From contig NZ_AP028947.1 in NCBI RefSeq assembly GCF_036323495.1, positions 1,054,001 to 1,118,000 of the forward strand: DNA of 64,000 nt. Direction: 5' to 3'. The stretch's first letter is position 1. Each line of letters starts with the position of its first letter. The translations under genes and the position numbers were made by a program. The DNA comes from Limnobacter thiooxidans. GTDB taxonomy: Bacteria > Pseudomonadota > Gammaproteobacteria > Burkholderiales > Burkholderiaceae_B. Below, piece after piece: positions 1 to 64,000 of the stretch. The notes below the pieces were generated by a model, which was given only the letters and a program-made list of their open reading frames with translations, was not told where the DNA came from and did not search any database.

Positions 1-1
1 T

Positions 2-511
2 TTGCTGTTGCTGAATCCGCCAGCCAAAAGCGGCATCATCGACCCCAAGGCCGAATTTCTGGTCACGGTGAGCTGGCCTGACAACGACCCCAATGACATT
101 GATGTGTGGGCTGCCGGGCCTGCCGGTGCGCAGGTGTGGTTCATGCGGCCGCAAGATGGTCTCTTGCACCTGGACCGAGATGACCGTGGTTTGGCCAACG
201 ACACGCAGGAAATCGAGGGCAAAACATTTGTAAACCCGTTGAATCAGGAAGTGCTGACCATACGTGGCCGCCCGCCAGGTGAGTACATCATCAACCTGCA
301 TTACTACAAAACCGAAAACAAGCTCCCTGTGCCCGTGAACATTTACGTGGCCGAGGTCAACCCGAAGTTGAAAGTGCTGCATTACTCCACCGTGAACATG
401 CAGCAGGAAGGCGACGAAGCCACGGCAGTGCGATTTTCGATCGATGCCAATGGCACGGTGAGCAACATCAACCAACTTGAAAAATCTTTGGTGAAGGCAG
501 ACGGCAAATGA
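2..511 (+). CDS. Partial exported beta-sandwich-like protein (DUF2135/YfaP-like)
   Basis: The open frame runs from the window edge, so the true start lies upstream and the N-terminus is missing. About 169 residues remain. The segment with 'NDIDVWAAGP' followed by 'LDRDDRG' resembles the Asp-rich calcium-type loops of DUF2135/YfaP-like beta-sandwich domains, and the later 'PPGEYIINLHYY' suits such a fold. The stop codon overlaps the next start by 4 bases (ATGA), so it is co-transcribed with the membrane protein at 508. The function is unknown; the family assignment is a guess from motif resemblance. Confidence 0.6.
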   Translation: MLLLNPPAKSGIIDPKAEFLVTVSWPDNDPNDIDVWAAGPAGAQVWFMRPQDGLLHLDRDDRGLANDTQEIEGKTFVNPLNQEVLTIRGRPPGEYIINLHYYKTENKLPVPVNIYVAEVNPKLKVLHYSTVNMQQEGDEATAVRFSIDANGTVSNINQLEKSLVKADGK

Positions 512-1023
512 ATGAAGTGTTAGTGGGTTTGGGCATTGCCTATATTTTCCTCGCAGCCCTGTTGCTGCTGGCCCTGATTTTCGGGCAGATGAAGTGGGTC
601 ACCAAGTTGATCCTGATTGTCGTGTCTGTCGGTTTTTACTGGGTCAGTTACATCAACTGGCAAGACGCACAGGGTTGGCCCAGCCAAGCCGAGTTACCCA
701 AGCGTTTTCTGTTTTACGCAGTGGTGGTGGAAGAACCTGACAAGGCGGAAGGCATAGAAGGGCGCCTGTTTGTTTGGGCCAGTGATTTGAGCAATGACAA
801 ACCTGCTGACACACCGCGTGCTTATGTGCTGCCGTATGGCAAGGATTTGCATGCCAAGCTCGACGCCGCACAGCGCCAGATGCGCAATGGCAACCTTCAA
901 ATTGGTGAAGTGGGGGGCGCCTTGTTCGATCCTCAGGCTGCGCGTGACAACACCCGGATTGCAGACAGGAAAATTGACCTGGAGTTCACGGATCTGCCCG
1001 ACCCCCAATTGCCGGAGAAATAA
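508..1023 (+). CDS. Hypothetical membrane protein
   Basis: This is a 171-residue protein with two N-terminal hydrophobic helices (about residues 5-25 and 30-48) followed by a soluble domain of about 120 residues. It is translationally coupled to the preceding gene (ATGA overlap at 508-511) and lies 3 bases before the lipoprotein gene at 1027, so the three probably form an operon for an envelope function. No recognisable catalytic motif was seen. I do not recognise the family. Confidence 0.7.
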   Translation: MNEVLVGLGIAYIFLAALLLLALIFGQMKWVTKLILIVVSVGFYWVSYINWQDAQGWPSQAELPKRFLFYAVVVEEPDKAEGIEGRLFVWASDLSNDKPADTPRAYVLPYGKDLHAKLDAAQRQMRNGNLQIGEVGGALFDPQAARDNTRIADRKIDLEFTDLPDPQLPEK

Positions 1024-1026
1024 GCC

Positions 1027-1752
1027 ATGTTGAAAAAACTGCGTGTGGCCGCACTGGCGCTGACTCTGACTTTGCCCCTCTCATCCTGTTCCCTGCTGGG
1101 TGACAAGGATTATTTTCCGTTGGAAAGTGGAAGCTCCTGGAGCTACAGCCTGAACAAGGTGATGCCCGACGGCAAAAACAACAAGCAACTGGAAATTCGC
1201 ACACTGGGTGAAACAGGTTTTCTGTCAGGCGAAAAGGAAATTGAAGGGTTCGTACGCCGCACCTCGGACGGAACAGACTATTTCATCCAGGAACGTGATG
1301 ATGGTTTTTACCGTGTGGCCAAGCGCCTGGTGGTTGAAACCAAGCCCCAGGTGGACAAGGAAGCCAGGCTGATTCTGCCCAAGGGCCGCAATCTTCGGCT
1401 GGGTTACACCTGGACACTGGATACCAGTCCGTATGTGATGCACTGGATGCCTCCGTTTGATCAAGCCAATGCCAGTATCAAGCCGTTTGACATGGTGTAT
1501 GAAATAGCCGCACTGGATGAAACGGTTGAAACGCCTGCCGGTGTATTCGAAAAATGCGTGCGTGTAGATGGCACGGGCAAGATGGTTTTTTATGCCGATG
1601 CCAGCGCGGGTTACCAGGAAATCCTGATCAATCACACCGAATGGTATGCACCCGGTGTGGGTCTTGTGAAATTGGAAAGGGATGAACCACTGAACACGTC
1701 CATTATGAAAGGCGGGAAAGTGACCATGTCACTGACCCGTTTTTCAAACTGA
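1027..1752 (+). CDS. Putative outer-envelope lipoprotein
   Basis: A 241-residue protein with a lipoprotein signal peptide: charged start, hydrophobic core, then the lipobox 'LSSC' near residues 18-21 followed by 'SLLGDKDYFPL'. The mature part is rich in beta-type sequence and contains 'YFPLESGSSWSY', a pattern common in secreted hypothetical proteins that begin with a 'yfPl..G..W.Y' motif. It is the third gene of a tight run with the two membrane-associated proteins upstream. The function is unknown. Confidence 0.75.
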   Translation: MLKKLRVAALALTLTLPLSSCSLLGDKDYFPLESGSSWSYSLNKVMPDGKNNKQLEIRTLGETGFLSGEKEIEGFVRRTSDGTDYFIQERDDGFYRVAKRLVVETKPQVDKEARLILPKGRNLRLGYTWTLDTSPYVMHWMPPFDQANASIKPFDMVYEIAALDETVETPAGVFEKCVRVDGTGKMVFYADASAGYQEILINHTEWYAPGVGLVKLERDEPLNTSIMKGGKVTMSLTRFSN

Positions 1753-1762
1753 ATGTTGCGCT

Positions 1763-2302
1763 TTACTTGTTGAACAGGCCTTCAAGCACTTGGTCACAAA
1801 AACGTTGGCGTTTTTCACCATTGCCCGTCACGGTGCAATGTTCAATCAACACCTGGTCACCGACCAGGCTTTGTGATTCAACGCGGTCGGCGTAAAGCAG
1901 AATTTCCTCCGTGTCCAGGCTGAACTTCGAATCCAGGTCCAGCTGGTTCAGGTCTGGGCGGCGCCAATGCACCGTAAACAGCGGCTGGTTTTGAAACACT
2001 TCACCTTTCTGGTTTTTCAATTCGGTCACCGCCTGCACTGACAGGGTGGGGTGGCTGTTGAATTCCTGTGGGTAGAAGCGTTTCATTTCCCGCATGATGT
2101 TGTAGGCGTCGGTTGCAAACAGGGTCACGATTCGGTTGCGGGTGACAAAGGTCAGTTGCTCCGTGTTCAAGCCCCGAATTTCAGCAATGTTGCCGTTGGC
2201 CATTTTTTCCATGGAATCTGGGGCGGGGGGGCTGCAGGCTGTGAGCACTACAGCCAATGAAAGCAAGGCGGTGCGTTGAAATGAACGCATCAGTTGACGC
2301 AT
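1763..2302 (-). CDS. Putative lipoprotein, unknown function
   Basis: The start at 2302 is preferred because a GGAG Shine-Dalgarno motif lies just upstream and the resulting 179-residue protein begins with a clean signal sequence ending in the lipobox 'LTAC'. A longer frame from 2377 would add 25 residues with no signal character. The mature region is hydrophilic, with no motif I can assign. The gene is convergent with the lipoprotein at 1027-1752 and lies 74 bases downstream of the TetR gene on the same strand. Confidence 0.7.
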   Translation of the reverse strand: MRQLMRSFQRTALLSLAVVLTACSPPAPDSMEKMANGNIAEIRGLNTEQLTFVTRNRIVTLFATDAYNIMREMKRFYPQEFNSHPTLSVQAVTELKNQKGEVFQNQPLFTVHWRRPDLNQLDLDSKFSLDTEEILLYADRVESQSLVGDQVLIEHCTVTGNGEKRQRFCDQVLEGLFNK

Positions 2303-2376
2303 GAATGTCTCCGGATTTTTCTCATTTGTTTGAAGCAGTATAGGCGAGAACCTTGTCGGGCCGCTTACAACTGTCA

Positions 2377-2985
2377 TTACAACTGACTGAGTTCTTTCTC
2401 CACATAATGCCCCGCCATGTCCGCCAGCCCTTTGGCCAGATCATCAAATGAAAAACCGGGGTTGGGGTGGTTCAAATAGCGAATCATAGTGGCCATGCCG
2501 CTGTTGATGAAAATGTAAGCCATGGTCTGCAAATTGTTCAGCCTCAGAATTTCCGGATGCTTGATGGCGTGTTGAATAAACAGGTCAGCCAGAGCCCGGT
2601 AAACCTGTCCAAAAGGCACATGCTTTTCCATCAAGGCTGACTCCCTGGCGCAGCGCAGGTACAGTTCGTTGTCTTTTCTCAGAAACTCTGCGGTTTGGGC
2701 GATCAATTCATACACCGCATCGCGAAGCGAAAGCCGAACAAGGGAAGGGGCTGCTGTCTGAATCAAGGCCACCAGCTCACGGGAAAATTGTTCCCCCATC
2801 GCGCCGAAAATGGCTTCCTTGTTCTCGAAGTACTCGTAAATTGAACCCACGCCGACCCCGGCACATTCCGCAATCTGCCTTGTTGTTGCGCCTTCTGCGC
2901 CATGTTTGGACAGGGCGATGAAGGCACCCTGAACAATGGTGTCCACAGTGTTTTGGGAGCGATTCTGTTTTGGTTTTCTGGCCAT
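2377..2985 (-). CDS. TetR/AcrR-family transcriptional repressor
   Basis: The N-terminal helix-turn-helix is clear: 'GAEGATTRQIAECAGVGVGS' followed by 'IYEYFENKEAIF' matches the TetR consensus. The C-terminal part, about 130 residues, would bind a ligand and dimerise. I chose the start 'MARKPKQNRS' at 2985, giving 202 residues; a longer frame to 3063 would translate through the operator region. The gene is divergent from the SDR/diiron/monooxygenase operon. Two palindromes lie in the shared intergenic region, so it is probably the local, autoregulated repressor of that operon. The inducer is unknown; a hydrophobic ketone, alcohol or fatty acid would fit the neighbours. Confidence 0.88.
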   Translation of the reverse strand: MARKPKQNRSQNTVDTIVQGAFIALSKHGAEGATTRQIAECAGVGVGSIYEYFENKEAIFGAMGEQFSRELVALIQTAAPSLVRLSLRDAVYELIAQTAEFLRKDNELYLRCARESALMEKHVPFGQVYRALADLFIQHAIKHPEILRLNNLQTMAYIFINSGMATMIRYLNHPNPGFSFDDLAKGLADMAGHYVEKELSQL

Positions 2986-2997
2986 AAAAAATCCGAA

Positions 2998-3044
2998 TTG
3001 AATCCGAACAAACGTTCGTTTTAATATGACATTGTTCAATGTCA
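2998..3044 (+). promoter_or_regulatory. Divergent control region: promoter with two palindromic operators
   Basis: A candidate promoter for the SDR operon has TTGAAT (2998-3003), a 17-base spacer and TTAATA (3021-3026). The spacer is almost exactly filled by AACAAACGTTCGTT (3007-3020), a near-perfect palindrome. A second palindrome lies just downstream: TGACATTG (3027-3034), two bases, CAATGTCA (3037-3044), with perfect 8-base arms. A TetR dimer on either site would block transcription. The promoter was matched by eye. Confidence 0.6.
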
Positions 3045-3098
3045 CGGTCAATGTGTCAAGCATTTGCCAAGCTCAACCAAGTGAACTAAGGGAATTCA

Positions 3099-3986
3099 AT
3101 GTTCGGCAAGAAAATCACCAAGGGTGCCAACGCAGTAGTCACCGGAGCAGGCAGTGGCATTGGCCGGGCCTTCGCCATGGAAATTGTTCGCCGCGGTGGC
3201 CGCGTGGTGTGTGCCGACATCAGCAAGGAGCGTGCACAGGAAACCGTGGACCTGATCATGGACATGGTGGCAGGCAAACTGAAAAACCCCGATCTCGTGT
3301 TTGTTGCGCAGGCCTGGGCCGTGAAATGCGACGTCAGCAAACTGAAAGACGTCGAAGCCCTGGCCATTGAGGCTGAACGTATTTTTGGTGGCACTGACCA
3401 CGACACAGCGATTGACCTGGTGATCAACAACGCAGGCGTGGGTGCGGGTGGAAAGCCGGTGGGTGAAACCACCATTGACGACTGGAAGTGGACCATTGGC
3501 GTGAACCTGTGGGGCGTGATCCACGGTTGCCACGTGTTTGCTCCCCGCCTGCGCAAGAAAGGCGCTGCGAAGAAGTGCGGCATCATCAATGTGGCCTCTA
3601 CAGCAAGCTTCGCTGCTGCGCCTTTGATGAGCGCCTACAACGTCACCAAGGCGGGTGCCTTGGCGCTGAGCGAAACCCTGGCCGCTGAAATGGCCGGAAC
3701 TGGCGTGAATGTCACCGCCCTTTGCCCCACCTTCGTCAAAACCAACATCACCAAGGACGGCCGCATTGATGCGGCTTCCAACCAACTTGCCAACAAGCTG
3801 ATGGAGTGGACCGGCGTGTCCGCTGACGGCGTGGCCAAAGAAACACTGAATGCATTGGACAAGGGGCAACTGTATGTGTTGCCACAGCTTGATGCACGCA
3901 TGATTTGGCGCATGAAGCGCTTGATGCCCCGCAGCTATACACGCGGTGCTGGTTTGTTGGCCCGTGTGGCCGCTAAAGCTTTTTAA
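3099..3986 (+). CDS. Short-chain dehydrogenase/reductase (SDR)
   Basis: An NAD(P)-dependent oxidoreductase of 295 residues with the classical SDR signatures: cofactor motif 'TGAGSGIG' at residues 15-22, 'NNAG' near residue 110, and catalytic 'SAYNVTK' (YxxxK) near residue 185 with an upstream Ser. It heads a three-gene set with a diiron protein (14 bases downstream) and a flavin monooxygenase. This suggests an alcohol/ketone step in breakdown of a hydrophobic or cyclic substrate. The substrate cannot be read from sequence. The start has a GGGA motif at suitable distance and follows the TetR-type operators. Confidence 0.88.
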   Translation: MFGKKITKGANAVVTGAGSGIGRAFAMEIVRRGGRVVCADISKERAQETVDLIMDMVAGKLKNPDLVFVAQAWAVKCDVSKLKDVEALAIEAERIFGGTDHDTAIDLVINNAGVGAGGKPVGETTIDDWKWTIGVNLWGVIHGCHVFAPRLRKKGAAKKCGIINVASTASFAAAPLMSAYNVTKAGALALSETLAAEMAGTGVNVTALCPTFVKTNITKDGRIDAASNQLANKLMEWTGVSADGVAKETLNALDKGQLYVLPQLDARMIWRMKRLMPRSYTRGAGLLARVAAKAF

Positions 3987-3999
3987 GGAGTACTGACAA

Positions 4000-4926
4000 A
4001 TGCCTCAACTCGATCTGGAAAAAACACTGCGTCGCATCAAGGAAAATCAATGGGCCCTGGCCGACATTGACTGGGATGCACCCGGACGCGAAATGATCAC
4101 TGAAGAACAGTGGCCCAAGCTGAAAGCTTTCATGGCCGACCTGACATGGATTGAGCACATTGGTGCACGCGGCTTTGCCGCCATGGCCAAGAAGGCGCCC
4201 AATGACACGCTGCGCGAAATTTACACCTGGTTTCATGCTGAAGAGCAGCGCCACGCCAACGCCGAACTGGCCTTGATGCAACGCTGGGGCATGCTGGAAG
4301 ACGGCGAAATCCCCGAGCCAAACATCAACCTGCGATTGACCATCGAGTGGCTGGACAAGTACAGCGACGACATGCCGTTGAGCGTGCTGGGCAGTGTGAT
4401 CCCCATGCTGGAAGTGACGCTGGACGGCGCACTGTGCAAGTTCCTGCTGGATGAAGTCAAAGACCCCGTGTGTCACGAAGTGTTCAAGAAAATCAATTCC
4501 GACGAAGCGCGCCACCTTGGCGTGGACTTCCACGTGCTGGAAATGATGGGTCACGGCCCAATGTACCGCCTGGCGCTGGAATCGATTGCCACTGCAATCA
4601 ACCCCAAATTGCTGTTGGGCGTGGCCGTGTACTTCCCGTTGCTAAACCGCATGCGCGACAACATCGTAACCATGGGCTTGAAAGAAGAAAAGCTGTATGA
4701 AGCCATGGCCAAGTTTGAAAAGTACGGTGGTGAAACACCCGAAGGTCGCCGCAACCCCTGGTATCAGATCATGCGCCTTCATGGCAAGTGGGTGATCGAC
4801 CGCAAAAACCGCTTCTACCATGCACCCGTGGATGCCGCGGTGAAAGCCTCCAACTACATTCCGAAAAGCTGGCTGCCTGCAGTGCCAAGCTGGGTGAACA
4901 AGTTGACCTGGCACACCACGGCCTGA
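4000..4926 (+). CDS. Ferritin-like diiron protein (putative oxygenase/oxidase)
   Basis: This 308-residue protein carries the ferritin-like diiron pattern: an early Glu in 'IEHIGARGF' (E52), 'EEQRH' at 81-85 (ExxH), another Glu in 'MLEVTLD' (about 138) and 'DEARH' at 168-172 (ExxH). Two ExxH motifs plus two Glu are expected for a carboxylate-bridged diiron site. The last ~110 residues, after the four-helix bundle, are less familiar. It has a strong AAGGAG ribosome site and sits between SDR and monooxygenase genes in one operon, so it probably acts on the same substrate or supplies redox chemistry. The exact reaction is unknown. Confidence 0.8.
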   Translation: MPQLDLEKTLRRIKENQWALADIDWDAPGREMITEEQWPKLKAFMADLTWIEHIGARGFAAMAKKAPNDTLREIYTWFHAEEQRHANAELALMQRWGMLEDGEIPEPNINLRLTIEWLDKYSDDMPLSVLGSVIPMLEVTLDGALCKFLLDEVKDPVCHEVFKKINSDEARHLGVDFHVLEMMGHGPMYRLALESIATAINPKLLLGVAVYFPLLNRMRDNIVTMGLKEEKLYEAMAKFEKYGGETPEGRRNPWYQIMRLHGKWVIDRKNRFYHAPVDAAVKASNYIPKSWLPAVPSWVNKLTWHTTA

Positions 4927-4963
4927 TTGCAAGAACGAGAAAGAACAAGAACGGGAAATTAAG

Positions 4964-6568
4964 ATGACGACTGAGAAAACCACACGTGCACAGGCATTGA
5001 AAGCTGAGCCAAAGTCCAGAACAACGGCCAGAACTTCGGCCACAACATCGGCCACTGCGGGCACAGCCACACGCCGCAAAGCCGCGGAAAAAAGCGGCGA
5101 GCATGTGTACGACACCCTGATCATTGGCGCAGGCTTTGCCGGCCTTGGAACAGCCATCAAACTGCGTGAAGCCGGCGTGCACAACATCGCCATTCTGGAA
5201 CGCGCAGCTGAGGTGGGTGGTACCTGGCGTGACAACCAGTACCCCGGTGCGGCCTGCGATATTCCTTCAAACCTGTACAGCTTTTCTTTTGCGCCCAATC
5301 CCAATTGGTCACGCAGCTATTCAGGCAGCAAGGAAATTCTGGGCTATGTACACAGCCTGGTGAATGACTTCGGCCTGGGTAGCCTGATTCAGTACCAGCA
5401 AAATGTGTCGCGTGTGGAGTTCGAAGAGGCCCAAGGTATCTGGATGATCCACACCGACAATGGCAAGGTGTGGAAAGGCAAAGCCGTCATCATGGCGTCT
5501 GGCCCTTTGGCCAACGCCAGTTTCCCGAATATTCGTGGCCTTGAAAACTACAAAGGCAAGAAAATTCACAGTGCCCAGTGGGACCACGAGTACGACTTCA
5601 CAGGCAAACGTGTTGCAGTAATCGGCACGGGCGCAAGTGCAATCCAGATCATTCCTGAACTGGTCAAGAAAGTGGATGTGCTCAAGGTGTTCCAGCGCAC
5701 ACCGGCCTGGGTCATGCCGCGTCCTGATTTCTCCACATCGGATTTGAGCAAGAAGGTGTTTGCAAAACTGCCCTTCACACAGAAGGCGGTGCGCGAGGCA
5801 TTGTACTGGGCGCATGAAAGCATGGCACTGGCCGTGATCTGGAGTTCACCAGTGACTCGCCTGGGCGAGCGTTTGGGCCAAGCGTTCTTGAAATCACAAG
5901 TGCCTGATCCCTGGATGCGCCGCCAGTTGAAGCCCGACTACAAGCTGGGCTGCAAGCGAATTCTGGTCAGCAATGATTATTACCCCGCCTTGCAAAAAGA
6001 GAACTGCGAGCTGATCACCTGGCCGATTGCCAATATCGTGGAGAAGGGCATTCGCACCTCCGAAGGCATTGAACACCGCGTGGATTGCATCGTGTTTGCC
6101 ACCGGTTTTGATGTGCCAAAAAGCGGTACACCGTATCCGATTCACGGTGTGGGTGGGCGTGAGTTGGCCAAAGAATGGCAGCGTGGGGCGCAAGCGTACA
6201 AGAGCATCAACGTCAGCGGCTACCCCAACCTGTACATCATGTTCGGACCCAACAGTGGCCCTGGCCACAACTCCGCACTGGTGTACATGGAGCAGCAAAT
6301 TGCCTATGCAGTCAAAGGTATTCGCACAATTCTGGATTCCAATTTGAAAATGCTGGACGTGAAGCCCGATGTACAGGCCAAGCACAATGCCAACATTCAG
6401 AAACGTTTGGCCAAAACCAACTGGAACTCAGGCTGCAAGAGCTGGTACCTGACCGAAGACGGTTTCAACGCCACCATGTTCCCCGGCTTTGCAACGCAGT
6501 ACGCCGCACAAATGGGCCAGTTCGATTTGAAAGCCTATCGACAAGTGCCAGTTGAAGTGAACGCATAA
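4964..6568 (+). CDS. Flavin-containing / Baeyer-Villiger-type monooxygenase
   Basis: A 534-residue FAD/NADPH enzyme. The FAD Rossmann motif 'GAGFAG' is at residues 55-60, the BVMO-type 'GGTWRDNQYPGAACD' follows, and the fingerprint 'YKGKKIHSAQWD' precedes the NADPH motif 'GTGASAIQ'. These features are typical of class B monooxygenases that insert oxygen next to a ketone. Residues 1-45 are an unusual Ala/Thr/Lys-rich low-complexity extension with no signal-peptide hydrophobic core; it may be a linker. This is the last gene of the SDR operon and is followed by a terminator. The order SDR, diiron protein, BVMO suggests conversion of an alcohol to a ketone and then to an ester. Confidence 0.88.
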   Translation: MTTEKTTRAQALKAEPKSRTTARTSATTSATAGTATRRKAAEKSGEHVYDTLIIGAGFAGLGTAIKLREAGVHNIAILERAAEVGGTWRDNQYPGAACDIPSNLYSFSFAPNPNWSRSYSGSKEILGYVHSLVNDFGLGSLIQYQQNVSRVEFEEAQGIWMIHTDNGKVWKGKAVIMASGPLANASFPNIRGLENYKGKKIHSAQWDHEYDFTGKRVAVIGTGASAIQIIPELVKKVDVLKVFQRTPAWVMPRPDFSTSDLSKKVFAKLPFTQKAVREALYWAHESMALAVIWSSPVTRLGERLGQAFLKSQVPDPWMRRQLKPDYKLGCKRILVSNDYYPALQKENCELITWPIANIVEKGIRTSEGIEHRVDCIVFATGFDVPKSGTPYPIHGVGGRELAKEWQRGAQAYKSINVSGYPNLYIMFGPNSGPGHNSALVYMEQQIAYAVKGIRTILDSNLKMLDVKPDVQAKHNANIQKRLAKTNWNSGCKSWYLTEDGFNATMFPGFATQYAAQMGQFDLKAYRQVPVEVNA

Positions 6569-6625
6569 GCGCTTATTGAAAGATCAAGTTGGCGGGGTGT
6601 GGTTTCCGCTTTCCTTGAGGGTAGT

Positions 6626-6662
6626 GCCCCCAACGACTCGTGACGGTCTTGGGGGCTTTTTT
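6626..6662 (+). terminator. Rho-independent terminator after the monooxygenase operon
   Basis: GCCCCCAA (6626-6633) pairs perfectly with TTGGGGGC (6649-6656), and a run of six T follows. It lies about 60 bases after the monooxygenase stop codon and closes the SDR/diiron/BVMO operon. Confidence 0.9.
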
Positions 6663-6818
6663 GTATCCTTCTGCTGAACCAAGCCATCGCCCATCACAGG
6701 TAGCCTCAGCACAATCAATTTCCGGTACGTTTTCAGTGCATGGTAAGCGTGGCTGACAGGTCGCGCAGCACGTGCATTGGTCTCCAGCCGTCCAACCGCT
6801 TCAGGATGAAATTACCCG

Positions 6819-7340
6819 ATGAGCACAAACAACTTTGCCACTCAATCTTCGCCATCTGCAATTCATTGGCCTGACGAATTTCGACCAGGCCGTGTACCCA
6901 TCCACATCCGCAATGAATTGAATGTGCGCGCTTCTCCCGATTCGGTTTGGCAGGTCTTGATCGATGCACAGCGCTGGCCTTCTTTTTATCCGCAGGCCAG
7001 CGAGGTTGATTTAGGCGGCGCAACCACCCTGGAACAAGACTTGAACTTCAGCTGGAAAACCATGGGCCTGCGTATCAACTGCAATGTGCGCGAGTTTGAG
7101 CCTGAATCCCGATTGGCCTGGGATGCCAAGGGTGTTGGCACCTGGGCTTACCACGCGTGGCTGATCACACCGACTGCGACAGGTTGCCATGTGCTCACCG
7201 AAGAAACCCAGCACGGTTGGCTGTGCCGCTTGGGGCAGTTGATGATGCCCGGTAGCCTGCACATCAAGTGGCACCAGGTGTGGCTGGAAAAACTGGAACT
7301 GGAAGCGCAGTGTTTGGATGCAGGGAAAAATGGTCACTGA
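6819..7340 (+). CDS. SRPBCC-superfamily (START/polyketide cyclase-like) protein
   Basis: This 173-residue protein looks like an SRPBCC helix-grip domain. It has 'NELNVRASPDSVWQVLIDAQ' early, then 'WPSFYPQASEVDL', then a region of beta strands and a C-terminal amphipathic helix. Such proteins bind hydrophobic ligands in a deep pocket and some are cyclases or hydrolases. It overlaps the start of the ABA4-like membrane protein by 11 bases, so the two are translationally coupled. That pairing suggests lipid or isoprenoid-related work, but this is inference. Confidence 0.75.
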   Translation: MSTNNFATQSSPSAIHWPDEFRPGRVPIHIRNELNVRASPDSVWQVLIDAQRWPSFYPQASEVDLGGATTLEQDLNFSWKTMGLRINCNVREFEPESRLAWDAKGVGTWAYHAWLITPTATGCHVLTEETQHGWLCRLGQLMMPGSLHIKWHQVWLEKLELEAQCLDAGKNGH

Positions 7341-8595
7341 ATTGGCGTTGTTCGACGATGTTTTTATTGCAGGCTCTGCCGTCGCCCTGCTGGGCTGGGC
7401 CTTGTTGGCAGTCACACCGCGCTGGCGTGTGGGCCAACTGTTGGCGTTGACCTTGGTACCCGCTTTGTTGGCCGCAGCCTACACAGGTCTGGTGCTTGCA
7501 GCTTGGCAAACAGCACATGGCAGTTTCGATTCACTGGCTGAGTTGCGCGTGTTGTTTGAATCCGATGCGTTGCTGCTGGCGGGCTGGCTTCACTACCTTG
7601 CTTTCGACCTGTTGATCGGTGGCTGGATAGTGCGTACTGCGCAGCGTGAGGGAATTCCGCATGGGCTGGTGCTGCCTTTGCTGCCCCTGACATTGATGTT
7701 CGGCCCGGTTGGGTATCTGCTGTTTTTGGTGCTTCGCCTTGCGTGGCAGCAGGGCGGTGTATTCTCCTCAGCAGGGTGGGCAACGCAATCCCCTGCCATG
7801 TGGATGACCCGACTGAGTTTCCGTTTGCCCACATTTGAACCACGACTGGCCGCCGCAGGCATTGCACTGCTGCTGTTGATGATTCCTACTGCGTTTGCCT
7901 TGGTGTTCGACGAGCGCTTGATTCATGGTTCATCCATTTGGGCCAAGCCCATGCGTTTCGAGCTGGGCCTGGGCATATACCTGCTTACCCTCGCATTCTT
8001 TCTTCCCTTGGCGGGCAAAGCCTTTGCAGCCACTCGCAAAGGGCGGTTCGTGGTGTGGGGTGCCATGCTGCCATCCTTTTTCGAGCTGGGCTACATCGTG
8101 TTTCAGGCTGCGCGGGGTGAGCCTTCGCACTTCAATGAAACCGACACCTTCCACTTCGTGATGTTTCAGCTTATGGGTATTGGTGCCCTTACGTTGACAT
8201 CGGCTTCGGCCGTGCTGGCCTGGGGCTTGTGGCGCAGCCCACAGCCCTTGGTGGGGCCAGCGCTTCGACTTGGCCTGGTGCTGGGGCTGAGCTTGACTTT
8301 CATACTGGGTGCAGGCGTTGGTATTGTCATGGCGGGTGGCCCCACCAGCGTGGTGGGCGGCATGCCGGGTCCCGATGATCTGCCCTTGTTGGGCTGGTCG
8401 CGCCAGTTTGGGGATTACCGTGTGGCGCATTTTCTTGGGGTGCATGCCATGCATGTGATACCTCTTTTTGCATGGGTTGTTGCGCGTTGGCTTGGGCAAG
8501 AACGGCGCTGGCCTGTGGCCGTGTTTGCATTGCTGTACAGCAGCCTGACAGTGTATGCGTTGGTTCAAGCGTTGCAGGGCAGACCGGTGATTTGA
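7330..8595 (+). CDS. ABA4-like multi-pass membrane protein with extra C-terminal membrane domain
   Basis: The protein has about ten predicted membrane segments. Residues 1-140 resemble the ABA4-like family (named from a plant protein required for neoxanthin synthesis), with the recognisable 'HYLAFDLLIGGWIVRTAQRE' and 'LTLMFGPVGYLLFLVLR'. The remaining 280 residues form a second membrane domain not usually attached to it. I chose the ATG at 7330, which has AGGGA upstream; an ATG at 7318 is the alternative and would add four residues. It overlaps the SRPBCC gene. The substrate is unknown. Confidence 0.75.
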   Translation: MVTELALFDDVFIAGSAVALLGWALLAVTPRWRVGQLLALTLVPALLAAAYTGLVLAAWQTAHGSFDSLAELRVLFESDALLLAGWLHYLAFDLLIGGWIVRTAQREGIPHGLVLPLLPLTLMFGPVGYLLFLVLRLAWQQGGVFSSAGWATQSPAMWMTRLSFRLPTFEPRLAAAGIALLLLMIPTAFALVFDERLIHGSSIWAKPMRFELGLGIYLLTLAFFLPLAGKAFAATRKGRFVVWGAMLPSFFELGYIVFQAARGEPSHFNETDTFHFVMFQLMGIGALTLTSASAVLAWGLWRSPQPLVGPALRLGLVLGLSLTFILGAGVGIVMAGGPTSVVGGMPGPDDLPLLGWSRQFGDYRVAHFLGVHAMHVIPLFAWVVARWLGQERRWPVAVFALLYSSLTVYALVQALQGRPVI

Positions 8596-8622
8596 GTTTT
8601 TGTTTTTTTATGGAAGGGGTTG

Positions 8623-8949
8623 TTAAGAAGGGGCTTCCCCGAAAAAGTTATCCTGAAAGCGCGCAATCTGGTGCATGCGCTCGTGCAAGATGGTAACTAT
8701 GCCGATGTCGTTGTTTGACAAGCGCTGCCAGCACACGAAGTGTCGCTCATAAGGAAAAAAGAAGCCTTTGACCCCGTACTCAGCCGGTACTTGGATTGAC
8801 ACCACAGCATGCGACTCGATTCTTTCAAATGCATCGAACAGACCGGTGACCTAGGGATTGGCTTGCGCTTCGCCCCAGCGCTCCAAGGTGTGGAGATAAA
8901 TTTCATCCAGACGCCAGGAGGCGGCCTCTTGGATACGCAGGGCAGGCAT
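8623..8949 (-). pseudogene. ParE/RelE-type toxin with premature stop codon
   Basis: Reading from ATG at 8949, the frame gives 'MPALRIQEAASWRLDEIYLH' and then 'RWGEAQANP', an amber stop (TAG at 8853-8851, codon 33), and resumes in the same frame with 'VTGLFDAFERIESHAV' through to a stop at 8623. Both halves match the ParE toxin pattern, and the break falls where a Tyr is common in the family, so one base change (TAT or TAC to TAG) would explain it. The full frame would be 108 residues. It lies 3 bases after the antitoxin stop. The toxin should be inactive unless the stop is suppressed. Confidence 0.8.
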
Positions 8950-8952
8950 CGT

Positions 8953-9234
8953 TCAGCCGCCCTTTGCTTTCTTGGCACGGGCTTCGGTATTGCGCGCAAT
9001 CACTTCAGCAGCCGTCAGGGGTTGGTATGTGTCCTCGGGTGACGAGAAAGCGTGAGTCAGCTCAGCCTTCAAGCGATCAAAAACCTGCTGTTCCTTTCGT
9101 TCCATGTCAGGCCTAATCAGGTCGCGCATGTATTCGCTAGCATTCTCATATGCGCCGTCCTGATGAACCTTGGTAGCCAAAAATTCGCTCAAGGTTGCGT
9201 TCAAGCGTACGGTCATGGTGCTGGTTTGTGACAT
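8953..9234 (-). CDS. ParD/CopG-type antitoxin
   Basis: This 93-residue protein begins 'MSQTSTMTVRLNATLSEFLA', the short beta strand and helix of a ribbon-helix-helix DNA-binding domain, and continues with 'GAYENASEYMRDLIR', a hallmark of ParD-type antitoxins. The C-terminal half is charged and probably wraps the toxin. An upstream in-frame extension to 9402 is not antitoxin-like, so I start at 9234. It is the first gene of a toxin-antitoxin pair whose toxin carries a nonsense mutation. It could still repress its own promoter or neutralise related toxins. Confidence 0.8.
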   Translation of the reverse strand: MSQTSTMTVRLNATLSEFLATKVHQDGAYENASEYMRDLIRPDMERKEQQVFDRLKAELTHAFSSPEDTYQPLTAAEVIARNTEARAKKAKGG

Positions 9235-9445
9235 GGAAGAATCCCCAGACAGTTTGGATGCATTCGAGCTACTTAATATTGAAGACAGGCGCAAGTTTTT
9301 CGTTGCACTGCGGTGGCACGCTGATCCTCCCATTTTTTTACCGGGTTTGGAAGTGGGCAGAATCAGGTCCCATCGAACCTTATGGGCTGCATGGTCACTC
9401 AAGCCGTATCACACTCTAAAATTTTAAATTCCGCTGTTACTCGCC

Positions 9446-9793
9446 ATGACCATTCTGATTGCGATTGTTTACCTTTGTATGTTTTGTGCAGTTGCAAAGA
9501 TGGTTGCCAAACAAGGCAGAAGCATTTTCTTTTGGGTTTTCTGCAGCGTGTTAGTGACGCCGTTTACCACGGCGGCGTTACTTTATTTCTTGAGAAATCG
9601 AGAAAAGGTATTGGTTACCCGTCATGACATTGACGTATCAATTTCCACAGTTGACCAAAGACCCCCGATCGAAGCCTTGAAAGTCAACTGCGTGGCGTGC
9701 AGAATCCCAACCAGAATTTACAAATTGAATTGTGAGCACTGTGGCACTGAACAGGGACCTCCAAAAAATCCCCATTTGAGTTTACTTGGTTAA
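9446..9793 (+). CDS. Small membrane protein with C-terminal zinc-ribbon-like motif
   Basis: A 115-residue protein with two hydrophobic helices (about residues 2-20 and 28-48) and a soluble tail containing 'CVAC' and, 14 residues later, 'CEHC'. Two CxxC knuckles at this spacing suggest a small zinc ribbon. It stands alone, between the toxin-antitoxin remnant and the convergent DUF1266 gene, whose stop overlaps it by 4 bases. The function is unknown. Confidence 0.6.
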   Translation: MTILIAIVYLCMFCAVAKMVAKQGRSIFFWVFCSVLVTPFTTAALLYFLRNREKVLVTRHDIDVSISTVDQRPPIEALKVNCVACRIPTRIYKLNCEHCGTEQGPPKNPHLSLLG

Positions 9794-10455
9794 AGTGATT
9801 TGGGTAAACTCACTTTCCACGGGAGAGTTTTCCATGGGCTCGCTGGGTCGGTGGCAAGGCCTTTTGCGTCTTTCATCAAAAAAATCAGACTCTCGGTCGA
9901 GGTGCTAGGTCGCCAGAACTCTCGACCAACCATGTAACTTAATCCGTAGTGGTACCAGCTGTTGAATTTTGGTTGGACATGCAAAGCAAATTTATGCAAA
10001 CACGCATAGGCCTCTTGCTCGCTCATAATGCCCACCAAGTAACTCACCTTGCATATCCAAAACGCTCGCGCTGCGTCAAAACCAAGGACACCCCCTTCAC
10101 CCAAGGCATGCTGATATTGCATTACCACACCGAGTCTGAGACGCTGTTTGTCACCTTCAGCGATTTCACTCGCCAAGGCGGCTACCCGATCCCGCTTCAT
10201 GCAACAGATTTGATTGCGTATCCCAAGATAACTGTCCTGCTGCCCACTGGTATACAACCAGTCGAGTTGTGAATGCAGCTGATCCCGATTTTCGATTTCC
10301 CAACTGTCAGCCAAAGCCCGGCGGTAGAAGTCTTTGTTTTTCGGGGCAATATCACGCGGCCCAAAAGTTTCATGTGACCACCCTTCTCGTTTTTGAAACA
10401 TTGCGCCAAGTCCCAAAAACCACTGCTTGGTCTGCTCATTGTTTTGATCACTCAT
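9790..10455 (-). CDS. DUF1266 domain protein of the HscC cluster
   Basis: The start at 10455 (MSDQNNEQ) overlaps the upstream stop by 4 bases (ATGA), giving 221 residues. The C-terminal half has the DUF1266 pattern: 'GFDAARAFWICKVSYLVG', 'SEQEAYACLHKFAL' and 'FNSWYHYGLSYMVGREFW'. In Escherichia coli, DUF1266 proteins (YbeR, YbeU) are encoded beside the chaperone HscC and its J partners DjlB/DjlC, the same neighbourhood as here. The biochemical role is unknown; adjacency suggests a client or cofactor of the Hsp70 system. Confidence 0.75.
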   Translation of the reverse strand: MSDQNNEQTKQWFLGLGAMFQKREGWSHETFGPRDIAPKNKDFYRRALADSWEIENRDQLHSQLDWLYTSGQQDSYLGIRNQICCMKRDRVAALASEIAEGDKQRLRLGVVMQYQHALGEGGVLGFDAARAFWICKVSYLVGIMSEQEAYACLHKFALHVQPKFNSWYHYGLSYMVGREFWRPSTSTESLIFLMKDAKGLATDPASPWKTLPWKVSLPKSL

Positions 10456-12161
10456 TTCAACAGCGCGTCCTTTGCTTTGCAATCCAGGCCTGCTGCGTAC
10501 ACGCCCCAATAATCCAGAACATTCTGCGGTGCAATTTCACGTACCTGCAATTGCTGGAATGTGGTGTGCAACAGTTCCATTTTTCCCAGTGCAAGCGCTT
10601 GATCCATCACAGCGCAATAGCATGCGAATTCCCCGGGTTGTAATTCAAGTAACTTTTGGTAATGCGAAAGTGCTTCCAGCCTATTGCCCAAACCCTCTTC
10701 GCAGCGCCCCATGCATCGATACAAAGTCCAATCCGCTGGAGAATGGTTCAGTAAGGTAGTACACACCTCCTTGGCCTCGCCATACCGCCTCAACTCGAGC
10801 AACACATTGCTTTTGCTCCACAGCGTGGGTAAGGTCTCATCGGCTTGACTCAACAGGTCAAGTGCCTTGCCCGGATTTAATAGAGCGCGGTAAGCTTCGG
10901 CCAGGCAAAACAGCAACACGTGATTGTTCGTCCCGGTTTTTATGACAGGTTTCAACAGGTCCTTGAGTTGTGCGTAGGCGTTCAAACGCAACAAGGCAAG
11001 TGACAGTTTTTCCAGACTATGAATGCATTTGGTATCTGTCCTATAGCAGAACTCTTTCGCCGCAGCTGTAAGCAACTCAAGCGCAATATCCGGATACCCG
11101 CGAAAAGCCTCCACCTCAGCCCGCTCTATGCACATTAAAACTGGATCATTCGCCGCCTCTACTTCCTTGAGTTGAAGTAAATACTTGTGGAAATTCGCCT
11201 CATAGTCCCAGGGGCAAAGCACAATCGCCTTGTCATACAAATTCTGGGCCAATGTCATGTTGCCGGTAGCCTCCGCACTGCTTGCTGCCATTTTCAGTGC
11301 GTCCAGGCTGGGGTTCTGCTGTTCCAGTGTGTGCTGGAAAAACTCAATTGCATCCGTGTGCCTTTTCTGGAAAACCATTGCTTGAAACCAGGTTTGCTGT
11401 GCATCGACCGAATCTGGAAAACAGTCCAGGTATAGCTTGGCCGTTTGCACTTGCGCATCGGCCTCGCCTTGCCTGCCATGCACGATGAAAAGCATCAGAA
11501 ATGCCTCTTCATCCTGAACCTTCGACAAGCTGTTTTTTAGATGTGTGGTCAATTCTGTTGAACAGACCTCACCGTTTCGCAGGCATCGGTAGACCTGATC
11601 GCGGTGATAAAAATATGTTTGGGTCTGTTCGTGGCTGTAATATCGTGGAAACTTGACAGAATCAATTTTGGGCAGCCATTTGCCATATTCGACCCGATAC
11701 AACAAATACCCTACAGCGTCTTCGCTGAAGTAGGTGTTCAAACGTTCGGCATTGTTTATCCAGCCAAAGTACCCGTCCAGAAGTTTCCAGATTGATGCAG
11801 GCAAATAGGGGTTCCTCAGCAGGAACTCGAACAATCCCAAAGCCAATTGGGTAAAGATTTTTGCATCGGCCAATTCACGCTGCGCTGCGATTAATTTTTG
11901 CCAACTTTCGGGCTGAATTCTGGATTCAAAGTTCTGATAGTTTTCTATCCATTCTTTCAATGGGTTTTCAGGGTTCTCATGTTTGGTGACCTGGTGGTGG
12001 TTTTCCAGGTGGTGCTTTGCTCCTTCGAAAGCATCGCGAATCAACTTGAAACCCTCGGGATTTTCCTCCGGCTTGTTCGACTTCAATAAATCGAGATACG
12101 CCAACCGCACTTTGTTCAGATCTGCATTTGAATCAACGTTCAACACTTCCCACCAATTCAT
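10452..12161 (-). CDS. J-like domain plus TPR-repeat protein (DjlB/DjlC-like)
   Basis: The first ~60 residues resemble a J domain ('WWEVLNVDSNADLNKVRLAY', then 'GFKLIRDAFEGAK'), but the loop that should carry His-Pro-Asp reads 'KSNKPEENPEGF', so the HPD motif that stimulates Hsp70 ATPase is absent. The rest, to residue 569, is helical with TPR-like repeats. It is translationally coupled (ATGA at 12161-12158) to the Hsp70 gene and overlaps the DUF1266 gene. It is probably a dedicated partner of this Hsp70, but one that must work without a canonical HPD. Confidence 0.78.
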   Translation of the reverse strand: MNWWEVLNVDSNADLNKVRLAYLDLLKSNKPEENPEGFKLIRDAFEGAKHHLENHHQVTKHENPENPLKEWIENYQNFESRIQPESWQKLIAAQRELADAKIFTQLALGLFEFLLRNPYLPASIWKLLDGYFGWINNAERLNTYFSEDAVGYLLYRVEYGKWLPKIDSVKFPRYYSHEQTQTYFYHRDQVYRCLRNGEVCSTELTTHLKNSLSKVQDEEAFLMLFIVHGRQGEADAQVQTAKLYLDCFPDSVDAQQTWFQAMVFQKRHTDAIEFFQHTLEQQNPSLDALKMAASSAEATGNMTLAQNLYDKAIVLCPWDYEANFHKYLLQLKEVEAANDPVLMCIERAEVEAFRGYPDIALELLTAAAKEFCYRTDTKCIHSLEKLSLALLRLNAYAQLKDLLKPVIKTGTNNHVLLFCLAEAYRALLNPGKALDLLSQADETLPTLWSKSNVLLELRRYGEAKEVCTTLLNHSPADWTLYRCMGRCEEGLGNRLEALSHYQKLLELQPGEFACYCAVMDQALALGKMELLHTTFQQLQVREIAPQNVLDYWGVYAAGLDCKAKDALLK

Positions 12162-13870
12162 TGGATTTCCTCGTTATCAAGTTGTTCGAGTAGGGGTAAC
12201 AAAGTGGTTACAGCAGCACGAATTTTTCTCTCATCCTGAGAATCAAGGGCAAATTCATATTGACGTATCAAGTGCTCAAGTTGGTCTCGAAGTTGGCCCA
12301 GTGTCATTTGAAAAACACGCTCAGCCCTTGTCAAAAGAACTTGGTTAACCTGCTTTTCCCGAGGATGTGTTTTGAGTGCGCTTAGTCGTTGTAGCGATTG
12401 GGTGACTTCTTCCTCTGATAAAACTCCCTGCTGAGGGAGCATCAGTTTCGAGTATGAAAGACCTGTTTGTGCAACTTTTGCGATGACCTCCAATAGGCCG
12501 TTGATGTCATATGAAAAGCGAACATCAACGGCTTGTTCGCCAGCAGGTCGGGCATCAACAGAAATCTGGAGTTCACCCAACAACAGGTTCTTTTCGACGC
12601 GACGGTGCTCGCCTTGATACACTTTGAGACGTACTTCGGTCTGATTGTCACTCACCGTGAAAAAACGACGCTCACGGCTGCATGGCACCACCACATTCCT
12701 GTCGATGATTGACGAGAAATGCCCAGTCTGGATTTGCCCGCTCCATCCGCGGTTGGCCACTTCAACACCAAGACTATGAGGGCAAACATCAGTGAGAATG
12801 AGATCGCTGATTGATTGGTCTTGTGATTTAAGTGCCGCCTGCAGTGCAGCACCCAAGGCAATTGCCTCATCTGGATTCGTGTGCCGAAGCACCTCACAAC
12901 CACAATACTTCCGAACAAGGTCAGCCACTGCCAAAGCGCGTGTACCGCCACCAACCAAGATAACTTCGTCCAACTGGGTTGTCATGACCCCGGCATCGCG
13001 CAAAGCTTGCTTGAGTACGGCATGCATTTTTTGTAGATGTGGCTCAATAATCGATGCCAGTTTTTCGGCAGTCAGGACAAGTAGCCTTGACACACCGGCA
13101 AGCTGCACATGCGTGCTGATCGCATCCTTGAGAGACAGTCCCCGCTTGATGTATTCCACGTGATGTCGAAGTTGTGCTAATTCATGGCAATCCACTTCCG
13201 ATCGCAACAAATCATGCTCTTTCAAAAAGTAGGTAACGATTGCGTCGGTTAAATCTTCGCCACCCAGTTGATGGTTTCCAGCCGTGGCGATGATTTCAAT
13301 CACGCTTTGGTATTGATTGAGAATTGTCACATCCAGCGTACCGCCACCCAGATCAAACACCAACACGGTTTTGTTTCTGCTCAAATCAGCCATTGAGCAG
13401 AAAATTGCAGCCGCGGTAGGTTCGTTAATCAGGCGTTCAATTTTCAAGCCTGCCAACTCACCAGCCTGCTTCGTAGCACGACGTTGGCTTTCATTAAAGT
13501 ACGCCGGCACGCTGACAACCGCCTCAACAATTTCACTGTTCAGCTGCGCCTGCGCCTCATCTTTCAAATGACGTAACAGCAATGCAGAGAGTTCTGTCGC
13601 CGAGTAGTTTTTGCCACCCAAATCAAACTGTTGGTCTGTCCCCATACTTCGCTTGAACATGGCCGCTGTTTGCTTTGGATGGGTAACCAATCGATTTCGT
13701 GCAGATCGACCAACAATGAGCTTTCCCTCATTGCACAGACCAACCACAGACGGAGTGAGTTTTTCGCCCAAGGAATTGGGCAGGATACGTGGCTGCCCCT
13801 GATCCATGACGGCGACCAAGCTGTTCGTGGTGCCAAGATCAATACCGACAATGATTGAGTTGTTTGACAA
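12158..13870 (-). CDS. hscC: HscC-type Hsp70 chaperone
   Basis: A 570-residue Hsp70 with the ATPase signatures 'GIDLGTTNSLVAVMD' at the N-terminus, 'VFDLGGGTLDVTIL' and 'VGGGTRALAV', and a substrate domain shorter than in DnaK, as in HscC. The only sensible start is TTG at 13870, preceded by AGG at about 6 bases. It is first in a three-gene operon with the J-like/TPR protein and the DUF1266 protein, the combination found around hscC in enterobacteria. It is an ATP-driven chaperone in the cytoplasm; clients are unknown. Confidence 0.88.
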   Translation of the reverse strand: MSNNSIIVGIDLGTTNSLVAVMDQGQPRILPNSLGEKLTPSVVGLCNEGKLIVGRSARNRLVTHPKQTAAMFKRSMGTDQQFDLGGKNYSATELSALLLRHLKDEAQAQLNSEIVEAVVSVPAYFNESQRRATKQAGELAGLKIERLINEPTAAAIFCSMADLSRNKTVLVFDLGGGTLDVTILNQYQSVIEIIATAGNHQLGGEDLTDAIVTYFLKEHDLLRSEVDCHELAQLRHHVEYIKRGLSLKDAISTHVQLAGVSRLLVLTAEKLASIIEPHLQKMHAVLKQALRDAGVMTTQLDEVILVGGGTRALAVADLVRKYCGCEVLRHTNPDEAIALGAALQAALKSQDQSISDLILTDVCPHSLGVEVANRGWSGQIQTGHFSSIIDRNVVVPCSRERRFFTVSDNQTEVRLKVYQGEHRRVEKNLLLGELQISVDARPAGEQAVDVRFSYDINGLLEVIAKVAQTGLSYSKLMLPQQGVLSEEEVTQSLQRLSALKTHPREKQVNQVLLTRAERVFQMTLGQLRDQLEHLIRQYEFALDSQDERKIRAAVTTLLPLLEQLDNEEIQ

Positions 13871-14153
13871 GCTTTACCTGAAAACTTTGCATTCGAATTA
13901 GAGGTAAGTGGCTGGAGAGAATGGAAAGTTCGTTTGACTTAAGCGGGAGTTGTTGTATGTACGTAATCAGATAACTGGGTAGTCAGTTGGCAAAGCCAAC
14001 TGACTGTTACAAACGGTCAGATAAAAGATGAGGTATCGAGGTGTCATTGAAAGGTGGACTAATCCAATAGCGATAGCATTTGTAATTTTTATCAACTCGT
14101 TTCCCAATTCCTCAAGGGAAGGCCAATAAATCAGCCTGTCTTTAAGGCTGAAT
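13871..14153. other. AT-rich gap between HscC and Rhs immunity genes, with strong hairpin
   Basis: This stretch has lower GC than its surroundings. It contains a perfect 11-base inverted repeat, AGTCAGTTGGC (13981-13991), three A, GCCAACTGACT (13995-14005). No T run follows on either strand, so it is not a standard terminator, though it may protect the 3' end of the immunity transcript. A weak overlapping reading frame (13967-14191, minus) has no ribosome site and is not called a gene. Confidence 0.45.
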
Positions 14154-14429
14154 TCATTTAAACCAATAAGAGAAGGCCCGTTCAAGCGCATCAAGACCAG
14201 ACTGTCCAATTTCAGGAAATTTTTCGGAAATCTTGGCCTTGGCTACTTCAATTGCCTCAGCTATCTCCAAATTCGGATTGTTATGCAGTTCATGTTCAAA
14301 AGCGGTCATGATTACCTGAATGCGCTCATTCATTGAACTACCGTACCTCGACACAATTAACTTTGGATTTTCTTTCGGAAATTTATTCGAATCTATACCT
14401 AAAAAATCACTTATCGCATCATCAAGCAT
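14154..14429 (-). CDS. Candidate immunity protein for the Rhs toxin
   Basis: A 91-residue acidic, helical protein encoded 6 bases after the Rhs stop codon, the usual place for an immunity gene. It has no signal peptide or membrane helix, so it would act in the cytoplasm. It shares the low GC of the toxin tip and differs from the GC-richer Rhs body, as expected of a toxin/immunity cassette exchanged as a unit. I do not recognise the family; the role is inferred from position alone. Confidence 0.6.
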   Translation of the reverse strand: MLDDAISDFLGIDSNKFPKENPKLIVSRYGSSMNERIQVIMTAFEHELHNNPNLEIAEAIEVAKAKISEKFPEIGQSGLDALERAFSYWFK

Positions 14430-14435
14430 TTTTCG

Positions 14436-17400
14436 TTACCGTTTAAAAAGTATCTCTTCCGCGCCATTAGCAGGACTGACTCTAATTATTTCCGTCACCT
14501 TTGGGTTGTTTTTTAGGGCTGGAAACTCATAGGTTTCCCAAATATTTCCTGGCCTCAAGTTATCACCCAAAATAGCATGTACCTTTCCGCTTGCGCCTTC
14601 GGCGTAATATTTTGAAGCATCCTGCCAAGCTTTGACTTTTGCAGGGTCCGAGGCATCCCAAGCGGGCATTCGAATATTTCTACCTTCAATTGTTGTTTCA
14701 AGTGTTACCCCTCCTCTCTCTCGAGCAATTTCTTGTGCTTTGATAGCACCATCACGACCTAATCCTGACCAAAAAAATGCTTTGTCTTTCTCGGTGATAA
14801 AGTCGGTTCGGGAAATCAAAGGGGCATTATCGCCTTCCTTACAACTCAACCCCCACGGATCCACCCACGTCACTGGGTTCGGCGCGTACTGGTAGGCATT
14901 CATTCCCCCCAGCAAACCAATCGGGTCCTGCGTAGTGAATTGCCCGCAGTTCGGGTCGTAGTACCGGTGCCTGTTGTAGTGTAATCCGGTTTCGCAATCG
15001 TAATACTGACCCTGAAAACGCAGCGGGTTTTCCACTTCGTTCACATGCGCAAGGGCAAGCGCGCCATAAGTTTTGAAGGTGCTGGCCCACACCACCTCGG
15101 CCTGAGCGTTGGTGATTTCGCGCGGCGTGCCAATGTGGTCGGTGTGGTAGTGGTACACCTGCGCACCTTGTACCAGTGCCAACGGCTTGAAACTGAAAGG
15201 CTCATACAGGTAGGTGCGGCTGGGTGTAGTGCTATGGCCGGTAGCGGCCGAGGCGGCAGAAGATCCGCGATTGACCTCGCCCAACAACACGTCGCCGTTC
15301 CAGTAAAAAGTGGTGCTGCCGTGCTCGCTGTTTTTTGAAATCCGCCTGCCCAGTGCGTCGTAGGCATAGCGGGTGATCACTCCGCCCACATTCACTTCCA
15401 CAAGCTGGTTTTGAGCGTTGTAGCGGTAGCGTGTTACTTGCCCTTGGCGGGGGCCGCGCTCGATAACTTCTTCAATGCGGTTGCCGCGTGCATCGTAGTT
15501 GAATCGGCGGTTGCCCTGGCGTTTCAGCCTGTTGCCCGGTGCCTGCTGTGGCCGGTGGGCATTGGGGCTTGTGGGTTCGGGCAGGGCTTTGCTGGCCAGT
15601 GCGTCGGTGGCTTCTTGCCCGTCCAGTGTTTCCAGCAAATTGCTGGCGGGGTCGAACAGAAACGCTTCCGGCGTGGAGCCTTCCACGGTGCGCAGCCTGT
15701 CCAGCACGTCGTAATGGTACAGGTGGGTGCCGTGGCCCTGGTCATCAATCCGTACCAGTTGGTTGCGCGGGTTGTAGCAATAACGCCTGCGCGAAATTGT
15801 GTTTTTCTCGACTGAACTGGAAGGCGAAAATTCACGCCGATTCACTTGCCCAACAAGCCTGCCTTGTGGGTCGTACAGGCTTTGGGTGTGCACCTGGTTA
15901 CTGAGTTTGCGCATCAGTTCACGGCCCAGCGTGTCGCGCTCGAACTGTGCCAGCAGCGTGCCATTCAAATTGATTTCACTGACTAGGCCCAGCGCGTTGT
16001 ACTGGTAGGCCAGCGTCCCTTCCGGTGCACCTGCGCCCATGGCTTGCCAGTGGGTAAGCTTGAGCCAACCGCCCAGGTTGTACTGGTGTTCAATTCGGTG
16101 TTGGTCTTGAATTTCAGCCAGCACGCGGCCTTCCAGATCCACTTCCCACGCCAGTTGGCGGTGGGCATTGAACGCCTGAATTAACTGGCCTTGGGAGTTG
16201 TATTCAAAATGTGCTTCATCTCCATCGCTGTGCGTGGCGGTTAGCAGCTTGCCGTGTGCGTCGCGTTTGTAACGGGTGTAAGCCACGGGTTGCGCTGGAA
16301 TCTGGTCCAAGTCGAGCAGGGTAGATTGTTGCCCCCCGCCAAGCTGGCCATGCAGCACGCCCCATTCCTGTTTTTCCAGCAGATGGCATGCGGCGTTGTA
16401 GTGGTAGGTTTGAACCCGGCCGTCGAAGCCGCTTTCCTTGATCAGTCTTTCTGCGAGGTCATAATCAAAATGGCAGCTTTGGCCGTTTTCATTTTGGAGT
16501 TCAATCAGGTTGCGTTCGCTGTCGTAGCGGTAACGCAGGCGATTGCCCATGGGGTCAATGCGGGCGGTGGGCTGGCTTAGGCGGTCAGCGTACTCATACA
16601 CCGTGCTGCGGCCTGTGGGGTCGGTGATGCTTTCAAGCTGCCCCAGTGGGCCGTAGCTATACTGCGTGGTCAAGCCTTCCTGGTTGCTGGCGCGGGTGCA
16701 GCGCCCCATCAGGTCATAGGCATACCAGGCTGTTCTTCCCAGCGGGTTGGTGACACTGGCCAGCCGCCCCCAGTTGTCAAACTGCACCGTGTTGCTTTGG
16801 CCCAATGCATTGGTTTGCGCCTGTACTTGCCCTTGGGCGTTGTACAGAATACGGCTGCTTTGTCCCAAGGGGCTGATGGTTTCGCACAGCAGGCCCAGGC
16901 TGTTGTAACGGTACCGTGTGGTGGCGCCGGTTGCGTCTGTGTGGGTGGCCAGCAGGCCTTCGGGGGTGTAGGTGTTGGTGCGAACGGCTTGTTTGCCGTC
17001 CGGGTTGGCGGGTGCGATGTGCTTCAACACCTGCCCTTGTGCATTCAATTCAAATTGGTGCAGTTGCCCCAGCTTGTTGGTGTAGGCCACCAAGTGACCT
17101 TTGCTGTTGTACTGAAACTGTTCACCAAAACCTTGCGGGTCAATGCGCTCAAGCACTTGCCCGTTGCTGTTGTAACGGGTGCGGGTGGTGCCACCCTCGG
17201 GGCCACGAACCCAGGTGGGCTGGCCCTGCTCATTGAACTGGTAGTCGGTGCGGGCACCTCGGCTGTCGATGGATGCGCTGTGGTTGGCGCAGCCATTCAC
17301 ATTCCATTCAAACCGGTAGTGGTAGGTGGGTTGACCATCGACAGGGTCGCCCCACTGGCGTACACAACGTGCGTTGGGCCATGCGGTGCCGTCTGCCGCA

Positions 17401-19418
17401 ACGCGCTGCCATTCAAAGTAAATGTTGTAGCCGCTTTTGAGGGTGCGTTGCACCAGCACATTGTCGGCGTTGTAGGCGTATTGCTCTTCGAAGCCGGCGG
17501 CATCCATGGCGCCTGTCAACTGGCCTTGTTCGTTGTACCGGTATTGCACCAGCACCAACTGGTTCACACCCAAGGGGCTGGCTTCCGCACCAGTTGAACC
17601 ATCAGCCGCCAGTTGGGCAATCTGCGACACAAGCCCGTGTGCGTTGTAGCCAATCACCCAAGTGCTTTGGCTGCTGTGGACATGCGTGGCCCGGCCTGCG
17701 GTGTATTCAATGCGCAGTGTGTTGCCAAACGCGTCTTCCATGCGAACCAGTGCGCATTTGCCCGGCTGCTTGCTGTGCAAGGAATCATCGCGCAGTTGTT
17801 CAAAAAACCAGCTTATCCCCAGGCCGTTGTTGGCTTGCAGGCGATAGGCGTGCTCCCCTGTGCGCACCAGTGTCACAAATTCACTGAGGTTGTTAGAGCG
17901 TTGTCCAATTGCGAGGGGTTTGAAATAAACCGCGCGGCCTTCGTCGTCGATGTAGTTCAGGCTGTCGGCGTTCACTTCAAGGTGCTGGCCCAAGGGGTGG
18001 GACCAACCTTTGCCAAGGCCCGTGTTGAACCCTTTTTCCGCAAGGCTGCTGCGGTAGGTGCGCTGCCAGTTCAGGCCGATGAGGCCGGGCAGGGTGCAGT
18101 CCACCAGTTGCAGCAATTCCTCGCCGTTGAACATGCTGATGGGCTCGCCCGCTGTTTCCGTGCAAGACACCTTGGTGCAACTGGCGCCTTGGGAATTGTT
18201 GTCTGCGGCCTTTGGCGTTGCGTTTTTATTTCCTACACCATTGCCTGCGCCACCAGCAGAACCAGATTTACCACCTCCACCTGCCGGCTTTGCTGCGGGG
18301 GCAGAGTCTACACTGCGCATTTTTGGGGCCTGGGCTTTGTCCATCGCTTTGGCAAAGCGGGCCAGGTGGCCAATCGCCTTCATGGTAAATGGGCCCACGT
18401 GGCTTGCCGCCCGGGCAGCCCCGCTACCAATACGGGCACCAACGCGTGCGGCTCCCACTGCCAGGCTTCCACCCATGGTGGCAATGGCCAGCAGTACCTC
18501 AATGCCGATGGTGAACACCACGGTGGAAGCATTGTGCAGCCTTCGAAGGTGCGGCACGCTTTCGCCGTAGCCGTCCAGAAACTCGAACAGGCCAGTGCGC
18601 AACAAACGGTCGGAACCGATTCGTTCAAGAAGTCGCAAGCCTTCCTTCACGGCTGCTGTCATTTCCTGCGCCGTGTTGTAAGCGGCCATGCCTGCGTCCA
18701 GCAACATGGTCTTGATCTGGCTGAAGTTGGACGCAATGATGGTTTCCACTCCATGGCAGCTTGCCTTGAATACGGTTTGATCAAACTCCACCGTGACCTT
18801 GATCAAATCCCACAAACCCTGAACAAAGCCCATGGCGGCGGCACCCGCCCCGCTGGCCACGGCCTTTCCTTCTTCCCACAATTCCTGTATTCGGTTCTTG
18901 ATTTTGAAATCCAGGTTCTGGGTGTCGTGTTCGCGCCAGCGGGCCAGCAAAATACTGGCCATTTCTACCAGGGCTTTGCCCCGCTCATGTTCTGGGCTGC
19001 CTACAGCGTGCTGTACCAGCTTGGTCTGGCTGCTCCAGTAAATGCTTTCGGGGTCAAGCAGGTCTTTCTGCGGATTCGCCGAAAGCGGAATCTTGACTAC
19101 CAGCACATCGCCCGTGAATGCGGCCGTGCGCTGGCGTTCAGTTCGGCCCACTGTCCAGCCGTCTTCATACAAATCGCCTTGGATCAGCCCAAAGTGGGTC
19201 AACACTTTGCAATCCACGGTGTCGCCTGTGCGTGTGCGCGGGAACCCGTGTAACAGCAGTTCATCAAGTTCTGTGTCGTTAACCGATTCCCGGTGCAAAA
19301 TCAGCCAAGGGGACAGCTCGGTCCGCTTGTCAAAAAATGCCCAATAGTTGCCGCGAAAGCGAAGGCCAAGTCCAGGTTTGACTGACTGACCAAATACGGG
19401 AATGTGGGCGAAATCCAT
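14436..19418 (-). CDS. Rhs-family polymorphic toxin
   Basis: A 1660-residue protein. Residues 1-420 are a helical N-terminal region with a hydrophobic stretch near 300-325. No PAAR motif is seen, which is unusual for a type VI-delivered Rhs. From about 423 ('GEPISMFNGEELL') comes a DUF6531-like start and then many YD/RHS repeats. The core ends with 'RYYDPNCGQFTTQDPIG', then 18 residues and 'DPWG' (about 1498-1523), the DPxG-x18-DPxG autoproteolysis motif. The last 136 residues (14439-14846) are the variable toxin tip, with 'FWSGLGRDG', 'GGVTLETTIEG' and 'GNIWETYEFPAL'; I cannot assign its activity. No VgrG or chaperone gene is adjacent. Confidence 0.9.
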   Translation of the reverse strand: MDFAHIPVFGQSVKPGLGLRFRGNYWAFFDKRTELSPWLILHRESVNDTELDELLLHGFPRTRTGDTVDCKVLTHFGLIQGDLYEDGWTVGRTERQRTAAFTGDVLVVKIPLSANPQKDLLDPESIYWSSQTKLVQHAVGSPEHERGKALVEMASILLARWREHDTQNLDFKIKNRIQELWEEGKAVASGAGAAAMGFVQGLWDLIKVTVEFDQTVFKASCHGVETIIASNFSQIKTMLLDAGMAAYNTAQEMTAAVKEGLRLLERIGSDRLLRTGLFEFLDGYGESVPHLRRLHNASTVVFTIGIEVLLAIATMGGSLAVGAARVGARIGSGAARAASHVGPFTMKAIGHLARFAKAMDKAQAPKMRSVDSAPAAKPAGGGGKSGSAGGAGNGVGNKNATPKAADNNSQGASCTKVSCTETAGEPISMFNGEELLQLVDCTLPGLIGLNWQRTYRSSLAEKGFNTGLGKGWSHPLGQHLEVNADSLNYIDDEGRAVYFKPLAIGQRSNNLSEFVTLVRTGEHAYRLQANNGLGISWFFEQLRDDSLHSKQPGKCALVRMEDAFGNTLRIEYTAGRATHVHSSQSTWVIGYNAHGLVSQIAQLAADGSTGAEASPLGVNQLVLVQYRYNEQGQLTGAMDAAGFEEQYAYNADNVLVQRTLKSGYNIYFEWQRVAADGTAWPNARCVRQWGDPVDGQPTYHYRFEWNVNGCANHSASIDSRGARTDYQFNEQGQPTWVRGPEGGTTRTRYNSNGQVLERIDPQGFGEQFQYNSKGHLVAYTNKLGQLHQFELNAQGQVLKHIAPANPDGKQAVRTNTYTPEGLLATHTDATGATTRYRYNSLGLLCETISPLGQSSRILYNAQGQVQAQTNALGQSNTVQFDNWGRLASVTNPLGRTAWYAYDLMGRCTRASNQEGLTTQYSYGPLGQLESITDPTGRSTVYEYADRLSQPTARIDPMGNRLRYRYDSERNLIELQNENGQSCHFDYDLAERLIKESGFDGRVQTYHYNAACHLLEKQEWGVLHGQLGGGQQSTLLDLDQIPAQPVAYTRYKRDAHGKLLTATHSDGDEAHFEYNSQGQLIQAFNAHRQLAWEVDLEGRVLAEIQDQHRIEHQYNLGGWLKLTHWQAMGAGAPEGTLAYQYNALGLVSEINLNGTLLAQFERDTLGRELMRKLSNQVHTQSLYDPQGRLVGQVNRREFSPSSSVEKNTISRRRYCYNPRNQLVRIDDQGHGTHLYHYDVLDRLRTVEGSTPEAFLFDPASNLLETLDGQEATDALASKALPEPTSPNAHRPQQAPGNRLKRQGNRRFNYDARGNRIEEVIERGPRQGQVTRYRYNAQNQLVEVNVGGVITRYAYDALGRRISKNSEHGSTTFYWNGDVLLGEVNRGSSAASAATGHSTTPSRTYLYEPFSFKPLALVQGAQVYHYHTDHIGTPREITNAQAEVVWASTFKTYGALALAHVNEVENPLRFQGQYYDCETGLHYNRHRYYDPNCGQFTTQDPIGLLGGMNAYQYAPNPVTWVDPWGLSCKEGDNAPLISRTDFITEKDKAFFWSGLGRDGAIKAQEIARERGGVTLETTIEGRNIRMPAWDASDPAKVKAWQDASKYYAEGASGKVHAILGDNLRPGNIWETYEFPALKNNPKVTEIIRVSPANGAEEILFKR

Positions 19419-19560
19419 GGCGGCGAACAGGCTTGAGGTAATTGCAGGACCCGTGAACCTACTGGCATATCGCAGTGTTAGGCAATCTGCTCACTTGGCC
19501 TGATTACACCCGGGGTGGTGGGATAGACTGTAAATCTTTGAAACAAAGAGTCCGTGGTTG

Positions 19561-20928
19561 ATGACCGAAGCCGCCCCACATTCCGAACCCCCCCGCCTTG
19601 ACCCCCAACCCATTACCCTGATGCAAGCGTTCTGGTTTTGGTTGAAGCTGGGCTTTATCAGCTTTGGTGGCCCTGCCGGGCAAATTGCGATCATGCACGA
19701 GGAGTTGGTGGAACGCCGCCGCTGGATTTCTGAAAAACGTTTTCTGCACGCCCTGAACTACTGCATGCTGCTGCCGGGGCCTGAAGCCCAGCAGTTGGCT
19801 ACCTATTTGGGCTGGTTGATGCACCGCACATGGGGTGGGGTGTTGGCAGGTGTGTTGTTTGTGCTGCCCTCGCTGTTTATCTTGGTTGCGCTGTCCTGGG
19901 TGTACCTGGCATTTGGCGATGTCCCCTTGGTGGCCGGCGTTTTCTACGGCATCAAACCTGCCGTGGCCGCCATTGTGTTGCATGCTGCCCATCGCATTGG
20001 GTCACGGGCCTTGAAGAACAACTGGATGTGGTGCATCGCTGCAGCTTCGTTTGTGGCTATTTTTGCGATGAACGTACCTTTCCCCCTGATTGTGCTGGTA
20101 GCAGCGATTATCGGGTTTCTCGGTGGGCGCTATTTCCCTGAGAAATTCAATGGCAGCGCTGCCCACGCAGCGGGGCAGAAAAATTACGGGCCTGCCTTGA
20201 TCGATGACCACACCCCCACGCCTGAACATGCACGCTTCAGCAAAAAGCGTTTGGCCTGTGTGGTTTTAACCGGTGTGTTGTTGTGGGTGGTGCCCATGGG
20301 TTTGCTCACCCTGACTTTGGGTTGGGCCAACACGTTTACGCAAATGAGCTGGTTTTTTACCAAGGCGGCTTTGCTGACTTTTGGTGGGGCCTATGCCGTG
20401 TTGCCATATGTGTATCAGGGGGCGGTGGGGCATTATGGCTGGTTGACACCAACCCAAATGATTGATGGCCTGGCGCTGGGTGAAACCACGCCTGGGCCGC
20501 TGATCATGGTGGTGGCCTTTGTTGGTTTTGTGGGGGCCTATGTACAGGCGGCATTCGGACCTGAAAACGCTTTCGTAGCCGGTGCGCTTGCTGCGGCACT
20601 CGTGACCTGGTTTACCTTTTTGCCTTCGTTTGTTTTTATTCTTGCTGGCGGGCCTTTGGTTGAAAGCACACATGGCGATTTGAAATTCACCGCACCCTTG
20701 TTGGCCATTACTGCGGCTGTGGTGGGTGTGGTTGTGAATCTGGCCATTTTCTTTGCCTACCATGTGTGGTTACCACAAGGGTTGAACGGTCAGCCTGACT
20801 GGCTTTCCGTATTGATTTCAACGGGTGCCGTTGTGGCCTTGTTTTACTTCAAGCGAACGGTGCTGGAGGTTTTGGGGGGCAGCGCCCTGATTGGTGTGGG
20901 TCTGGTTTTCTGGGGGGGTCTCAGCTAA
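19561..20928 (+). CDS. chrA: Chromate transporter ChrA (two-domain, long-chain type)
   Basis: A 455-residue inner-membrane protein made of two homologous halves. The first has 'LGFISFGGPAGQIAIMHEEL' and the second 'TKAALLTFGGAYAVLPYVYQ', with 'GLALGETTPGPLIMV' downstream, all typical of the CHR family. ChrA exports chromate with proton exchange and gives chromate resistance. I start at ATG 19561; a TTG lies just upstream. Its 3' end overlaps a convergent gene by 111 bases. A ChrR/YieF-like FMN reductase lies about 1 kb downstream, which may be a functional pairing. Confidence 0.92.
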   Translation: MTEAAPHSEPPRLDPQPITLMQAFWFWLKLGFISFGGPAGQIAIMHEELVERRRWISEKRFLHALNYCMLLPGPEAQQLATYLGWLMHRTWGGVLAGVLFVLPSLFILVALSWVYLAFGDVPLVAGVFYGIKPAVAAIVLHAAHRIGSRALKNNWMWCIAAASFVAIFAMNVPFPLIVLVAAIIGFLGGRYFPEKFNGSAAHAAGQKNYGPALIDDHTPTPEHARFSKKRLACVVLTGVLLWVVPMGLLTLTLGWANTFTQMSWFFTKAALLTFGGAYAVLPYVYQGAVGHYGWLTPTQMIDGLALGETTPGPLIMVVAFVGFVGAYVQAAFGPENAFVAGALAAALVTWFTFLPSFVFILAGGPLVESTHGDLKFTAPLLAITAAVVGVVVNLAIFFAYHVWLPQGLNGQPDWLSVLISTGAVVALFYFKRTVLEVLGGSALIGVGLVFWGGLS

Positions 20929-21363
20929 TTTGACCCGAATTGGAGGTAGGGGTGCGCTGCGAGCCTGGCAATCTGATTTGTTCAGCCTTTGCTGCCCCAC
21001 TGTCACAGTTTGGTGTTCCCCAAGGTTTTCAGCCAAGGCTTGCCATAGAAATGTTTTTTTCGGACTTAAGTTGGCAGCGGCTTGCAGGTAATCGAGCTTG
21101 GTGAGTGACTCGCCATTGGGTGTCGGCACAAATGAATCGGGTGGCGTTTGTTCGGCAATTTCATAGCAACTCATCGACACTTGGTGCGCACTGCTTCCCA
21201 AAGGTTTCAGCCCCGCTTGTTCGGCTTGAAGTGAAAAGGCCAGCGACTGTGCCACGGTTTTTGGCAAGCTTTCGAATTGTTTGACGCTGACCCCGTTTGA
21301 TTCGGGTATCTTGCCTTTCATTTCTGCCAGTTGTTGGGTGAGTAGTGACTTCACTGCTTGCAT
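20818..21363 (-). CDS. Hypothetical protein overlapping chrA tail to tail
   Basis: A 181-residue frame with a strong AGAGGA ribosome site 5-6 bases before its ATG, which supports translation. The first 125 residues look like an ordinary soluble protein; the last ~37 lie opposite chrA codons and are basic and low in complexity. I do not recognise the family. It is alone on its strand, divergent from the thioesterase gene at 21448. The overlap means either the C-terminus is dispensable or transcription from the two genes interferes. Confidence 0.6.
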   Translation of the reverse strand: MQAVKSLLTQQLAEMKGKIPESNGVSVKQFESLPKTVAQSLAFSLQAEQAGLKPLGSSAHQVSMSCYEIAEQTPPDSFVPTPNGESLTKLDYLQAAANLSPKKTFLWQALAENLGEHQTVTVGQQRLNKSDCQARSAPLPPIRVKLAETPPENQTHTNQGAAPQNLQHRSLEVKQGHNGTR

Positions 21364-21447
21364 AATGTCCTCTAGAAAAATAAAAAAAGAAAAGCTTTTT
21401 TAGTAACGAAAAACAACAGAACAGTTCCAATAGAACGGAGGCAGTCG

Positions 21448-21858
21448 GTGGTCACGAAAGATCTGATGAATGAATTCATCAACACGCAATTTCCCCAAAG
21501 CAAAATCACGGTTGAACACGTCGATGGCGAATCGGCCACCATTCGCCACAAGATTACTGACGCGGAGCTACGGCCAGGCGGAACCGTGGCAGGGCCGGTC
21601 ATGTTCCTGGTGGCCGACTGTGCGCTGTACGTCGGTATACTTGGACGGATCGGCATTGTGCCCCTGGCCGTGACTACCAACATGAACATCAACTTTTTGA
21701 GAAAGCCTTCTGCGGACCGCGACATCATCGGGGTGTGCAAGTTGATCAAGGTGGGTAAAACTTTGGCCATTGGTGAAGTCAGCGTGTATTCCGAGGGCTT
21801 GGCCGATCCGGTTGCTCACGCCGTAGGTACTTACGCCATTCCCCCCAAGAAAGATTAA
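21448..21858 (+). CDS. PaaI-type hotdog thioesterase
   Basis: A 136-residue hotdog-fold protein: 'RPGGTVAGPVMFLVADCALY' is the central helix region with a catalytic Asp, and 'NINFLRKPSADRDIIG' is the following strand pair. The start is GTG at 21448, with GGAGG six bases upstream. Such enzymes hydrolyse acyl-CoA or aryl-CoA thioesters in the cytoplasm. It is followed 12 bases later by the FMN reductase gene, so the two are probably co-transcribed. The substrate is unknown. Confidence 0.8.
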   Translation: MVTKDLMNEFINTQFPQSKITVEHVDGESATIRHKITDAELRPGGTVAGPVMFLVADCALYVGILGRIGIVPLAVTTNMNINFLRKPSADRDIIGVCKLIKVGKTLAIGEVSVYSEGLADPVAHAVGTYAIPPKKD

Positions 21859-21870
21859 GAGGAGTTCACC

Positions 21871-22428
21871 ATGAGCAAAATCATTCGCGTGCTGGGTATT
21901 TCAGGCAGTCTGCGCGCCAAGTCGTGCAACACCGGTTTGTTGCGTGCGGCAGCCAGCCAATTGCCGGAAGGCATGGAATTTGAATTTGCCGATGTCAGCC
22001 AGATTCCTTTTTACAATGCGGACCTGCAAGAAAAGCCGGTAGCAGTGGAAACGTTTTTCAAGCAATTAGAGCAGGCTGATGCCTTGTTGCTGGCTTGCCC
22101 GGAATACAACTATTCCATTGCGCCGGTATTGAAAAACGCCATTGACTGGGCCTCGCGTTACCCGGACAACAAATTGCTGGGTGGCAAGGCGGTTGCACTG
22201 TGTGGGGCGGGTGGTGGCATGGGCACTTCCAGGGCGCAATATCATTTGCGGCAAGTGTGCGTGTATGTTGATTTGCACCCCTTGAATAAACCCGAGGTGT
22301 TTGCGAATGCTTTTGCGGGTGGTTTCGATACCGATGGCAATGTGACGGATGACAAAATCAAATCCAACCTGGCTGCGCAGTTGCAGGCTTTGCAGGCCTG
22401 GGCGCTTCGTCTGAGGGTACCCAGTTAA
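21871..22428 (+). CDS. NADPH-dependent FMN reductase, ChrR/YieF-like
   Basis: A 185-residue flavodoxin-fold enzyme with the FMN-binding 'ISGSLRAKSCNTGLL' near the N-terminus and the family motif 'CPEYNYSIAPVLKNAIDW'. The ribosome site is strong (GAGGAG). ChrR/YieF proteins reduce quinones, flavins and chromate with NAD(P)H and give protection from oxidative stress. Its position about 1 kb from chrA suggests chromate handling: export by ChrA, and reduction here. The pairing is inference, since many members act mainly as quinone reductases. Confidence 0.82.
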   Translation: MSKIIRVLGISGSLRAKSCNTGLLRAAASQLPEGMEFEFADVSQIPFYNADLQEKPVAVETFFKQLEQADALLLACPEYNYSIAPVLKNAIDWASRYPDNKLLGGKAVALCGAGGGMGTSRAQYHLRQVCVYVDLHPLNKPEVFANAFAGGFDTDGNVTDDKIKSNLAAQLQALQAWALRLRVPS

Positions 22429-22447
22429 ATTTTTTTGGTATAGACCC

Positions 22448-22474
22448 TAAAGAATCGATTTTTCCAAGCGTTAA
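22448..22474 (+). promoter_or_regulatory. Sigma28 (FliA)-type flagellin promoter
   Basis: TAAA (22448-22451) is followed after 15 bases by AGCGTTAA (22467-22474). The consensus is TAAA, 15 bases, GCCGATAA; here the CGTTAA part agrees at 5 of 6 positions. The element lies about 70 bases before the flagellin start, as expected for a class 3 flagellar promoter. Confidence 0.6.
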
Positions 22475-22542
22475 TGAATCATGAGGCAGCACACACAGTG
22501 ATGCAGCCCGATGAACTCAACTGAATTGCTTGGAGAAATATC

Positions 22543-23406
22543 ATGCTAGGAATCAATACCAACGTTGCATCGCTGACCGCCCAGAAGAACCTGTCAGGTT
22601 CAGGCATCGGTTTGAACAACTCAATCGCCCGCCTGTCTTCTGGCCTTCGTGTCAACAGCGCCAAGGACGACGCAGCAGGCCTGGCAATCGCCGAGCGCAT
22701 GCAAGCACAGATCAGGGGCTTTGATGTGGCGGGCCGCAATGCCAACGACGGTATCTCTCTTCTCCAGGTCGCTGACGGCGCCATGGGCAAGATGACAGAC
22801 AACCTGCAGCGCATGCGTGAATTGGCTGTTCAAGCCAAGAACGGCACCCTGAACGACACCGACCGCGTGAACCTGAACCGTGAATACACGGAGCTGGCCA
22901 ACGAAGTGGACCGCATCACCACAGGCAGCACCTTCAACGGCAACAACCTGTTTGATGCAGCCAACCAGACACTGAGCTTCCAGGTGGGCACGGGCAACGC
23001 CACCACCGACACACTTGAATTGAATTTGACCGACGACGGCTTGAGCACAGGCAACGACCTGACTACCATCCTGACCAACGGCGCAGCCGATATTCAAACC
23101 AACCTCGGTGCCATCACCGACGTGGCCAACGCCACCACGGCGATTGACACACTGGACGCCTCGATTGATGCCATCACGGGCATTCGGGCTGTGGTGGGCG
23201 CGGGCCAAAGCCGCCTTGAACAGGTGGCTTCCTTTGCCGACACCTCCAGCACCAACCTGCAGGCCGCACGCGGACGCATCATGGATGCAGACTTCGCCAA
23301 GGAAACAGCGAACCTGACCCGTTCACAGATTTTGCAGCAGGCTGGTACCGCCATGCTGGCCCAGGCCAACCAGTTGCCCAACAACGTGCTGAGCTTGTTG
23401 CAGTAA
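22543..23406 (+). CDS. fliC: Flagellin
   Basis: A 287-residue flagellin with the conserved N-terminal domain ('MLGINTNVASLTAQKNLSGS', 'SIARLSSGLRVNSAKDDAAG') and C-terminal domain ('LTRSQILQQAGTAMLAQANQ', ending 'NNVLSLLQ'). The variable middle part is short, so the filament subunit is compact, lacking large surface domains. It is exported by the flagellar type III system and polymerises into the filament. It has its own sigma28-like promoter and a terminator, and no other flagellar gene adjoins it here. Confidence 0.95.
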   Translation: MLGINTNVASLTAQKNLSGSGIGLNNSIARLSSGLRVNSAKDDAAGLAIAERMQAQIRGFDVAGRNANDGISLLQVADGAMGKMTDNLQRMRELAVQAKNGTLNDTDRVNLNREYTELANEVDRITTGSTFNGNNLFDAANQTLSFQVGTGNATTDTLELNLTDDGLSTGNDLTTILTNGAADIQTNLGAITDVANATTAIDTLDASIDAITGIRAVVGAGQSRLEQVASFADTSSTNLQAARGRIMDADFAKETANLTRSQILQQAGTAMLAQANQLPNNVLSLLQ

Positions 23407-23460
23407 CACCGTATTGACCAAGCACTGGCTGATCTGACTAGCATTGGGTCAGCTGGTTTC

Positions 23461-23507
23461 GGCAGGGGACCACCCCGAATTCGGACAATTTGTCCTCTGC
23501 CTTTTTT
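23461..23507 (+). terminator. Rho-independent terminator of flagellin gene
   Basis: GGCAGGGGAC (23461-23470) pairs with GTCCTCTGCC (23492-23501), with one mismatch in ten, and six T follow. It lies 55 bases after the flagellin stop. Confidence 0.85.
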
Positions 23508-23570
23508 ATACCCTCCGTTTTGCTGTTGCTGGTGTTACCACCAATAACCTGTCTCGTCTTTTCCCCGTAC

Positions 23571-23605
23571 ACTGCATTCGTTCCGTAAAAAATGCAGTCG
23601 AATGC
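23571..23605 (+). promoter_or_regulatory. Nested inverted repeats at the tupB start
   Basis: ACTGCATT (23571-23578) pairs with AATGCAGT (23591-23598), and overlapping it GCATTCG (23574-23580) pairs with CGAATGC (23599-23605). The second repeat runs across the ATG of tupB at 23602. The two pairings exclude each other, so they could form alternative leader hairpins or a protein binding site. No function is proven. Confidence 0.45.
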
Positions 23606-24309
23606 AAGATTTCTCACAAGCCTTTGTTCAAGCGTTTTCCCTGATCGGGCAAGCGGACCCCGTATTGATCGACATTATTGCCTTGTCGCTTCAGGTAACA
23701 CTTACGGCCGTAGTCATGGCCTGTGTGCTGGGTTTCCCAATTGGTGCCGCGCTCGCTGTGGGGCGCTTTCCGGGTCGGATGCTGTTGGTGGTGTTTCTGA
23801 ATTCCTTGATGGGCTTGCCCCCGGTGGTGGTGGGCTTGGTGATCTACCTGTTTTTGTCTGCAGCTGGCCCATTGGGTTTTCTGCAACTGCTTTACACCCC
23901 AACCGCCATGGTGATTGCACAGGTGGTGTTGGTGACGCCGATCGTGGCTGCATTGGCCCGGCAGGTGATTGAAGACCTGTACGGCGAATACGATGAAATG
24001 TTGCGGGCCATGAATGCCAGCCGCGTTCAAACCATCTGGACCTTGATTGTGGACGCACGCTATTCCCTGCTTACCAGCGCACTGGCAGGCTTGGGGCGGG
24101 CATTGGCCGAAGTGGGTGCAGTCATCATTGTGGGCGGCAACATTGCCAATGTGACCCGTGTCATGACCACCACCATTGCGCTTGAAACGTCGAAAGGTCA
24201 GCTGGCGCTGGCACTGGGTTTGGGCATTATTCTCATTGTGTTGTCCATCCTGATCAATGCCGCCTTGTTTTTGCTGAAAAACAGCGCTCAGAAGAGGGCG
24301 TATGCGTGA
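23602..24309 (+). CDS. tupB: Tungstate ABC transporter permease TupB
   Basis: A 235-residue inner-membrane permease with about five to six helices and the ABC coupling region 'ALARQVIEDLYGEYDEMLRA' followed by 'GLGRALAEVGAVIIVGGNI', as in TupB/ModB-type permeases. It is the first gene of tupBCA and overlaps tupC by 8 bases. TupABC imports tungstate with very high affinity, for tungsten enzymes or as a molybdate-like oxyanion. Nested inverted repeats cover its start codon, with only a weak ribosome site visible, so translation may be controlled. Confidence 0.9.
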   Translation: MQDFSQAFVQAFSLIGQADPVLIDIIALSLQVTLTAVVMACVLGFPIGAALAVGRFPGRMLLVVFLNSLMGLPPVVVGLVIYLFLSAAGPLGFLQLLYTPTAMVIAQVVLVTPIVAALARQVIEDLYGEYDEMLRAMNASRVQTIWTLIVDARYSLLTSALAGLGRALAEVGAVIIVGGNIANVTRVMTTTIALETSKGQLALALGLGIILIVLSILINAALFLLKNSAQKRAYA

Positions 24310-25090
24310 AGTGACCTCTCCGATGCACAATTCGATTAACAGCGACCGTGCCTTGCTTGCGCCCGGTAAATCATTTTCTGAACACCTGCCCATCCGCTTT
24401 GAAGGTATTCACCTGGCGTTTGCCAAACGCGCCATTTACAGCAATTTGAATCTGGAGATTGGCGCGCAAGGCATCACCGCCATCATGGGGCCCAATGGTG
24501 CTGGCAAAAGCCTGATTTTGCGGCTACTCGCTGGCTTGATTCAGCCTGACCAAGGGCGCGTACTTTACAACAACAAGCCTGGTTTGCTTGCGGGCCAAAT
24601 CGGCTTTGTGTTTCAGCGCCCGGTGTTGTTGCGCCGCAGTGTGCAAGACAACCTGTTACACGCCTTGGCCATTGCGGGGCTAGAGCGGGGCCAGCGACTT
24701 GCTCGCGCGCAAGCCCTGCTTGAACTGGGCGGCATGGAACACCTGTCCAAATCCCCGGCCCGCAAACTTTCTGGCGGTGAACAGCAACGCCTGACCTTGT
24801 TGCGCGCCTTGGCGGCCAAGCCCGGCTTGTTGGTGCTGGATGAACCCAGCGCAAGCCTTGATCCACAGGCCACGGCCTTGATTGAAAACATTGTGCGGCG
24901 TGCCAGCCAGTGTGGCGTGAAAGTGTTGCTGGTGACGCATGACCAGGGGCAGGCAGCCCGCCTTTCAGACGAAGTGATGTTTGTGCACAAAGGCCAGGCG
25001 CATGCCGTCCAGGCCACCAATTCCTTTTTGAACCAGCCGGCCAGTCGGGAAGCGAAAGCTTACCTGGCCGGTGAGTTATTGATTGACTGA
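24302..25090 (+). CDS. tupC: Tungstate ABC transporter ATPase TupC
   Basis: A 262-residue ABC ATPase with Walker A 'GPNGAGKS', signature 'LSGGEQQR', Walker B 'LLVLDEPSASLD' and the switch His in 'LLVTHDQG'. It starts inside tupB (8-base overlap) with AGAGGG upstream, indicating translational coupling. It powers tungstate uptake through TupB with TupA as the periplasmic receptor. An N-terminal extension of about 30 residues precedes the usual ABC start and has no recognised role. Confidence 0.9.
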   Translation: MREVTSPMHNSINSDRALLAPGKSFSEHLPIRFEGIHLAFAKRAIYSNLNLEIGAQGITAIMGPNGAGKSLILRLLAGLIQPDQGRVLYNNKPGLLAGQIGFVFQRPVLLRRSVQDNLLHALAIAGLERGQRLARAQALLELGGMEHLSKSPARKLSGGEQQRLTLLRALAAKPGLLVLDEPSASLDPQATALIENIVRRASQCGVKVLLVTHDQGQAARLSDEVMFVHKGQAHAVQATNSFLNQPASREAKAYLAGELLID

Positions 25091-25119
25091 TTTTTTTGCT
25101 GAAGCAAACGGAGACACAC

Positions 25120-25953
25120 ATGAAAACTCAAATCAAAACATTGGCCTTGTTGATGGCAAGCGGCGTATTTGCAAATGGCTTGGTGCACCAGGCCCATGCC
25201 GCCGACAAGTTCATCGTGGTTCAGTCCACTACATCCACAGAAAACTCTGGCTTGTTCGGCCACCTGTTGCCCGCATTCAAAGCCGATACCGGCATTGATG
25301 TTCGCGTCGTCGCCGTGGGTACAGGTCAGGCTTTGAAAAATGCGCAGAACTGCGATGGAGACGTGGTGCTGGTGCATGCCAAATCTGCCGAAGAAAAATT
25401 CGTGGCCGAAGGGTATGGCGTGAAACGCACCGATGTGATGTACAACGACTTCGTGGTGGTTGGCCCAAGCAATGACCCAGCCGGTGTGGCTGGCAGCAAG
25501 GAAGTTGTCAAGTCCATGAAGGCGATTGCCGACAAGCAGGCCTTGTTTGCTTCGCGTGGTGACGACAGCGGCACCCACAAGAAAGAACAGGAATTGTGGA
25601 AAGAGGCCAAGGTGGATGTGAAGGCCGTCAGTGGCAAGTGGTACCGCGAAACAGGTTCAGGCATGGGCGCCACCTTGAACACCGGGGTGGGCATGGGCGC
25701 TTACGTGTTGGCTGACCGTGCCAGCTGGATTGCGTTTGGTAACAAGGGCAATTTCAAGATTGCGGTGGAAGGCGACCCCACACTGTTTAACCAGTATGGC
25801 GTAATTGCCGTAAACCCAGCCAAATGCCCGAATGTGAAAAGTGACTTGGGCAATACTTTCGTGAGCTGGATTTTGTCACCGAAAGGACAGGCCACCATTG
25901 CGGGATTCAAACAGAACGGGCAGTCGCTGTTCTTTCCCAATGCGCCTAAATAA
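25120..25953 (+). CDS. tupA: Periplasmic tungstate-binding protein TupA
   Basis: A 277-residue protein with a cleavable signal peptide ('ALLMASGVFANG' then 'HQAHAADK'), followed by 'VVQSTTSTENSGL', the TTTS-type oxyanion-binding motif at the start of TupA proteins. The start at 25120 has GGAG seven bases upstream; an earlier TTG would spoil the signal peptide. It delivers tungstate to TupB/TupC. After its stop the convergent regulator gene begins within 30 bases; a 9-base inverted repeat (25992-26000 with 26010-26018) lies in that gene's 3' end. Confidence 0.92.
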   Translation: MKTQIKTLALLMASGVFANGLVHQAHAADKFIVVQSTTSTENSGLFGHLLPAFKADTGIDVRVVAVGTGQALKNAQNCDGDVVLVHAKSAEEKFVAEGYGVKRTDVMYNDFVVVGPSNDPAGVAGSKEVVKSMKAIADKQALFASRGDDSGTHKKEQELWKEAKVDVKAVSGKWYRETGSGMGATLNTGVGMGAYVLADRASWIAFGNKGNFKIAVEGDPTLFNQYGVIAVNPAKCPNVKSDLGNTFVSWILSPKGQATIAGFKQNGQSLFFPNAPK

Positions 25954-25980
25954 GGCAACGAAGTAAGTTTTTTGGAATCG

Positions 25981-26871
25981 CTAGGCGTTCCACACCACGG
26001 TACCCAGTGCCGTGGTGTCATAGCCCGCAAATTGCTGGGCTTTGGTCTTGAACTCGCTTGTCTGCGTGAATTTCAGCAGTGTTTGAAAGGGTGACTCGAA
26101 CCACGCTTTTCTGCACACCAACAAGTCGAATTGTTCAGTTTGAGTGGGCACAAAACCCAAACCAAACTGAAGGGCCAGTGCCTGCAAACCAGGTGCGGCG
26201 TCTGCTCTTCCTCCAGCCACTGCAGCAACGGTGTCATTCTCGGTACGGCAGGTTTCGGTCACATTCAAGGTATCCAGTTTCAAACCTTGTGCCTGCAGCA
26301 GGTGTTCAAACAGAATCATGCCGCCCGCGCCGCGTTGGCGTAAGGCTACTTTCAAGGCAGACAGGTCAGCCACACTGCCAATCCGTTTTGGGTTGTCTCT
26401 GGCCACAATCAAGCCTTGCTGCCGCACGGCCCAATTCACCAGCACCACATGGCTGCTGGCAAATCGGGTTTGAACCACATGGATATTCCACGCGGTGGCT
26501 GCCGGGTTTAGAACATGCAGGCCAGTGGCCATTGACCCCGCGTTCTCGAATACATCCAGGCCACTTGAACTGCCATCGAACTGCATGGCCAAACCACAGC
26601 CGGATTCACGAATGGCCCATTCCAGCAATGGGTCGTGGCTGCCCGAGACCACATTCAAACGCGGCGCAGTCTGTGTTTGAACCGGTTTTTCTCCGGTCCG
26701 TATCCAGTGCATCAGTTCCGCTTTGGGGAACAGCAGTTTTCCCGTGGCTTTTACACATGGAATTTCCTGCGCGCTGACCAGGTCATAGAGTTTGCGTTCC
26801 TTGATCCGCAGCAGTTCAGCCACTTCTTTGGTGGTCAGAAACTCGGGTGTATTTGGGTCTGCCGCGGTCAT
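25981..26871 (-). CDS. Regulator: excisionase-type HTH fused to periplasmic-binding-like domain
   Basis: A 296-residue cytoplasmic protein. Residues 12-60 form a MerR/excisionase-like helix-turn-helix ('FLTTKEVAELLRIKERKLYD'). The rest resembles a periplasmic-binding-protein-like sensor ('RQRGAGGMILFEHLLQAQGL', 'TENDTVAAVAGGRADAAPGL'), the layout of molybdate/tungstate-type one-component regulators. It is convergent with tupBCA and probably controls that operon, yet its start overlaps the stop of the RND transporter (ATGA at 26871-26868), so it is translated as the last gene of the efflux operon. The ligand is inferred, not shown. Confidence 0.75.
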   Translation of the reverse strand: MTAADPNTPEFLTTKEVAELLRIKERKLYDLVSAQEIPCVKATGKLLFPKAELMHWIRTGEKPVQTQTAPRLNVVSGSHDPLLEWAIRESGCGLAMQFDGSSSGLDVFENAGSMATGLHVLNPAATAWNIHVVQTRFASSHVVLVNWAVRQQGLIVARDNPKRIGSVADLSALKVALRQRGAGGMILFEHLLQAQGLKLDTLNVTETCRTENDTVAAVAGGRADAAPGLQALALQFGLGFVPTQTEQFDLLVCRKAWFESPFQTLLKFTQTSEFKTKAQQFAGYDTTALGTVVWNA

Positions 26872-29800
26872 GTCGCGCTGTTTTCCTCGAGTTTGGTCAG
26901 GTCAATTTTATCGGGTTCAAGACCCGGACTCGTACCAAACAAACGTCTCAAATCATCAATAATCAGGTAGAGGCAAGGCACCAGCAGCAGTGTAATAGCA
27001 GTGGCAAATAAAATGCCATAACCCAGAGAAATGGCCATGGGGATCATGAACTTGGCTTGCCGCGATGTCTCGAAAATCATGGGGGCCAAACCACCAAATG
27101 TAGACACGGTGGTCAGCATGATGGGCCGGAAACGTCGCACACCTGAACTGCAAATGGCTTCATAGGGTGACATGCCATCCCGAACCTTTTCATTGGCATA
27201 GTCCACCATCACCAGGGAGTCGTTGACCACCACGCCCGCCAGCGCAAGAATACCCATGATAGACACAATGCTGATGCTGTAGCCCATCAGCAAGTGGCCC
27301 AGAATGGCACCAAATATTCCGAAAGGAATGGCCAGCATGACGACGAAGGGTTGCAGGTAGCTTTTGAACGGAATGGCCAGCAGCACGTAAATCATCAACA
27401 GTGCGACCATGAAGCCTTTGCCCAGTCCGCTGGTGGCTTCGGAAAAGTCCTGTTGCCTGCCTGCAAAGCTGTAGCTCAGGCCCGGGTAGTCGTTCATCAA
27501 CTTGGGCATCAGGTCTTGCACCGTGGTGGCTTGAACTTGCTGCGCCTGGTTGCGTGGGTTGACGTTTGCTGTCACTGAAATGGTTCTGCGACCATCGCGA
27601 CGGGTGATGTTGGCGACCGCTCGGGTGTCATCAAATTCAACCACCGAATGCAAAGGCACCAAAGTACCTTGTGGCGTGCGAATCAACAGGTCCCGAACAT
27701 CAGTTTGTGCAGACTGTTCTGTTTCTGGTCGCATCACCAGTACTTTGATTTCGTTGCGTCCGCGTTGTTGGCGAAGTGCCTCGGCACCAAAAAATGCTGC
27801 ACGTACTTGCCTGCCGATCTCATTGGAGCTTAGGCCCAGGCGGCGAGCTTCCTCTTTTAATGTGAAACTGAACTGTTCCTTTCCGTTTTGAAAACCGTCA
27901 TCAATTTCAGACACCATGGGGTAATTGGCCAACTCGCGTGCCAAGGCTTCACTGGCCTCGCGAAGTGTATCTACATTGCGATGGCTTAACTGCACTGTGA
28001 ATGCGGGCCCGCTCCCGGGACCGCCAGAATCTGCAGCGAAGCGCATGGTTTCAACCCCTGGAATGGTGCCCACTTCCTTGCGCCATTGGTCGGTGAATTC
28101 GGCTGTTGGAACCGGGCGTATGCCGGGTGGGGTCAGGTAGGTTTTTACAGTGATGTTATTCTCGTTTACGCTGGCATAAATGCCTGTACTTTGTTCTTCA
28201 CCGCCTGTGGCTTCCACAGTTTTCAGGGCACTGGCCACAATTTTGTCGCGTACGACGTTGACCTGTTCGTTGGTGCTCCCCAGCGGCAAAATTGCGCGAA
28301 CTTCAGACAGGTCAGCTTCCACCTGTGGGAATAGCTCGAACCCCATTCGACCACTGATGGGCCAGGCCAGCACTACGATCATCAATGCAATGCCCATGGC
28401 CATGGACAAATAGCGATATTCGACACATTTCTGGATGATAGGGTTGTAGCGACGTTCAATAAACAGACTGAAGTTTTTGGAAAACCGTTGTTGCCAGTCG
28501 TGAAACTTGCCCGCCCCTTCTTTGCTGTGCGCCAAATGAGCTGGCAAAATGAAAATGGCTTCCATCAGGGAAATGATGAAGACCGTGCAGACCACCAAAG
28601 GAATGGACGCCCATATCTTTCCAAGGAAACCGGGAACAAACAACAGCGGTGCGAAAGCAGCCACGTTGGTCAGAATACTGAAGGTGACGGGCAGGGCCAC
28701 ATCGCGAGCACCCTGGATGGATGCGTCCAGCAAGCTCATGCCCTGTTGGCGGTATTCATAGATGTTTTCACCCGCCACAATGGCGTCGTCCACCACAATG
28801 CCCAAGGCAATGATGAAGGCGAACATCGAGATCATATTGAATGTCACACCAAATAGCGGTAGTAGCAGCATGGCACCCAGAAACGCTGTGGGAATGCCCA
28901 TGCAGATCCAGAATGCGAGTTTCCAGTCCAAAAACAGGGTCAGCAGAACCATGACCAGCAACAGACCTTGCAGGGCGTTACTGGCCAGTAGTTCCTGACG
29001 TTGTTTGTAGGTGCTTGAACTGTCGCTGACCACAGCGATGTCCACACCTTCAGGCATTAGTGGACGAATTCTCTCCAGGGCTTCCTGGGTTGCTTCTGAA
29101 ACGCCGATGGGTGTTTGATCCCCAATACGCGACACCGAAATTTCAATCGAGGGTTTGCCATTGAATGTGGCGTATTTGTCGACGTCCTGAAAGCCATCGC
29201 GCACTGTGGCGATGTCGCCCAGTTTCAGTGGTGTTCCTGCCACCGGGGACACAATCGGCAGGGCAGCAAATTCATTGGCGAAGTCGCGACGTTCAGACAC
29301 GCGCAACAGAATTTCACCGCTTTGGGTGGAAATACTGCCGCCGGATACTTCCACCACATTGGCGCGAATGTTGTCTGCAATTCCTTGGAGACTGAGCCCG
29401 AATGCATTCAGTTTGGCTTCGGGCACCTCGATGTGAATTTCCTGTTCGCGGGTTTCAGCGAGATCCACTTGGGTAATCCCAGGGTTCTGAAGCAAACCAT
29501 CCCGTACTTCTTCGGCCAGGTTACGAAGCGACAGTTCATCGGTTTCGCCGTAAACCACCAGGGTCACTACACCGCGTTTGCGTGCGGTCAATGCCACGTT
29601 AGGTACTTCAGCGTCACCGGGGAACGTGGTGATGCGATCAACTTCCTGTTTGATTCGGTCATAAACCGCTTGGGCATCTTCGGATTCGTCAATTTCCACC
29701 ACAACACTGGCAGATCCTTCATTGGCAGTGGAATTGACTTCCACAATGCCTTCAATGGCAGAAATGGCTTCCTCCACGGCCAGCACAATGCCCTGCTCAA

Positions 29801-30008
29801 CGTCCTGGGGGCTGGCGCCAGGGTAGGCCACAGTGATGGTGACCAGATCCAGCTCGAATTCCGGAAATACTTCTTTGGTCATGTTCATGAAACCAATGAC
29901 ACCACCGATCAGGCAAAACCACATCAGAATGTTGGCCGCTACGGTGTTCTTGGTCATCCAGGCCAGTGGGCCTGAGCGGTCTACCCGCCGTCTGCTGGCT
30001 GCGTTCAT
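26868..30008 (-). CDS. RND-family efflux transporter, inner-membrane pump
   Basis: A 1046-residue RND pump with twelve expected membrane helices. The proton-relay Asp pair is visible in 'ALGIVVDDAIVAGENIYEY', and the first helix follows 'MTKNTVAANILMW'. Sequence type and length match the AcrB/hydrophobe group rather than the metal-exporting CusA group. It overlaps the adaptor gene upstream by 4 bases and the regulator downstream by 4 bases. With the adaptor and outer-membrane channel it would expel hydrophobic compounds across both membranes; the substrate is unknown. Confidence 0.92.
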   Translation of the reverse strand: MNAASRRRVDRSGPLAWMTKNTVAANILMWFCLIGGVIGFMNMTKEVFPEFELDLVTITVAYPGASPQDVEQGIVLAVEEAISAIEGIVEVNSTANEGSASVVVEIDESEDAQAVYDRIKQEVDRITTFPGDAEVPNVALTARKRGVVTLVVYGETDELSLRNLAEEVRDGLLQNPGITQVDLAETREQEIHIEVPEAKLNAFGLSLQGIADNIRANVVEVSGGSISTQSGEILLRVSERRDFANEFAALPIVSPVAGTPLKLGDIATVRDGFQDVDKYATFNGKPSIEISVSRIGDQTPIGVSEATQEALERIRPLMPEGVDIAVVSDSSSTYKQRQELLASNALQGLLLVMVLLTLFLDWKLAFWICMGIPTAFLGAMLLLPLFGVTFNMISMFAFIIALGIVVDDAIVAGENIYEYRQQGMSLLDASIQGARDVALPVTFSILTNVAAFAPLLFVPGFLGKIWASIPLVVCTVFIISLMEAIFILPAHLAHSKEGAGKFHDWQQRFSKNFSLFIERRYNPIIQKCVEYRYLSMAMGIALMIVVLAWPISGRMGFELFPQVEADLSEVRAILPLGSTNEQVNVVRDKIVASALKTVEATGGEEQSTGIYASVNENNITVKTYLTPPGIRPVPTAEFTDQWRKEVGTIPGVETMRFAADSGGPGSGPAFTVQLSHRNVDTLREASEALARELANYPMVSEIDDGFQNGKEQFSFTLKEEARRLGLSSNEIGRQVRAAFFGAEALRQQRGRNEIKVLVMRPETEQSAQTDVRDLLIRTPQGTLVPLHSVVEFDDTRAVANITRRDGRRTISVTANVNPRNQAQQVQATTVQDLMPKLMNDYPGLSYSFAGRQQDFSEATSGLGKGFMVALLMIYVLLAIPFKSYLQPFVVMLAIPFGIFGAILGHLLMGYSISIVSIMGILALAGVVVNDSLVMVDYANEKVRDGMSPYEAICSSGVRRFRPIMLTTVSTFGGLAPMIFETSRQAKFMIPMAISLGYGILFATAITLLLVPCLYLIIDDLRRLFGTSPGLEPDKIDLTKLEENSAT

Positions 30009-31204
30009 GGCTTGACCGCCGCCGCTGGGGTGGGTGTGTTGGACGCATTGGCTGTGTTCGTGCGAATGGCCATGCGGTTCACGGGTGAGCCCAGGTTGGA
30101 GGTCACAATGTGTTCACCGTCTTTCAGGCCCTTGTCGATCAGCACGTACTCTGCGGAACGAAACGCGATATTCACCGGGCGAATGTCAAGCTCGCCATTG
30201 TCGTTCACCCACACCTTGCTGTCGTGCACTGTTGACGGCGCCAGCTTGAACACATTCTTCAATTCAATGCCTTCGAACCGCACCTTGACGTACTGGGCCA
30301 GCAGCAAAGGTTGAAGCGTTTTGTCCGATGTTCTCGGGATTTCAATCAACACCTGGGCTTGTCGGCCGTTGTCCTGAACACTGGTTTGCAGGCTGAGCAC
30401 ATAACCTTTGTGACAGCCTTTTTCCCTGCTGCTTGCATCATTGACACACACCGTAGAGCCTTTTTGCTGCCCGCTCGGGAAATTGATCCACTTCACGTCG
30501 GCTTGCGGAACGGCAACGCTAACCCAATAGGCTTTGCTGCTGGCAAGGACCCCCAAGGTGCTGCTGGCGCTGACCTGTGCGCCCACACTGGCTTCGCGGC
30601 TGACCACCACGCCGTCAAAAGGGGCTCGCAGCACGGTGCGATCCAGGTTCACCTTGGCTCGTTCTACCCCGGCCTGTGCAGATTGCACGGTGGCCTTCGC
30701 GGCTTCCAGTTGCGGTTTGCGCAGGATCAATGCCCGTTCGCGTTCGTCCACATTCAACCCAAGCAACTCGAAATCCGATTGCGCCACAACCTGGTTGCCT
30801 TGTTCAGAGGTCAGGTTGGATTGTGCCTGCGCCAAAGAGGCCTGCGCTGTTTGCAATTCGATTCGGTAATCGGTGTTGTCCAGTTGAACAAGAACATCGC
30901 CTTTTTTGAAGGTGGCCCCCGGAACAAATTGTGGCCCAATGCTTTGAACTGTACCGCTGACACGGGCTTGCAAGGTGACCTGCTGTTCGGCTTGAACCAC
31001 GCCGTAGCCCAGCAGGCTGACGTTGTAGTTGCCTGATTCAACTGCTTCGGTTGTGACCAGGCGTGCGGTTTTTTCTGGTGGCTTTCGACTGGCGGTTGGC
31101 GCGGTGGCCACCAGCAATTCCGAGGCGAGCACACCCAGCGTGATCACTCCGATGGCCAAGCCAATTTGAACCCACTTGCGTTTAAAAAAAGGCTGATTGC
31201 TCAT
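30005..31204 (-). CDS. RND efflux periplasmic adaptor (HlyD/MFP family)
   Basis: A 399-residue membrane-fusion protein: an N-terminal membrane anchor ('WVQIGLAIGVITLGVLASEL'), a lipoyl-like half ('GVVQAEQQVTLQARVSGTVQ'), an alpha-helical hairpin and the returning half ('LRAPFDGVVVSREASVGAQV'). The start at 31204 (MSNQPFF) overlaps the outer-membrane gene stop by 4 bases; the longer frame to 31282 lies inside that gene. It links the RND pump to the outer-membrane channel. Confidence 0.9.
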   Translation of the reverse strand: MSNQPFFKRKWVQIGLAIGVITLGVLASELLVATAPTASRKPPEKTARLVTTEAVESGNYNVSLLGYGVVQAEQQVTLQARVSGTVQSIGPQFVPGATFKKGDVLVQLDNTDYRIELQTAQASLAQAQSNLTSEQGNQVVAQSDFELLGLNVDERERALILRKPQLEAAKATVQSAQAGVERAKVNLDRTVLRAPFDGVVVSREASVGAQVSASSTLGVLASSKAYWVSVAVPQADVKWINFPSGQQKGSTVCVNDASSREKGCHKGYVLSLQTSVQDNGRQAQVLIEIPRTSDKTLQPLLLAQYVKVRFEGIELKNVFKLAPSTVHDSKVWVNDNGELDIRPVNIAFRSAEYVLIDKGLKDGEHIVTSNLGSPVNRMAIRTNTANASNTPTPAAAVKP

Positions 31205-32679
31205 GACGGTTCTGCTGCTGTGGATTGTTGGGGGATATTGCCTGACAAAGCCCTGTACAAAGCGATGCGAAAGCCTACCCATTGTTGTTGTGCATTCACC
31301 AGGTTACGGCGCAATTGGCTGGTACTTTGTTGTGCGTCCAGAATGGCCAGGTAGTCGACTGACCCGTTGCGATAACCTGCAAACAGGCGTTTCAAACTGA
31401 GTTCTGCCAGCTCAAGCTGTTGTTGAAAACTTCGTACGGCCTCACGCTGACGGGTTTCCTGAACCAGCGCATTGTCCACGTCAACCAGTGCGCTCAAGGC
31501 GGCAGCTTGGTACTGCGCCACAGCCTGATCAAGCAAGGCGCGTTGACGGTTCACTTCTGCAGACCGCGCACCCCCGTCGAACAGGGGGGCGACAATGTTG
31601 ACACTGAGGTTGCGCACCCAATTGTCGAACAACAGATCTGAGCTGCGTGTCTGGTCACTGAAGCTGGCCCGCAAGCTGAGTTGTGGAAAGCGGTTTGCAA
31701 TGGCTGCGGCCACACTTCGATCCGTGGACAAAACCAGGGCCCACGCCTGTTGCACATCCGGGCGGCGGTTCAGCAATTCAGCCGGAATGCCCGTGGCGGG
31801 TATGGGGGGTAGGGTGGGGAGTTGTTCACGTGTCAGATCAAGGCTGTTTGGGGCTTGACCCACAAGAATGGACAGGCTGTTGAGCAACACCTCGCGATTG
31901 GAATTGGCCAGTGCGAGATTGCCTTGGGCCGATTCCACCAATTGGCGCTGTTGCAGCACATCTGAGGCAACTGCACTGCCTTGTCGAAAGCGCAGTTCAA
32001 CCAGTTTCAAATTGGTCTGGAAACTTTCAAGTTCTTTTTCAAGCAGTGCCACGGTTTGGTCTGCCGCCACCCATTGCGTCCAGGTTGTAGCCAGTTCGCC
32101 AGCCAGGCTGATTTTTGCAGCATCCAGTTCGAAACGTGTGGCTTGAAGTTGCAGTTCAGCCGTCTGCGCTGTGTTGCGCACCCGCGACCACAAATCAATT
32201 TCATAACTGGCGCTAAATGAGCCCGAGGTAAACAGGCCGCGGTTGTTGGTGGCCTGGCCCTGAATGCTGACACCTTTGACCGTGTTTTCCTGTCGCCCCG
32301 CGTTGAAATTCAGCGTGGGGAAAAAGCTGGCCTGAGCTGCATCCAGACTGGCTTGTGCGGCACGCAGACGTGCTGCGGTAGCCGCCAGGTTCAGGTTGTC
32401 CGCTTGCGCCTTTTGCATCAGTGTGTTCAGTTGATTGCTTGAAAAACCAACCCACCAGTCGGCGGGGGCTGGCTGTGCATCGCTGCCCACCAGTGGTTTG
32501 AAGTTCGCGTTTTCAAAGCGTGAATCAATTTCAGGTTTTGAGGCATCGATGCTGGCACAGCCAGCAAGAAAGGCAAGCAATATGGCTGAAACCACAGCCG
32601 TGAATGTTGTGGGCCACCGGTTTTCCTGCGTTGCAAACAACAGGTTTTTCGGTTGAGGTAAGTTGGGGTGCTGCTTCAT
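31201..32679 (-). CDS. RND efflux outer-membrane lipoprotein channel (NodT/OprM-type)
   Basis: A 492-residue TolC-like protein with a lipoprotein signal ('AILLAFLAGC' lipobox, then 'ASIDASKPEIDSRF') and the repeated OEP pattern: 'WVGFSSNQLNTLMQKAQADN' early, and again 'QRALLDQAVAQYQAAALSAL' in the second half. It is the first gene of a four-gene operon (channel, adaptor, pump, regulator) in which each junction is a 4-base ATGA overlap. The channel spans the outer membrane and periplasm. Confidence 0.9.
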   Translation of the reverse strand: MKQHPNLPQPKNLLFATQENRWPTTFTAVVSAILLAFLAGCASIDASKPEIDSRFENANFKPLVGSDAQPAPADWWVGFSSNQLNTLMQKAQADNLNLAATAARLRAAQASLDAAQASFFPTLNFNAGRQENTVKGVSIQGQATNNRGLFTSGSFSASYEIDLWSRVRNTAQTAELQLQATRFELDAAKISLAGELATTWTQWVAADQTVALLEKELESFQTNLKLVELRFRQGSAVASDVLQQRQLVESAQGNLALANSNREVLLNSLSILVGQAPNSLDLTREQLPTLPPIPATGIPAELLNRRPDVQQAWALVLSTDRSVAAAIANRFPQLSLRASFSDQTRSSDLLFDNWVRNLSVNIVAPLFDGGARSAEVNRQRALLDQAVAQYQAAALSALVDVDNALVQETRQREAVRSFQQQLELAELSLKRLFAGYRNGSVDYLAILDAQQSTSQLRRNLVNAQQQWVGFRIALYRALSGNIPQQSTAAEPS

Positions 32680-32808
32680 GGTGTCATTGTTCTTGTCGAG
32701 TGCCCATCAGACCACACTCTGTGGGCTTTTGTTCAGTGGTTAACTGATCTTTACAAAATTGAACACGAAATCAACATTTCTGCAGGGTCGGCACCGCCGA
32801 CTCTATTG

Positions 32809-33246
32809 TTATGACTGTTTTGACGCCAGTTGGCGCAGCGCATACACATAGCCCTGCCAGCCCAGACCGCAAATAACGCCTTCAGCAAGATCCGAAAAAT
32901 AGCTGTGATGGCGGAAGCTTTCCCGCTTGTAGATATTGGACAGGTGCACTTCAATGAATGGAATGGCCACGCCGGCCAAGGCGTCACGCAGGGCCACGCT
33001 GGTGTGCGTGTAGCCAGCCGGGTTGATCACAATGCCTGCAATGTCTTCAGTTTTTGCTTTGTGAACACGGTCGATCAGGGCACCTTCGTGATTGCTTTGA
33101 AAGGTCAGCAATTCGAAACCGTCGGTAAAAGCGATGTTTTTCAGCGCCTTTTCAATGTCAGCTAGGGTCATGTGACCGTAAATACCTGGTTCGCGTGTAC
33201 CCAGAAGGTTCAGGTTGGGGCCGTTGATCAACAGCAGTTTTTTCAA
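32809..33246 (-). CDS. aroQ: Type II 3-dehydroquinate dehydratase
   Basis: A 145-residue enzyme of the shikimate pathway that converts 3-dehydroquinate to 3-dehydroshikimate. The motifs are '[20 protein letters not shown]' (with the catalytic Tyr), '[11 protein letters not shown]', '[17 protein letters not shown]' and '[17 protein letters not shown]' (catalytic His). The start is TTG at 33246, preceded by GGAG at 7-8 bases; an ATT codon directly upstream is another possibility. A longer frame to 33291 adds residues not found in the family. Confidence 0.93.
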
Positions 33247-33373
33247 AATGGTTCTCCGGTACGGTGTGTTTGAAAAAATAGTAACAAGCAAAGTGGTGGG
33301 CTAGGGGGTTTCGTCTACACTGCAGAACCATTCGCGCACAAAATAACGACAAATTCCGAGACCAAGGCCCACC

Positions 33374-34147
33374 ATGAACACGAACATCGACGCAATTTTC
33401 AATTTGCTGGCTGGAACAGCCCGCGGCTGGCGCGGAACTGGCGTAACTGCCCGCGCCCGAAAAACACCTGAAAAACCCTTGAAGCTGTATGACATCGAGA
33501 TCAGCCCCTATTGCCGACTGGTGCGTGAAGCCCTGTCTGAAATGGATCTGGATGTGATCATCTTGCCTTGCCCTGTCGGCAGCAAGCGCTTTCGCGACGA
33601 GGCCCGCGCCTTGTTGCCCGGTACAAAATTCCCGATGCTGGTCGATGACAACACCGGCGTGGTAATGAACGAATCGGCCAACATCATCGATTACCTGGCC
33701 AAAACCTACGACAGCAAGCTGAAAAGCCAACAAGGCGTGGGTCGAAAAGTGGCAGTGGGCAGTTCGGTACTGGCCAGTTTGTTCCAGTACCGTATTGGTG
33801 GTTTTCAGGGCATGAAAGCACGGCCTGCCAAAGTGCCAGCGGAACCCTTGGTGTTGTACAGCTTTGAGGCAAGCCCTTATTCAAAACCAGTGCGCGCGCG
33901 CCTGTGCGAATTGGAAATACCGTACCTGCTGAAAAACACCCCCAAGGGCAAGATGACCGACCTGGGTCCTGCGGTGTTTCGCGACAAGCTGTTCAAAGGC
34001 CCAAAGGCCACCACACGTAACCGTGCATGGCTGGCGGAAAACACGGGCCATGTTCAGGTGCCGTACCTGATTGACCCGAATACGGGTGTGGCGATGTACG
34101 AGTCGAATGACATCTTGCGTTATCTGGATTCGACATACGGGGCGTAA
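33374..34147 (+). CDS. Tandem GST-N/glutaredoxin-like domain protein
   Basis: A 257-residue protein with two copies of a thioredoxin-fold GST N-terminal domain. The first (about residues 35-115) has 'LYDIEISPYCRLVREAL' and ends 'MNESANIIDYLAKTYD'. The second (about 158-256) has 'LYSFEASPYSKPVRARL' and ends 'MYESNDILRYLDSTYG'. The first keeps one Cys in the active-site loop (SPYC); the second has Ser (SPYS), so only the first could form a mixed disulfide. No GST C-terminal helical domain is present. A glutathione-linked role is likely. A structured repeat lies downstream. Confidence 0.8.
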   Translation: MNTNIDAIFNLLAGTARGWRGTGVTARARKTPEKPLKLYDIEISPYCRLVREALSEMDLDVIILPCPVGSKRFRDEARALLPGTKFPMLVDDNTGVVMNESANIIDYLAKTYDSKLKSQQGVGRKVAVGSSVLASLFQYRIGGFQGMKARPAKVPAEPLVLYSFEASPYSKPVRARLCELEIPYLLKNTPKGKMTDLGPAVFRDKLFKGPKATTRNRAWLAENTGHVQVPYLIDPNTGVAMYESNDILRYLDSTYGA

Positions 34148-34218
34148 CGGTTCTGTTGGCGCCTGAGGCATTGTTCGCTTGCTCAGGCGAATGATTGCTT
34201 GCTCGTTTACTCAGGCGC

Positions 34219-34381
34219 AGTCTCTCTCCCGCCAGAAAGCCTGAACTCCCCCTTTTGAAATTCACACTGACTCACCTCGATCGGCAAAAAAGATGGCCGA
34301 ATCGAGGTGTCGGCCAATGGCCGAACGTGGCGTGTGAATTCAAAACGGGCAGGCTTTCTTGAAAGGCGGTGCGAGGGACAT
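34219..34381 (+). repeat. Structured intergenic repeat, copy A
   Basis: A multi-arm palindrome. The central stem CACCTCGATCGGC (34273-34285) pairs with the opposite arm (34296-34309), with one bulged A, across the loop AAAAAAGATG. A second hairpin follows directly: TCGGCC, aat, GGCCGA (34310-34324). Outside these, TTTTGAAATTCACAC pairs with GTGTGAATTCAAAA, AGAAAGCCTG with CAGGCTTTCT, and GTCTCTC with GAGGGAC. It lies after the GST-like gene in the same direction. Confidence 0.75.
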
Positions 34382-34548
34382 GCAGCCTTCGCAAACTCGA
34401 AGAACAGCGCCTGCGACTTGCTTCGAGTAATGCGCGACCTGCAAGCTGCGGCGCTGCTCAAGTCATCTGGCTCACCAGCGCTAATTCGCAGCCTGTGAGA
34501 TGTCCGTTGTCACCAGCCACTAACGAGCGGAAGTTTGTAGCCTTGGGA

Positions 34549-34729
34549 GGTGTTCGTTTGCTGCATCATCTTGCCGATTCAGGGCAAGGCTTCCCGGCTG
34601 ATTCGCAGCGCGGGGCGATTGCGCAAGCAATCGATGCGAGCACGCTTTGGCGTGTCGCATGACCCAAGCCAGAATCAAGAAGTCGGGAAATCAGCCTTGT
34701 CCAAGGCGAGATGAGCGGCAACGAACTCC
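34549..34729 (-). repeat. Structured intergenic repeat, copy E (divergent member)
   Basis: Read on the minus strand, outer arms of about 25 bases pair (34549-34575 with 34705-34729), an inner arm carries TGATTTCCCG, and the centre is ATGCGACACGC, caaa, GCGTGCTCGCAT. A second hairpin, CGATTGC/GCAATCG with a 4-base loop (34616-34633), follows directly. The order of parts matches copies A-D, but the loop has only CAAA. It lies just after the stop of the KAS III-like gene and faces copy A. Confidence 0.6.
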
Positions 34730-34790
34730 GACCAAAGCTTACGCAACAAGCGAAATCGGCAGCAGCGAACACCGAACAAAGCTTGCGCAA
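34702..34790 (+). repeat. Two tandem imperfect ~44-base direct repeats
   Basis: 34702-34746 and 34747-34790 share the order CAAG, CGA..AT, GCGGCA/GCAGCA, GCGAAC or ACGAAC, CCGA, CAAAGCTT, CGCAA, with about 80% identity by eye. The first copy forms part of the outer arm of structured repeat E. There are no spacers, so this is not a CRISPR array. Confidence 0.6.
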
Positions 34791-34801
34791 CGTAAGCGTT
34801 G

Positions 34802-35926
34802 TCAGGTTTTACGTACCACCACGCTGCCAATCGAGTAACCAGCCCCAAACGAGCAGATCACACCCACATCACCCTGCGCCAAGTCGGCACTGTGTCGGTG
34901 GAAGGCAATCACGGAGCCGGCAGACGCGGTGTTGGCAAATTCATCAAGAATGACGGGTGCTTTGTCGGCGCTGAAGTCGCTGTTGCCCAACAGTTTTTTG
35001 GCAATCAACTGGTTCATGGCCAGGTTGGCCTGGTGCAGCCAATAACGTCGCACGTCGTTGGCTGAATTCAGCCCCAAGCTTTCGAGGTGGGTGCTCATGT
35101 GTTCTGCGGCCATGGGGCACACTTCCTTGAACACTTTGCGGCCTTCCTGCATGAACAGCTTGTCACGCGCATCGGGCTTGGCATCTTCGGAACGGTTCAG
35201 GAAACCATAGTTGTTGCGAATATTGTTTGAAAACTTGGTGGCCAGCTTGGTGCCCAACACTTCCCAACTGCCCGGTTTTGCATCTTCAAGGCGTTGAACA
35301 ATCACCGCTGTACACACATCACCAAAAATGAAGTGGCAATCACGGTCCAACCAGGCCTGGTGGCCCGAGGTGATTTCAGGGTTGACCATCAGTACCGCAC
35401 GGGCTGTGCCGCTGCGCACTGCGTTCACAGCCTGTTCAATGCCGAAGGTGGCCGACGAACAAGCCACGTTCATGTCGTAACCAAAACCTTGAATGCCCAG
35501 TGCTTCCTGAATTTCAATAGCCATTGCCGGGTAAGCGCGCTGCATGTTCGAGGCGGAACAAATTACCGCGTCAATTTGATCGGCTGTCAGCCCTGCTGCA
35601 TCCATCGCTTTGCGACCCGCATCGACGGCGATTTCAGCCATCATGGACAATTCTGAATTCGCGCGTTCCGAGAAATAGGGGTGAAGGCGGTCCGGGTTCA
35701 GGATGCCTTCTTTTTCCATCACATAACGCTGCTTGATGCCGGATGCGCTTTCAATGAAAGCCGAGTTGGAAGGTTGCAGCGGCTGCAATTCGCCGCTGGC
35801 AATTTCATCTGCATGCGCTTCATTGAATTTCGCCACATAGGCATTAAACGATTCCACCAATTCATCGTTGGTGATGGTTTGGCTGGGCACGAAAAGCCCT
35901 GTGCCGCTGATGGCTACCTTGATCAT
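34802..35926 (-). CDS. Beta-ketoacyl-ACP synthase III-like condensing enzyme
   Basis: A 374-residue thiolase-fold enzyme with the KAS III triad: Cys in '[14 protein letters not shown]', His in '[13 protein letters not shown]' and Asn in '[11 protein letters not shown]', the last with the usual glycine-rich end. It would condense an acyl-CoA or acyl-ACP with malonyl-ACP. At 374 residues it is longer than housekeeping FabH (about 320), with an insert of about 40 residues near the N-terminus, so a specialised lipid or secondary-metabolite role is likely. It stands alone. The start has AGGA upstream. Confidence 0.85.
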
Positions 35927-35996
35927 TGCGCTCGTCCTGGGTGGAAGATGGTCTGTTCTGTCTCTTGCGCAATGATAAAGGCAAAGACGCTAAATT

Positions 35997-37415
35997 TTAA
36001 GAAGCCAGGCGCATTTGTTCCACGGGGATTCCCTGATCTGCCGGCTCGGCACGACGTCCAACCCCTTCATAAATCAGGCCATAATCGGCCAGCAGTGCGG
36101 GGTCATACAGATTTCGCCCATCAAACACCGCTTTTTCACGCAGGGTTCTGGACAGCATCAAAAAGTCCGGGCTCTTGAACATGCGCCATTCTGTGCAAAC
36201 GATCAGCGCATCCGCATTGATCAGGGTGTCTTCCTGCGTTTTGACAATTTCAAAATGCCCCAGCAGTGGGCCATCTTGACGGAAGTTGGTCAAATCCTCG
36301 TCCATGGCCCGGCGCGCAGTTTCATTGGCGATCGGGTCGAAGGCCTGCACGGTGGCACCTCGAAGCACCAGTTCGGCCGCGATGGTGCGGCTACTTGCCT
36401 CGCGCATGTCGTCTGTTTCCGGCTTGAAGGCCAAGCCCCACATGGCGAATGTCATGTTGCTCAAGTCTTCGCCAAATCTCTGAATGATTTTTTCCACGAG
36501 AACCCGCTTTTGGCGCTGGTTGCTGTTGTTGACGGCACGCAGGATGGACAGATTTTCTCCAGCATCCACACCAGTCTGAATCAGTGCACGAACGTCTTTG
36601 GGGAAACAGGAACCGCCATAGCCGCAGCCTGCGTACAGGAATGAAAATCCGATTCGTGGGTCTGATCCAATGCCTGCGCGTACCTGTTCAATGTCAGCGC
36701 CGATTTTTTCAGCCAGATTCGCCAATTCATTCATGAAGCTGATGCGCGTGGCCAGCATGGCGTTGGCGGCGTATTTGGTCAGTTCGGCTGAGCGTACGTC
36801 CATGCAAATCAGTCGCTCGTGGTGGCGCTGAAAGGGGGCGTAAAGGGCTTTCATCATGCGCAATGCACGTTGGCCCGCAGGTGTGTGGTCAGTGCCCAGC
36901 ACGATGCGGTCAGGGCGCAAGAAGTCATCAATCGCTGCGCCTTCCTTCAGGAATTCCGGATTGGAGACCACGGTGAAAGGGTGCAGGGCATTGCGTTGAA
37001 TCAACACCCGGCGCACTTCTTCGGCGACGCGCTCACCAGTACCGACCGGTACGGTGGACTTGTTGATGATGACCTTGAAGCCATTCATGTGCTCAGCAAT
37101 CTGTTGCGCCACGCGTACCACGTGCTGCAGGTCCGCGCTGCCGTCTTCTTTGGGGGGTGTGCCTACGCAGATGAAAATCAGTTCGGCGTGATTCACCGCA
37201 TCTTCAATACAAGCGCTGAAATCCAGACGTTGTTCACGTTGATTACGTTCCAGTAGTTCGTCCAGTCCCGGTTCGTAAATCGGGCTTGAACCACTTTTCA
37301 GTTGGTCGATTTTGGCGGTGTCGATGTCGCAACACAAAACCTTGTTGCCGACTTCAGCCAGACAGGCTGCCGAAACCAAACCAACATATCCACTTCCGAT
37401 AATAGAAACGCGCAT
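35997..37415 (-). CDS. ugd: UDP-glucose 6-dehydrogenase
   Basis: A 472-residue enzyme that oxidises UDP-glucose to UDP-glucuronate in two NAD-dependent steps, feeding capsule or exopolysaccharide synthesis. The NAD motif 'GSGYVGLVSAACLAEVG' opens the protein, 'FLKEGAAIDDFLRPDRIVLG' is the conserved middle motif, and the catalytic Cys is in 'GYGGSCFPKD'. The start has GCAGAG upstream. No sugar-polymer genes adjoin it here. Confidence 0.93.
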   Translation of the reverse strand: MRVSIIGSGYVGLVSAACLAEVGNKVLCCDIDTAKIDQLKSGSSPIYEPGLDELLERNQREQRLDFSACIEDAVNHAELIFICVGTPPKEDGSADLQHVVRVAQQIAEHMNGFKVIINKSTVPVGTGERVAEEVRRVLIQRNALHPFTVVSNPEFLKEGAAIDDFLRPDRIVLGTDHTPAGQRALRMMKALYAPFQRHHERLICMDVRSAELTKYAANAMLATRISFMNELANLAEKIGADIEQVRAGIGSDPRIGFSFLYAGCGYGGSCFPKDVRALIQTGVDAGENLSILRAVNNSNQRQKRVLVEKIIQRFGEDLSNMTFAMWGLAFKPETDDMREASSRTIAAELVLRGATVQAFDPIANETARRAMDEDLTNFRQDGPLLGHFEIVKTQEDTLINADALIVCTEWRMFKSPDFLMLSRTLREKAVFDGRNLYDPALLADYGLIYEGVGRRAEPADQGIPVEQMRLAS

Positions 37416-37613
37416 GTGCTCTGCTTTGATGAGTGATCAATGCGTGCAGTGTGTGGCGTGTGTATTGCCTGAGTTTGACAGATTTGAGACGGGATTGTTA
37501 CAGCAGAGGAGGGGTACTGCGGGGCGTGTAGTTCTCGGATTGTCTGCGGCGAAGGCGGCAGGGTTAGACGCTTGTATTCAAAGCGAACCCTTGCCGCGCA
37601 CTCACCAAACCCA

Positions 37614-37838
37614 TTATTGCAAGGTCAGTTTGTTGCTTTGGCCAATGCGGCGCAACTGGTGAACCACTGCCACTGTTACCTGACCTACAACCAGGCAAGC
37701 CGCTGCCAACATGTTGGGACCTTCCAAGCCGGTTCCGTTCAAGTACTGTACACCAGCGTTGATCGTGAAGCCTGTGGTCATCATGGCCATAAACAAAATG
37801 CCAGGAGTGCGAACAACTGAGTCGATAAAGTTTTTCAT
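37614..37838 (-). CDS. Small hypothetical membrane protein
   Basis: A 74-residue protein with two hydrophobic stretches (about 10-27 and 42-61) and a basic C-terminus. An AAGGG ribosome site lies about 9 bases upstream of the ATG. It stands between ugd and a long noncoding region. No family is recognised. The coding call rests on the ribosome site and membrane-like composition. Confidence 0.5.
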   Translation of the reverse strand: MKNFIDSVVRTPGILFMAMMTTGFTINAGVQYLNGTGLEGPNMLAAACLVVGQVTVAVVHQLRRIGQSNKLTLQ

Positions 37839-38225
37839 TTTGGTATCCCTTTCAATTTATGCGAAATCAGGGCTTCCGCTTTAACCCAGCAAACCTGTTG
37901 TGTGTTTGCATGAGTTGTATTGTGTACAGTTGTGCACTCAATGTCAATTGACATTGTGTCAAAGTACTCGAGTTTCTATTCTAATAATTTTAAGTAACTG
38001 TTTAATATAAAAATATTGTTTGTGTAATATTGTGAACACTGCGTTTTCCAGTTGTTGATGTGGAGCTTGTCTGGTGAGAAGTTCAGTGCAATGTGTGGCA
38101 CGGTGAAAGCTCTGCAGTGCGTGGGAGTACAGCGGAGTGAATGCGCGGGTGTTTTGCGACGAAACAGGTGGATTGAGTGGCGTAGTGCAGTTCGGTAGTG
38201 CGTAGGCGTGTTGCTGGGCGATTAC
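37839..38225. other. Noncoding stretch, partly AT-rich then G/T-rich
   Basis: No convincing gene. The first 200 bases are AT-rich and may hold promoters for the small membrane protein on the minus strand. The remainder (38040-38225) is G/T-rich on the plus strand, with loose repeats of GTGCG, GCAGTG and CGTAG-like words. It ends at structured repeat C. Confidence 0.5.
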
Positions 38226-38434
38226 GCGGCTAATGAAGGTCGGCAGTGGTTGTACCCGTTACGCAATTAAAGAAAACCACCCCGATTGAGCAGAGTTTGA
38301 ATGGTCGGCTGCAGGCCGACACCTGGGTGCGACCATCTTTTTTGTCGCGCCCAGGTGAATGCAAAGCCTGGCTCAATAAGGGAATAAGTGGTTTTCATGC
38401 GGAACGGGGGCGCCACGCCGAGCCCATTAACGCC
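38226..38434 (-). repeat. Structured intergenic repeat, copy C
   Basis: On the minus strand the central stem is GTCGCACCCAGGTG (38320-38333) paired with CACCTGGGCGCGAC (38344-38357), one wobble pair, with the 10-base loop AAAAAAGATG, identical to copy A. The hairpin TCGGC/GCCGA (38305-38319) follows directly. Outer pairings include GAAAACCAC with GTGGTTTTC, and a long imperfect arm at both ends. It lies 34 bases after the stop of the gene at 38469 and reads in the same direction. Confidence 0.75.
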
Positions 38435-38468
38435 ACACCGAACCTGCTCAGCGCCCCGCCGAACCACC

Positions 38469-39248
38469 TCAAGCCGCGAAATACGCCTTCATGCGGTCTG
38501 CATAGCCCATTTCTTCGGCCTTGGCCTTGGCCAAACCGCGGAAAGCGGAATTAACCTTGTCAGTCAATCTGGCCATGCGTTCCTGTGCCTTGGCATCCAT
38601 TTCAGCAGTAATCAAACCCACTTCAACCATCAGGTTGGCATCTGCAAATGCGGCAGCAATCAGTGCGATCAACTTATCGTCGTTGAGCTGACCCGCCAGC
38701 TTGGCAATCCGGTCTTTGCGCTGCGCGTAAAAGGAGATGTGCAGGTTGGCAGCCGGGTCTTTGATCACTTCCATGATCTCAAGCGCTTTTTTCTCTGGAA
38801 TGTAATCGGTGAAACCACCCAGCACGTGGAAGTCACCCTGCTCAACCAGCTTGGCTGTCACTTTCTTGAGTTGTTCCACGGGCAATTCGGCCAGCATGTC
38901 CACTGCGCGTTCCGGGATCTGTTCGCGCGCCACATCGGCCATGAATTCTGCGTCAAACAGCTTGCACAGGCTGACTGCTTTGCTCATCGGCGTGAAGTAG
39001 GACATGTTGGCAGTAATCGCAGGGCCAAACACCTTGGTGCACAGGGTGGCACTGATGGAATCGGGGGCCAGTTTGCCTGCACCCGCGATGCGTTCAAACA
39101 CTGGGCCAAATTTGTTCAGCAGGCTGTTCTGAAAATTGGTGCGCAGTTTCTGCAGCGCCACTGCATCCAGTTTGTCCAGGTAGGTCAATTCCTCGGCCGA
39201 CTTGTGAAGCGCTTGGGCCAGGCGGCGTAGTTCTGTGTTTCTGTCCAT
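38469..39248 (-). CDS. Conserved-looking hypothetical protein
   Basis: A 259-residue soluble, mostly helical protein. It contains 'AVDMLAELPVEQLKKVTAKL' and similar later segments, which recall the repeated helices at the N-terminus of MgtE-type magnesium transporters, though no membrane part is present. It follows the 70-residue gene on the same strand after 3 bases, so the two are co-transcribed. The role is unknown. Structured repeat C lies just beyond its stop. Confidence 0.65.
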   Translation of the reverse strand: MDRNTELRRLAQALHKSAEELTYLDKLDAVALQKLRTNFQNSLLNKFGPVFERIAGAGKLAPDSISATLCTKVFGPAITANMSYFTPMSKAVSLCKLFDAEFMADVAREQIPERAVDMLAELPVEQLKKVTAKLVEQGDFHVLGGFTDYIPEKKALEIMEVIKDPAANLHISFYAQRKDRIAKLAGQLNDDKLIALIAAAFADANLMVEVGLITAEMDAKAQERMARLTDKVNSAFRGLAKAKAEEMGYADRMKAYFAA

Positions 39249-39251
39249 GAT

Positions 39252-39464
39252 TTACAGCCCCAATATTTTTTTGACGGTACCGCGCAGCAGGCGGGGGATA
39301 TGCTCCAGGGCATTGTCCATGCTCTGTTTCAGGAATGCATCGTGGGCCTGGTGTGCGGCGGCAAGGTCAGCAGCCAGTTTTTTTTGGTTGGCAGCACTTA
39401 GCTGTTCAAGTTCGGGCATGGGGCCACCCAATGCATCGATCAAAGCAGCATCCAGTTTCGGCAT
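39252..39464 (-). CDS. Small hypothetical protein
   Basis: A 70-residue helical, soluble protein beginning 'MPKLDAALIDALGGPMPELE', with a GGAG ribosome site at suitable distance. It is the first gene of a two-gene unit with the 259-residue protein (3-base gap). The heptad-like spacing of Leu and Ala suggests a coiled coil, perhaps a partner of its neighbour. No family is recognised. Confidence 0.6.
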   Translation of the reverse strand: MPKLDAALIDALGGPMPELEQLSAANQKKLAADLAAAHQAHDAFLKQSMDNALEHIPRLLRGTVKKILGL

Positions 39465-39605
39465 TTTTGTCTCCGGTTGTTGTTGAATTTTGATGAATGA
39501 TAAGTTGAAATTTCAAGTTCGGTTGTTTTTCTTCTGCATTTAGAGCGCCGGGTCAAATTCAGATCGCATACACTTTCAGCACTTCAATTCGACAGCAGTA
39601 TTTGC

Positions 39606-40076
39606 ATGGCCAGGCTACAACTCGAGTTTCCCGATTCCTGTTTCATTTACGACACCACGCTGACCGTGCGCATCACCGACATCAATGCCGGCAATCACTT
39701 GGCCAACGACTCGATGATTTCCATGATCTCCGAGGCGCGCGCCCGTTTTCTTTTTCAAATGGGCGTGCAGGAATTGACCGACGACAAAACCGGCATCATT
39801 GTCACCGACCTGGCCACCGTGTACAAAAGCGAAGCCCATGCTCGCGACCAGTTGCGTTTTGAGGTCGGGCTGATGGATTTCAATGCCTACGGTTGCGACA
39901 TCGTTTTCAGAATTACCCGGCCAGCAGACAATCGCCTGATTGCGCTGGCCAAGTCAGGTTTCGTATTTTTCAATTACATGCAGAGCAAGGTGGTGCACAT
40001 GCCTGCCCATGTATTGAATACTTTCCAACAGGCATTGGCTGACAGGGCGTCTGCCAGCGAAGAGGGCACGCAGTGA
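39606..40076 (+). CDS. 4HBT-type hotdog thioesterase
   Basis: A 156-residue hotdog protein. 'VRITDINAGNHLANDSMISM' corresponds to the strand/helix start with the Asp-Asn pair of 4-hydroxybenzoyl-CoA-type thioesterases, and 'YKSEAHARDQLRFEVGLMDF' to the central strands. It would hydrolyse an acyl-CoA in the cytoplasm. Its TGA stop overlaps the GTG start of the following hydrolase (GTGA), so the two are co-translated. Confidence 0.78.
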   Translation: MARLQLEFPDSCFIYDTTLTVRITDINAGNHLANDSMISMISEARARFLFQMGVQELTDDKTGIIVTDLATVYKSEAHARDQLRFEVGLMDFNAYGCDIVFRITRPADNRLIALAKSGFVFFNYMQSKVVHMPAHVLNTFQQALADRASASEEGTQ

Positions 40077-40993
40077 ACACCTACATTCCGGTTAAAAAGC
40101 ACGAGTCTCGTTTTATTGATTTGCGCGGGTTGCGCACGCACCTGCATTGCTGGGGCCCAGAAGATGCGCCTTTGCTGGTGATGGTTCACGGCTGGATGGA
40201 CGTGGGTGCAAGCTACCAGTTTGTGGTGGATGCGCTGGAAAATGACTACCGCGTGATCGCGCCAGACTGGCGTGGTTTCGGTTTGAGCGACTGGCCCGTT
40301 GCGCAGGGGTCACCCGGTATTCGATCCTATTGGTTCCCCGATTACCTGGCGGATCTTGATGCCTTGCTGGATCATTTCTCACCCAATGAAGCAGTAAACC
40401 TGGTGGGGCACAGCATGGGAGGCAACATTGCCATGGTGTATGCCGGTGTGCGCCCGCAACGCATTCAAAGTGTGGTGAACCTGGAAGGGTTTGGCATGCT
40501 GGATTCGCCTTCAGAAAAAGCCCCGAAGCGCTATGGCACCTGGCTGGATGAAATCAAGGCGCCCAAGGCACTTCGAACCTACGCCAGCCTGGAGGAGGTT
40601 GCCCGGCGTTTGCAAAAAACCAATCATCGCCTTGTCGATGAAAAAGCCATGTACCTGGCGCAATTCTGGTCCAAGGCCGAGCAGGGTGGCTACAGCTTGT
40701 TGGGTGATGCTGCGCACAAGATCATGAATCCGATTGGTTACAGGCTGGCCGAGGCGCAAGCTTGTTGGGCCAATATCGCCGCACCGGTGTTACACGTCGA
40801 GGCGAAGCAGACTGAAGCCGGTTTGTGGTTGAGCCGCGCCGGCGAACCCGTTGACTTTGACGCGTTCAGAACGCGTTTTGAGTGCGTGCCCAATTGGAAA
40901 TCAGTGATTGTGGACAACGCGGGTCACATGGTGCACCACGACCAGCCTGAGGTTCTGGCAACCCTGATTGAAAGTCACATTAAATCACATTGA
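40073..40993 (+). CDS. Alpha/beta hydrolase
   Basis: A 306-residue alpha/beta-fold hydrolase. The nucleophile elbow is 'GHSMGG', the oxyanion region 'VMVHGWMDVGASYQFVVDAL' and 'DWRGFGLSDWP' match the family, and the catalytic His is in 'NAGHMVHHDQPE'. The start is GTG at 40073, overlapping the thioesterase stop. Esterase, lipase or epoxide-hydrolase activity is possible; the substrate is unknown. A terminator follows 10-15 bases after the stop. Confidence 0.85.
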   Translation: MNTYIPVKKHESRFIDLRGLRTHLHCWGPEDAPLLVMVHGWMDVGASYQFVVDALENDYRVIAPDWRGFGLSDWPVAQGSPGIRSYWFPDYLADLDALLDHFSPNEAVNLVGHSMGGNIAMVYAGVRPQRIQSVVNLEGFGMLDSPSEKAPKRYGTWLDEIKAPKALRTYASLEEVARRLQKTNHRLVDEKAMYLAQFWSKAEQGGYSLLGDAAHKIMNPIGYRLAEAQACWANIAAPVLHVEAKQTEAGLWLSRAGEPVDFDAFRTRFECVPNWKSVIVDNAGHMVHHDQPEVLATLIESHIKSH

Positions 40994-41001
40994 AAAAGGA
41001 T

Positions 41002-41033
41002 AAAAAAAAGCCGACTTCCTTGGAAGCCGGCTT
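41002..41033. terminator. Hairpin terminator after the hydrolase gene
   Basis: AAGCCGACTTCC (41008-41019) pairs with GGAAGCCGGCTT (41022-41033), with one mismatch. An A run precedes it, giving a T run on the minus strand; on the plus strand the tail is weak (TTAACCTTT). Confidence 0.55.
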
Positions 41034-41283
41034 AACCTTTCTCACTTGCGGAGAAGAGGAGACATGAGGGGGAACACCATTACAGCGTTCGATGTAAGTA
41101 TTTTCCCCGCCCAGACCCTGCCCGGCAAGTAGATTTGTAGGTGATTTATACTAGACAATCGTGTGAACTTTCACCTGTTTGTCATACACGTGACCTTCAC
41201 CCAGCGTGAATTTCCATGTTTTGGAGGGGGAGTTTCTGGCACAATCCCCGTGTTAATTCAATCGCTTGCACAACAACAAGAAC

Positions 41284-41661
41284 ATGCCCCACATCAGCCT
41301 TGAATACAGTTCCAATTTGCACAATCTGGATGAATCCTGGGTGTTGTTGCAGGTGAACAAAGCGGTTTTGAGCCTGGGTATCTTCATGGATTCAGACATC
41401 AAAACCCGAATTCATCGCCTTGGTTCCTATCGAATTGGTGTTTCCGCAGCAGAAGCAGGTGACCATGCCTTTGTCGCGGCCACGGTCGATTTGCTCAGCG
41501 GGCGTGAATTCACAATCAAGGAATTGTTGGGGCAAGTGCTGCTGAAAGCGCTTGAGCGCAGTTGCAGAGACCCCCTTGATGCACTTCAAACCCAGATTAC
41601 CGTACATGTGCGTGAATTGCAGTCAGACCTGTATTTCAAGTCTGTGAGCAAACCTTTGTAG
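41284..41661 (+). CDS. 5-carboxymethyl-2-hydroxymuconate isomerase-like protein
   Basis: A 125-residue member of the CHMI branch of the tautomerase superfamily. The mature protein must begin with Pro, the catalytic base, and the ATG at 41284 gives 'MPHISLEYSSNL' as required; a longer frame from 41266 would bury the Pro. Classic CHMI acts in homoprotocatechuate breakdown, but no other genes of that pathway are nearby, so the substrate may differ. It is followed by a strong terminator. Confidence 0.82.
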   Translation: MPHISLEYSSNLHNLDESWVLLQVNKAVLSLGIFMDSDIKTRIHRLGSYRIGVSAAEAGDHAFVAATVDLLSGREFTIKELLGQVLLKALERSCRDPLDALQTQITVHVRELQSDLYFKSVSKPL

Positions 41662-41700
41662 ATCGTTGATAATTTGGTGCGATGTAACCCAGTCAAACAA

Positions 41701-41728
41701 AAAGGCCAGCTTTCGCTGGCCTTTTTTT
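41701..41728. terminator. Bidirectional rho-independent terminator
   Basis: GGCCAGC (41704-41710), loop TTTC, GCTGGCC (41715-41721), followed by seven T on the plus strand and preceded by AAA. It ends the isomerase gene and also lies after the convergent flavocytochrome gene. Confidence 0.9.
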
Positions 41729-41756
41729 ACAACACGTGAAGGCTGAACAAAACCGC

Positions 41757-43031
41757 TTACACCAAAGTGTCTGCCCAAATGTTCTGGGCCCAGTTCCAGG
41801 CGTAAGTGCCTTCCAGTTCGTTGGGTTCAGTAGAAACACCACCAGAACCTTCCACAGTCAGGAAAGTTTTCTTTTCCGCGTTGTACACATGCACACTGGC
41901 CACGTGAATCACGTTCTTGGTGGTCACATAGCTGTAGCAGGTGTTGTTGGTCAACGGGGCTGCATTGGGTTCCCATCCGCTGAGTTCAGCCACAATGGCA
42001 GCAGCCACTACTTTGGCTTGGCTGTTGGCCATGTGGCCAGACTTGGGCATCAATGGGGCGCTTTGAACCGCATCGCCAATCACGTGCACATTGGGGGCCA
42101 CGGTGGACTCAAAGGTCCTGTAATTGACTTCGGCCCAGCGTCCGTTCAGGTTGGCAATACCGGATTCAACTGCCAGCTTGCCCGCACGTTGTTCAGGAAG
42201 AATATTCAGGACATCGCCCTTGATGGGTTCTTCAAATTCGAAACGCACAGTTTTTGTAGCGCCATCCACCCCGGTGACCTTCATGTTGGGACGATATTCC
42301 AGAATGCCCTTGTACTGGCTTTCCCACACGCCCTTGAACAGCCTGCCTTTGGATGTCACATCTGCGTTGGCATCCAGCAACAGCACCTTGGATTTTGGCT
42401 TGTTTTCCTTGAAGTAGTTGGCCACCATGCTGGCCCGCTCGTAAGGGCCGGGTGGGCAACGGTAGGGCGCCAGTGGCACATTCAGAATGTAGGTGCCGCC
42501 GTCGGGCATGTCTTCAAGTTGCTTGCGCAGGCCAACTGTTTCAGGGCCTGCTTTCCAGGCTTGAAGAATCTGTCCGCTTGCATTGGCAGCAGCCAGGCCT
42601 TCAATTTTGTCGAGTTGCAGGTCGATGCCCGGTGAAAGCACCAGCTTGTCATAGGGCAGTGTTTTGCCGTTTTTCAACTTGACTTGGCGCTTGTCCACAT
42701 CAATCGCGGTGACATAGTCTTTCACCATCTTGATGCCGTGGTTGCGGGTCAATCCCGTGTAGGGCGTGCTGATTTCGCTGATTTTGCGAATACCGCCCAC
42801 CACCAGGTTGGACATGGGGCAGGAAACGAATGTGGCATTGGGTTCAACCAGTGTGACATCCAGCTGGTTGCCTGACAGCAGGCGCAGGTATTTTGCAGCC
42901 GTGGCCCCGCCGTAGCCGCCACCAATCACAACGACTTTGCCTTTCGCTGATTTCGCGGTTGCAGAAAGTGGCATGCCGCCCAACAGGGCAGAGGCCAGTG
43001 CGCTGGTTTGTAGAAACTGTCTTCTTTGCAT
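41757..43031 (-). CDS. fccB: Flavocytochrome c sulfide dehydrogenase, FAD subunit
   Basis: A 424-residue FAD enzyme. It starts 'MQRRQFLQTSALASALLGG', a Tat signal with twin Arg, and the FAD motif is 'VVVIGGGYGGATAAKYL'. Two Cys regions, 'FVSCPMSN' and 'YRCPPGPYERA', correspond to the redox disulfide seen in FCSD. It oxidises sulfide in the periplasm and passes electrons to the cytochrome subunit encoded 10 bases upstream. The start at 43031 has GGAG; a longer frame to 43079 hides the Tat signal. Confidence 0.9.
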   Translation of the reverse strand: MQRRQFLQTSALASALLGGMPLSATAKSAKGKVVVIGGGYGGATAAKYLRLLSGNQLDVTLVEPNATFVSCPMSNLVVGGIRKISEISTPYTGLTRNHGIKMVKDYVTAIDVDKRQVKLKNGKTLPYDKLVLSPGIDLQLDKIEGLAAANASGQILQAWKAGPETVGLRKQLEDMPDGGTYILNVPLAPYRCPPGPYERASMVANYFKENKPKSKVLLLDANADVTSKGRLFKGVWESQYKGILEYRPNMKVTGVDGATKTVRFEFEEPIKGDVLNILPEQRAGKLAVESGIANLNGRWAEVNYRTFESTVAPNVHVIGDAVQSAPLMPKSGHMANSQAKVVAAAIVAELSGWEPNAAPLTNNTCYSYVTTKNVIHVASVHVYNAEKKTFLTVEGSGGVSTEPNELEGTYAWNWAQNIWADTLV

Positions 43032-43041
43032 GGTGCGCTCC

Positions 43042-43389
43042 TTAGTCCTTTTTGCCCAGGTAATTGGCAATGATGTCAATCTGCTCGTCGGTGTAACCCT
43101 TGGACAATTGGTGCATCACAGTGGCGGGGCGCTGCCCGGTCTTGAACCAGATCATGTTGGTCTTGATGTATTCGGCGCTGAGGTTGGCAAGCCCCGTGAC
43201 TGCACTGCCTTCAATACCCTGGCCGTTCGTGCCGTGGCAGCTTGCGCAGGTTGCAGCCAGGCTGGCCGCCTGAAGCGTTTTTTCCGGGCTTGTGTCTTTG
43301 GCCACAGCCCCGGTTGCCAGCAAAAAACCGCTGCCAGCGAGCGTCGCTCCGACCAGCAGTCGTGCGGCGCGTTGTTGAAATTCACTCAT
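43042..43389 (-). CDS. fccA: Monoheme c-type cytochrome, FCSD partner
   Basis: A 115-residue periplasmic cytochrome with a signal peptide, one heme site 'CASCH' and a Met in 'PATVMHQLSKGYTDEQID' that can serve as the sixth ligand. It lies immediately before the FAD subunit on the same strand, with a GGAG ribosome site, so the two form the fcc operon. Electrons from sulfide would pass to the respiratory chain. Here it is single-heme; diheme forms exist in other bacteria. Confidence 0.88.
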   Translation of the reverse strand: MSEFQQRAARLLVGATLAGSGFLLATGAVAKDTSPEKTLQAASLAATCASCHGTNGQGIEGSAVTGLANLSAEYIKTNMIWFKTGQRPATVMHQLSKGYTDEQIDIIANYLGKKD

Positions 43390-43547
43390 GGGTGTCTCTC
43401 CTGGTTTTTATATGAGTCGATGCTTGTGCAACGATTGTGTCGTCGAATATGAAGCAATGTGCATGCAGTGTCAATTAGCTTACACAACGCAGAATCCAGC
43501 CTGAATTCTAGCGTGGTAACAGTCATGGGCAAGCAGTTTTTTCTCAT

Positions 43548-46500
43548 ATGCATATAACAAGAACGAGGTTTGGCGTGGCTTACACCAAATGTGCACTGCA
43601 GGCAGTATGGGTTTCAATATTCACCCTGGCGTTGGGGGGATGTCTTTCTTCAAGCGACGATCCAACCGTTGCATCGGGTGGCGGGGGCACCATCATCAAC
43701 CCAGCGGAATCGACGGGCAGGGTGTTCCTGATCCAGCCTGGAGCAAACGCGACCGAAGAAATGGTCAAGGCCATGGTGCAGCTCAAGCCCAAAGACATTC
43801 TTCGATTCGATTGCGGCTTTTTTGACCTGAAAACCGGTATCCAGATCACGACCACGGAAGACGTGATTATTGAAGGCTGCGGCATGGATGAAACCTTCCT
43901 TTCATTCCGGGACAGCACCTCGCAGGAAGGGTTCCTTGCCTCCAACGTGCGCGGTGTCACGGTGCGCAACCTGACCATTGGTGATTCACCCGGTGATGCG
44001 TTCAAGATGAAAGGCGTGAACCACGGCACCTTGAAAAAAGTGCGTGCCATCTGGAGTAGCGGTCGAAAACTGCCCGAAGAACGTGCAATTACAGCGGCCA
44101 ATTTCCGGAAGGAAATCAAGGTGGCTTGTACGGACCCTGCACGACACAACCCCGCCAACCCCAATCCGCTTGAAACCGACAAGACTTCGCCCGATTACAC
44201 GGTGAGCACTGCCTCAGGCCGTTATGGCATTTACCCTGTTGAATCGCGAAACATTCTGGTTGAAGAGACTGAAAGTATTGGTGCATCGGATGCGGGCATT
44301 TATGTTGGCCAAACCAATATCGCGAAAATCCGCAAAAGCCGCGCGGCATTCAACGTGTTCGGGTTTGAAATTGAAAACGTGGTGGATGGCGAGTATTCGG
44401 AGAACCTGGCCGAATGCAATTCAGGCGGCTTTCTGGTTTACGACCTGGATAACCTGACTCAGTATGGTTCGCGTTCCCGGGTTTACAACAACATCGCCCG
44501 AAACAACAACACCTACAACTTCGCCGTGCCCGGCTCGATTGTGGCCAACGTGCCGCGTGGCTCTGGCCTGATAACATTGGCTTACGACAAGATCGACATT
44601 TACGACAACGTGTTCGAGAACAATGGCACAGCCGGCATTATCCTGACCAGCTACGATTTGCTTGGTGAAAACGGCGACCGCCGCATGGATGTGTATTCCG
44701 AGGCGGTGAACATTTTCAACAACACCTTCACCAACAACGGCAATGATTTGCCGCAACCCGATTTCGCCAGCATCATCGCCACACAGGGTGCACAGATCAG
44801 CAGTGCATTTCCCTTGGTGGTGGGTTTGAAAAATGCACTGGGTGGTCAGGGTTACCGCGGGGCCCACATTGTGTGGGACGGTTACACCGATGTGTTGAAC
44901 AACAGTTGTGACTTGCCCAAAGACCGCAGTGGCAAACCCGTTGCAGTAGACGCGGATGGCAAGCCAATACAGGGTAACCAGAACCCCAACCCAAGCTGCC
45001 GCTACAACAAATACAAGTTCAAGCCCAATGGTGAACGCAAGGTGCCAGCGTGGTGGTTCAGTTGCATCAACCCAAGCAACAAGTTTGGTTCGGACAGTCT
45101 GGCTTTCTCGAATTTTCACGGCACGCGCGGACTGGATGCGGTGATCAAGCTGAACACCAGCGACCCCACGGCCAATCTGTCGCTGGAATATATTCAATCC
45201 ATCGCAACCGGAATTCCCTTGTTGCCCAGCGAGTTTGACATCAGCAAACACGATTGCATGGCGCGCTTTGGTGCTGACCTGCCACGCTTGCCCGATTTTG
45301 AATTTGAGCCTTTCGAGCCCAGTGGGCAGTTTGCACCTGAACCCGCAGCCGAGGCGGTGAAAGCCCTTTGTGAAGTGCCACTGAAAGCTGGCGTGGTGAA
45401 CGAAGCAGCATTCGCCGTAAACTGCCCAGACCTGGCCCAGTACAACCTGTTTGCTGACGACCAGAATCCGACCAGCAAACCGAACGGGCAGGGCATGCCT
45501 TACGTGTTGAACAGCAAACTGTTCAGCGATTACTCAGTCAAGCACAGGGTCATGTTCATACCTGAAGGAAAGCAGGCCCGTTTCCTTGAGGACGAGCAAA
45601 GTCGCGTGAATTCCACCATTGATTTTCCGGTGGGTACCATCATTGCCAAAACATTCTCTTTTGTGGACCAACCGCGTGCGCGTGAAACAGCGTATGAAAC
45701 ACGCCTGCTCATCAAGCGCCAACGCAAGGACGGCCAGAATTACTGGGAGGCGCTGGAATACATTTGGCAAGATGCTGGCGGTGGTAAACGCAAGGCGGTG
45801 CTGACGCAGTTCGGTGGCAGTGCGGCTGCAAGCTGGGACTATGTGGACGTGGATTCTGGCAAACGGCAAATGGGAAGTACCAATGCCTACATGTTCCCCA
45901 ATGCCAGCCAGTGCGCCATTTGCCACAGCAACAACGATGTGGACCCAGGTTCTGCACCGATTGGCCCCAAGCCGCGCAACCTTAACAGGGCATATTTGAA
46001 TGAATCGCCTTTGTTCACCGGGCAATCGCAGCACCCGGTCAATGGCAAGAACCAGTTGAAGTACATGTGTGATAACGGTCTGATGAACGGTTGCCCCAGC
46101 ACCTTTAACCTGGACCAGCGGCAGGTGGCCACCAACGTCAAGCACATACCTAAGTTCAACAACCCGGGCGATTCAGGCTTGCCTGCAAATTCAAAAGGCG
46201 ACATTGAAGCGCGGGCGCGTGCCTACCTAGAAGTGAATTGCGCGCATTGCCACAACGTGAACGGCCAGGCCTCTAACACCGGGTTTTATGTGGATGTGTT
46301 CCGCCCAGTAGACAGTACCTATGGCATTTGCAAGAAGCCCACAGCCAGCGGTTCGGAAGGTCGTGGTACCCGCACTTACGACATTCACCCCGCCATGTCC
46401 GGCGATTCGATTGTGCCTTACCGCATGGGGCCGGAAGCAGTGGAACTGGCTGCAAAAATGCCTCCGCTGGCCCGCAGTGTGGTCCACACGGAAGCTGTGA

Positions 46501-46625
46501 GCCTGATCAACCAGTGGATCGACCAGGTGATTGATTCCAGCTACGAGAACGCCAGTGCCTGTCAGACCGGCAATACCTCGGGCGGGGGCCTGCCCTTGAT
46601 TGGAGGGCTTCCCCTGTTACCATAG
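43548..46625 (+). CDS. Fused parallel beta-helix / diheme cytochrome lipoprotein
   Basis: A 1025-residue exported protein. The signal ends in the lipobox 'LGGC' near residue 30. Residues about 55-460 form a right-handed parallel beta-helix ('GVTVRNLTIGDSPGDAFKMK', 'SRNILVEETESIGASDAGIY'), and residues about 600-1010 resemble the diheme family often encoded beside such beta-helix proteins, with heme motifs 'CAICH' and 'CAHCH'. In other bacteria these two parts are usually separate neighbouring genes; here they are one chain. It may bind or process a polymer and pass electrons. Divergent from the fcc operon. Confidence 0.82.
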   Translation: MHITRTRFGVAYTKCALQAVWVSIFTLALGGCLSSSDDPTVASGGGGTIINPAESTGRVFLIQPGANATEEMVKAMVQLKPKDILRFDCGFFDLKTGIQITTTEDVIIEGCGMDETFLSFRDSTSQEGFLASNVRGVTVRNLTIGDSPGDAFKMKGVNHGTLKKVRAIWSSGRKLPEERAITAANFRKEIKVACTDPARHNPANPNPLETDKTSPDYTVSTASGRYGIYPVESRNILVEETESIGASDAGIYVGQTNIAKIRKSRAAFNVFGFEIENVVDGEYSENLAECNSGGFLVYDLDNLTQYGSRSRVYNNIARNNNTYNFAVPGSIVANVPRGSGLITLAYDKIDIYDNVFENNGTAGIILTSYDLLGENGDRRMDVYSEAVNIFNNTFTNNGNDLPQPDFASIIATQGAQISSAFPLVVGLKNALGGQGYRGAHIVWDGYTDVLNNSCDLPKDRSGKPVAVDADGKPIQGNQNPNPSCRYNKYKFKPNGERKVPAWWFSCINPSNKFGSDSLAFSNFHGTRGLDAVIKLNTSDPTANLSLEYIQSIATGIPLLPSEFDISKHDCMARFGADLPRLPDFEFEPFEPSGQFAPEPAAEAVKALCEVPLKAGVVNEAAFAVNCPDLAQYNLFADDQNPTSKPNGQGMPYVLNSKLFSDYSVKHRVMFIPEGKQARFLEDEQSRVNSTIDFPVGTIIAKTFSFVDQPRARETAYETRLLIKRQRKDGQNYWEALEYIWQDAGGGKRKAVLTQFGGSAAASWDYVDVDSGKRQMGSTNAYMFPNASQCAICHSNNDVDPGSAPIGPKPRNLNRAYLNESPLFTGQSQHPVNGKNQLKYMCDNGLMNGCPSTFNLDQRQVATNVKHIPKFNNPGDSGLPANSKGDIEARARAYLEVNCAHCHNVNGQASNTGFYVDVFRPVDSTYGICKKPTASGSEGRGTRTYDIHPAMSGDSIVPYRMGPEAVELAAKMPPLARSVVHTEAVSLINQWIDQVIDSSYENASACQTGNTSGGGLPLIGGLPLLP

Positions 46626-46629
46626 GGGC

Positions 46630-47445
46630 ATGGAATTATTCAAAGATCCCACCACTTTGTTTCTGTTCAAACTGGCCATCACCTTTGGTTTGATGGCCAG
46701 TGGCTTCTTCGTGAACCGGGCCCTTTCCTGGTCTCTGCGCAAGCTCCACCCCTATCACCCTGAAAAGGCGCGTTCCCAACTGGTGTTCCTGAAAAACCTG
46801 GTTCGGATGGCCGTATTCTTCCTGTTGATCTCCGTGTGGGCCTCGCAGATTTCCGGGGCGTTTCTCAGCGTGGTGGCCATTGCAGGCGCCATGATCATCA
46901 CCGGCAAGGAAGTGGTGCTCAGCCTGTTGGGTTATGTGAACATTTCATTGTCCAAGCCTTTTCGAATTGGCGACTACATCGAAATTGGCACGCAGAATGG
47001 CCGGGTCATCGACATTGATCTGCTCAGCACCAAGCTTTTTGAAATTGGCATGTCGGGCAAATACACTGGGCGACGCCTGGCTGTGCCCAATGCCATGGTG
47101 TTGACTCAAACCATCAAACACCTGTCGATGTTGGGCCAATTCAGCCTGTACACCATTGAAATCATCTTGCCGTTCAAGGTCGATACCGTAAAGGCGGAAG
47201 AGGTAGCGTTACAGGTGGCCAACACCGTGTCTGCAAGCTGGCTGGAAGAAGCCGACAAGTTTTTTGACCAGATTGAGGTGTCCGAATTCGTGGATTTGCC
47301 TGGTGCCAAACCCGAGGTGTTTTGGCAGGCCTACAATGAGCTGGCGCACAAAATGATTGTTCGCCTGGCTTGCCCACTTGAAAAGCGCGGCGATGCCGAA
47401 CAGGCCATCTACAAAGGCTTCTGGTGCGAATTCGGCCCGGTGTGA
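46630..47445 (+). CDS. MscS-family mechanosensitive channel
   Basis: A 271-residue inner-membrane protein. Two or three helices come first, then the pore-lining helix and beta domain ('GAMIITGKEVVLSLLGYVNI', 'SKPFRIGDYIEIGTQNGRV'), and then a soluble C-terminal domain. It would open under membrane tension to release solutes in hypo-osmotic shock. The start at 46630 has GGGG upstream, very close; an in-frame TTG at 46600 is inside the preceding gene. It sits 78 bases before the Zrg-like operon. Confidence 0.82.
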   Translation: MELFKDPTTLFLFKLAITFGLMASGFFVNRALSWSLRKLHPYHPEKARSQLVFLKNLVRMAVFFLLISVWASQISGAFLSVVAIAGAMIITGKEVVLSLLGYVNISLSKPFRIGDYIEIGTQNGRVIDIDLLSTKLFEIGMSGKYTGRRLAVPNAMVLTQTIKHLSMLGQFSLYTIEIILPFKVDTVKAEEVALQVANTVSASWLEEADKFFDQIEVSEFVDLPGAKPEVFWQAYNELAHKMIVRLACPLEKRGDAEQAIYKGFWCEFGPV

Positions 47446-47523
47446 ATTGCGCTGAAAACCGGGAACCTCCGTACAGAATGACAGGTCTACTTTCCACCCA
47501 ATTGAAACACTGAAAGGACATTC

Positions 47524-48102
47524 ATGACAGATTTCGCAGTTCGCCCCTTGTTGGGTAATCTTTGTTTGTTGGCCGCGGCAATGACGTTCAGCGCGACTGC
47601 AAGTGCGGGCGCGGACCACAACACCGCCGCCCATGTACACGGCGTGGGTGACATGGAAATTGTGCAAGATGGCAATGGCTTGTTCATCAGCCTGATGACG
47701 CCCTTACACAATGTATTGGGTTTTGAGCACACGCCGAAGACCGATGCAGAAAAAGTGAAAGCGCGCCGGGTGGTTTCACTGCTTAAGGCCAATGGGCTGT
47801 TTGCATTTACGCCCACGGCCCAGTGCAAGCGCAGCGGATACAAACTGTATTCCGAGGTGCTGAATCCCCATTCTCACGGCCCCTCGGATGACCACCAGCA
47901 CCACGATGCGGATCACGGGCATTCTGATCTGCGTGCTACCTACGAATTTGAATGCGAATTCCCAGACAAGCTCAAGCTGATCGAAGTGCGCGCATTTCGC
48001 CAGTTCCCTGGTTTTGAGAAAATTGAAGTGCAGGCACTTTTCCCCAGCGGACAAGTGGGCGCAACCCTGACACCTGCCAAAAACCGCCTGGAAATCAAAT
48101 GA
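47524..48102 (+). CDS. DUF2796 protein, ZrgA-like metal-binding periplasmic protein
   Basis: A 192-residue protein with a signal peptide and His-rich segments: 'HNTAAHVHGVGDMEI' near the mature N-terminus and 'HSHGPSDDHQHHDADHGHSD' in the middle. The layout matches DUF2796 (ZrgA of Vibrio), a periplasmic zinc-linked protein. It overlaps the ABC ATPase gene by 4 bases (ATGA at 48099). With the ATPase, the permease and the DUF3299 protein it forms a Zrg-like operon, presumably for zinc uptake. Confidence 0.82.
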   Translation: MTDFAVRPLLGNLCLLAAAMTFSATASAGADHNTAAHVHGVGDMEIVQDGNGLFISLMTPLHNVLGFEHTPKTDAEKVKARRVVSLLKANGLFAFTPTAQCKRSGYKLYSEVLNPHSHGPSDDHQHHDADHGHSDLRATYEFECEFPDKLKLIEVRAFRQFPGFEKIEVQALFPSGQVGATLTPAKNRLEIK

Positions 48103-48794
48103 CACAAGCCGTGCTTCAGTGCCAAAACCTGGCATTCAAGTACGCCAGCAGCGGCTTTGAATTGCAGGTGCCTGAATTCTCGATGCAGGCTGGGGAAACC
48201 GTGTTTCTCGAAGGTGACAGCGGCAGTGGCAAAAGTACGCTTCTGAACCTGATGGCGGGGGTGCTGTTGCCACAGACCGGCCATGTCAGTTTGATGGGCC
48301 AAAAGCTGAACGACTTGTCGGCCAGCCGCTGTGACGCCTTGCGGGTGGACCATGTGGGCTTTCTGTTTCAACAATTCAATTTGCTGGCGTATCTCAGTGT
48401 GCTCGACAATGTGGCCTTGCCCTGCAAATTTTCCAAACGCCGCAGGCAACAGGCTGTGCAGCAGTGCGGCAGTGTGGTGCAGGCCGCAGTGAATTTGCTG
48501 GATGCACTGGGCATGTCCGATTTTGCAAGGCAGCCGGTTGGCACCCTGTCGGTGGGGCAGCAACAGCGCGTTGCCGCAGCCCGAGCGCTGATTGGCAAGC
48601 CTGACCTGGTGATCGCGGATGAACCCACCTCGGCGCTGGATGCAAGGCACCAGGCCCGGTTTGTTCAGCTGTTGCTCAAGCAGGCTGCGCAGCAGAACAC
48701 CGCTGTGATTCTGGTCAGTCACGATCCGCGGCTCGCCGAGCATTGTCAGCGCCGCGAGCAGATGTCCAGGTGGCAAGCTGGGGGATACGCATGA
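48099..48794 (+). CDS. ABC transporter ATPase (LolD/MacB-like) of the Zrg-like operon
   Basis: A 231-residue ATPase with Walker A 'GDSGSGKST', signature 'LSVGQQQRVAAARAL', Walker B 'LVIADEPTSALD' and switch His in 'LVSHDPR'. The type is that of LolD/MacB-like ATPases, which work with FtsX-type permeases. It overlaps the neighbouring genes by 4 bases at each end. In Zrg-like operons it powers metal-linked transport; a mechanical (MacB-like) role rather than simple import is possible. Confidence 0.88.
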   Translation: MTQAVLQCQNLAFKYASSGFELQVPEFSMQAGETVFLEGDSGSGKSTLLNLMAGVLLPQTGHVSLMGQKLNDLSASRCDALRVDHVGFLFQQFNLLAYLSVLDNVALPCKFSKRRRQQAVQQCGSVVQAAVNLLDALGMSDFARQPVGTLSVGQQQRVAAARALIGKPDLVIADEPTSALDARHQARFVQLLLKQAAQQNTAVILVSHDPRLAEHCQRREQMSRWQAGGYA

Positions 48795-50089
48795 TCCAAA
48801 CCCTTCTTTTGCTGGCCAGCCGAAGTGCCTGGAGCAGAAAAGCCAGTTTGTTGCTCTTGTTGCTCAGCGTGATCACGTCCACTTGCCTGTTGCTGGGCAT
48901 TGACCTGGCCCGGCAAAGTGCCAAGGCCAGCTTTTCCAATGCGGTGGCTGGCACTGACCTCATTGTTGGGGCGCAAACCAGCCCGGTGTCGTTGTTGCTG
49001 TACAGCGTGTTTCGAATTGGGCAAGCCACACAGAATGTGCCGTATTCCGAATTTGAACGCCTGGAACAAGATCCCCGTGTGAAACATGCCTTGCCAATTG
49101 CCTTGGGCGATTCCTATCGCGGCTTTGCCGTGGTGGGTACCAAATCAGCCTATTTTGAACAGTTTCTATACGGAGCCCGACAAAACCTTCAGTTTGCGGA
49201 AGGTCAGTCCTTTGAGGATTACCAGATCGGCAAGCCAGCGGGCGTGCTCTTTCAGGCTGTGCTGGGGGCTGAAGTTGCAAAGCGCCTGAAACACCAGTTG
49301 GGCGACCGCATTGCCTTAAGCCATGGTATGCAAATTCAGCAAACCGGCCCAAGCCATGCCGACAAACCTTTCACCGTGGTCGGTATTTTGAAGCCAACCG
49401 GCACACCGGTTGACCAAAGTGTGCACATTAGCCTGGCCGGTATGGAGGCCATTCATGTGGATTGGGCAGCCGGTGTTCCAGTACCTGGTGCCGACATTCC
49501 TGCTGAATATGTGACCAAATTCAATTTGCAGCCCAAATCGGTTACCGCGGTGTTGTTGGCCTTGAACAACCGGGCCGGTGTGTTCCGGATACAGCGGGAG
49601 CTTGAGAACAGACCCGATGCGGCCTTGAGCGCTATTCTGCCCGGCGTTGCCCTGAGCAGCCTGTGGCAAACCGTGGGCCTGGTTGAACAGGTATTGTTGT
49701 TCGTGGCCGCGCTGGTTGCCTTGGTCAGTGCCTTGGGCTTGGTCAGCGTAATGCTGGTTGCCTTGGGCCAACGCCGGCGTGAAATGGCGGTGTTGCGTTC
49801 AGTGGGTGCAGGGCCAAGAACCGTATTCACATTGCTGTGTCTCGAAAGTGCTTTGGTGATGCTGCTGGGGGTTTCATTGGGAATTCTGTTGCTTGCTGTA
49901 GCCGGTTCAGCGTTTGCGCCCTGGGTTCAGGCACAATTTGGGCTGCAGTTGGTGCCCTTGTTCGAGTTGAAAGCAGGTCTCGCAGCTGTAGCTGCATTTG
50001 CCGGGTTTGGTAGCCTGCTGGGCGTGGTGCCTGCGGTACAGGCCTATCGTAGTCAGCTACAAGATGGGTTAAACCCCAGGTTGAATTGA
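48791..50089 (+). CDS. FtsX/MacB-type ABC permease of the Zrg-like operon
   Basis: A 432-residue permease: one N-terminal helix ('SLLLLLLSVITSTCLLLGID'), a periplasmic domain of about 230 residues, then three helices in the FtsX domain ('LVSALGLVSVMLVALGQRRR', 'LVMLLGVSLGILLLAVAG'). The start at 48791 overlaps the ATPase stop (ATGA). The protein pairs with the upstream ATPase. The His-rich ZrgA-like protein and DUF3299 protein in the same operon suggest a metal-related cargo. Confidence 0.87.
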   Translation: MIQTLLLLASRSAWSRKASLLLLLLSVITSTCLLLGIDLARQSAKASFSNAVAGTDLIVGAQTSPVSLLLYSVFRIGQATQNVPYSEFERLEQDPRVKHALPIALGDSYRGFAVVGTKSAYFEQFLYGARQNLQFAEGQSFEDYQIGKPAGVLFQAVLGAEVAKRLKHQLGDRIALSHGMQIQQTGPSHADKPFTVVGILKPTGTPVDQSVHISLAGMEAIHVDWAAGVPVPGADIPAEYVTKFNLQPKSVTAVLLALNNRAGVFRIQRELENRPDAALSAILPGVALSSLWQTVGLVEQVLLFVAALVALVSALGLVSVMLVALGQRRREMAVLRSVGAGPRTVFTLLCLESALVMLLGVSLGILLLAVAGSAFAPWVQAQFGLQLVPLFELKAGLAAVAAFAGFGSLLGVVPAVQAYRSQLQDGLNPRLN

Positions 50090-50113
50090 AAAACTGATCA
50101 GGATTTGTAGTCG

Positions 50114-50800
50114 ATGAATATTAAAAAACTGGCTGTGCTTGGCTTGGTTGTTGCCACACTGACTGCACTGGGTTATGGGTTGGCATCCTGGTTCATGGGA
50201 AAGCCTGAACAAGTAAAGCAAGGCACCACCGAGCTTGAGAAAACCCTTGCGCAACTGACCGCTGAAGCCTCTGCAAATGGTGAAGACTATGCCGTGGGTG
50301 ATCGTTTGCCAGCAGGTGAACCCAAAAAGGCAGCCGAGTTTGATCCGGCATTTCCTGAACTTCAATGGGATGATTTGATGCCCGCAGACTGGGATCCCAT
50401 GGCGGCCTTCCGCGGCATGAACATTGCCGAACTTCAAGACAATGACCCCAAAGCGCAAGAAGCCTTGGACACCATGCGCAAGGCCTGGAATGACGCACCG
50501 GTCAACCCCAAGCTTGTCGGCAAGAAGGTCAGAATTCCCGGTTTTGCCATCCCGGTGGAACAGAGCGACAAGGGCGTGGACGAGTTGCTGCTGGTCCCGT
50601 ATTTCGGTGCCTGTATTCATACCCCGCCGCCCCCGGCCAACCAGATCATTCACGTGAAGTTGAGTGAACCGCAACCGGCGGTGGGTGCTATGCAGGCCTA
50701 CTGGATTTGGGGTGAAATCTCTGCTCAAAAATTTAGCAGTGAATTGGGTGACGCTGCTTATCTGATTACTGCAAGCGGTATTCAACCCTACGAAGACTAA
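50114..50800 (+). CDS. DUF3299 protein of the Zrg-like operon
   Basis: A 228-residue protein with an N-terminal membrane anchor (residues 7-27) and a C-terminal DUF3299 domain whose hallmark is 'LVPYFGACIHTPPPPANQII'. The Cys and His in that motif could bind a metal. It follows the permease after 24 bases and ends at a terminator. DUF3299 proteins accompany DUF2796 and an ABC transporter in Zrg-type zinc systems; the role is not understood. Confidence 0.8.
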   Translation: MNIKKLAVLGLVVATLTALGYGLASWFMGKPEQVKQGTTELEKTLAQLTAEASANGEDYAVGDRLPAGEPKKAAEFDPAFPELQWDDLMPADWDPMAAFRGMNIAELQDNDPKAQEALDTMRKAWNDAPVNPKLVGKKVRIPGFAIPVEQSDKGVDELLLVPYFGACIHTPPPPANQIIHVKLSEPQPAVGAMQAYWIWGEISAQKFSSELGDAAYLITASGIQPYED

Positions 50801-50815
50801 GCTCATCTTCTCTCC

Positions 50816-50850
50816 AAAGCCGCGCGGGCTCAGCCTTTGCGGCTTTATTA
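50816..50850 (+). terminator. Rho-independent terminator of the Zrg-like operon
   Basis: AAAGCCGC (50816-50823) pairs perfectly with GCGGCTTT (50839-50846) across a 15-base loop, with a short T-rich tail. It lies 16 bases after the DUF3299 stop. Confidence 0.7.
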
Positions 50851-51008
50851 GTAAAAACCCCTCTATTTTTATCGTTGACTTGGTGTGATGCTGCTCCTAC
50901 CTTTACATCAGTCAATGTTACATTCAATAAAACAAACAAACGTTTGGTAAAAAGTTTGAGAAGAGAATAGTGCGCAAAGCACCTGGTTTTCACTGGAGGA
51001 GTTGGTAC

Positions 51009-51995
51009 ATGGGCAATATGACAGCAGGCAAGGAATTCGCAGCAATGCATCACCTGGAGCTTGCGTTTCTTGATGATGTAGCCCCAACTTATCTGCGCCT
51101 GGCCAGGCCACCGCATGGTTTGAAAATTCGCCAGTGGAAAAACCGAAGCGCCGTGCCCTTGATCAATAAGTTGCACGCAGGCCTGTCAGGTTTGAAGCGC
51201 AAACAGGCCACTGTTCTGGATCACAAACTGGTGTGGCTGGAGGGCGGAAGCCCCTTGGGGTCGCCAGTGGTGTTGTTGCACGGCTTTGCCTCCAACAAGG
51301 AAAACTGGTTGTCGCTGGTGCCATTTTTGCTGAAGCAGCACCGCCTGTTTGTGCTGGACTTGCCCGGTTGGGGCGAAAGCCAGTTCAACGCCAATGTGCC
51401 ATATGGTCTGGATGATCAGGTTGCCCGCGTGGCCGCATGGATTGAACAACATGCTCCAGGACCGGTCCACTTGGTGGGCAATTCGGTTGGTGGCTTGGTG
51501 TCGGCCCTGCTGGCCGGCCGCCATGGCAATCTGGTCAAAACACTGTGCCTGATGAACCCGGCGGGCGGGAAAGGCGAAAACCACACCCGTTTTGAGGCTG
51601 GTTTGCGCGAAGGCCGAAACCCCATGATTGTGGAAAGCCTGGCCGGTGCGCACACCCTGATGAGCCTGGCCGTGCACAACCGCGCCATCGCCTTGGCACT
51701 TGCGCCGGTGATGGCTCAAGACCTGATCAGCCGCCGTCATGTGAATCGCCACCTGTTTCACCAAATGTTTGTGAACGCACCCAACCCCGACGGCCCCGGT
51801 ATGTCTGCCACCCAGGCGCCCACCCTGATCATGTGGGGCAAAAAGGACCGTCTCGTACATTACACCGGTGCTTATACCTACCAGGCCATTATTCCTCATG
51901 CAGATGTGATACTTTTTGACGAAGTCGGGCACCTGCCCATGGTTGAAATTCCGATCCGCACAGCCAAAGCCTTGCAGGAGTTTTGGTCCGCTTGA
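51009..51995 (+). CDS. Alpha/beta hydrolase
   Basis: A 328-residue alpha/beta hydrolase. The oxyanion loop 'VVLLHGFASNKENWLSLVPF', the nucleophile elbow 'GNSVGG', the acid in 'MWGKKDRLVHY' and the His in 'EVGHLPMVE' form a complete catalytic set. About 75 residues before the hydrolase core are extra. The start at 51009 has GGAGGAG about 7 bases upstream, far better than the earlier in-frame codon at 50970. The substrate is unknown; an acyl or polymer ester is plausible. Confidence 0.85.
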   Translation: MGNMTAGKEFAAMHHLELAFLDDVAPTYLRLARPPHGLKIRQWKNRSAVPLINKLHAGLSGLKRKQATVLDHKLVWLEGGSPLGSPVVLLHGFASNKENWLSLVPFLLKQHRLFVLDLPGWGESQFNANVPYGLDDQVARVAAWIEQHAPGPVHLVGNSVGGLVSALLAGRHGNLVKTLCLMNPAGGKGENHTRFEAGLREGRNPMIVESLAGAHTLMSLAVHNRAIALALAPVMAQDLISRRHVNRHLFHQMFVNAPNPDGPGMSATQAPTLIMWGKKDRLVHYTGAYTYQAIIPHADVILFDEVGHLPMVEIPIRTAKALQEFWSA

Positions 51996-52020
51996 TCGCA
52001 CAACAAGGGGAATTTGAAGC

Positions 52021-52314
52021 ATGAATATTCGTCAAGCCTGTTTTGCAGGCGCTTTTACATGTTTGCTGGCCGCGTGCGGGCAAAACCTGAATGGGGTGTA
52101 CAAAGACGAACTGGGTTTGCAAAAATACGAGTTCCAGGGCAATGGCACCGTGTATGTGTCGACCATGGGTGTAACCCGTGAGGCCGCTTACACCGTTGAA
52201 GACAAGAAAGTCAAAATCACCAAGGATGGTGACACCCTGATTTACGACCTCAATGACGATGGCACCATCAAGGGCCCATTGGGAATGACGTTAAAGCCTG
52301 AACCTGCCAAGTAA
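52021..52314 (+). CDS. Small lipoprotein
   Basis: A 97-residue protein with a lipoprotein signal ('AFTCLLAACGQNLNGVYKDE', lipobox LAAC). The mature part is beta-type, with alternating strands ('LQKYEFQGNGTVYVST', 'DTLIYDLNDDGTIKGP'), like small secreted proteins that bind hydrophobic molecules. It follows the hydrolase by 25 bases and may share its transcript. A terminator ends the unit. The function is unknown. Confidence 0.7.
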   Translation: MNIRQACFAGAFTCLLAACGQNLNGVYKDELGLQKYEFQGNGTVYVSTMGVTREAAYTVEDKKVKITKDGDTLIYDLNDDGTIKGPLGMTLKPEPAK

Positions 52315-52340
52315 ACCCGGCTTATTGTGTTCCATTCTGA

Positions 52341-52366
52341 AACCCGCTCCAGCAGCGGGTTTTTTT
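52341..52366 (+). terminator. Rho-independent terminator after the small lipoprotein
   Basis: AACCCGCT (52341-52348) pairs with AGCGGGTT (52354-52361) across a 5-base loop, with a run of T to 52366. Confidence 0.85.
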
Positions 52367-52514
52367 ACGTTCCCTCGAAAGCATTAATTCGATATTGGTG
52401 CCTTTTTCCGCTTCTTTTCCCCCAATTGGGGGCAAGCCAATCGGAGCACACTGGTTACAAGCGTGAAATGTTGATTTCATCGCATGTAACAAAAGTGCTT
52501 CGTTGGAGATATCA

Positions 52515-52703
52515 ATGCAAAGCCTCCCAATTCAGCTTCTACAGGTACTGCACCAGTGGGCAGCAATAGCCTACCTGGCCGTTCGCAGTGCCTGTTGCCA
52601 TGGCTGGTTTGAGGCATTTGAGCATTCTTGCGCAGAGCCGGAAGAGCCTGTGTGCCCGGTCAAACAATTGATAGGAATGTCTGTTCATGAAAAAACACAA
52701 TAA
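52515..52703 (+). CDS. Possible small protein before the chemosensory operon
   Basis: A 62-residue frame starting at ATG 52515 with GGAG about 8 bases upstream. It ends inside the next gene (17-base overlap with 52687), consistent with translational coupling. Residues 3-27 are hydrophobic and several Cys are present. No family is recognised. It may be a leader peptide or not coding at all. Confidence 0.35.
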
Positions 52704-53886
52704 AAAACCATCGCAGAAACTGGGGTGGGTGCCAATCGCATTCGGACTTGGCGCAATTGCCTTGTTGCTGGGTGCCGCCCTGTTGACAGGCAGTGTGTGG
52801 CCGATGTTGATGGGCTTGGGTGCTATTGCACTGGCTGCAGGCGGCATAACGCTCATACAGCAGCCGAAAACCGCAGCCTTGAATGACGATATTCGCGCAT
52901 TGAATGCAGAAGTGGCGGAACTGAAAAAATCAGGCGATGCCGATGCTGAATTGCAGCGCATGGCCAGTACTTGGGTGCCAACCTTGAACAGCCAGCTGGG
53001 CACGGCCAATTCGCAAATGGAAATGGGCATCGTGAACTTGGCTGAGGCTTTTTCTGAAATTCACAGCAAATTGAATGACACCGTGTCGGTGGCCACTGAC
53101 GCGGCCAGTGTGCTTGGCAACACCTCAAGTGGTGGGAATGGTCTGGCTGACCATGTTGCCGACAGCTTGAATGGAATATTGAACAGTATTCGCCATTCAT
53201 TCGACGAGAAGACCACCATCATGCAAGAGGTCAAAGGGTTTATTTCTTCCACCGAGGAGCTTGCCAAAATGGCCGCTTCGGTTGAAACACTGGCAGCACG
53301 CACCAACTTGCTTGCCTTGAATGCCGCCATTGAAGCGGCCCGCGCCGGTGAAGAGGGTCGAGGCTTCTCGATTGTGGCTGATGAAGTTCGAAAACTGTCC
53401 ATGTTGTCGGCGGAAACCGGTGTGAAGATTCGCCAGCGTGTGCAGTTGATTGCGACCGCAGCAAAACGCGCGGGCGATGGTGCTGCACGCATGGAGGCTT
53501 CGGACGAAAAAGTGTTGATCCAGGCCAGTGAAACCTTGCATGGCGTGGTTTCCCAGTTTGAACAAGTGACTGGGCCTTTGCACCTGGCCAGTGAAAAAAT
53601 CATTGCCAACACCAACCAGGTTTCATCCAGCCTGAACAACGCTGTGGTGCATTTTCAGTTTCAGGACCGCGTGTCCCAGATATTGGGGCATGTGCAGGAC
53701 AGCTTGAACCAGATGAAAGGCCAGTTGGGCAGCGGCGTGGAGTCATTGAATGTGGCTGCGCTGATGCACGAGCTGGAACGCAAATACACCATGGCCGAGG
53801 AGCGTACCAACCATGGCAGCCCGGGCAAGGCAGGCAAGGCGGGGCCCCAGTCTGCCGATGCTCCCGACGAATTGACTTTTTTCTGA
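52687..53886 (+). CDS. Receptor-like signalling protein with CheZ-like C-terminus
   Basis: A 399-residue protein. Two adjacent membrane helices (residues 10-57) have almost no periplasmic loop, so there is no external sensor. The tip of a chemoreceptor signalling hairpin is clear ('[20 protein letters not shown]', then '[13 protein letters not shown]'). It is followed by a helix with '[16 protein letters not shown]': D327 and Q331 make a DxxxQ pattern like the CheY-P phosphatase motif of CheZ. A flexible Gly/Pro-rich stretch then ends in 'APDELTFF', resembling the CheZ tail that binds CheY. A CheY gene follows after 22 bases. It may both signal and dephosphorylate. Confidence 0.7.
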
Positions 53887-53908
53887 AAACTTGAGAACGA
53901 GTAACACT

Positions 53909-54274
53909 ATGAGCAAAACCGTACTGATCGTGGATGACTCCACTTCTCTGCGCCAAGTGGTGTCAATGACCCTGAAAAGCCAGGGCTTTGATGTGGTGGA
54001 GGGGTGTGATGGCAAAGACGCCTTGACCAAGCTGGATGGCCGAAAAATCAACCTGATTGTCAGCGACCTGAACATGCCCAACATGGACGGCCTAACCTTC
54101 GTGCGCGAAGTCAAAAAGCTGGCGGCTTACAAATTCGTACCCATAATCATGCTGACCACCGAATCGGATGAAAAGCTGAAGTCCGAGGGACAGGCTGCTG
54201 GCCTGAAGGCCTGGATGGTCAAGCCGTTCAAGCCAGAGCAGATGATAGCAGCGGTCAACAAACTGGTGGCCTGA
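53909..54274 (+). CDS. cheY: CheY-like response regulator
   Basis: A 121-residue single receiver domain. The acidic pocket and phospho-Asp are in 'LIVDDSTSLRQVV' and 'IVSDLNMPNMDGLTFV', followed by the Thr in 'IIMLTTESD' and the Lys in 'WMVKPF'. I start at ATG 53909; an upstream TTG is less likely. It receives phosphate from the CheA encoded further downstream. There is no output domain, so it acts by binding a partner such as the flagellar switch or the upstream CheZ-like protein. Confidence 0.88.
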   Translation: MSKTVLIVDDSTSLRQVVSMTLKSQGFDVVEGCDGKDALTKLDGRKINLIVSDLNMPNMDGLTFVREVKKLAAYKFVPIIMLTTESDEKLKSEGQAAGLKAWMVKPFKPEQMIAAVNKLVA

Positions 54275-54297
54275 ACAGCCCATAAGGAACGAATCAG

Positions 54298-54612
54298 ATG
54301 GACAGCGCAATTGAATTCCAGCAGGAAGAACACCTGCACACACGGCTCAACCTTCAGACTTTGACAATCGCCGATTGTGCAGCTTTGGCCGATGATATTC
54401 GCCAATCGCTTGGCAAGGGGCATGACGTTGTGCTGGACCTGAGCGATTGCCAGGAAGTGGACACCACAGGCATACAACTGCTGGTGACGATTCAAAACGA
54501 TCCTGCCGTGAATCTGCATGTGCATTGGACCAAACCGTCAGAAGTGGTGGCCATGAAGGCCGCCCGGCTGGGTGTCCAGTCCTGGATCAACGCTGGCTTT
54601 CTGGAGAATTAA
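54298..54612 (+). CDS. STAS-domain protein in the chemosensory operon
   Basis: A 104-residue STAS fold. The strand 'DVVLDLSDCQEVDTTGIQLL' contains the loop where anti-sigma antagonists carry a phosphorylatable Ser or Thr; here it reads DTTGIQ. The ribosome site AAGGA is good and only 3 bases separate it from cheA. STAS proteins inside chemosensory clusters are found in several Proteobacteria, but their role is not settled; they may act as a scaffold or phospho-switch. Confidence 0.78.
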   Translation: MDSAIEFQQEEHLHTRLNLQTLTIADCAALADDIRQSLGKGHDVVLDLSDCQEVDTTGIQLLVTIQNDPAVNLHVHWTKPSEVVAMKAARLGVQSWINAGFLEN

Positions 54613-54615
54613 GGC

Positions 54616-56868
54616 ATGGCATTTGAACTGGATCTTGAGGCCTCGCGCGGCATATTTTTCACCGAAGCGCGGCAATTGCTCGCAGAGGTGGAAAGTCATG
54701 TGTTGCAGCTGGAGCAAAACCCCAATGACACCGAGGTGCTGAATGCAGCGTTTCGCGCAGCGCACACCATCAAGGGCAGTGCGGGCGTATTCGGGCTCAT
54801 GGTAATTACCCACTTTGTGCACGACCTGGAAACCGTCCTGGACCGAGTGCGCAATGCAGAAATTTCGTTTGACGCCAACATGAGCACCCTGGTGCTGGAG
54901 TGTCGCGACCACATTTCTGAACTGGTGGATTGCATTGAAGCCGGTGGTGATGCGGAACACGTCAGCCCTGACATGGCCACCTCGCAAGCAGGGCTGACTG
55001 CCCGTCTGAAAGCCTACCTGTTGCAGGAAGATGCACCGCCGCCGGCTGCACCCGCAACGCCAGTACTTGTGGATACGGAACCTGTAGCCAAATCAAGCCA
55101 AACCTGGCATGTGTCCGTGCGACTGGGCCGCAGCACCTTGTGTGACGGATTTGACCCGGCCCCCATTTTTTCCTACATGGACAGCTACGGCGATGTGCAG
55201 GCCGTAATCCCAGTGCTGGACGCCTTGCCTGGTTTTGCCAATCTGGACCCGGAAGCTTGCTACCTTGGCTTCGAGTTGCGATTCGAGACTGACAAAGGAC
55301 TGGCCGGGGTTGAAGATGCCTTTGAGTTTTTGACCGAAGAAAGCAAGGTGCGCATATTGCCGCACAGCTGCACGCCTGAACAATGGGATGCCTTGGTGAA
55401 TGCGTTGCCTGAGGGCCCAACGCGCGCAGTGGATTTGCTGCATCAAGCCGGCTTTGTGCGCCCTGCAGAACTACAGCACGATGTTGCGGTGCCAGTTGAA
55501 GGTGAGCAGATGGCCCTGGCAACCGTTGCAAATGCGGTCTCATTGCCTGCACTGCCTGCTGGCAATTCTTCCGGCAACGCATCGAACAACCTGGCAAAAA
55601 CCAAATCAGCTGGCAAAGCCACTCCGGTCAGCTCATTCATTCGAGTGCCTTCGGACAAACTGGATGCGCTCATCAACCTGGTGGGCGAACTGGTGATTGC
55701 CAACGCGGGCACTGTGGAGCAGGCCAAACACCTGAACCACACTGCGATGCTGGAATCCACCAGTGCCGTGGCTGGTTTGATTGAAGAAATTCGCGACGGC
55801 GCACTGGGTTTGCGCATGGTGCAAATCGGTGAGACCTTCCAGCGCTTTCAGCGCGTGGTGCGCGACACGGCCATGGGCCTGGGCAAACAGATTCAGCTTG
55901 AAATTTCAGGTGAAGACACCGAACTGGACAAGTCGGTGGTCGAGAAAATTGGCGACCCCTTGATGCACCTGGTACGCAATGCGCTGGATCACGGGCTTGA
56001 AACCCCTGAAGAACGCAGTGCCGCAGGCAAGTCTGCAACAGGCAAGCTTCAGTTGAATGCCTACCACGACAGCGGGCATATCGTGATTGAAGTTCAAGAC
56101 GATGGCCGTGGCCTGGCGCGCGAGAAGATTCTCAAGAAAGCCATTGAGAAGGGCATTGTTTCGCCTGAGCAAATTCTCACCGACGCCGAAGTCAACATGC
56201 TGATTTTTGCCCCCGGATTTTCGACCGCCGACAAAGTGACCGACATTTCCGGTCGTGGTGTGGGCATGGACGTGGTCAAGCGAAACATCGAGGCGCTGCG
56301 CGGCTCTGTGCAAGTGCGTTCACGCGTGGGGCAGGGTTGCACATTCGAGATTCGACTGCCACTGACCTTGGCCATTATTGATGGTTTCTTGATCGGCGTG
56401 GGTGGCTCGGTTTACGTCATTCCGCTTTCTTATGTGCGGGAATGCCTGGAGCTTTCAGCCGATGCCTTGGGCACCGACGACCGTATGGATATTCATTACG
56501 ACTTGCGCGGCGAATTTTTGCCCTGTGTGCGTTTGCGCAAGGTGTTCCACCCCAGGGCATCAAGACCGAAGCGCGAGAACATCATTGTGGTCAGCTTCGG
56601 TGGAATGAAGGCGGGCATTGTGGCCGACCAGTTGCATGGCGAATCGCAAACCGTAATCAAGCCACTGGGCAACCTGTTTGAGCAGAACAAGGCCATTAGT
56701 GGCGCAACCATCATGGGCAACGGAGATGTGGCACTAATTCTCGATGTACCCAAGTTGATTAATGAAGTGAGCAGTATTTCTACAAAAACGGCGGAGCTGG
56801 AAACCAGCCGGCATGCCATTGAACAACCGGCAGTTCTGAGCCATGGCCTTGAACAGGCCAACGCGTAA
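54616..56868 (+). CDS. cheA: Chemotaxis histidine kinase CheA
   Basis: A 750-residue kinase. The HPt domain at the N-terminus has the phospho-His in 'AAHTIKGSAG' (H50). A P2-like middle domain (about 155-260) is followed by the dimerisation helices ('DKLDALINLVGELVIANAG'), the ATPase with 'LVRNALDHGLETPEER' and 'DDGRGLAREKI' and 'GRGVGMDVVKRNIEALRG', and a CheW-like domain at the C-terminus. It phosphorylates the CheY above and is coupled to receptors through CheW. No CheR or CheB gene is present in the window. Confidence 0.93.
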   Translation: MAFELDLEASRGIFFTEARQLLAEVESHVLQLEQNPNDTEVLNAAFRAAHTIKGSAGVFGLMVITHFVHDLETVLDRVRNAEISFDANMSTLVLECRDHISELVDCIEAGGDAEHVSPDMATSQAGLTARLKAYLLQEDAPPPAAPATPVLVDTEPVAKSSQTWHVSVRLGRSTLCDGFDPAPIFSYMDSYGDVQAVIPVLDALPGFANLDPEACYLGFELRFETDKGLAGVEDAFEFLTEESKVRILPHSCTPEQWDALVNALPEGPTRAVDLLHQAGFVRPAELQHDVAVPVEGEQMALATVANAVSLPALPAGNSSGNASNNLAKTKSAGKATPVSSFIRVPSDKLDALINLVGELVIANAGTVEQAKHLNHTAMLESTSAVAGLIEEIRDGALGLRMVQIGETFQRFQRVVRDTAMGLGKQIQLEISGEDTELDKSVVEKIGDPLMHLVRNALDHGLETPEERSAAGKSATGKLQLNAYHDSGHIVIEVQDDGRGLAREKILKKAIEKGIVSPEQILTDAEVNMLIFAPGFSTADKVTDISGRGVGMDVVKRNIEALRGSVQVRSRVGQGCTFEIRLPLTLAIIDGFLIGVGGSVYVIPLSYVRECLELSADALGTDDRMDIHYDLRGEFLPCVRLRKVFHPRASRPKRENIIVVSFGGMKAGIVADQLHGESQTVIKPLGNLFEQNKAISGATIMGNGDVALILDVPKLINEVSSISTKTAELETSRHAIEQPAVLSHGLEQANA

Positions 56869-56887
56869 ATAGATTAAGGATAAAAAA

Positions 56888-58798
56888 ATGGGCGCATTTG
56901 ATTTTTTCAACAAGAAACAGATTACTGAACAAACTGAAGCCCTTGAGGCGATGCAACGCAAATTGAGCGAATGCGAGTTTGTACTGACCGCAGTGAGCAA
57001 GGCGCAAGCCATGATCGAGTTCAAGATGGACGGTACCATCATTACAGCCAATGACAACTTCCTGCGCACCATGGGGTATACGCTTGACGAGATCAAGGGC
57101 AAGCACCACAGCATGTTCGCCGACACTGGAGTGAGTGGTTCGATCGAATACCGCCAGTTCTGGGACAAGCTGAACCGGGGCGAATACGATGCGGGTCAAT
57201 ACAGGCGCATTGGCAAAGGCGGTAAAGAGGTCTGGATTGAAGCCAGCTACAACCCGATCATGGATGCTACTGGCAAGCCTTACAAAGTAGTGAAGTTTGC
57301 CACTGATATTACCCAGGCCACATTCAGCGCAATCTTCAACAGGCGTGCACTGGGCGGCCTGGAGAATGTTGAAGTGAACGTGATGTTGGCTGATGCCAAT
57401 TTCAATATTGTGTACGGCAATGCATCGCTGACTGACATGTTGCGCCGGGCTGAAAGCGATATTCGCAAAGATTTGCCCCATTTCAATGCAAGCAAAATCG
57501 TGGGTACCAACATTGATGTGTTCCACAAGAATCCGTCGCACCAGCGAGGCATGCTGGCCAACCTGAAAGGCACGCACAAAACCGAGCTTAAAGTGGGTTC
57601 CTGCACTTTTGACCTCACGGTGAATCCGATTGACGACGACCATGGGGCTCGTCTGGGCTATGTGGTGGAATGGCGTGATCGAACTGCCGAAGTGGCCATG
57701 GAGGCCGAAATTTCAAGTGTGGTGGCTCGCGCAGCAGAAGGTGATTTCAGTGAACGTATTCGTGAAGACAACAAGCGCGGATTCTTCAAAACCCTTGCAC
57801 AAAACGTGAACGGTTTGTTGACCACCACGTCGGTGGGTCTGGAAGATGTGGGTCGCGTTTTGAAATTGCTCGCCAATGGCAACATGACCCAGAAAATTAC
57901 AGCCAACTACAAGGGGTTGTTTGGTGAAGTCAAAGACGATGTGAACGCCACTATCGACCGTTTGAGTGACGTGATTGAGGATGTTCGCGGCAACGCCGAT
58001 TCACTGACCAATGCTGCACGCGAAATTTCAAAAACGTCGCAAAGTTTGTCGCAAGGTGCAAGTAGCCAGGCAGCGGGTGTGGAAGAAGTGTCCGCTAGCA
58101 TTGAGCAGATGGCAGGCTCCATCAAGCAGAACAGCGAGAACAGCCGAGTGACCGACCAGATTGCGACCAAGGCTGCGGAAGAGGCCAAGGAAGGCGGCCG
58201 CGCCGTGATTGAAACCGTGAACGCGATGAAAGCGATTGCCGGAAAAATCAGCATCGTGGACGACATTGCTTATCAAACCAACCTGTTGGCCTTGAATGCA
58301 GCCATTGAGGCTGCCCGTGCCGGTGAGCACGGCAAAGGCTTCGCCGTGGTGGCTGCCGAAGTTCGCAAACTGGCGGAGCGCAGCCAGGTGGCCGCGCAGG
58401 AAATTGGTGATTTGGCCAGCAGCAGTGTGAAGCAGGCGGAGCGCGCAGGCAGTTTGCTGCAAGAGATGGTTCCTGCAATCAACCGCACTTCTGACTTGGT
58501 GCAGGAAATTACCGCTGCATCGAACGAGCAGACCAATGGCGTTGCACAAATCAACCAGGCCATGATGAGCCTGAACCAGCAAACCCAGCAGAATGCAGCA
58601 GCCTCGGAAGAGTTGGCGGCAACGGCCGAGGAAATGAGTGGACAGGCCAGCATGCTGAACAATGCCATGAGCTTCTTTGACACCGGAAGCAGCCGACCCC
58701 GAGCCAAGGCCCGCCCGGCAGAACGCAGACCCTCGACCGGCAAGTCTGGCGCATCACACCACGCAGCAGACGCTTTTGACAGCTTTGATGAATTTTAA
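56888..58798 (+). CDS. Soluble PAS-containing chemoreceptor (Aer-like)
   Basis: A 636-residue methyl-accepting chemotaxis-type protein with no membrane helix. A PAS domain (about 20-135: '[20 protein letters not shown]', '[19 protein letters not shown]') is followed by a second PAS-like domain (about 155-265), a HAMP-like stretch and the signalling domain with '[20 protein letters not shown]' and '[17 protein letters not shown]'. PAS domains suggest sensing of redox, oxygen or an internal ligand. The last 30 residues are basic and low in complexity and end 'FDSFDEF'. It lies between cheA and cheW in one operon. Confidence 0.9.
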
Positions 58799-58811
58799 GG
58801 AAACAGTCGAC

Positions 58812-59336
58812 ATGAGCAACATCAATGAACAACTGGCCAAGGCCATGGAGAGTGACAGCGCCAGCCACCAGTATTTGACCTTCCAGGTACATGGTCAGAA
58901 GCTGGCTGTGGAAATTCTTCGAATCAAGGAAATCATTGAATTCGGTAGAATCACGGTCGTTCCCATGATGCAGCAATGCATCAGTGGCGTGATCAATCTT
59001 CGTGGTTCTGTGGTGCCGGTGGTGGATCTGAGCGCGCGGTTTGGCCAAGGCAAAACGGAAGTAAACCGCCGAACCTGTATCGTGATTCTTGAATCACAAA
59101 TGGCCGAAGAAACCCAGGTGGTTGGCTTCATGGTGGATGCCGTGAACGCCGTGGTTGATATTGGTGCTGACTCGATTTCTCCGCCACCACAGTTTGGCGC
59201 TGGAGTGCGAACCGACTTCCTGCGGGGAATTGGCAAGGTCGATGAAGAGTTTGTGTTGGTGCTGAATGTGGAGCGTCTGCTCGACTTCGACATTCCTTCT
59301 GACCTTGAGGAAGTGGCCGCAGCGGCTGTGGCGTAA
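58812..59336 (+). CDS. cheW: Chemotaxis coupling protein CheW
   Basis: A 174-residue CheW: 'YLTFQVHGQKLAVEILRIKE', 'MQQCISGVINLRGSVVPVVD' and 'VLNVERLLDFDIPSD' are the family motifs. I start at ATG 58812 (MSNINEQ), 13 bases after the receptor stop, with AAGGAAA upstream. It links the receptor array to CheA. It is the last gene of the chemosensory operon and is followed closely by structured repeat B, in the same direction, where a terminator would be expected. Confidence 0.92.
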   Translation: MSNINEQLAKAMESDSASHQYLTFQVHGQKLAVEILRIKEIIEFGRITVVPMMQQCISGVINLRGSVVPVVDLSARFGQGKTEVNRRTCIVILESQMAEETQVVGFMVDAVNAVVDIGADSISPPPQFGAGVRTDFLRGIGKVDEEFVLVLNVERLLDFDIPSDLEEVAAAAVA

Positions 59337-59373
59337 ATACGCCTAGACCTTGCAGCCTGGCTAAGTTAGTTGA

Positions 59374-59585
59374 GCAGAAGTAGTGAAGCCCGGCTACCCC
59401 GAGCACCTGCATTGCCAGAAAACCTGTATTCCCTTTTGATTGAACCCATTGCTCACTGAATTCGGCAAAAAAGAAAGCCGAATTCAGTGTTGCCCCTTGG
59501 GCACACGCGCTGGAATCAATCCAAAGGGCAGGTTTCCTTGAAGGCAATGCAGGTGCTCGGGGTAGCCGGGCTTCACTACTTCTGC
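59374..59585 (+). repeat. Structured intergenic repeat, copy B
   Basis: The outer arms are a perfect 43-base inverted repeat (59374-59416 with 59543-59585). Inside lies an interior stem and the central hairpin CACTGAATTCGGC (59454-59466), loop AAAAAAGAAA, GCCGAATTCAGTG (59477-59489). The second hairpin TGCCC, ctt, GGGCA (59491-59503) follows directly. Shared words are GAAAACCTGTATTCCC on the left and GGGCAGGTTTCCTTG on the right. It lies 38 bases after the cheW stop. Confidence 0.9.
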
Positions 59586-59652
59586 GGCGTCTGCGGCGTC
59601 TGCGGCGTCTGTAGCGTCTGTAGCGTCTGTAGCGTCTGTAGCGTCTGTAGCG
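59581..59652 (+). repeat. Tandem 9-base repeat, eight units
   Basis: Units TCTGCGGCG (three) then TCTGTAGCG (five) run without spacers and share the first bases with the right arm of repeat B. A degraded ninth unit follows (TCTGTCGGCG). It probably arose by slippage. The minus-strand reading frame with Ala-Thr-Asp repeats is a by-product. Confidence 0.9.
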
Positions 59653-59679
59653 TCTGTCGGCGTGCTCACGTCAGCCGGT

Positions 59680-59888
59680 GGCGTTGAAAGCCTACAGGTT
59701 CAATTGTCACGGCCTGCGATTCAAGGAAATCTGCCAGCAGCAAGTGATGCGGCCTGTTCACCGAAGGTGAAAAGTCGAGCTCGCCTTTTTTGGCGAGTCG
59801 ACTTTAGTGCAAGCATCACGAAGCATGCTGGAAACACAGATTTCCAAGCAGGCTGTCCAATTGACCTGGAGGCTTACAACGCAACGCC
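59680..59888 (-). repeat. Structured intergenic repeat, copy D
   Basis: Oriented opposite to B. The central stem AAAGTCGAGCTCGCC (59771-59785) pairs with GGCGAGTCGACTTT (59792-59805) with one bulge and a loop of six A on the minus strand. The second hairpin TTCACC, GGTGAA (59757-59771) follows directly on that strand. The outer arms (59680-59717 with 59850-59888) are long and imperfect. It shares GGCAGATTTCCTTG (minus) with B. It precedes the cyclase gene by about 190 bases. Confidence 0.85.
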
Positions 59889-60078
59889 ATGGCTTCCCCA
59901 GTAATCAGCGCTGGCCTCCACCTAGCCGGACCCAGCATTTGACCTTCCTCTCACTTGCAGCTAGCGTACGTCCAAACAAGCTGTGAAAAGCCGTTCAACA
60001 CCCACCTCGGGGATAGCCCCTTGTCCGTGCTTCATGAGAAACCAGATCTGTCCAACATCATTCTGGGGCGAATAAAGG

Positions 60079-61110
60079 ATGTATTCATTTAAACAGGTTC
60101 TAGACTTGGCCGACAGCACCGCCCGTGCTCAGCAGCGCATGGTGTTTTCAGGGCTTTCTTTTCTGATCGTCCTGTTTCTTGCGCCTGGGGGTGCAATATC
60201 AGGCGATCCCGTCATGTTGTCCTGGATGGTGCTGTTGACTGTGCATTTTTCGGCGGCGATGTTGCAGGCCTGGCTGATTTCCCGACAGGAAGTTCACTGG
60301 GAAAAAATCGAGCTTCCCAGTTATTTGCTGGACCTCCCCTTGATTGGCATGGGCCTCGCTGTGGCTGGAGAATACCTCGCCGTGTTTTCGCCTTTGCTGG
60401 CGGTGGTGGCCCTTGTTCGTGGCATCCGTTACGGGCCTTGCATGTTGGCCAGTCACACCGCTGTGGCCGTGGTTATCGTTCTGTTGTTGAGTTGGTTTGT
60501 GCCATTCTGGGGTGGGTACGACATTCTTGTCATGGCCAATCTCTTTCTGCTGCTTATCCTGCCTGTTCAGTTTTATGGTGTCAGTGTCAAGATTCAAGCC
60601 AGTTCAAAATTGCTGCGGCAGGAAAACCTGACCGACCCCCTGACCCGCAGCTTGAATCGCAAAGCACTGGAAGCGGCAGTGTGGCGTGTGCTCAACACGC
60701 GAGAACCGTTTGTCATTTCCTTTCTTGATCTGGACAATTTCAAGATGGTAAATGACACCATGGGGCATGCCACTGGTGACAAGCTCTTGCGCCGCCTGTG
60801 CGCAAAGCTGTCTCTGAGGCTGCGCGTGGAAGACAAGGTGTATCGAGTTTCCGGTGACGAGTTTGTGGTGCTCAGTGTGGGCGCGGTGCGTCAGGAGCTG
60901 GCGGAAAGTCTGGGGCAGCGTATACAGGCTGCAATTGCAGAAGTGGTTCAGTACACCTGTCCCGAGTTGCCTGTCTCGGCCAGTGTCGGTGTGATCGTCG
61001 TGAACACTTTTGAAGACGTCAGTCTCGAGCAACTGCTGCTTGCAGCCGACCGTCTGATGTATCAAGCCAAGAAGGCTGGAAAAAACCGGGTCATTGTGGA
61101 GCAGGCTTAA
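60079..61110 (+). CDS. Membrane-bound diguanylate cyclase
   Basis: A 343-residue protein with five or six membrane helices (about residues 20-165) and a GGDEF domain (about 180-340). The active-site motif is 'SGDEF' in 'VYRVSGDEFVVLS'; Ser in the first position is a tolerated variant. The 'RVED' five residues upstream matches the inhibitory I-site (RxxD). It would make cyclic di-GMP from GTP, linking to motility and biofilm control. It lies after the chemosensory cluster, but about 740 bases with two structured repeats intervene, so it is not the same operon. Confidence 0.88.
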   Translation: MYSFKQVLDLADSTARAQQRMVFSGLSFLIVLFLAPGGAISGDPVMLSWMVLLTVHFSAAMLQAWLISRQEVHWEKIELPSYLLDLPLIGMGLAVAGEYLAVFSPLLAVVALVRGIRYGPCMLASHTAVAVVIVLLLSWFVPFWGGYDILVMANLFLLLILPVQFYGVSVKIQASSKLLRQENLTDPLTRSLNRKALEAAVWRVLNTREPFVISFLDLDNFKMVNDTMGHATGDKLLRRLCAKLSLRLRVEDKVYRVSGDEFVVLSVGAVRQELAESLGQRIQAAIAEVVQYTCPELPVSASVGVIVVNTFEDVSLEQLLLAADRLMYQAKKAGKNRVIVEQA

Positions 61111-61370
61111 CCACCAGCCGGGTACTGTTGTTGATGGCTTTTGGTCTCGCTGCTCAGGCAGAGTGATTCAAGGTGATGCTGAGGCGACGCGGGGGTTTGA
61201 AGTTCAGGCGCGTCGTGTGTGTAGTTGCATTCTGCAATTTCACCGTAGTGGGAATCCTTTTGTGACAGGGCTTTGCCAAACTGAACCGACACGAATACCG
61301 CCATGAAAGCTGCAACACCTAGCCACAGCGCGGTTTTGTTGCGGCGAAAAAAACCACCCGAATGAAGCAT
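61107..61370 (-). CDS. Small hypothetical membrane protein
   Basis: An 87-residue frame with a single membrane helix (residues 14-30) and a polar C-terminal tail rich in His, Ser and Pro. It ends over the last codons of the convergent cyclase gene (4-base overlap). No ribosome site stands out and no family is recognised. It is plausible as a small single-pass protein but could be spurious. Confidence 0.45.
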   Translation of the reverse strand: MLHSGGFFRRNKTALWLGVAAFMAVFVSVQFGKALSQKDSHYGEIAECNYTHDAPELQTPASPQHHLESLCLSSETKSHQQQYPAGG

Positions 61371-61446
61371 GAAAACCCATCAAATCTTGAAAATAACAAC
61401 GTTGAATTGTTAATCAGTATTGAAATAATTTAACAATTTGTCAATT

Positions 61447-61962
61447 TTATTTGACTGGCTTGTCCAATTCGCCCACATCAAGAATAGGGGCAGCGTCCAT
61501 CGAGTCAGCGCCTAGCAGCATGGTGACCCTGCCCAGTACAGATGCAATCAGATGTTGCTCCCAGCTTTGCAGCAATCCGAACCGTTCTGCAAACCGTGTT
61601 TGAAGGCTTGACGGCGCATCGTTCACTTCGTGCTTGCCTTTTTCAGTCAACACGACCTCTAGCCGACGCTTGTCCACATTGCTGCGAATTTTCTCGATTA
61701 GTCCCCGACCTTCCAGTTTTTGAAGGATTACGGTGGATGTGACTGGGGAAAGACTCAGCGACTTGGCCAACTCTCCAGGTGAAATACCGGGGTTGTCGGC
61801 CACCGATTGCAGGGTCAGCAATTCAGAGGTAGCCATGTCCGCTTGTTTGGCCAATTCGCGGGCGCTCGATTCTGTGGCACGAATAATTCTGCGAAGCGAA
61901 ATCAGTGAGTCTTGTAGAGTGCTGTCCATGTTCGCCAACCCGGTAAATTGATTCAGTTTCAT
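61447..61962 (-). CDS. MarR-family regulator, likely EctR
   Basis: A 171-residue MarR-type winged-helix protein: 'SELLTLQSVADNPGISPGEL', 'LSPVTSTVILQKLEGRGLIE' (recognition helix and wing) and 'DKRRLEVVLTEKGKHEV'. It is divergent from ectAB, with a 262-base intergenic region that holds a near-ideal palindrome. MarR proteins called EctR repress ectoine operons in other bacteria, so a role as salt-linked repressor of ectAB is likely. The start at 61962 or the inner ATG at 61929 are both possible; neither has a clear ribosome site. Confidence 0.82.
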   Translation of the reverse strand: MKLNQFTGLANMDSTLQDSLISLRRIIRATESSARELAKQADMATSELLTLQSVADNPGISPGELAKSLSLSPVTSTVILQKLEGRGLIEKIRSNVDKRRLEVVLTEKGKHEVNDAPSSLQTRFAERFGLLQSWEQHLIASVLGRVTMLLGADSMDAAPILDVGELDKPVK

Positions 61963-62071
61963 GAATTGTAGTGATTAACAAGGTGAAGCAGTTGGAAAAA
62001 CTTGCACTTAGAGCAAACCCCCCAAATTTGACGCGTTACACAGGCAAATTCTTTTGCCCGGTGCTGTTTGC

Positions 62072-62094
62072 AATAGTTTATAAAATAAACTATT
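62072..62094. promoter_or_regulatory. Palindromic operator between ectR-like gene and ectA
   Basis: AATAGTTTAT (62072-62081), three A, ATAAACTATT (62085-62094): perfect 10-base arms. It lies in the divergent region, 110 bases from the regulator start and 130 from ectA. It is a strong candidate site for a MarR-type dimer. It overlaps TATAAA-like sequences that could serve as a -10 region. Confidence 0.65.
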
Positions 62095-62224
62095 ATTGTT
62101 TTGTTCTTTCATAAAAACTCGTCAAGTGATTGAAAAGGTTTTCATGAGCTTTTACGAAAGGATGGGAAATCATTAATTGTTTAATAACAAGTGATCCTGC
62201 CAATAACGGGGTCGCCTCATCCAG

Positions 62225-62725
62225 ATGTCAAGAAACGATGTTGTCTTGCGCCACCCGGTGCTCGAAGACGGTACTGCTGTGTTTGGTCTTGTTGACGCCT
62301 GCAAACCGCTCGATCTGAATTCTCGCTATTTGTACCTCTTGCAGTGCAGTCATTTTGCGCCCACCTGTGTGGTCGCAAGTTTGCAGGGCGAAGTTGTGGC
62401 TTGGGTATCCGGGTACATTCTTCCGCACCACCCCGATACATTTTTCATATGGCAAGTGGCTGTTGGTGAAAAAGTACGAGGTCAGGCCTTGGGCAAACGC
62501 CTGATTAACTGGTTGCTTGCGCAACAGCGGGGCATTCACAAAATACACACTTCCATCACGCCCAACAATGTGGCGTCTTGGGCTCTTTTCAGGTCATTGG
62601 CTCGTGATTGGGGCAGTGATTTGTCATCTCGGGACTGGTTTGAACATCAGTCCCACTTCAGCGGTCGTCACAGCACCGAAGTGCTCGTGGAAATCGCCTT
62701 GCCAACACAAGGGGTAAAACAATGA
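62225..62725 (+). CDS. ectA: L-2,4-diaminobutyrate acetyltransferase
   Basis: A 166-residue GNAT enzyme that acetylates L-2,4-diaminobutyrate in ectoine synthesis. The family motifs are 'LDLNSRYLYLLQCSHFAPTC', the acetyl-CoA loop 'VRGQALGKRLINWLL' and 'IHKIHTSITPNNVASWALF'. It is divergent from a MarR regulator and overlaps ectB by 4 bases (ATGA). It makes the compatible solute ectoine with EctB and presumably EctC, which lies beyond the window. The start at 62225 has no strong ribosome site, so a different start is possible. Confidence 0.92.
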   Translation: MSRNDVVLRHPVLEDGTAVFGLVDACKPLDLNSRYLYLLQCSHFAPTCVVASLQGEVVAWVSGYILPHHPDTFFIWQVAVGEKVRGQALGKRLINWLLAQQRGIHKIHTSITPNNVASWALFRSLARDWGSDLSSRDWFEHQSHFSGRHSTEVLVEIALPTQGVKQ

Positions 62726-64000
62726 GTGACCAAAGCAAATCGATCGATTTTCAAACGCTCAGCAAAATTCGCACATTTCAAAAAAACGAGTCGGAAGCGC
62801 GCAGCTACTGCCGAAGTTTTCCAACGCTGTTTGTGCGCGCCAAGGGCAGCACTATGACCGACATGAATGGTCAGGACTATCTCGATTTCCTGTCTGGGGC
62901 TGGTTCCTTGAACTACGGCCACAATGATCCAGAGATGAAATCGGCATTGCTTGACTACATCGCAGATGATGGCATCGGACACAGTCTGGACATGCACAGT
63001 GCAGCCAAGGCCAAATTCATTGATGCATTCAACCGATACATCCTTAAACCCCGTGGCATGCAGTACCGCATTCAGTTCACCGGCCCAACCGGGACCAATT
63101 CGGTGGAGGCTGCCATCAAGCTGGCGCGAAAAATCACCGGGCGCAAACAGATCATTGCCTTCACCAACGGCTTTCACGGTGTAACTCAGGGTGCATTGGC
63201 ATGTACCGCCAATACCCACCATCGAAGTGCGTCTGCCGCCACCTTGTGTGGTGTGGACCGTTATCCCTACGATGGTTACATGGGCGAAGGGGTGGACACC
63301 ACCGAGTACCTTGAAAAAATGCTGACTGACAAATCCAGCGGACAAGATGCCCCAGCAGCTGTAATTGTAGAAGGTGTACAGGGCGAGGGCGGGTTGAACC
63401 CCGCATCCATGTCGTGGCTTAAAAACCTGGCCCGAATTACGCGCAAGGCTGGCGCGATGCTGATTCTGGATGACATTCAGGCAGGTGTTGGCCGCGCAGG
63501 TTCATTTTTCAGTTTTGAAAAAGCAGGCATCGAGCCCGATTTGATCTGTCTGTCCAAATCGCTTTCAGGCATGGGTTTGCCCATGGCGATCACCCTGATT
63601 CGTCCTGATCTGGATTTCTGGAAACCAGGTGAACACAACGGCACATTCCGAGGCAACAACCACGCCTTCATCACCGGGGCTGCATCACTTGAAAAGTACT
63701 GGTCCAACCCGGCATTCGAGCGGGGTATTGAACAACGTGCCGCAGAAGTGCATAAAAGCCTCAACCGGATTTTGCAGGCCAACGACAATATCGCAGTTCA
63801 GGTCAAGGGGCGGGGCATGATGCAGGGCATTGAAATGCAAAGTGGTGCCTTGGCGGATGCTGTTGTGGCCGAATGCTTCAGGCACAACATGATTATCGAG
63901 ACCTGCGGCAATGAAGGTCAGGTTGTAAAGGTTTTTGCTGCTTTGAATATCGAAATGGAAGACCTCAAAAATGGCTTGGGAGTTCTTGAACAGGCCGTGG
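62722..64000 (+). CDS. ectB: Diaminobutyrate-2-oxoglutarate transaminase (3' end cut by window)
   Basis: The frame begins at ATG 62722, overlapping ectA (ATGA), and stays open to the window end (426 codons), so the stop lies just outside. It is a PLP-dependent class III aminotransferase: 'GAGSLNYGHNDPEMKSALLD', 'FTGPTGTNSVEAAIKLARKI', 'LILDDIQAGVGRAGSFFSFE' and the PLP-Lys in 'LICLSKSLSGMGLPMAI'. It makes L-2,4-diaminobutyrate from aspartate semialdehyde and glutamate. The family is about 420-430 residues, so nearly the whole protein is present. Confidence 0.93.
   Translation, partial: MSDQSKSIDFQTLSKIRTFQKNESEARSYCRSFPTLFVRAKGSTMTDMNGQDYLDFLSGAGSLNYGHNDPEMKSALLDYIADDGIGHSLDMHSAAKAKFIDAFNRYILKPRGMQYRIQFTGPTGTNSVEAAIKLARKITGRKQIIAFTNGFHGVTQGALACTANTHHRSASAATLCGVDRYPYDGYMGEGVDTTEYLEKMLTDKSSGQDAPAAVIVEGVQGEGGLNPASMSWLKNLARITRKAGAMLILDDIQAGVGRAGSFFSFEKAGIEPDLICLSKSLSGMGLPMAITLIRPDLDFWKPGEHNGTFRGNNHAFITGAASLEKYWSNPAFERGIEQRAAEVHKSLNRILQANDNIAVQVKGRGMMQGIEMQSGALADAVVAECFRHNMIIETCGNEGQVVKVFAALNIEMEDLKNGLGVLEQAV

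Follow-up and report, generated by a model that had tools for sequence, protein, structure and literature searches.

A window of 64,000 nucleotides (G000:C1:1054001-1118000) was analysed from the single-contig 3.54-Mb genome of a Limnobacter, the source genome G000. Toward its end, between cheW and a GGDEF gene, two large structured repeats, B and D, stand head to head. A sequence-only reading had taken them for either a structured RNA or a REP/BIME- or IS200-like element that moves through folded single-stranded DNA. The locus raises the question of what kind of unit the pair is, how it came to its sites and what keeps its fold.

Anatomy and extent of the repeat family

Copy B had been described as a perfect 43-base outer inverted repeat around a perfect 13-base stem with a hairpin directly 3' of it, and each part was recovered. 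The outer arms are 100% complementary over 43 nt, the central stem (59454-59466 / 59477-59489) is 100% complementary over 13 nt and closes a 10-nt loop, and the side hairpin lies directly 3' of this stem in the computed fold. As also described, D is inverted relative to B, has a six-A loop and carries its hairpins in the same order. The words common to the copies, GGCAGGTTTCCTTGAA / TTCAAGGAAATCTGCC, form an inverted pair of 16 nt (94%). The features are:

59374-59416, + strand: copy B 5' outer arm (43 nt), pairing without mismatch with 59543-59585
59414-59545, + strand: copy B core, end-to-end match to covariance model R1 (104.8 bits)
59454-59489, + strand: copy B inner hairpin, 13-bp stem with loop AAAAAAGAAA at 59467-59476
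59491-59503, + strand: copy B side hairpin, 5 bp with a 3-nt loop, from the fold
59543-59585, + strand: copy B 3' outer arm, inverted-repeat partner of the 5' arm
59581-59652, + strand: spacer between B and D, eight tandem 9-mers TCTG(CG/TA)GCG
59673-59893, no strand assigned: copy D hairpin including its outer helix, approximate full extent, from the fold
59717-59849, - strand: copy D core, divergent subtype with head GGAAATCTG, R1 match of 57.3 bits
59786-59791, - strand: copy D six-A loop, read on the - strand

The predicted folding energy of B is -153.4 kcal/mol on the + strand and -160.0 kcal/mol on the - strand (shuffle means, -64.0 and -67.5; z = -19.9 and -23.5), and that of D is -114.4 kcal/mol on the - strand and -123.5 kcal/mol on the + strand (z = -7.8 and -10.0). 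The more stable fold is thus on the complementary (-) strand for the B core and on the + strand for the D core. The nine-mer array follows directly after B and is missing from the counterpart locus in genome G009 (L036), whose B is without its 3' arm.

A DNA search of the source genome gave 18 matches, 16 of them elsewhere than B-D, and the same search over 30 genomes gave matches in 12 including G000, all of one genus, with G014 contributing a 30-nt match only. Covariance model R1 was built from 33 copies and covers 135 positions plus arms. It listed 90 copies in the 3.54 Mb of G000, including B but not D; with D and one further copy matched later, the count rose to 92 and then to 94. Copies are present in 13 of 16 Limnobacter genomes, G000 counted, and the largest per-genome counts are at least 83. 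Two of the 13 have only two copies each, and two of the three genomes without copies are incomplete (85% and 65%). G014, G004 and G015 have only 2, 2 and 0 copies at a completeness of 99, 100 and 93%. Outside the genus, R1 found copies in 0 of 24 genomes and, in a wider set, in 0 of 397, where 8 candidates per genome went through strict filters that could miss weak relatives. No plasmid or phage match was found to the one type-1 copy searched. The repeats are a real, large family, genus-restricted among the genomes searched, and further copies had been the sequence-only reading's own test of the idea. The window holds others besides B and D:

34231-34366, + strand: copy of subtype t1b (R1, 135.6 bits), between convergent genes 33374-34147 (+) and 34802-35926 (-)
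34551-34740, no strand assigned: family 5, partner palindrome of the t1b copy, folding into an outer helix with two hairpins
38264-38400, - strand: copy of subtype t2 (R1, 114 bits), just 3' of gene 38469-39248 (-)

The unit folds into a hairpin of ~200 nt that contains a three-way junction and a loop rich in A. The folds of six copies drawn from different subtypes agree in most parts: an outer helix, P2 (AAAACCTG/CAGGTTTT in type 1), an internal loop, a helix, and then the inner hairpin with the A-rich loop together with the side hairpin, which is paired otherwise in one of the six (L029). Among 264 copies, 100 are type 1, 81 type 2, 28 type 1b and 55 other. Subtype consensus sequences show that the outer arms are subtype-specific and that the 5' arm is repeated outside them. 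In L034 (2240-2358) a type-2 outer arm is amplified as a 36-nt tandem repeat of 3.3 copies, and repeated outer arms are visible at other sites.

Stem sequences vary with pairing kept, as had been seen by eye. In an alignment of 119 distinct, related rows fitted to the model, the covariation score was 0.498 compared with 0.158 in shuffles (0 of 500 as high), so that covariation exceeds chance, and 40 of 42 helix pairs were changed on both sides. In the same rows 93.5% of cells pair; shuffling lowers this to 74.6%, and no slid version exceeds 51.3%. Orthologous copies of G000 and G009 were then compared with helices defined on one member of each comparison. In 28 such copies, 41 helix pairs had exchanged both bases for a different Watson-Crick pair (~3 expected if changes are independent), and 6 were changed on both sides without pairing. 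One-sided departures from pairing were common (A.C 53, G.T 31, other 50, compared with the 41 compensated). The per-base change was 7.7% in helices and 247 of 1769 at unpaired core positions.

Facing pairs, their sites and their inheritance

Arrangement was scored on 267 non-redundant copies from fetched loci, a set biased to the best-scoring copies per genome. A neighbour closer than 800 nt is present for 203 of them, and among 102 such neighbour pairs 100 are '+-', 2 are '--' and 0 are '-+'. The '+-' spacer is 56-291 nt, with a median of 155 nt. One pair at what appears to be the same site has a spacer of 1248 nt in G000 (L029 2001-3510) and 156 nt in G009 (L032 12014-12430), a difference that amounts to an insertion or deletion inside the pair. 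Type-1b copies look single, yet of 21 in G000, 19 are accompanied on the spacer side, and none on the outer side, by a second palindrome, family 5. Family 5 is itself a second large palindrome family; the fetched loci hold it at 38 places in 10 genomes.

Gene context was taken from a coding-score gene caller that had been trained on the window, and 158 of 165 sites had enough flank. Convergent genes surround 106 of these sites, 27 and 20 are tandem, 4 are divergent and 1 is undetermined; in the window, 7 of 56 adjacent gene pairs are convergent. A gene call overlaps 16 of the 158 sites, the others being intergenic, and since some genes are misplaced by the caller these context counts are estimates. 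They supersede a longest-ORF count (19 of 36 convergent). The median distance from the core to the end of the neighbouring gene is 99 nt at pair sites between convergent genes. The repeats are extragenic inverted doublets.

Most compared sites are inherited in common today, and the sites are partly old. Of 24 sampled G009 sites, 19 match a G000 copy site on both flanks, 2 more are the halves of the long-spacer pair, and the remaining 3 map by a single flank, which in one case is a repeated sequence. This correspondence gives no sign of recent movement. The same comparison yielded no clean empty site with a target duplication, and the relatives without the pair are too diverged for its ends or a target duplication to be placed. 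The cheW-GGDEF gap is 746 bp in the window, 112-132 bp in six relatives and 248 bp in one, and no copy was found in these seven short-gap loci. The G009 locus (L036) has a core resembling that of B and a remnant of D; in L038 the site holds other genes. The B-D pair was apparently gained within the genus, loss in the other genomes being the alternative.

Order within sites is not fixed. At two-copy sites with both flanks matched, copy order was kept in 74 of 88 comparisons, which span several genomes and are not independent; the other 14 fit an exchange better, some of them narrowly. The convergent site after gene 33374-34147 was located in 14 genomes. The copy runs along the gene direction in six (L124, L125, L126, L129, L130, L132) and opposite to it in four (L127, L131, L133, L134); no copy was found in the other four loci (L128, L135-L137), of which L136 and L137 have another gene next. 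Where family 5 was read, by eye, it lies on the other side accordingly. Whole pairs stand in either order at one site, which shows recombination between inverted repeats here. Copies are present in 5 of 14 loci (L109-L113) at the site after gene 38469-39248.

Folding strand and orientation to the replication fork

A helix mismatch that reads G.T on one strand reads A.C on the other, so mismatches distinguish the two strands of a palindrome. The 5' half of each copy was aligned to the reverse complement of its 3' half with equal scores for every kind of mismatch, and a mismatch counted only if two matches bordered it on both sides; 216 of 267 copies were usable (in 50 of 266 the loop was not clear). 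Totals for the strand as first described were A.C 204 versus G.T 52 and pyrimidine-pyrimidine 216 versus purine-purine 57, with 42 of the 216 at one T.C position. The core (A.C 65, G.T 14) and the arms (A.C 139, G.T 38) share the bias, which is about fourfold for transitions and transversions alike. In G000 alone A.C to G.T was 84 to 17, split into 44:9 for + copies and 40:8 for - copies, and G011 and G012 together gave 40:11. The bias holds in each subtype, and is as strong in type 2 (A.C 65, G.T 17); A.C exceeds G.T at 43 helix positions, with the reverse at 9. Since the copies of a family share ancestry, the p-values treat them as more independent than they are.

A tRNA control gave two tRNAs and zero mismatches, and 6S RNA was therefore taken as the control. 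The sense strand of 16 6S RNA genes, two of them under the Rfam cut-off, contains G.T 27, A.C 1, purine-purine 17 and pyrimidine-pyrimidine 2. The bias is ~4:1 in the repeats compared with 27:1 in 6S RNA. The complementary strand of the repeats is dominated by G.T and purine-purine mismatches, like 6S RNA, which argues that the outward strand of each pair folds. The minimum free energy agrees: the complementary strand is predicted to be more stable in 250 of 266 copies (type 1, 94/102; type 1b, 27/28; type 2, 78/81; other, 51/55). Judged by these sequence-based measures, the outward-pointing, complementary strand of each copy is the folding strand, with a tolerance of mismatches as in RNA or single-stranded DNA. 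The signature also appears in changes at sites shared by G000 and G009, with 24 between Watson-Crick and A.C and 7 between Watson-Crick and G.T (25 copies, p = 0.003). Other genome pairs, which are not independent, gave A.C 35 and G.T 5.

What is new here is that the helix mismatches are strand-biased. Asking which strand accepts wobble and purine mismatches, measured against 6S RNA, provides a test that needs the sequence only and separates an RNA or single-stranded DNA constraint from a double-stranded one, and it could be applied to REP, ERIC and NEMIS as well.

Orientation to the replication fork was determined with dnaA at G000 position 116 and the terminus set at half the chromosome. The type-1 top strand runs against the fork in 39 of 51 site clusters, ties left out (p = 0.0002). 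Per genome, type 1 and 1b together are fork-opposed in 32/44 (G000), 10/12 (G011:C1), 6/6 (G008) and 5/7 (G012:C3), and each type-1 subtype alone is weaker (25/35 and 16/20). At G000 convergent sites the value is 26/34, and there gene direction cannot confound the bias. Type 2, which faces type 1, has the reverse tendency (9/28, p = 0.09). The GC skew of the fetched G000 loci flips sign between 1.75 and 2.0 Mb, and the test was rerun with the terminus at 1.9 Mb, giving 37/50 (p = 0.0009). A type-1 top strand that opposes the fork places, by geometry, the type-1 folding strand on the lagging-strand template. This placement is a bias, not a rule, and it points to spread as single-stranded DNA.

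Proposed spread and maintenance of the pairs

We favour, with a probability of roughly 0.48, the view that the repeats are an ancient, REPIN-like element, spread in the form of folded single-stranded DNA and now mostly inherited vertically, its fold still kept. The unit would be the facing pair of two different ~200-nt hairpins, not the single palindrome, non-autonomous and restricted to the genus. Inside its outer helix each hairpin has an asymmetric internal loop, followed by a junction that bears a short side hairpin and the longer A-loop hairpin. At the replication fork, where the lagging-strand template is exposed, the pair would have folded as single-stranded DNA and been copied into new intergenic positions by a putative enzyme that recognised the hairpins and is lost or unrecognised. 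Most of the compared sites are now inherited in common, mostly between convergent genes, with the folding strand still kept. The bias persists at shared sites and is equally strong in type 2, whose folding strand lies on the other template, and spread alone explains neither; maintenance in place is where an RNA role could enter.

The family works in a REPIN-like way but is not a member of the REPINs. REPINs, or REP doublets, are described as extragenic, high-copy inverted palindromes with a spacer, compensatory changes and predicted single-stranded DNA or mRNA hairpins, and GI doublets have two 16-mers that start 71 bp apart in genomes that carry RAYTs (PMC3116915); REPs are given as 20-40 bp long (PMC3733652). 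The Limnobacter repeats and the REPINs of Pseudomonas and E. coli share a pair of inverted palindromes with a spacer as the unit. Unlike a REP, the Limnobacter palindrome is ~200 nt with a two-hairpin junction, far above 20-40 bp, and unlike in REPINs the pair members are of different subtypes, no fixed GTAG/CGTC word exists and G000 has no RAYT match. With both strands counted, 129 of 266 copies have GTAG/CGTC words within their 2 x 45-nt flanks, none at a fixed place (most frequent position, 16 occurrences). The Y1 transposase (PF01797) had 0 matches in G000, where a REP-type tyrosine transposase gene had been suggested as a check, 0 in the 13 good-quality genomes of the genus, and matches in 1 of 16 overall. 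That one, G009, is a bin with 6% contamination, and its two ordinary IS200/IS605 matches (L275 and L276, contigs C97 and C102) may be contamination; no repeat-model match above 15 bits lies beside them. REP/RAYT membership was rejected on the transposase result, size and the absence of a fixed word.

IS200/IS605 ends are described as forming subterminal secondary structures with single-stranded intermediates, and IS608 and ISDra2 are said to target the lagging-strand template (PMC6006769), a placement that type-1 repeats share. Unlike IS200/IS605, G000 has no Y1 transposase match and the Limnobacter hairpins face each other. ERIC (RU-1, 127 bp) and YPAL (RU-2, 168 bp) of enterobacteria are intergenic, make target duplications (ERIC with a 7-bp TIR) and give transcripts that fold into long stem-loops, with orientation crucial to the effect of ERIC on mRNA; Correia/NEMIS repeats of Neisseria (~107 and ~155 bp) have a 24-bp TIR and transcripts proposed as RNase III substrates (PMC2229807, in part). 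Compared by description only, the available part of that source mentions no facing two-subtype pair for ERIC/YPAL, and Correia/NEMIS differ in host and in their 24-bp TIR. No Rfam 15 family was over its gathering score for 58500-60500 (one sub-threshold match, E = 2.2), and literature naming Limnobacter contained no paper on such repeats, judged by the listings. As far as searched, then, no named family matches, as the sequence-only reading had it. Of its two proposals, structured RNA and folded single-stranded DNA both predict a strand-specific fold, which was found; facing doublets and fork-oriented placement favour a REPIN/IS200-like way of working, and membership in those groups did not hold.

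The main rival is a structured RNA, in which each pair encodes two RNAs, both running away from the spacer, or forms folded stretches of longer transcripts, and the fold is selected. We regard it as possible but doubtful. The G.U and purine-purine mismatches of the folding strand resemble those of the 6S control, the signature persists in changes since the G000/G009 split, two-sided changes far exceed expectation (41 versus ~3) and sites are common to several genomes. Set against this, the bias is well below that of 6S RNA, no Rfam family matched, and sigma-70-like sites were found in 0 of 100 spacers, where resampling from a first-order chain rather than exact shuffles gave 3.7 (sd 2.0), and in none of 59300-60100, where shuffles gave 0.5 and power is low. 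In tandem contexts the signature occurs also in paired copies whose upstream gene would read the wrong strand (A.C 23, G.T 2; 24 copies), as it does where that gene reads the right one (A.C 22, G.T 7; 23 copies); a read-through 3'-UTR model is thus unsupported for pairs, the bias being independent of the sense of reading. Single copies gave 11:1 in the wrong sense (8 copies) and 1:1 in the right one (7 copies). The same counts weigh against a further reading, which we consider unlikely: that the repeats terminate transcription in both directions, or protect mRNA 3' ends, where genes converge, with the distal copy serving each gene. That view draws on the excess of convergent over divergent sites (106 and 4 of 158) and on the short distance to gene ends, while 59300-60100, the sole site scanned, has 0 intrinsic-terminator-like sites (GC hairpin, then T run; shuffles 1.0). 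It is conceivable, though not the outcome we expect, that the repeats are a novel class of structured RNAs, or of signals in single-stranded DNA, that come in pairs, are selected in place and are not merely a remnant of transposition. G000 has 61 sites, and in the majority hairpins of two related but distinct kinds face each other where genes converge; each chromosomal strand would then carry one properly folding copy per pair. With these repeats the poorly explained intergenic palindromes of bacteria gain a large, well-populated family. Since strains of the genus are in culture, a part in transcript ends or in conflicts between fork and transcription can be tested directly at the convergent-gene sites.

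A role as double-stranded DNA, in a cruciform or as a binding site for protein, with hairpin-templated repair as the sole keeper of pairing, would suit the perfect 43-bp arms of B and the exchanged copy order, both in 14 of 88 comparisons and after gene 33374-34147. Such a strand-symmetric process predicts no strand bias relative to the element, and the fourfold bias makes it very unlikely. Early counts on fitted alignments, G.T 152 and A.C 91, had looked unbiased; a single G.T-rich column supplied 75 and a single A.C-rich column 22. Restricting the count to isolated mismatches reversed this picture, and the DNA-level palindrome was rejected. Least probable, at the very margin of what we would entertain, is that the repeats are attC sites of the genome's own integron. 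attC sites are imperfect palindromes whose hairpins work on one strand, and G000 has an integron integrase (G000:C1:2438434-2439375; L251 1501-2442; TIGR02249, 444 bits over the whole model) with attC-like sites adjoining. These hairpin sites start and end in CCTAAC/GTTAGG-like words, which we take to be the attC motif, and the facing repeats are without them. Whereas attC sites stand in arrays beside intI, the repeats are dispersed as facing pairs, with no array beside the integrase and no repeat-model match above 12 bits in four integrase loci; attC identity was rejected because the integron's own sites differ. Partial matches to the integrase are also present in G001, G014 and G009.
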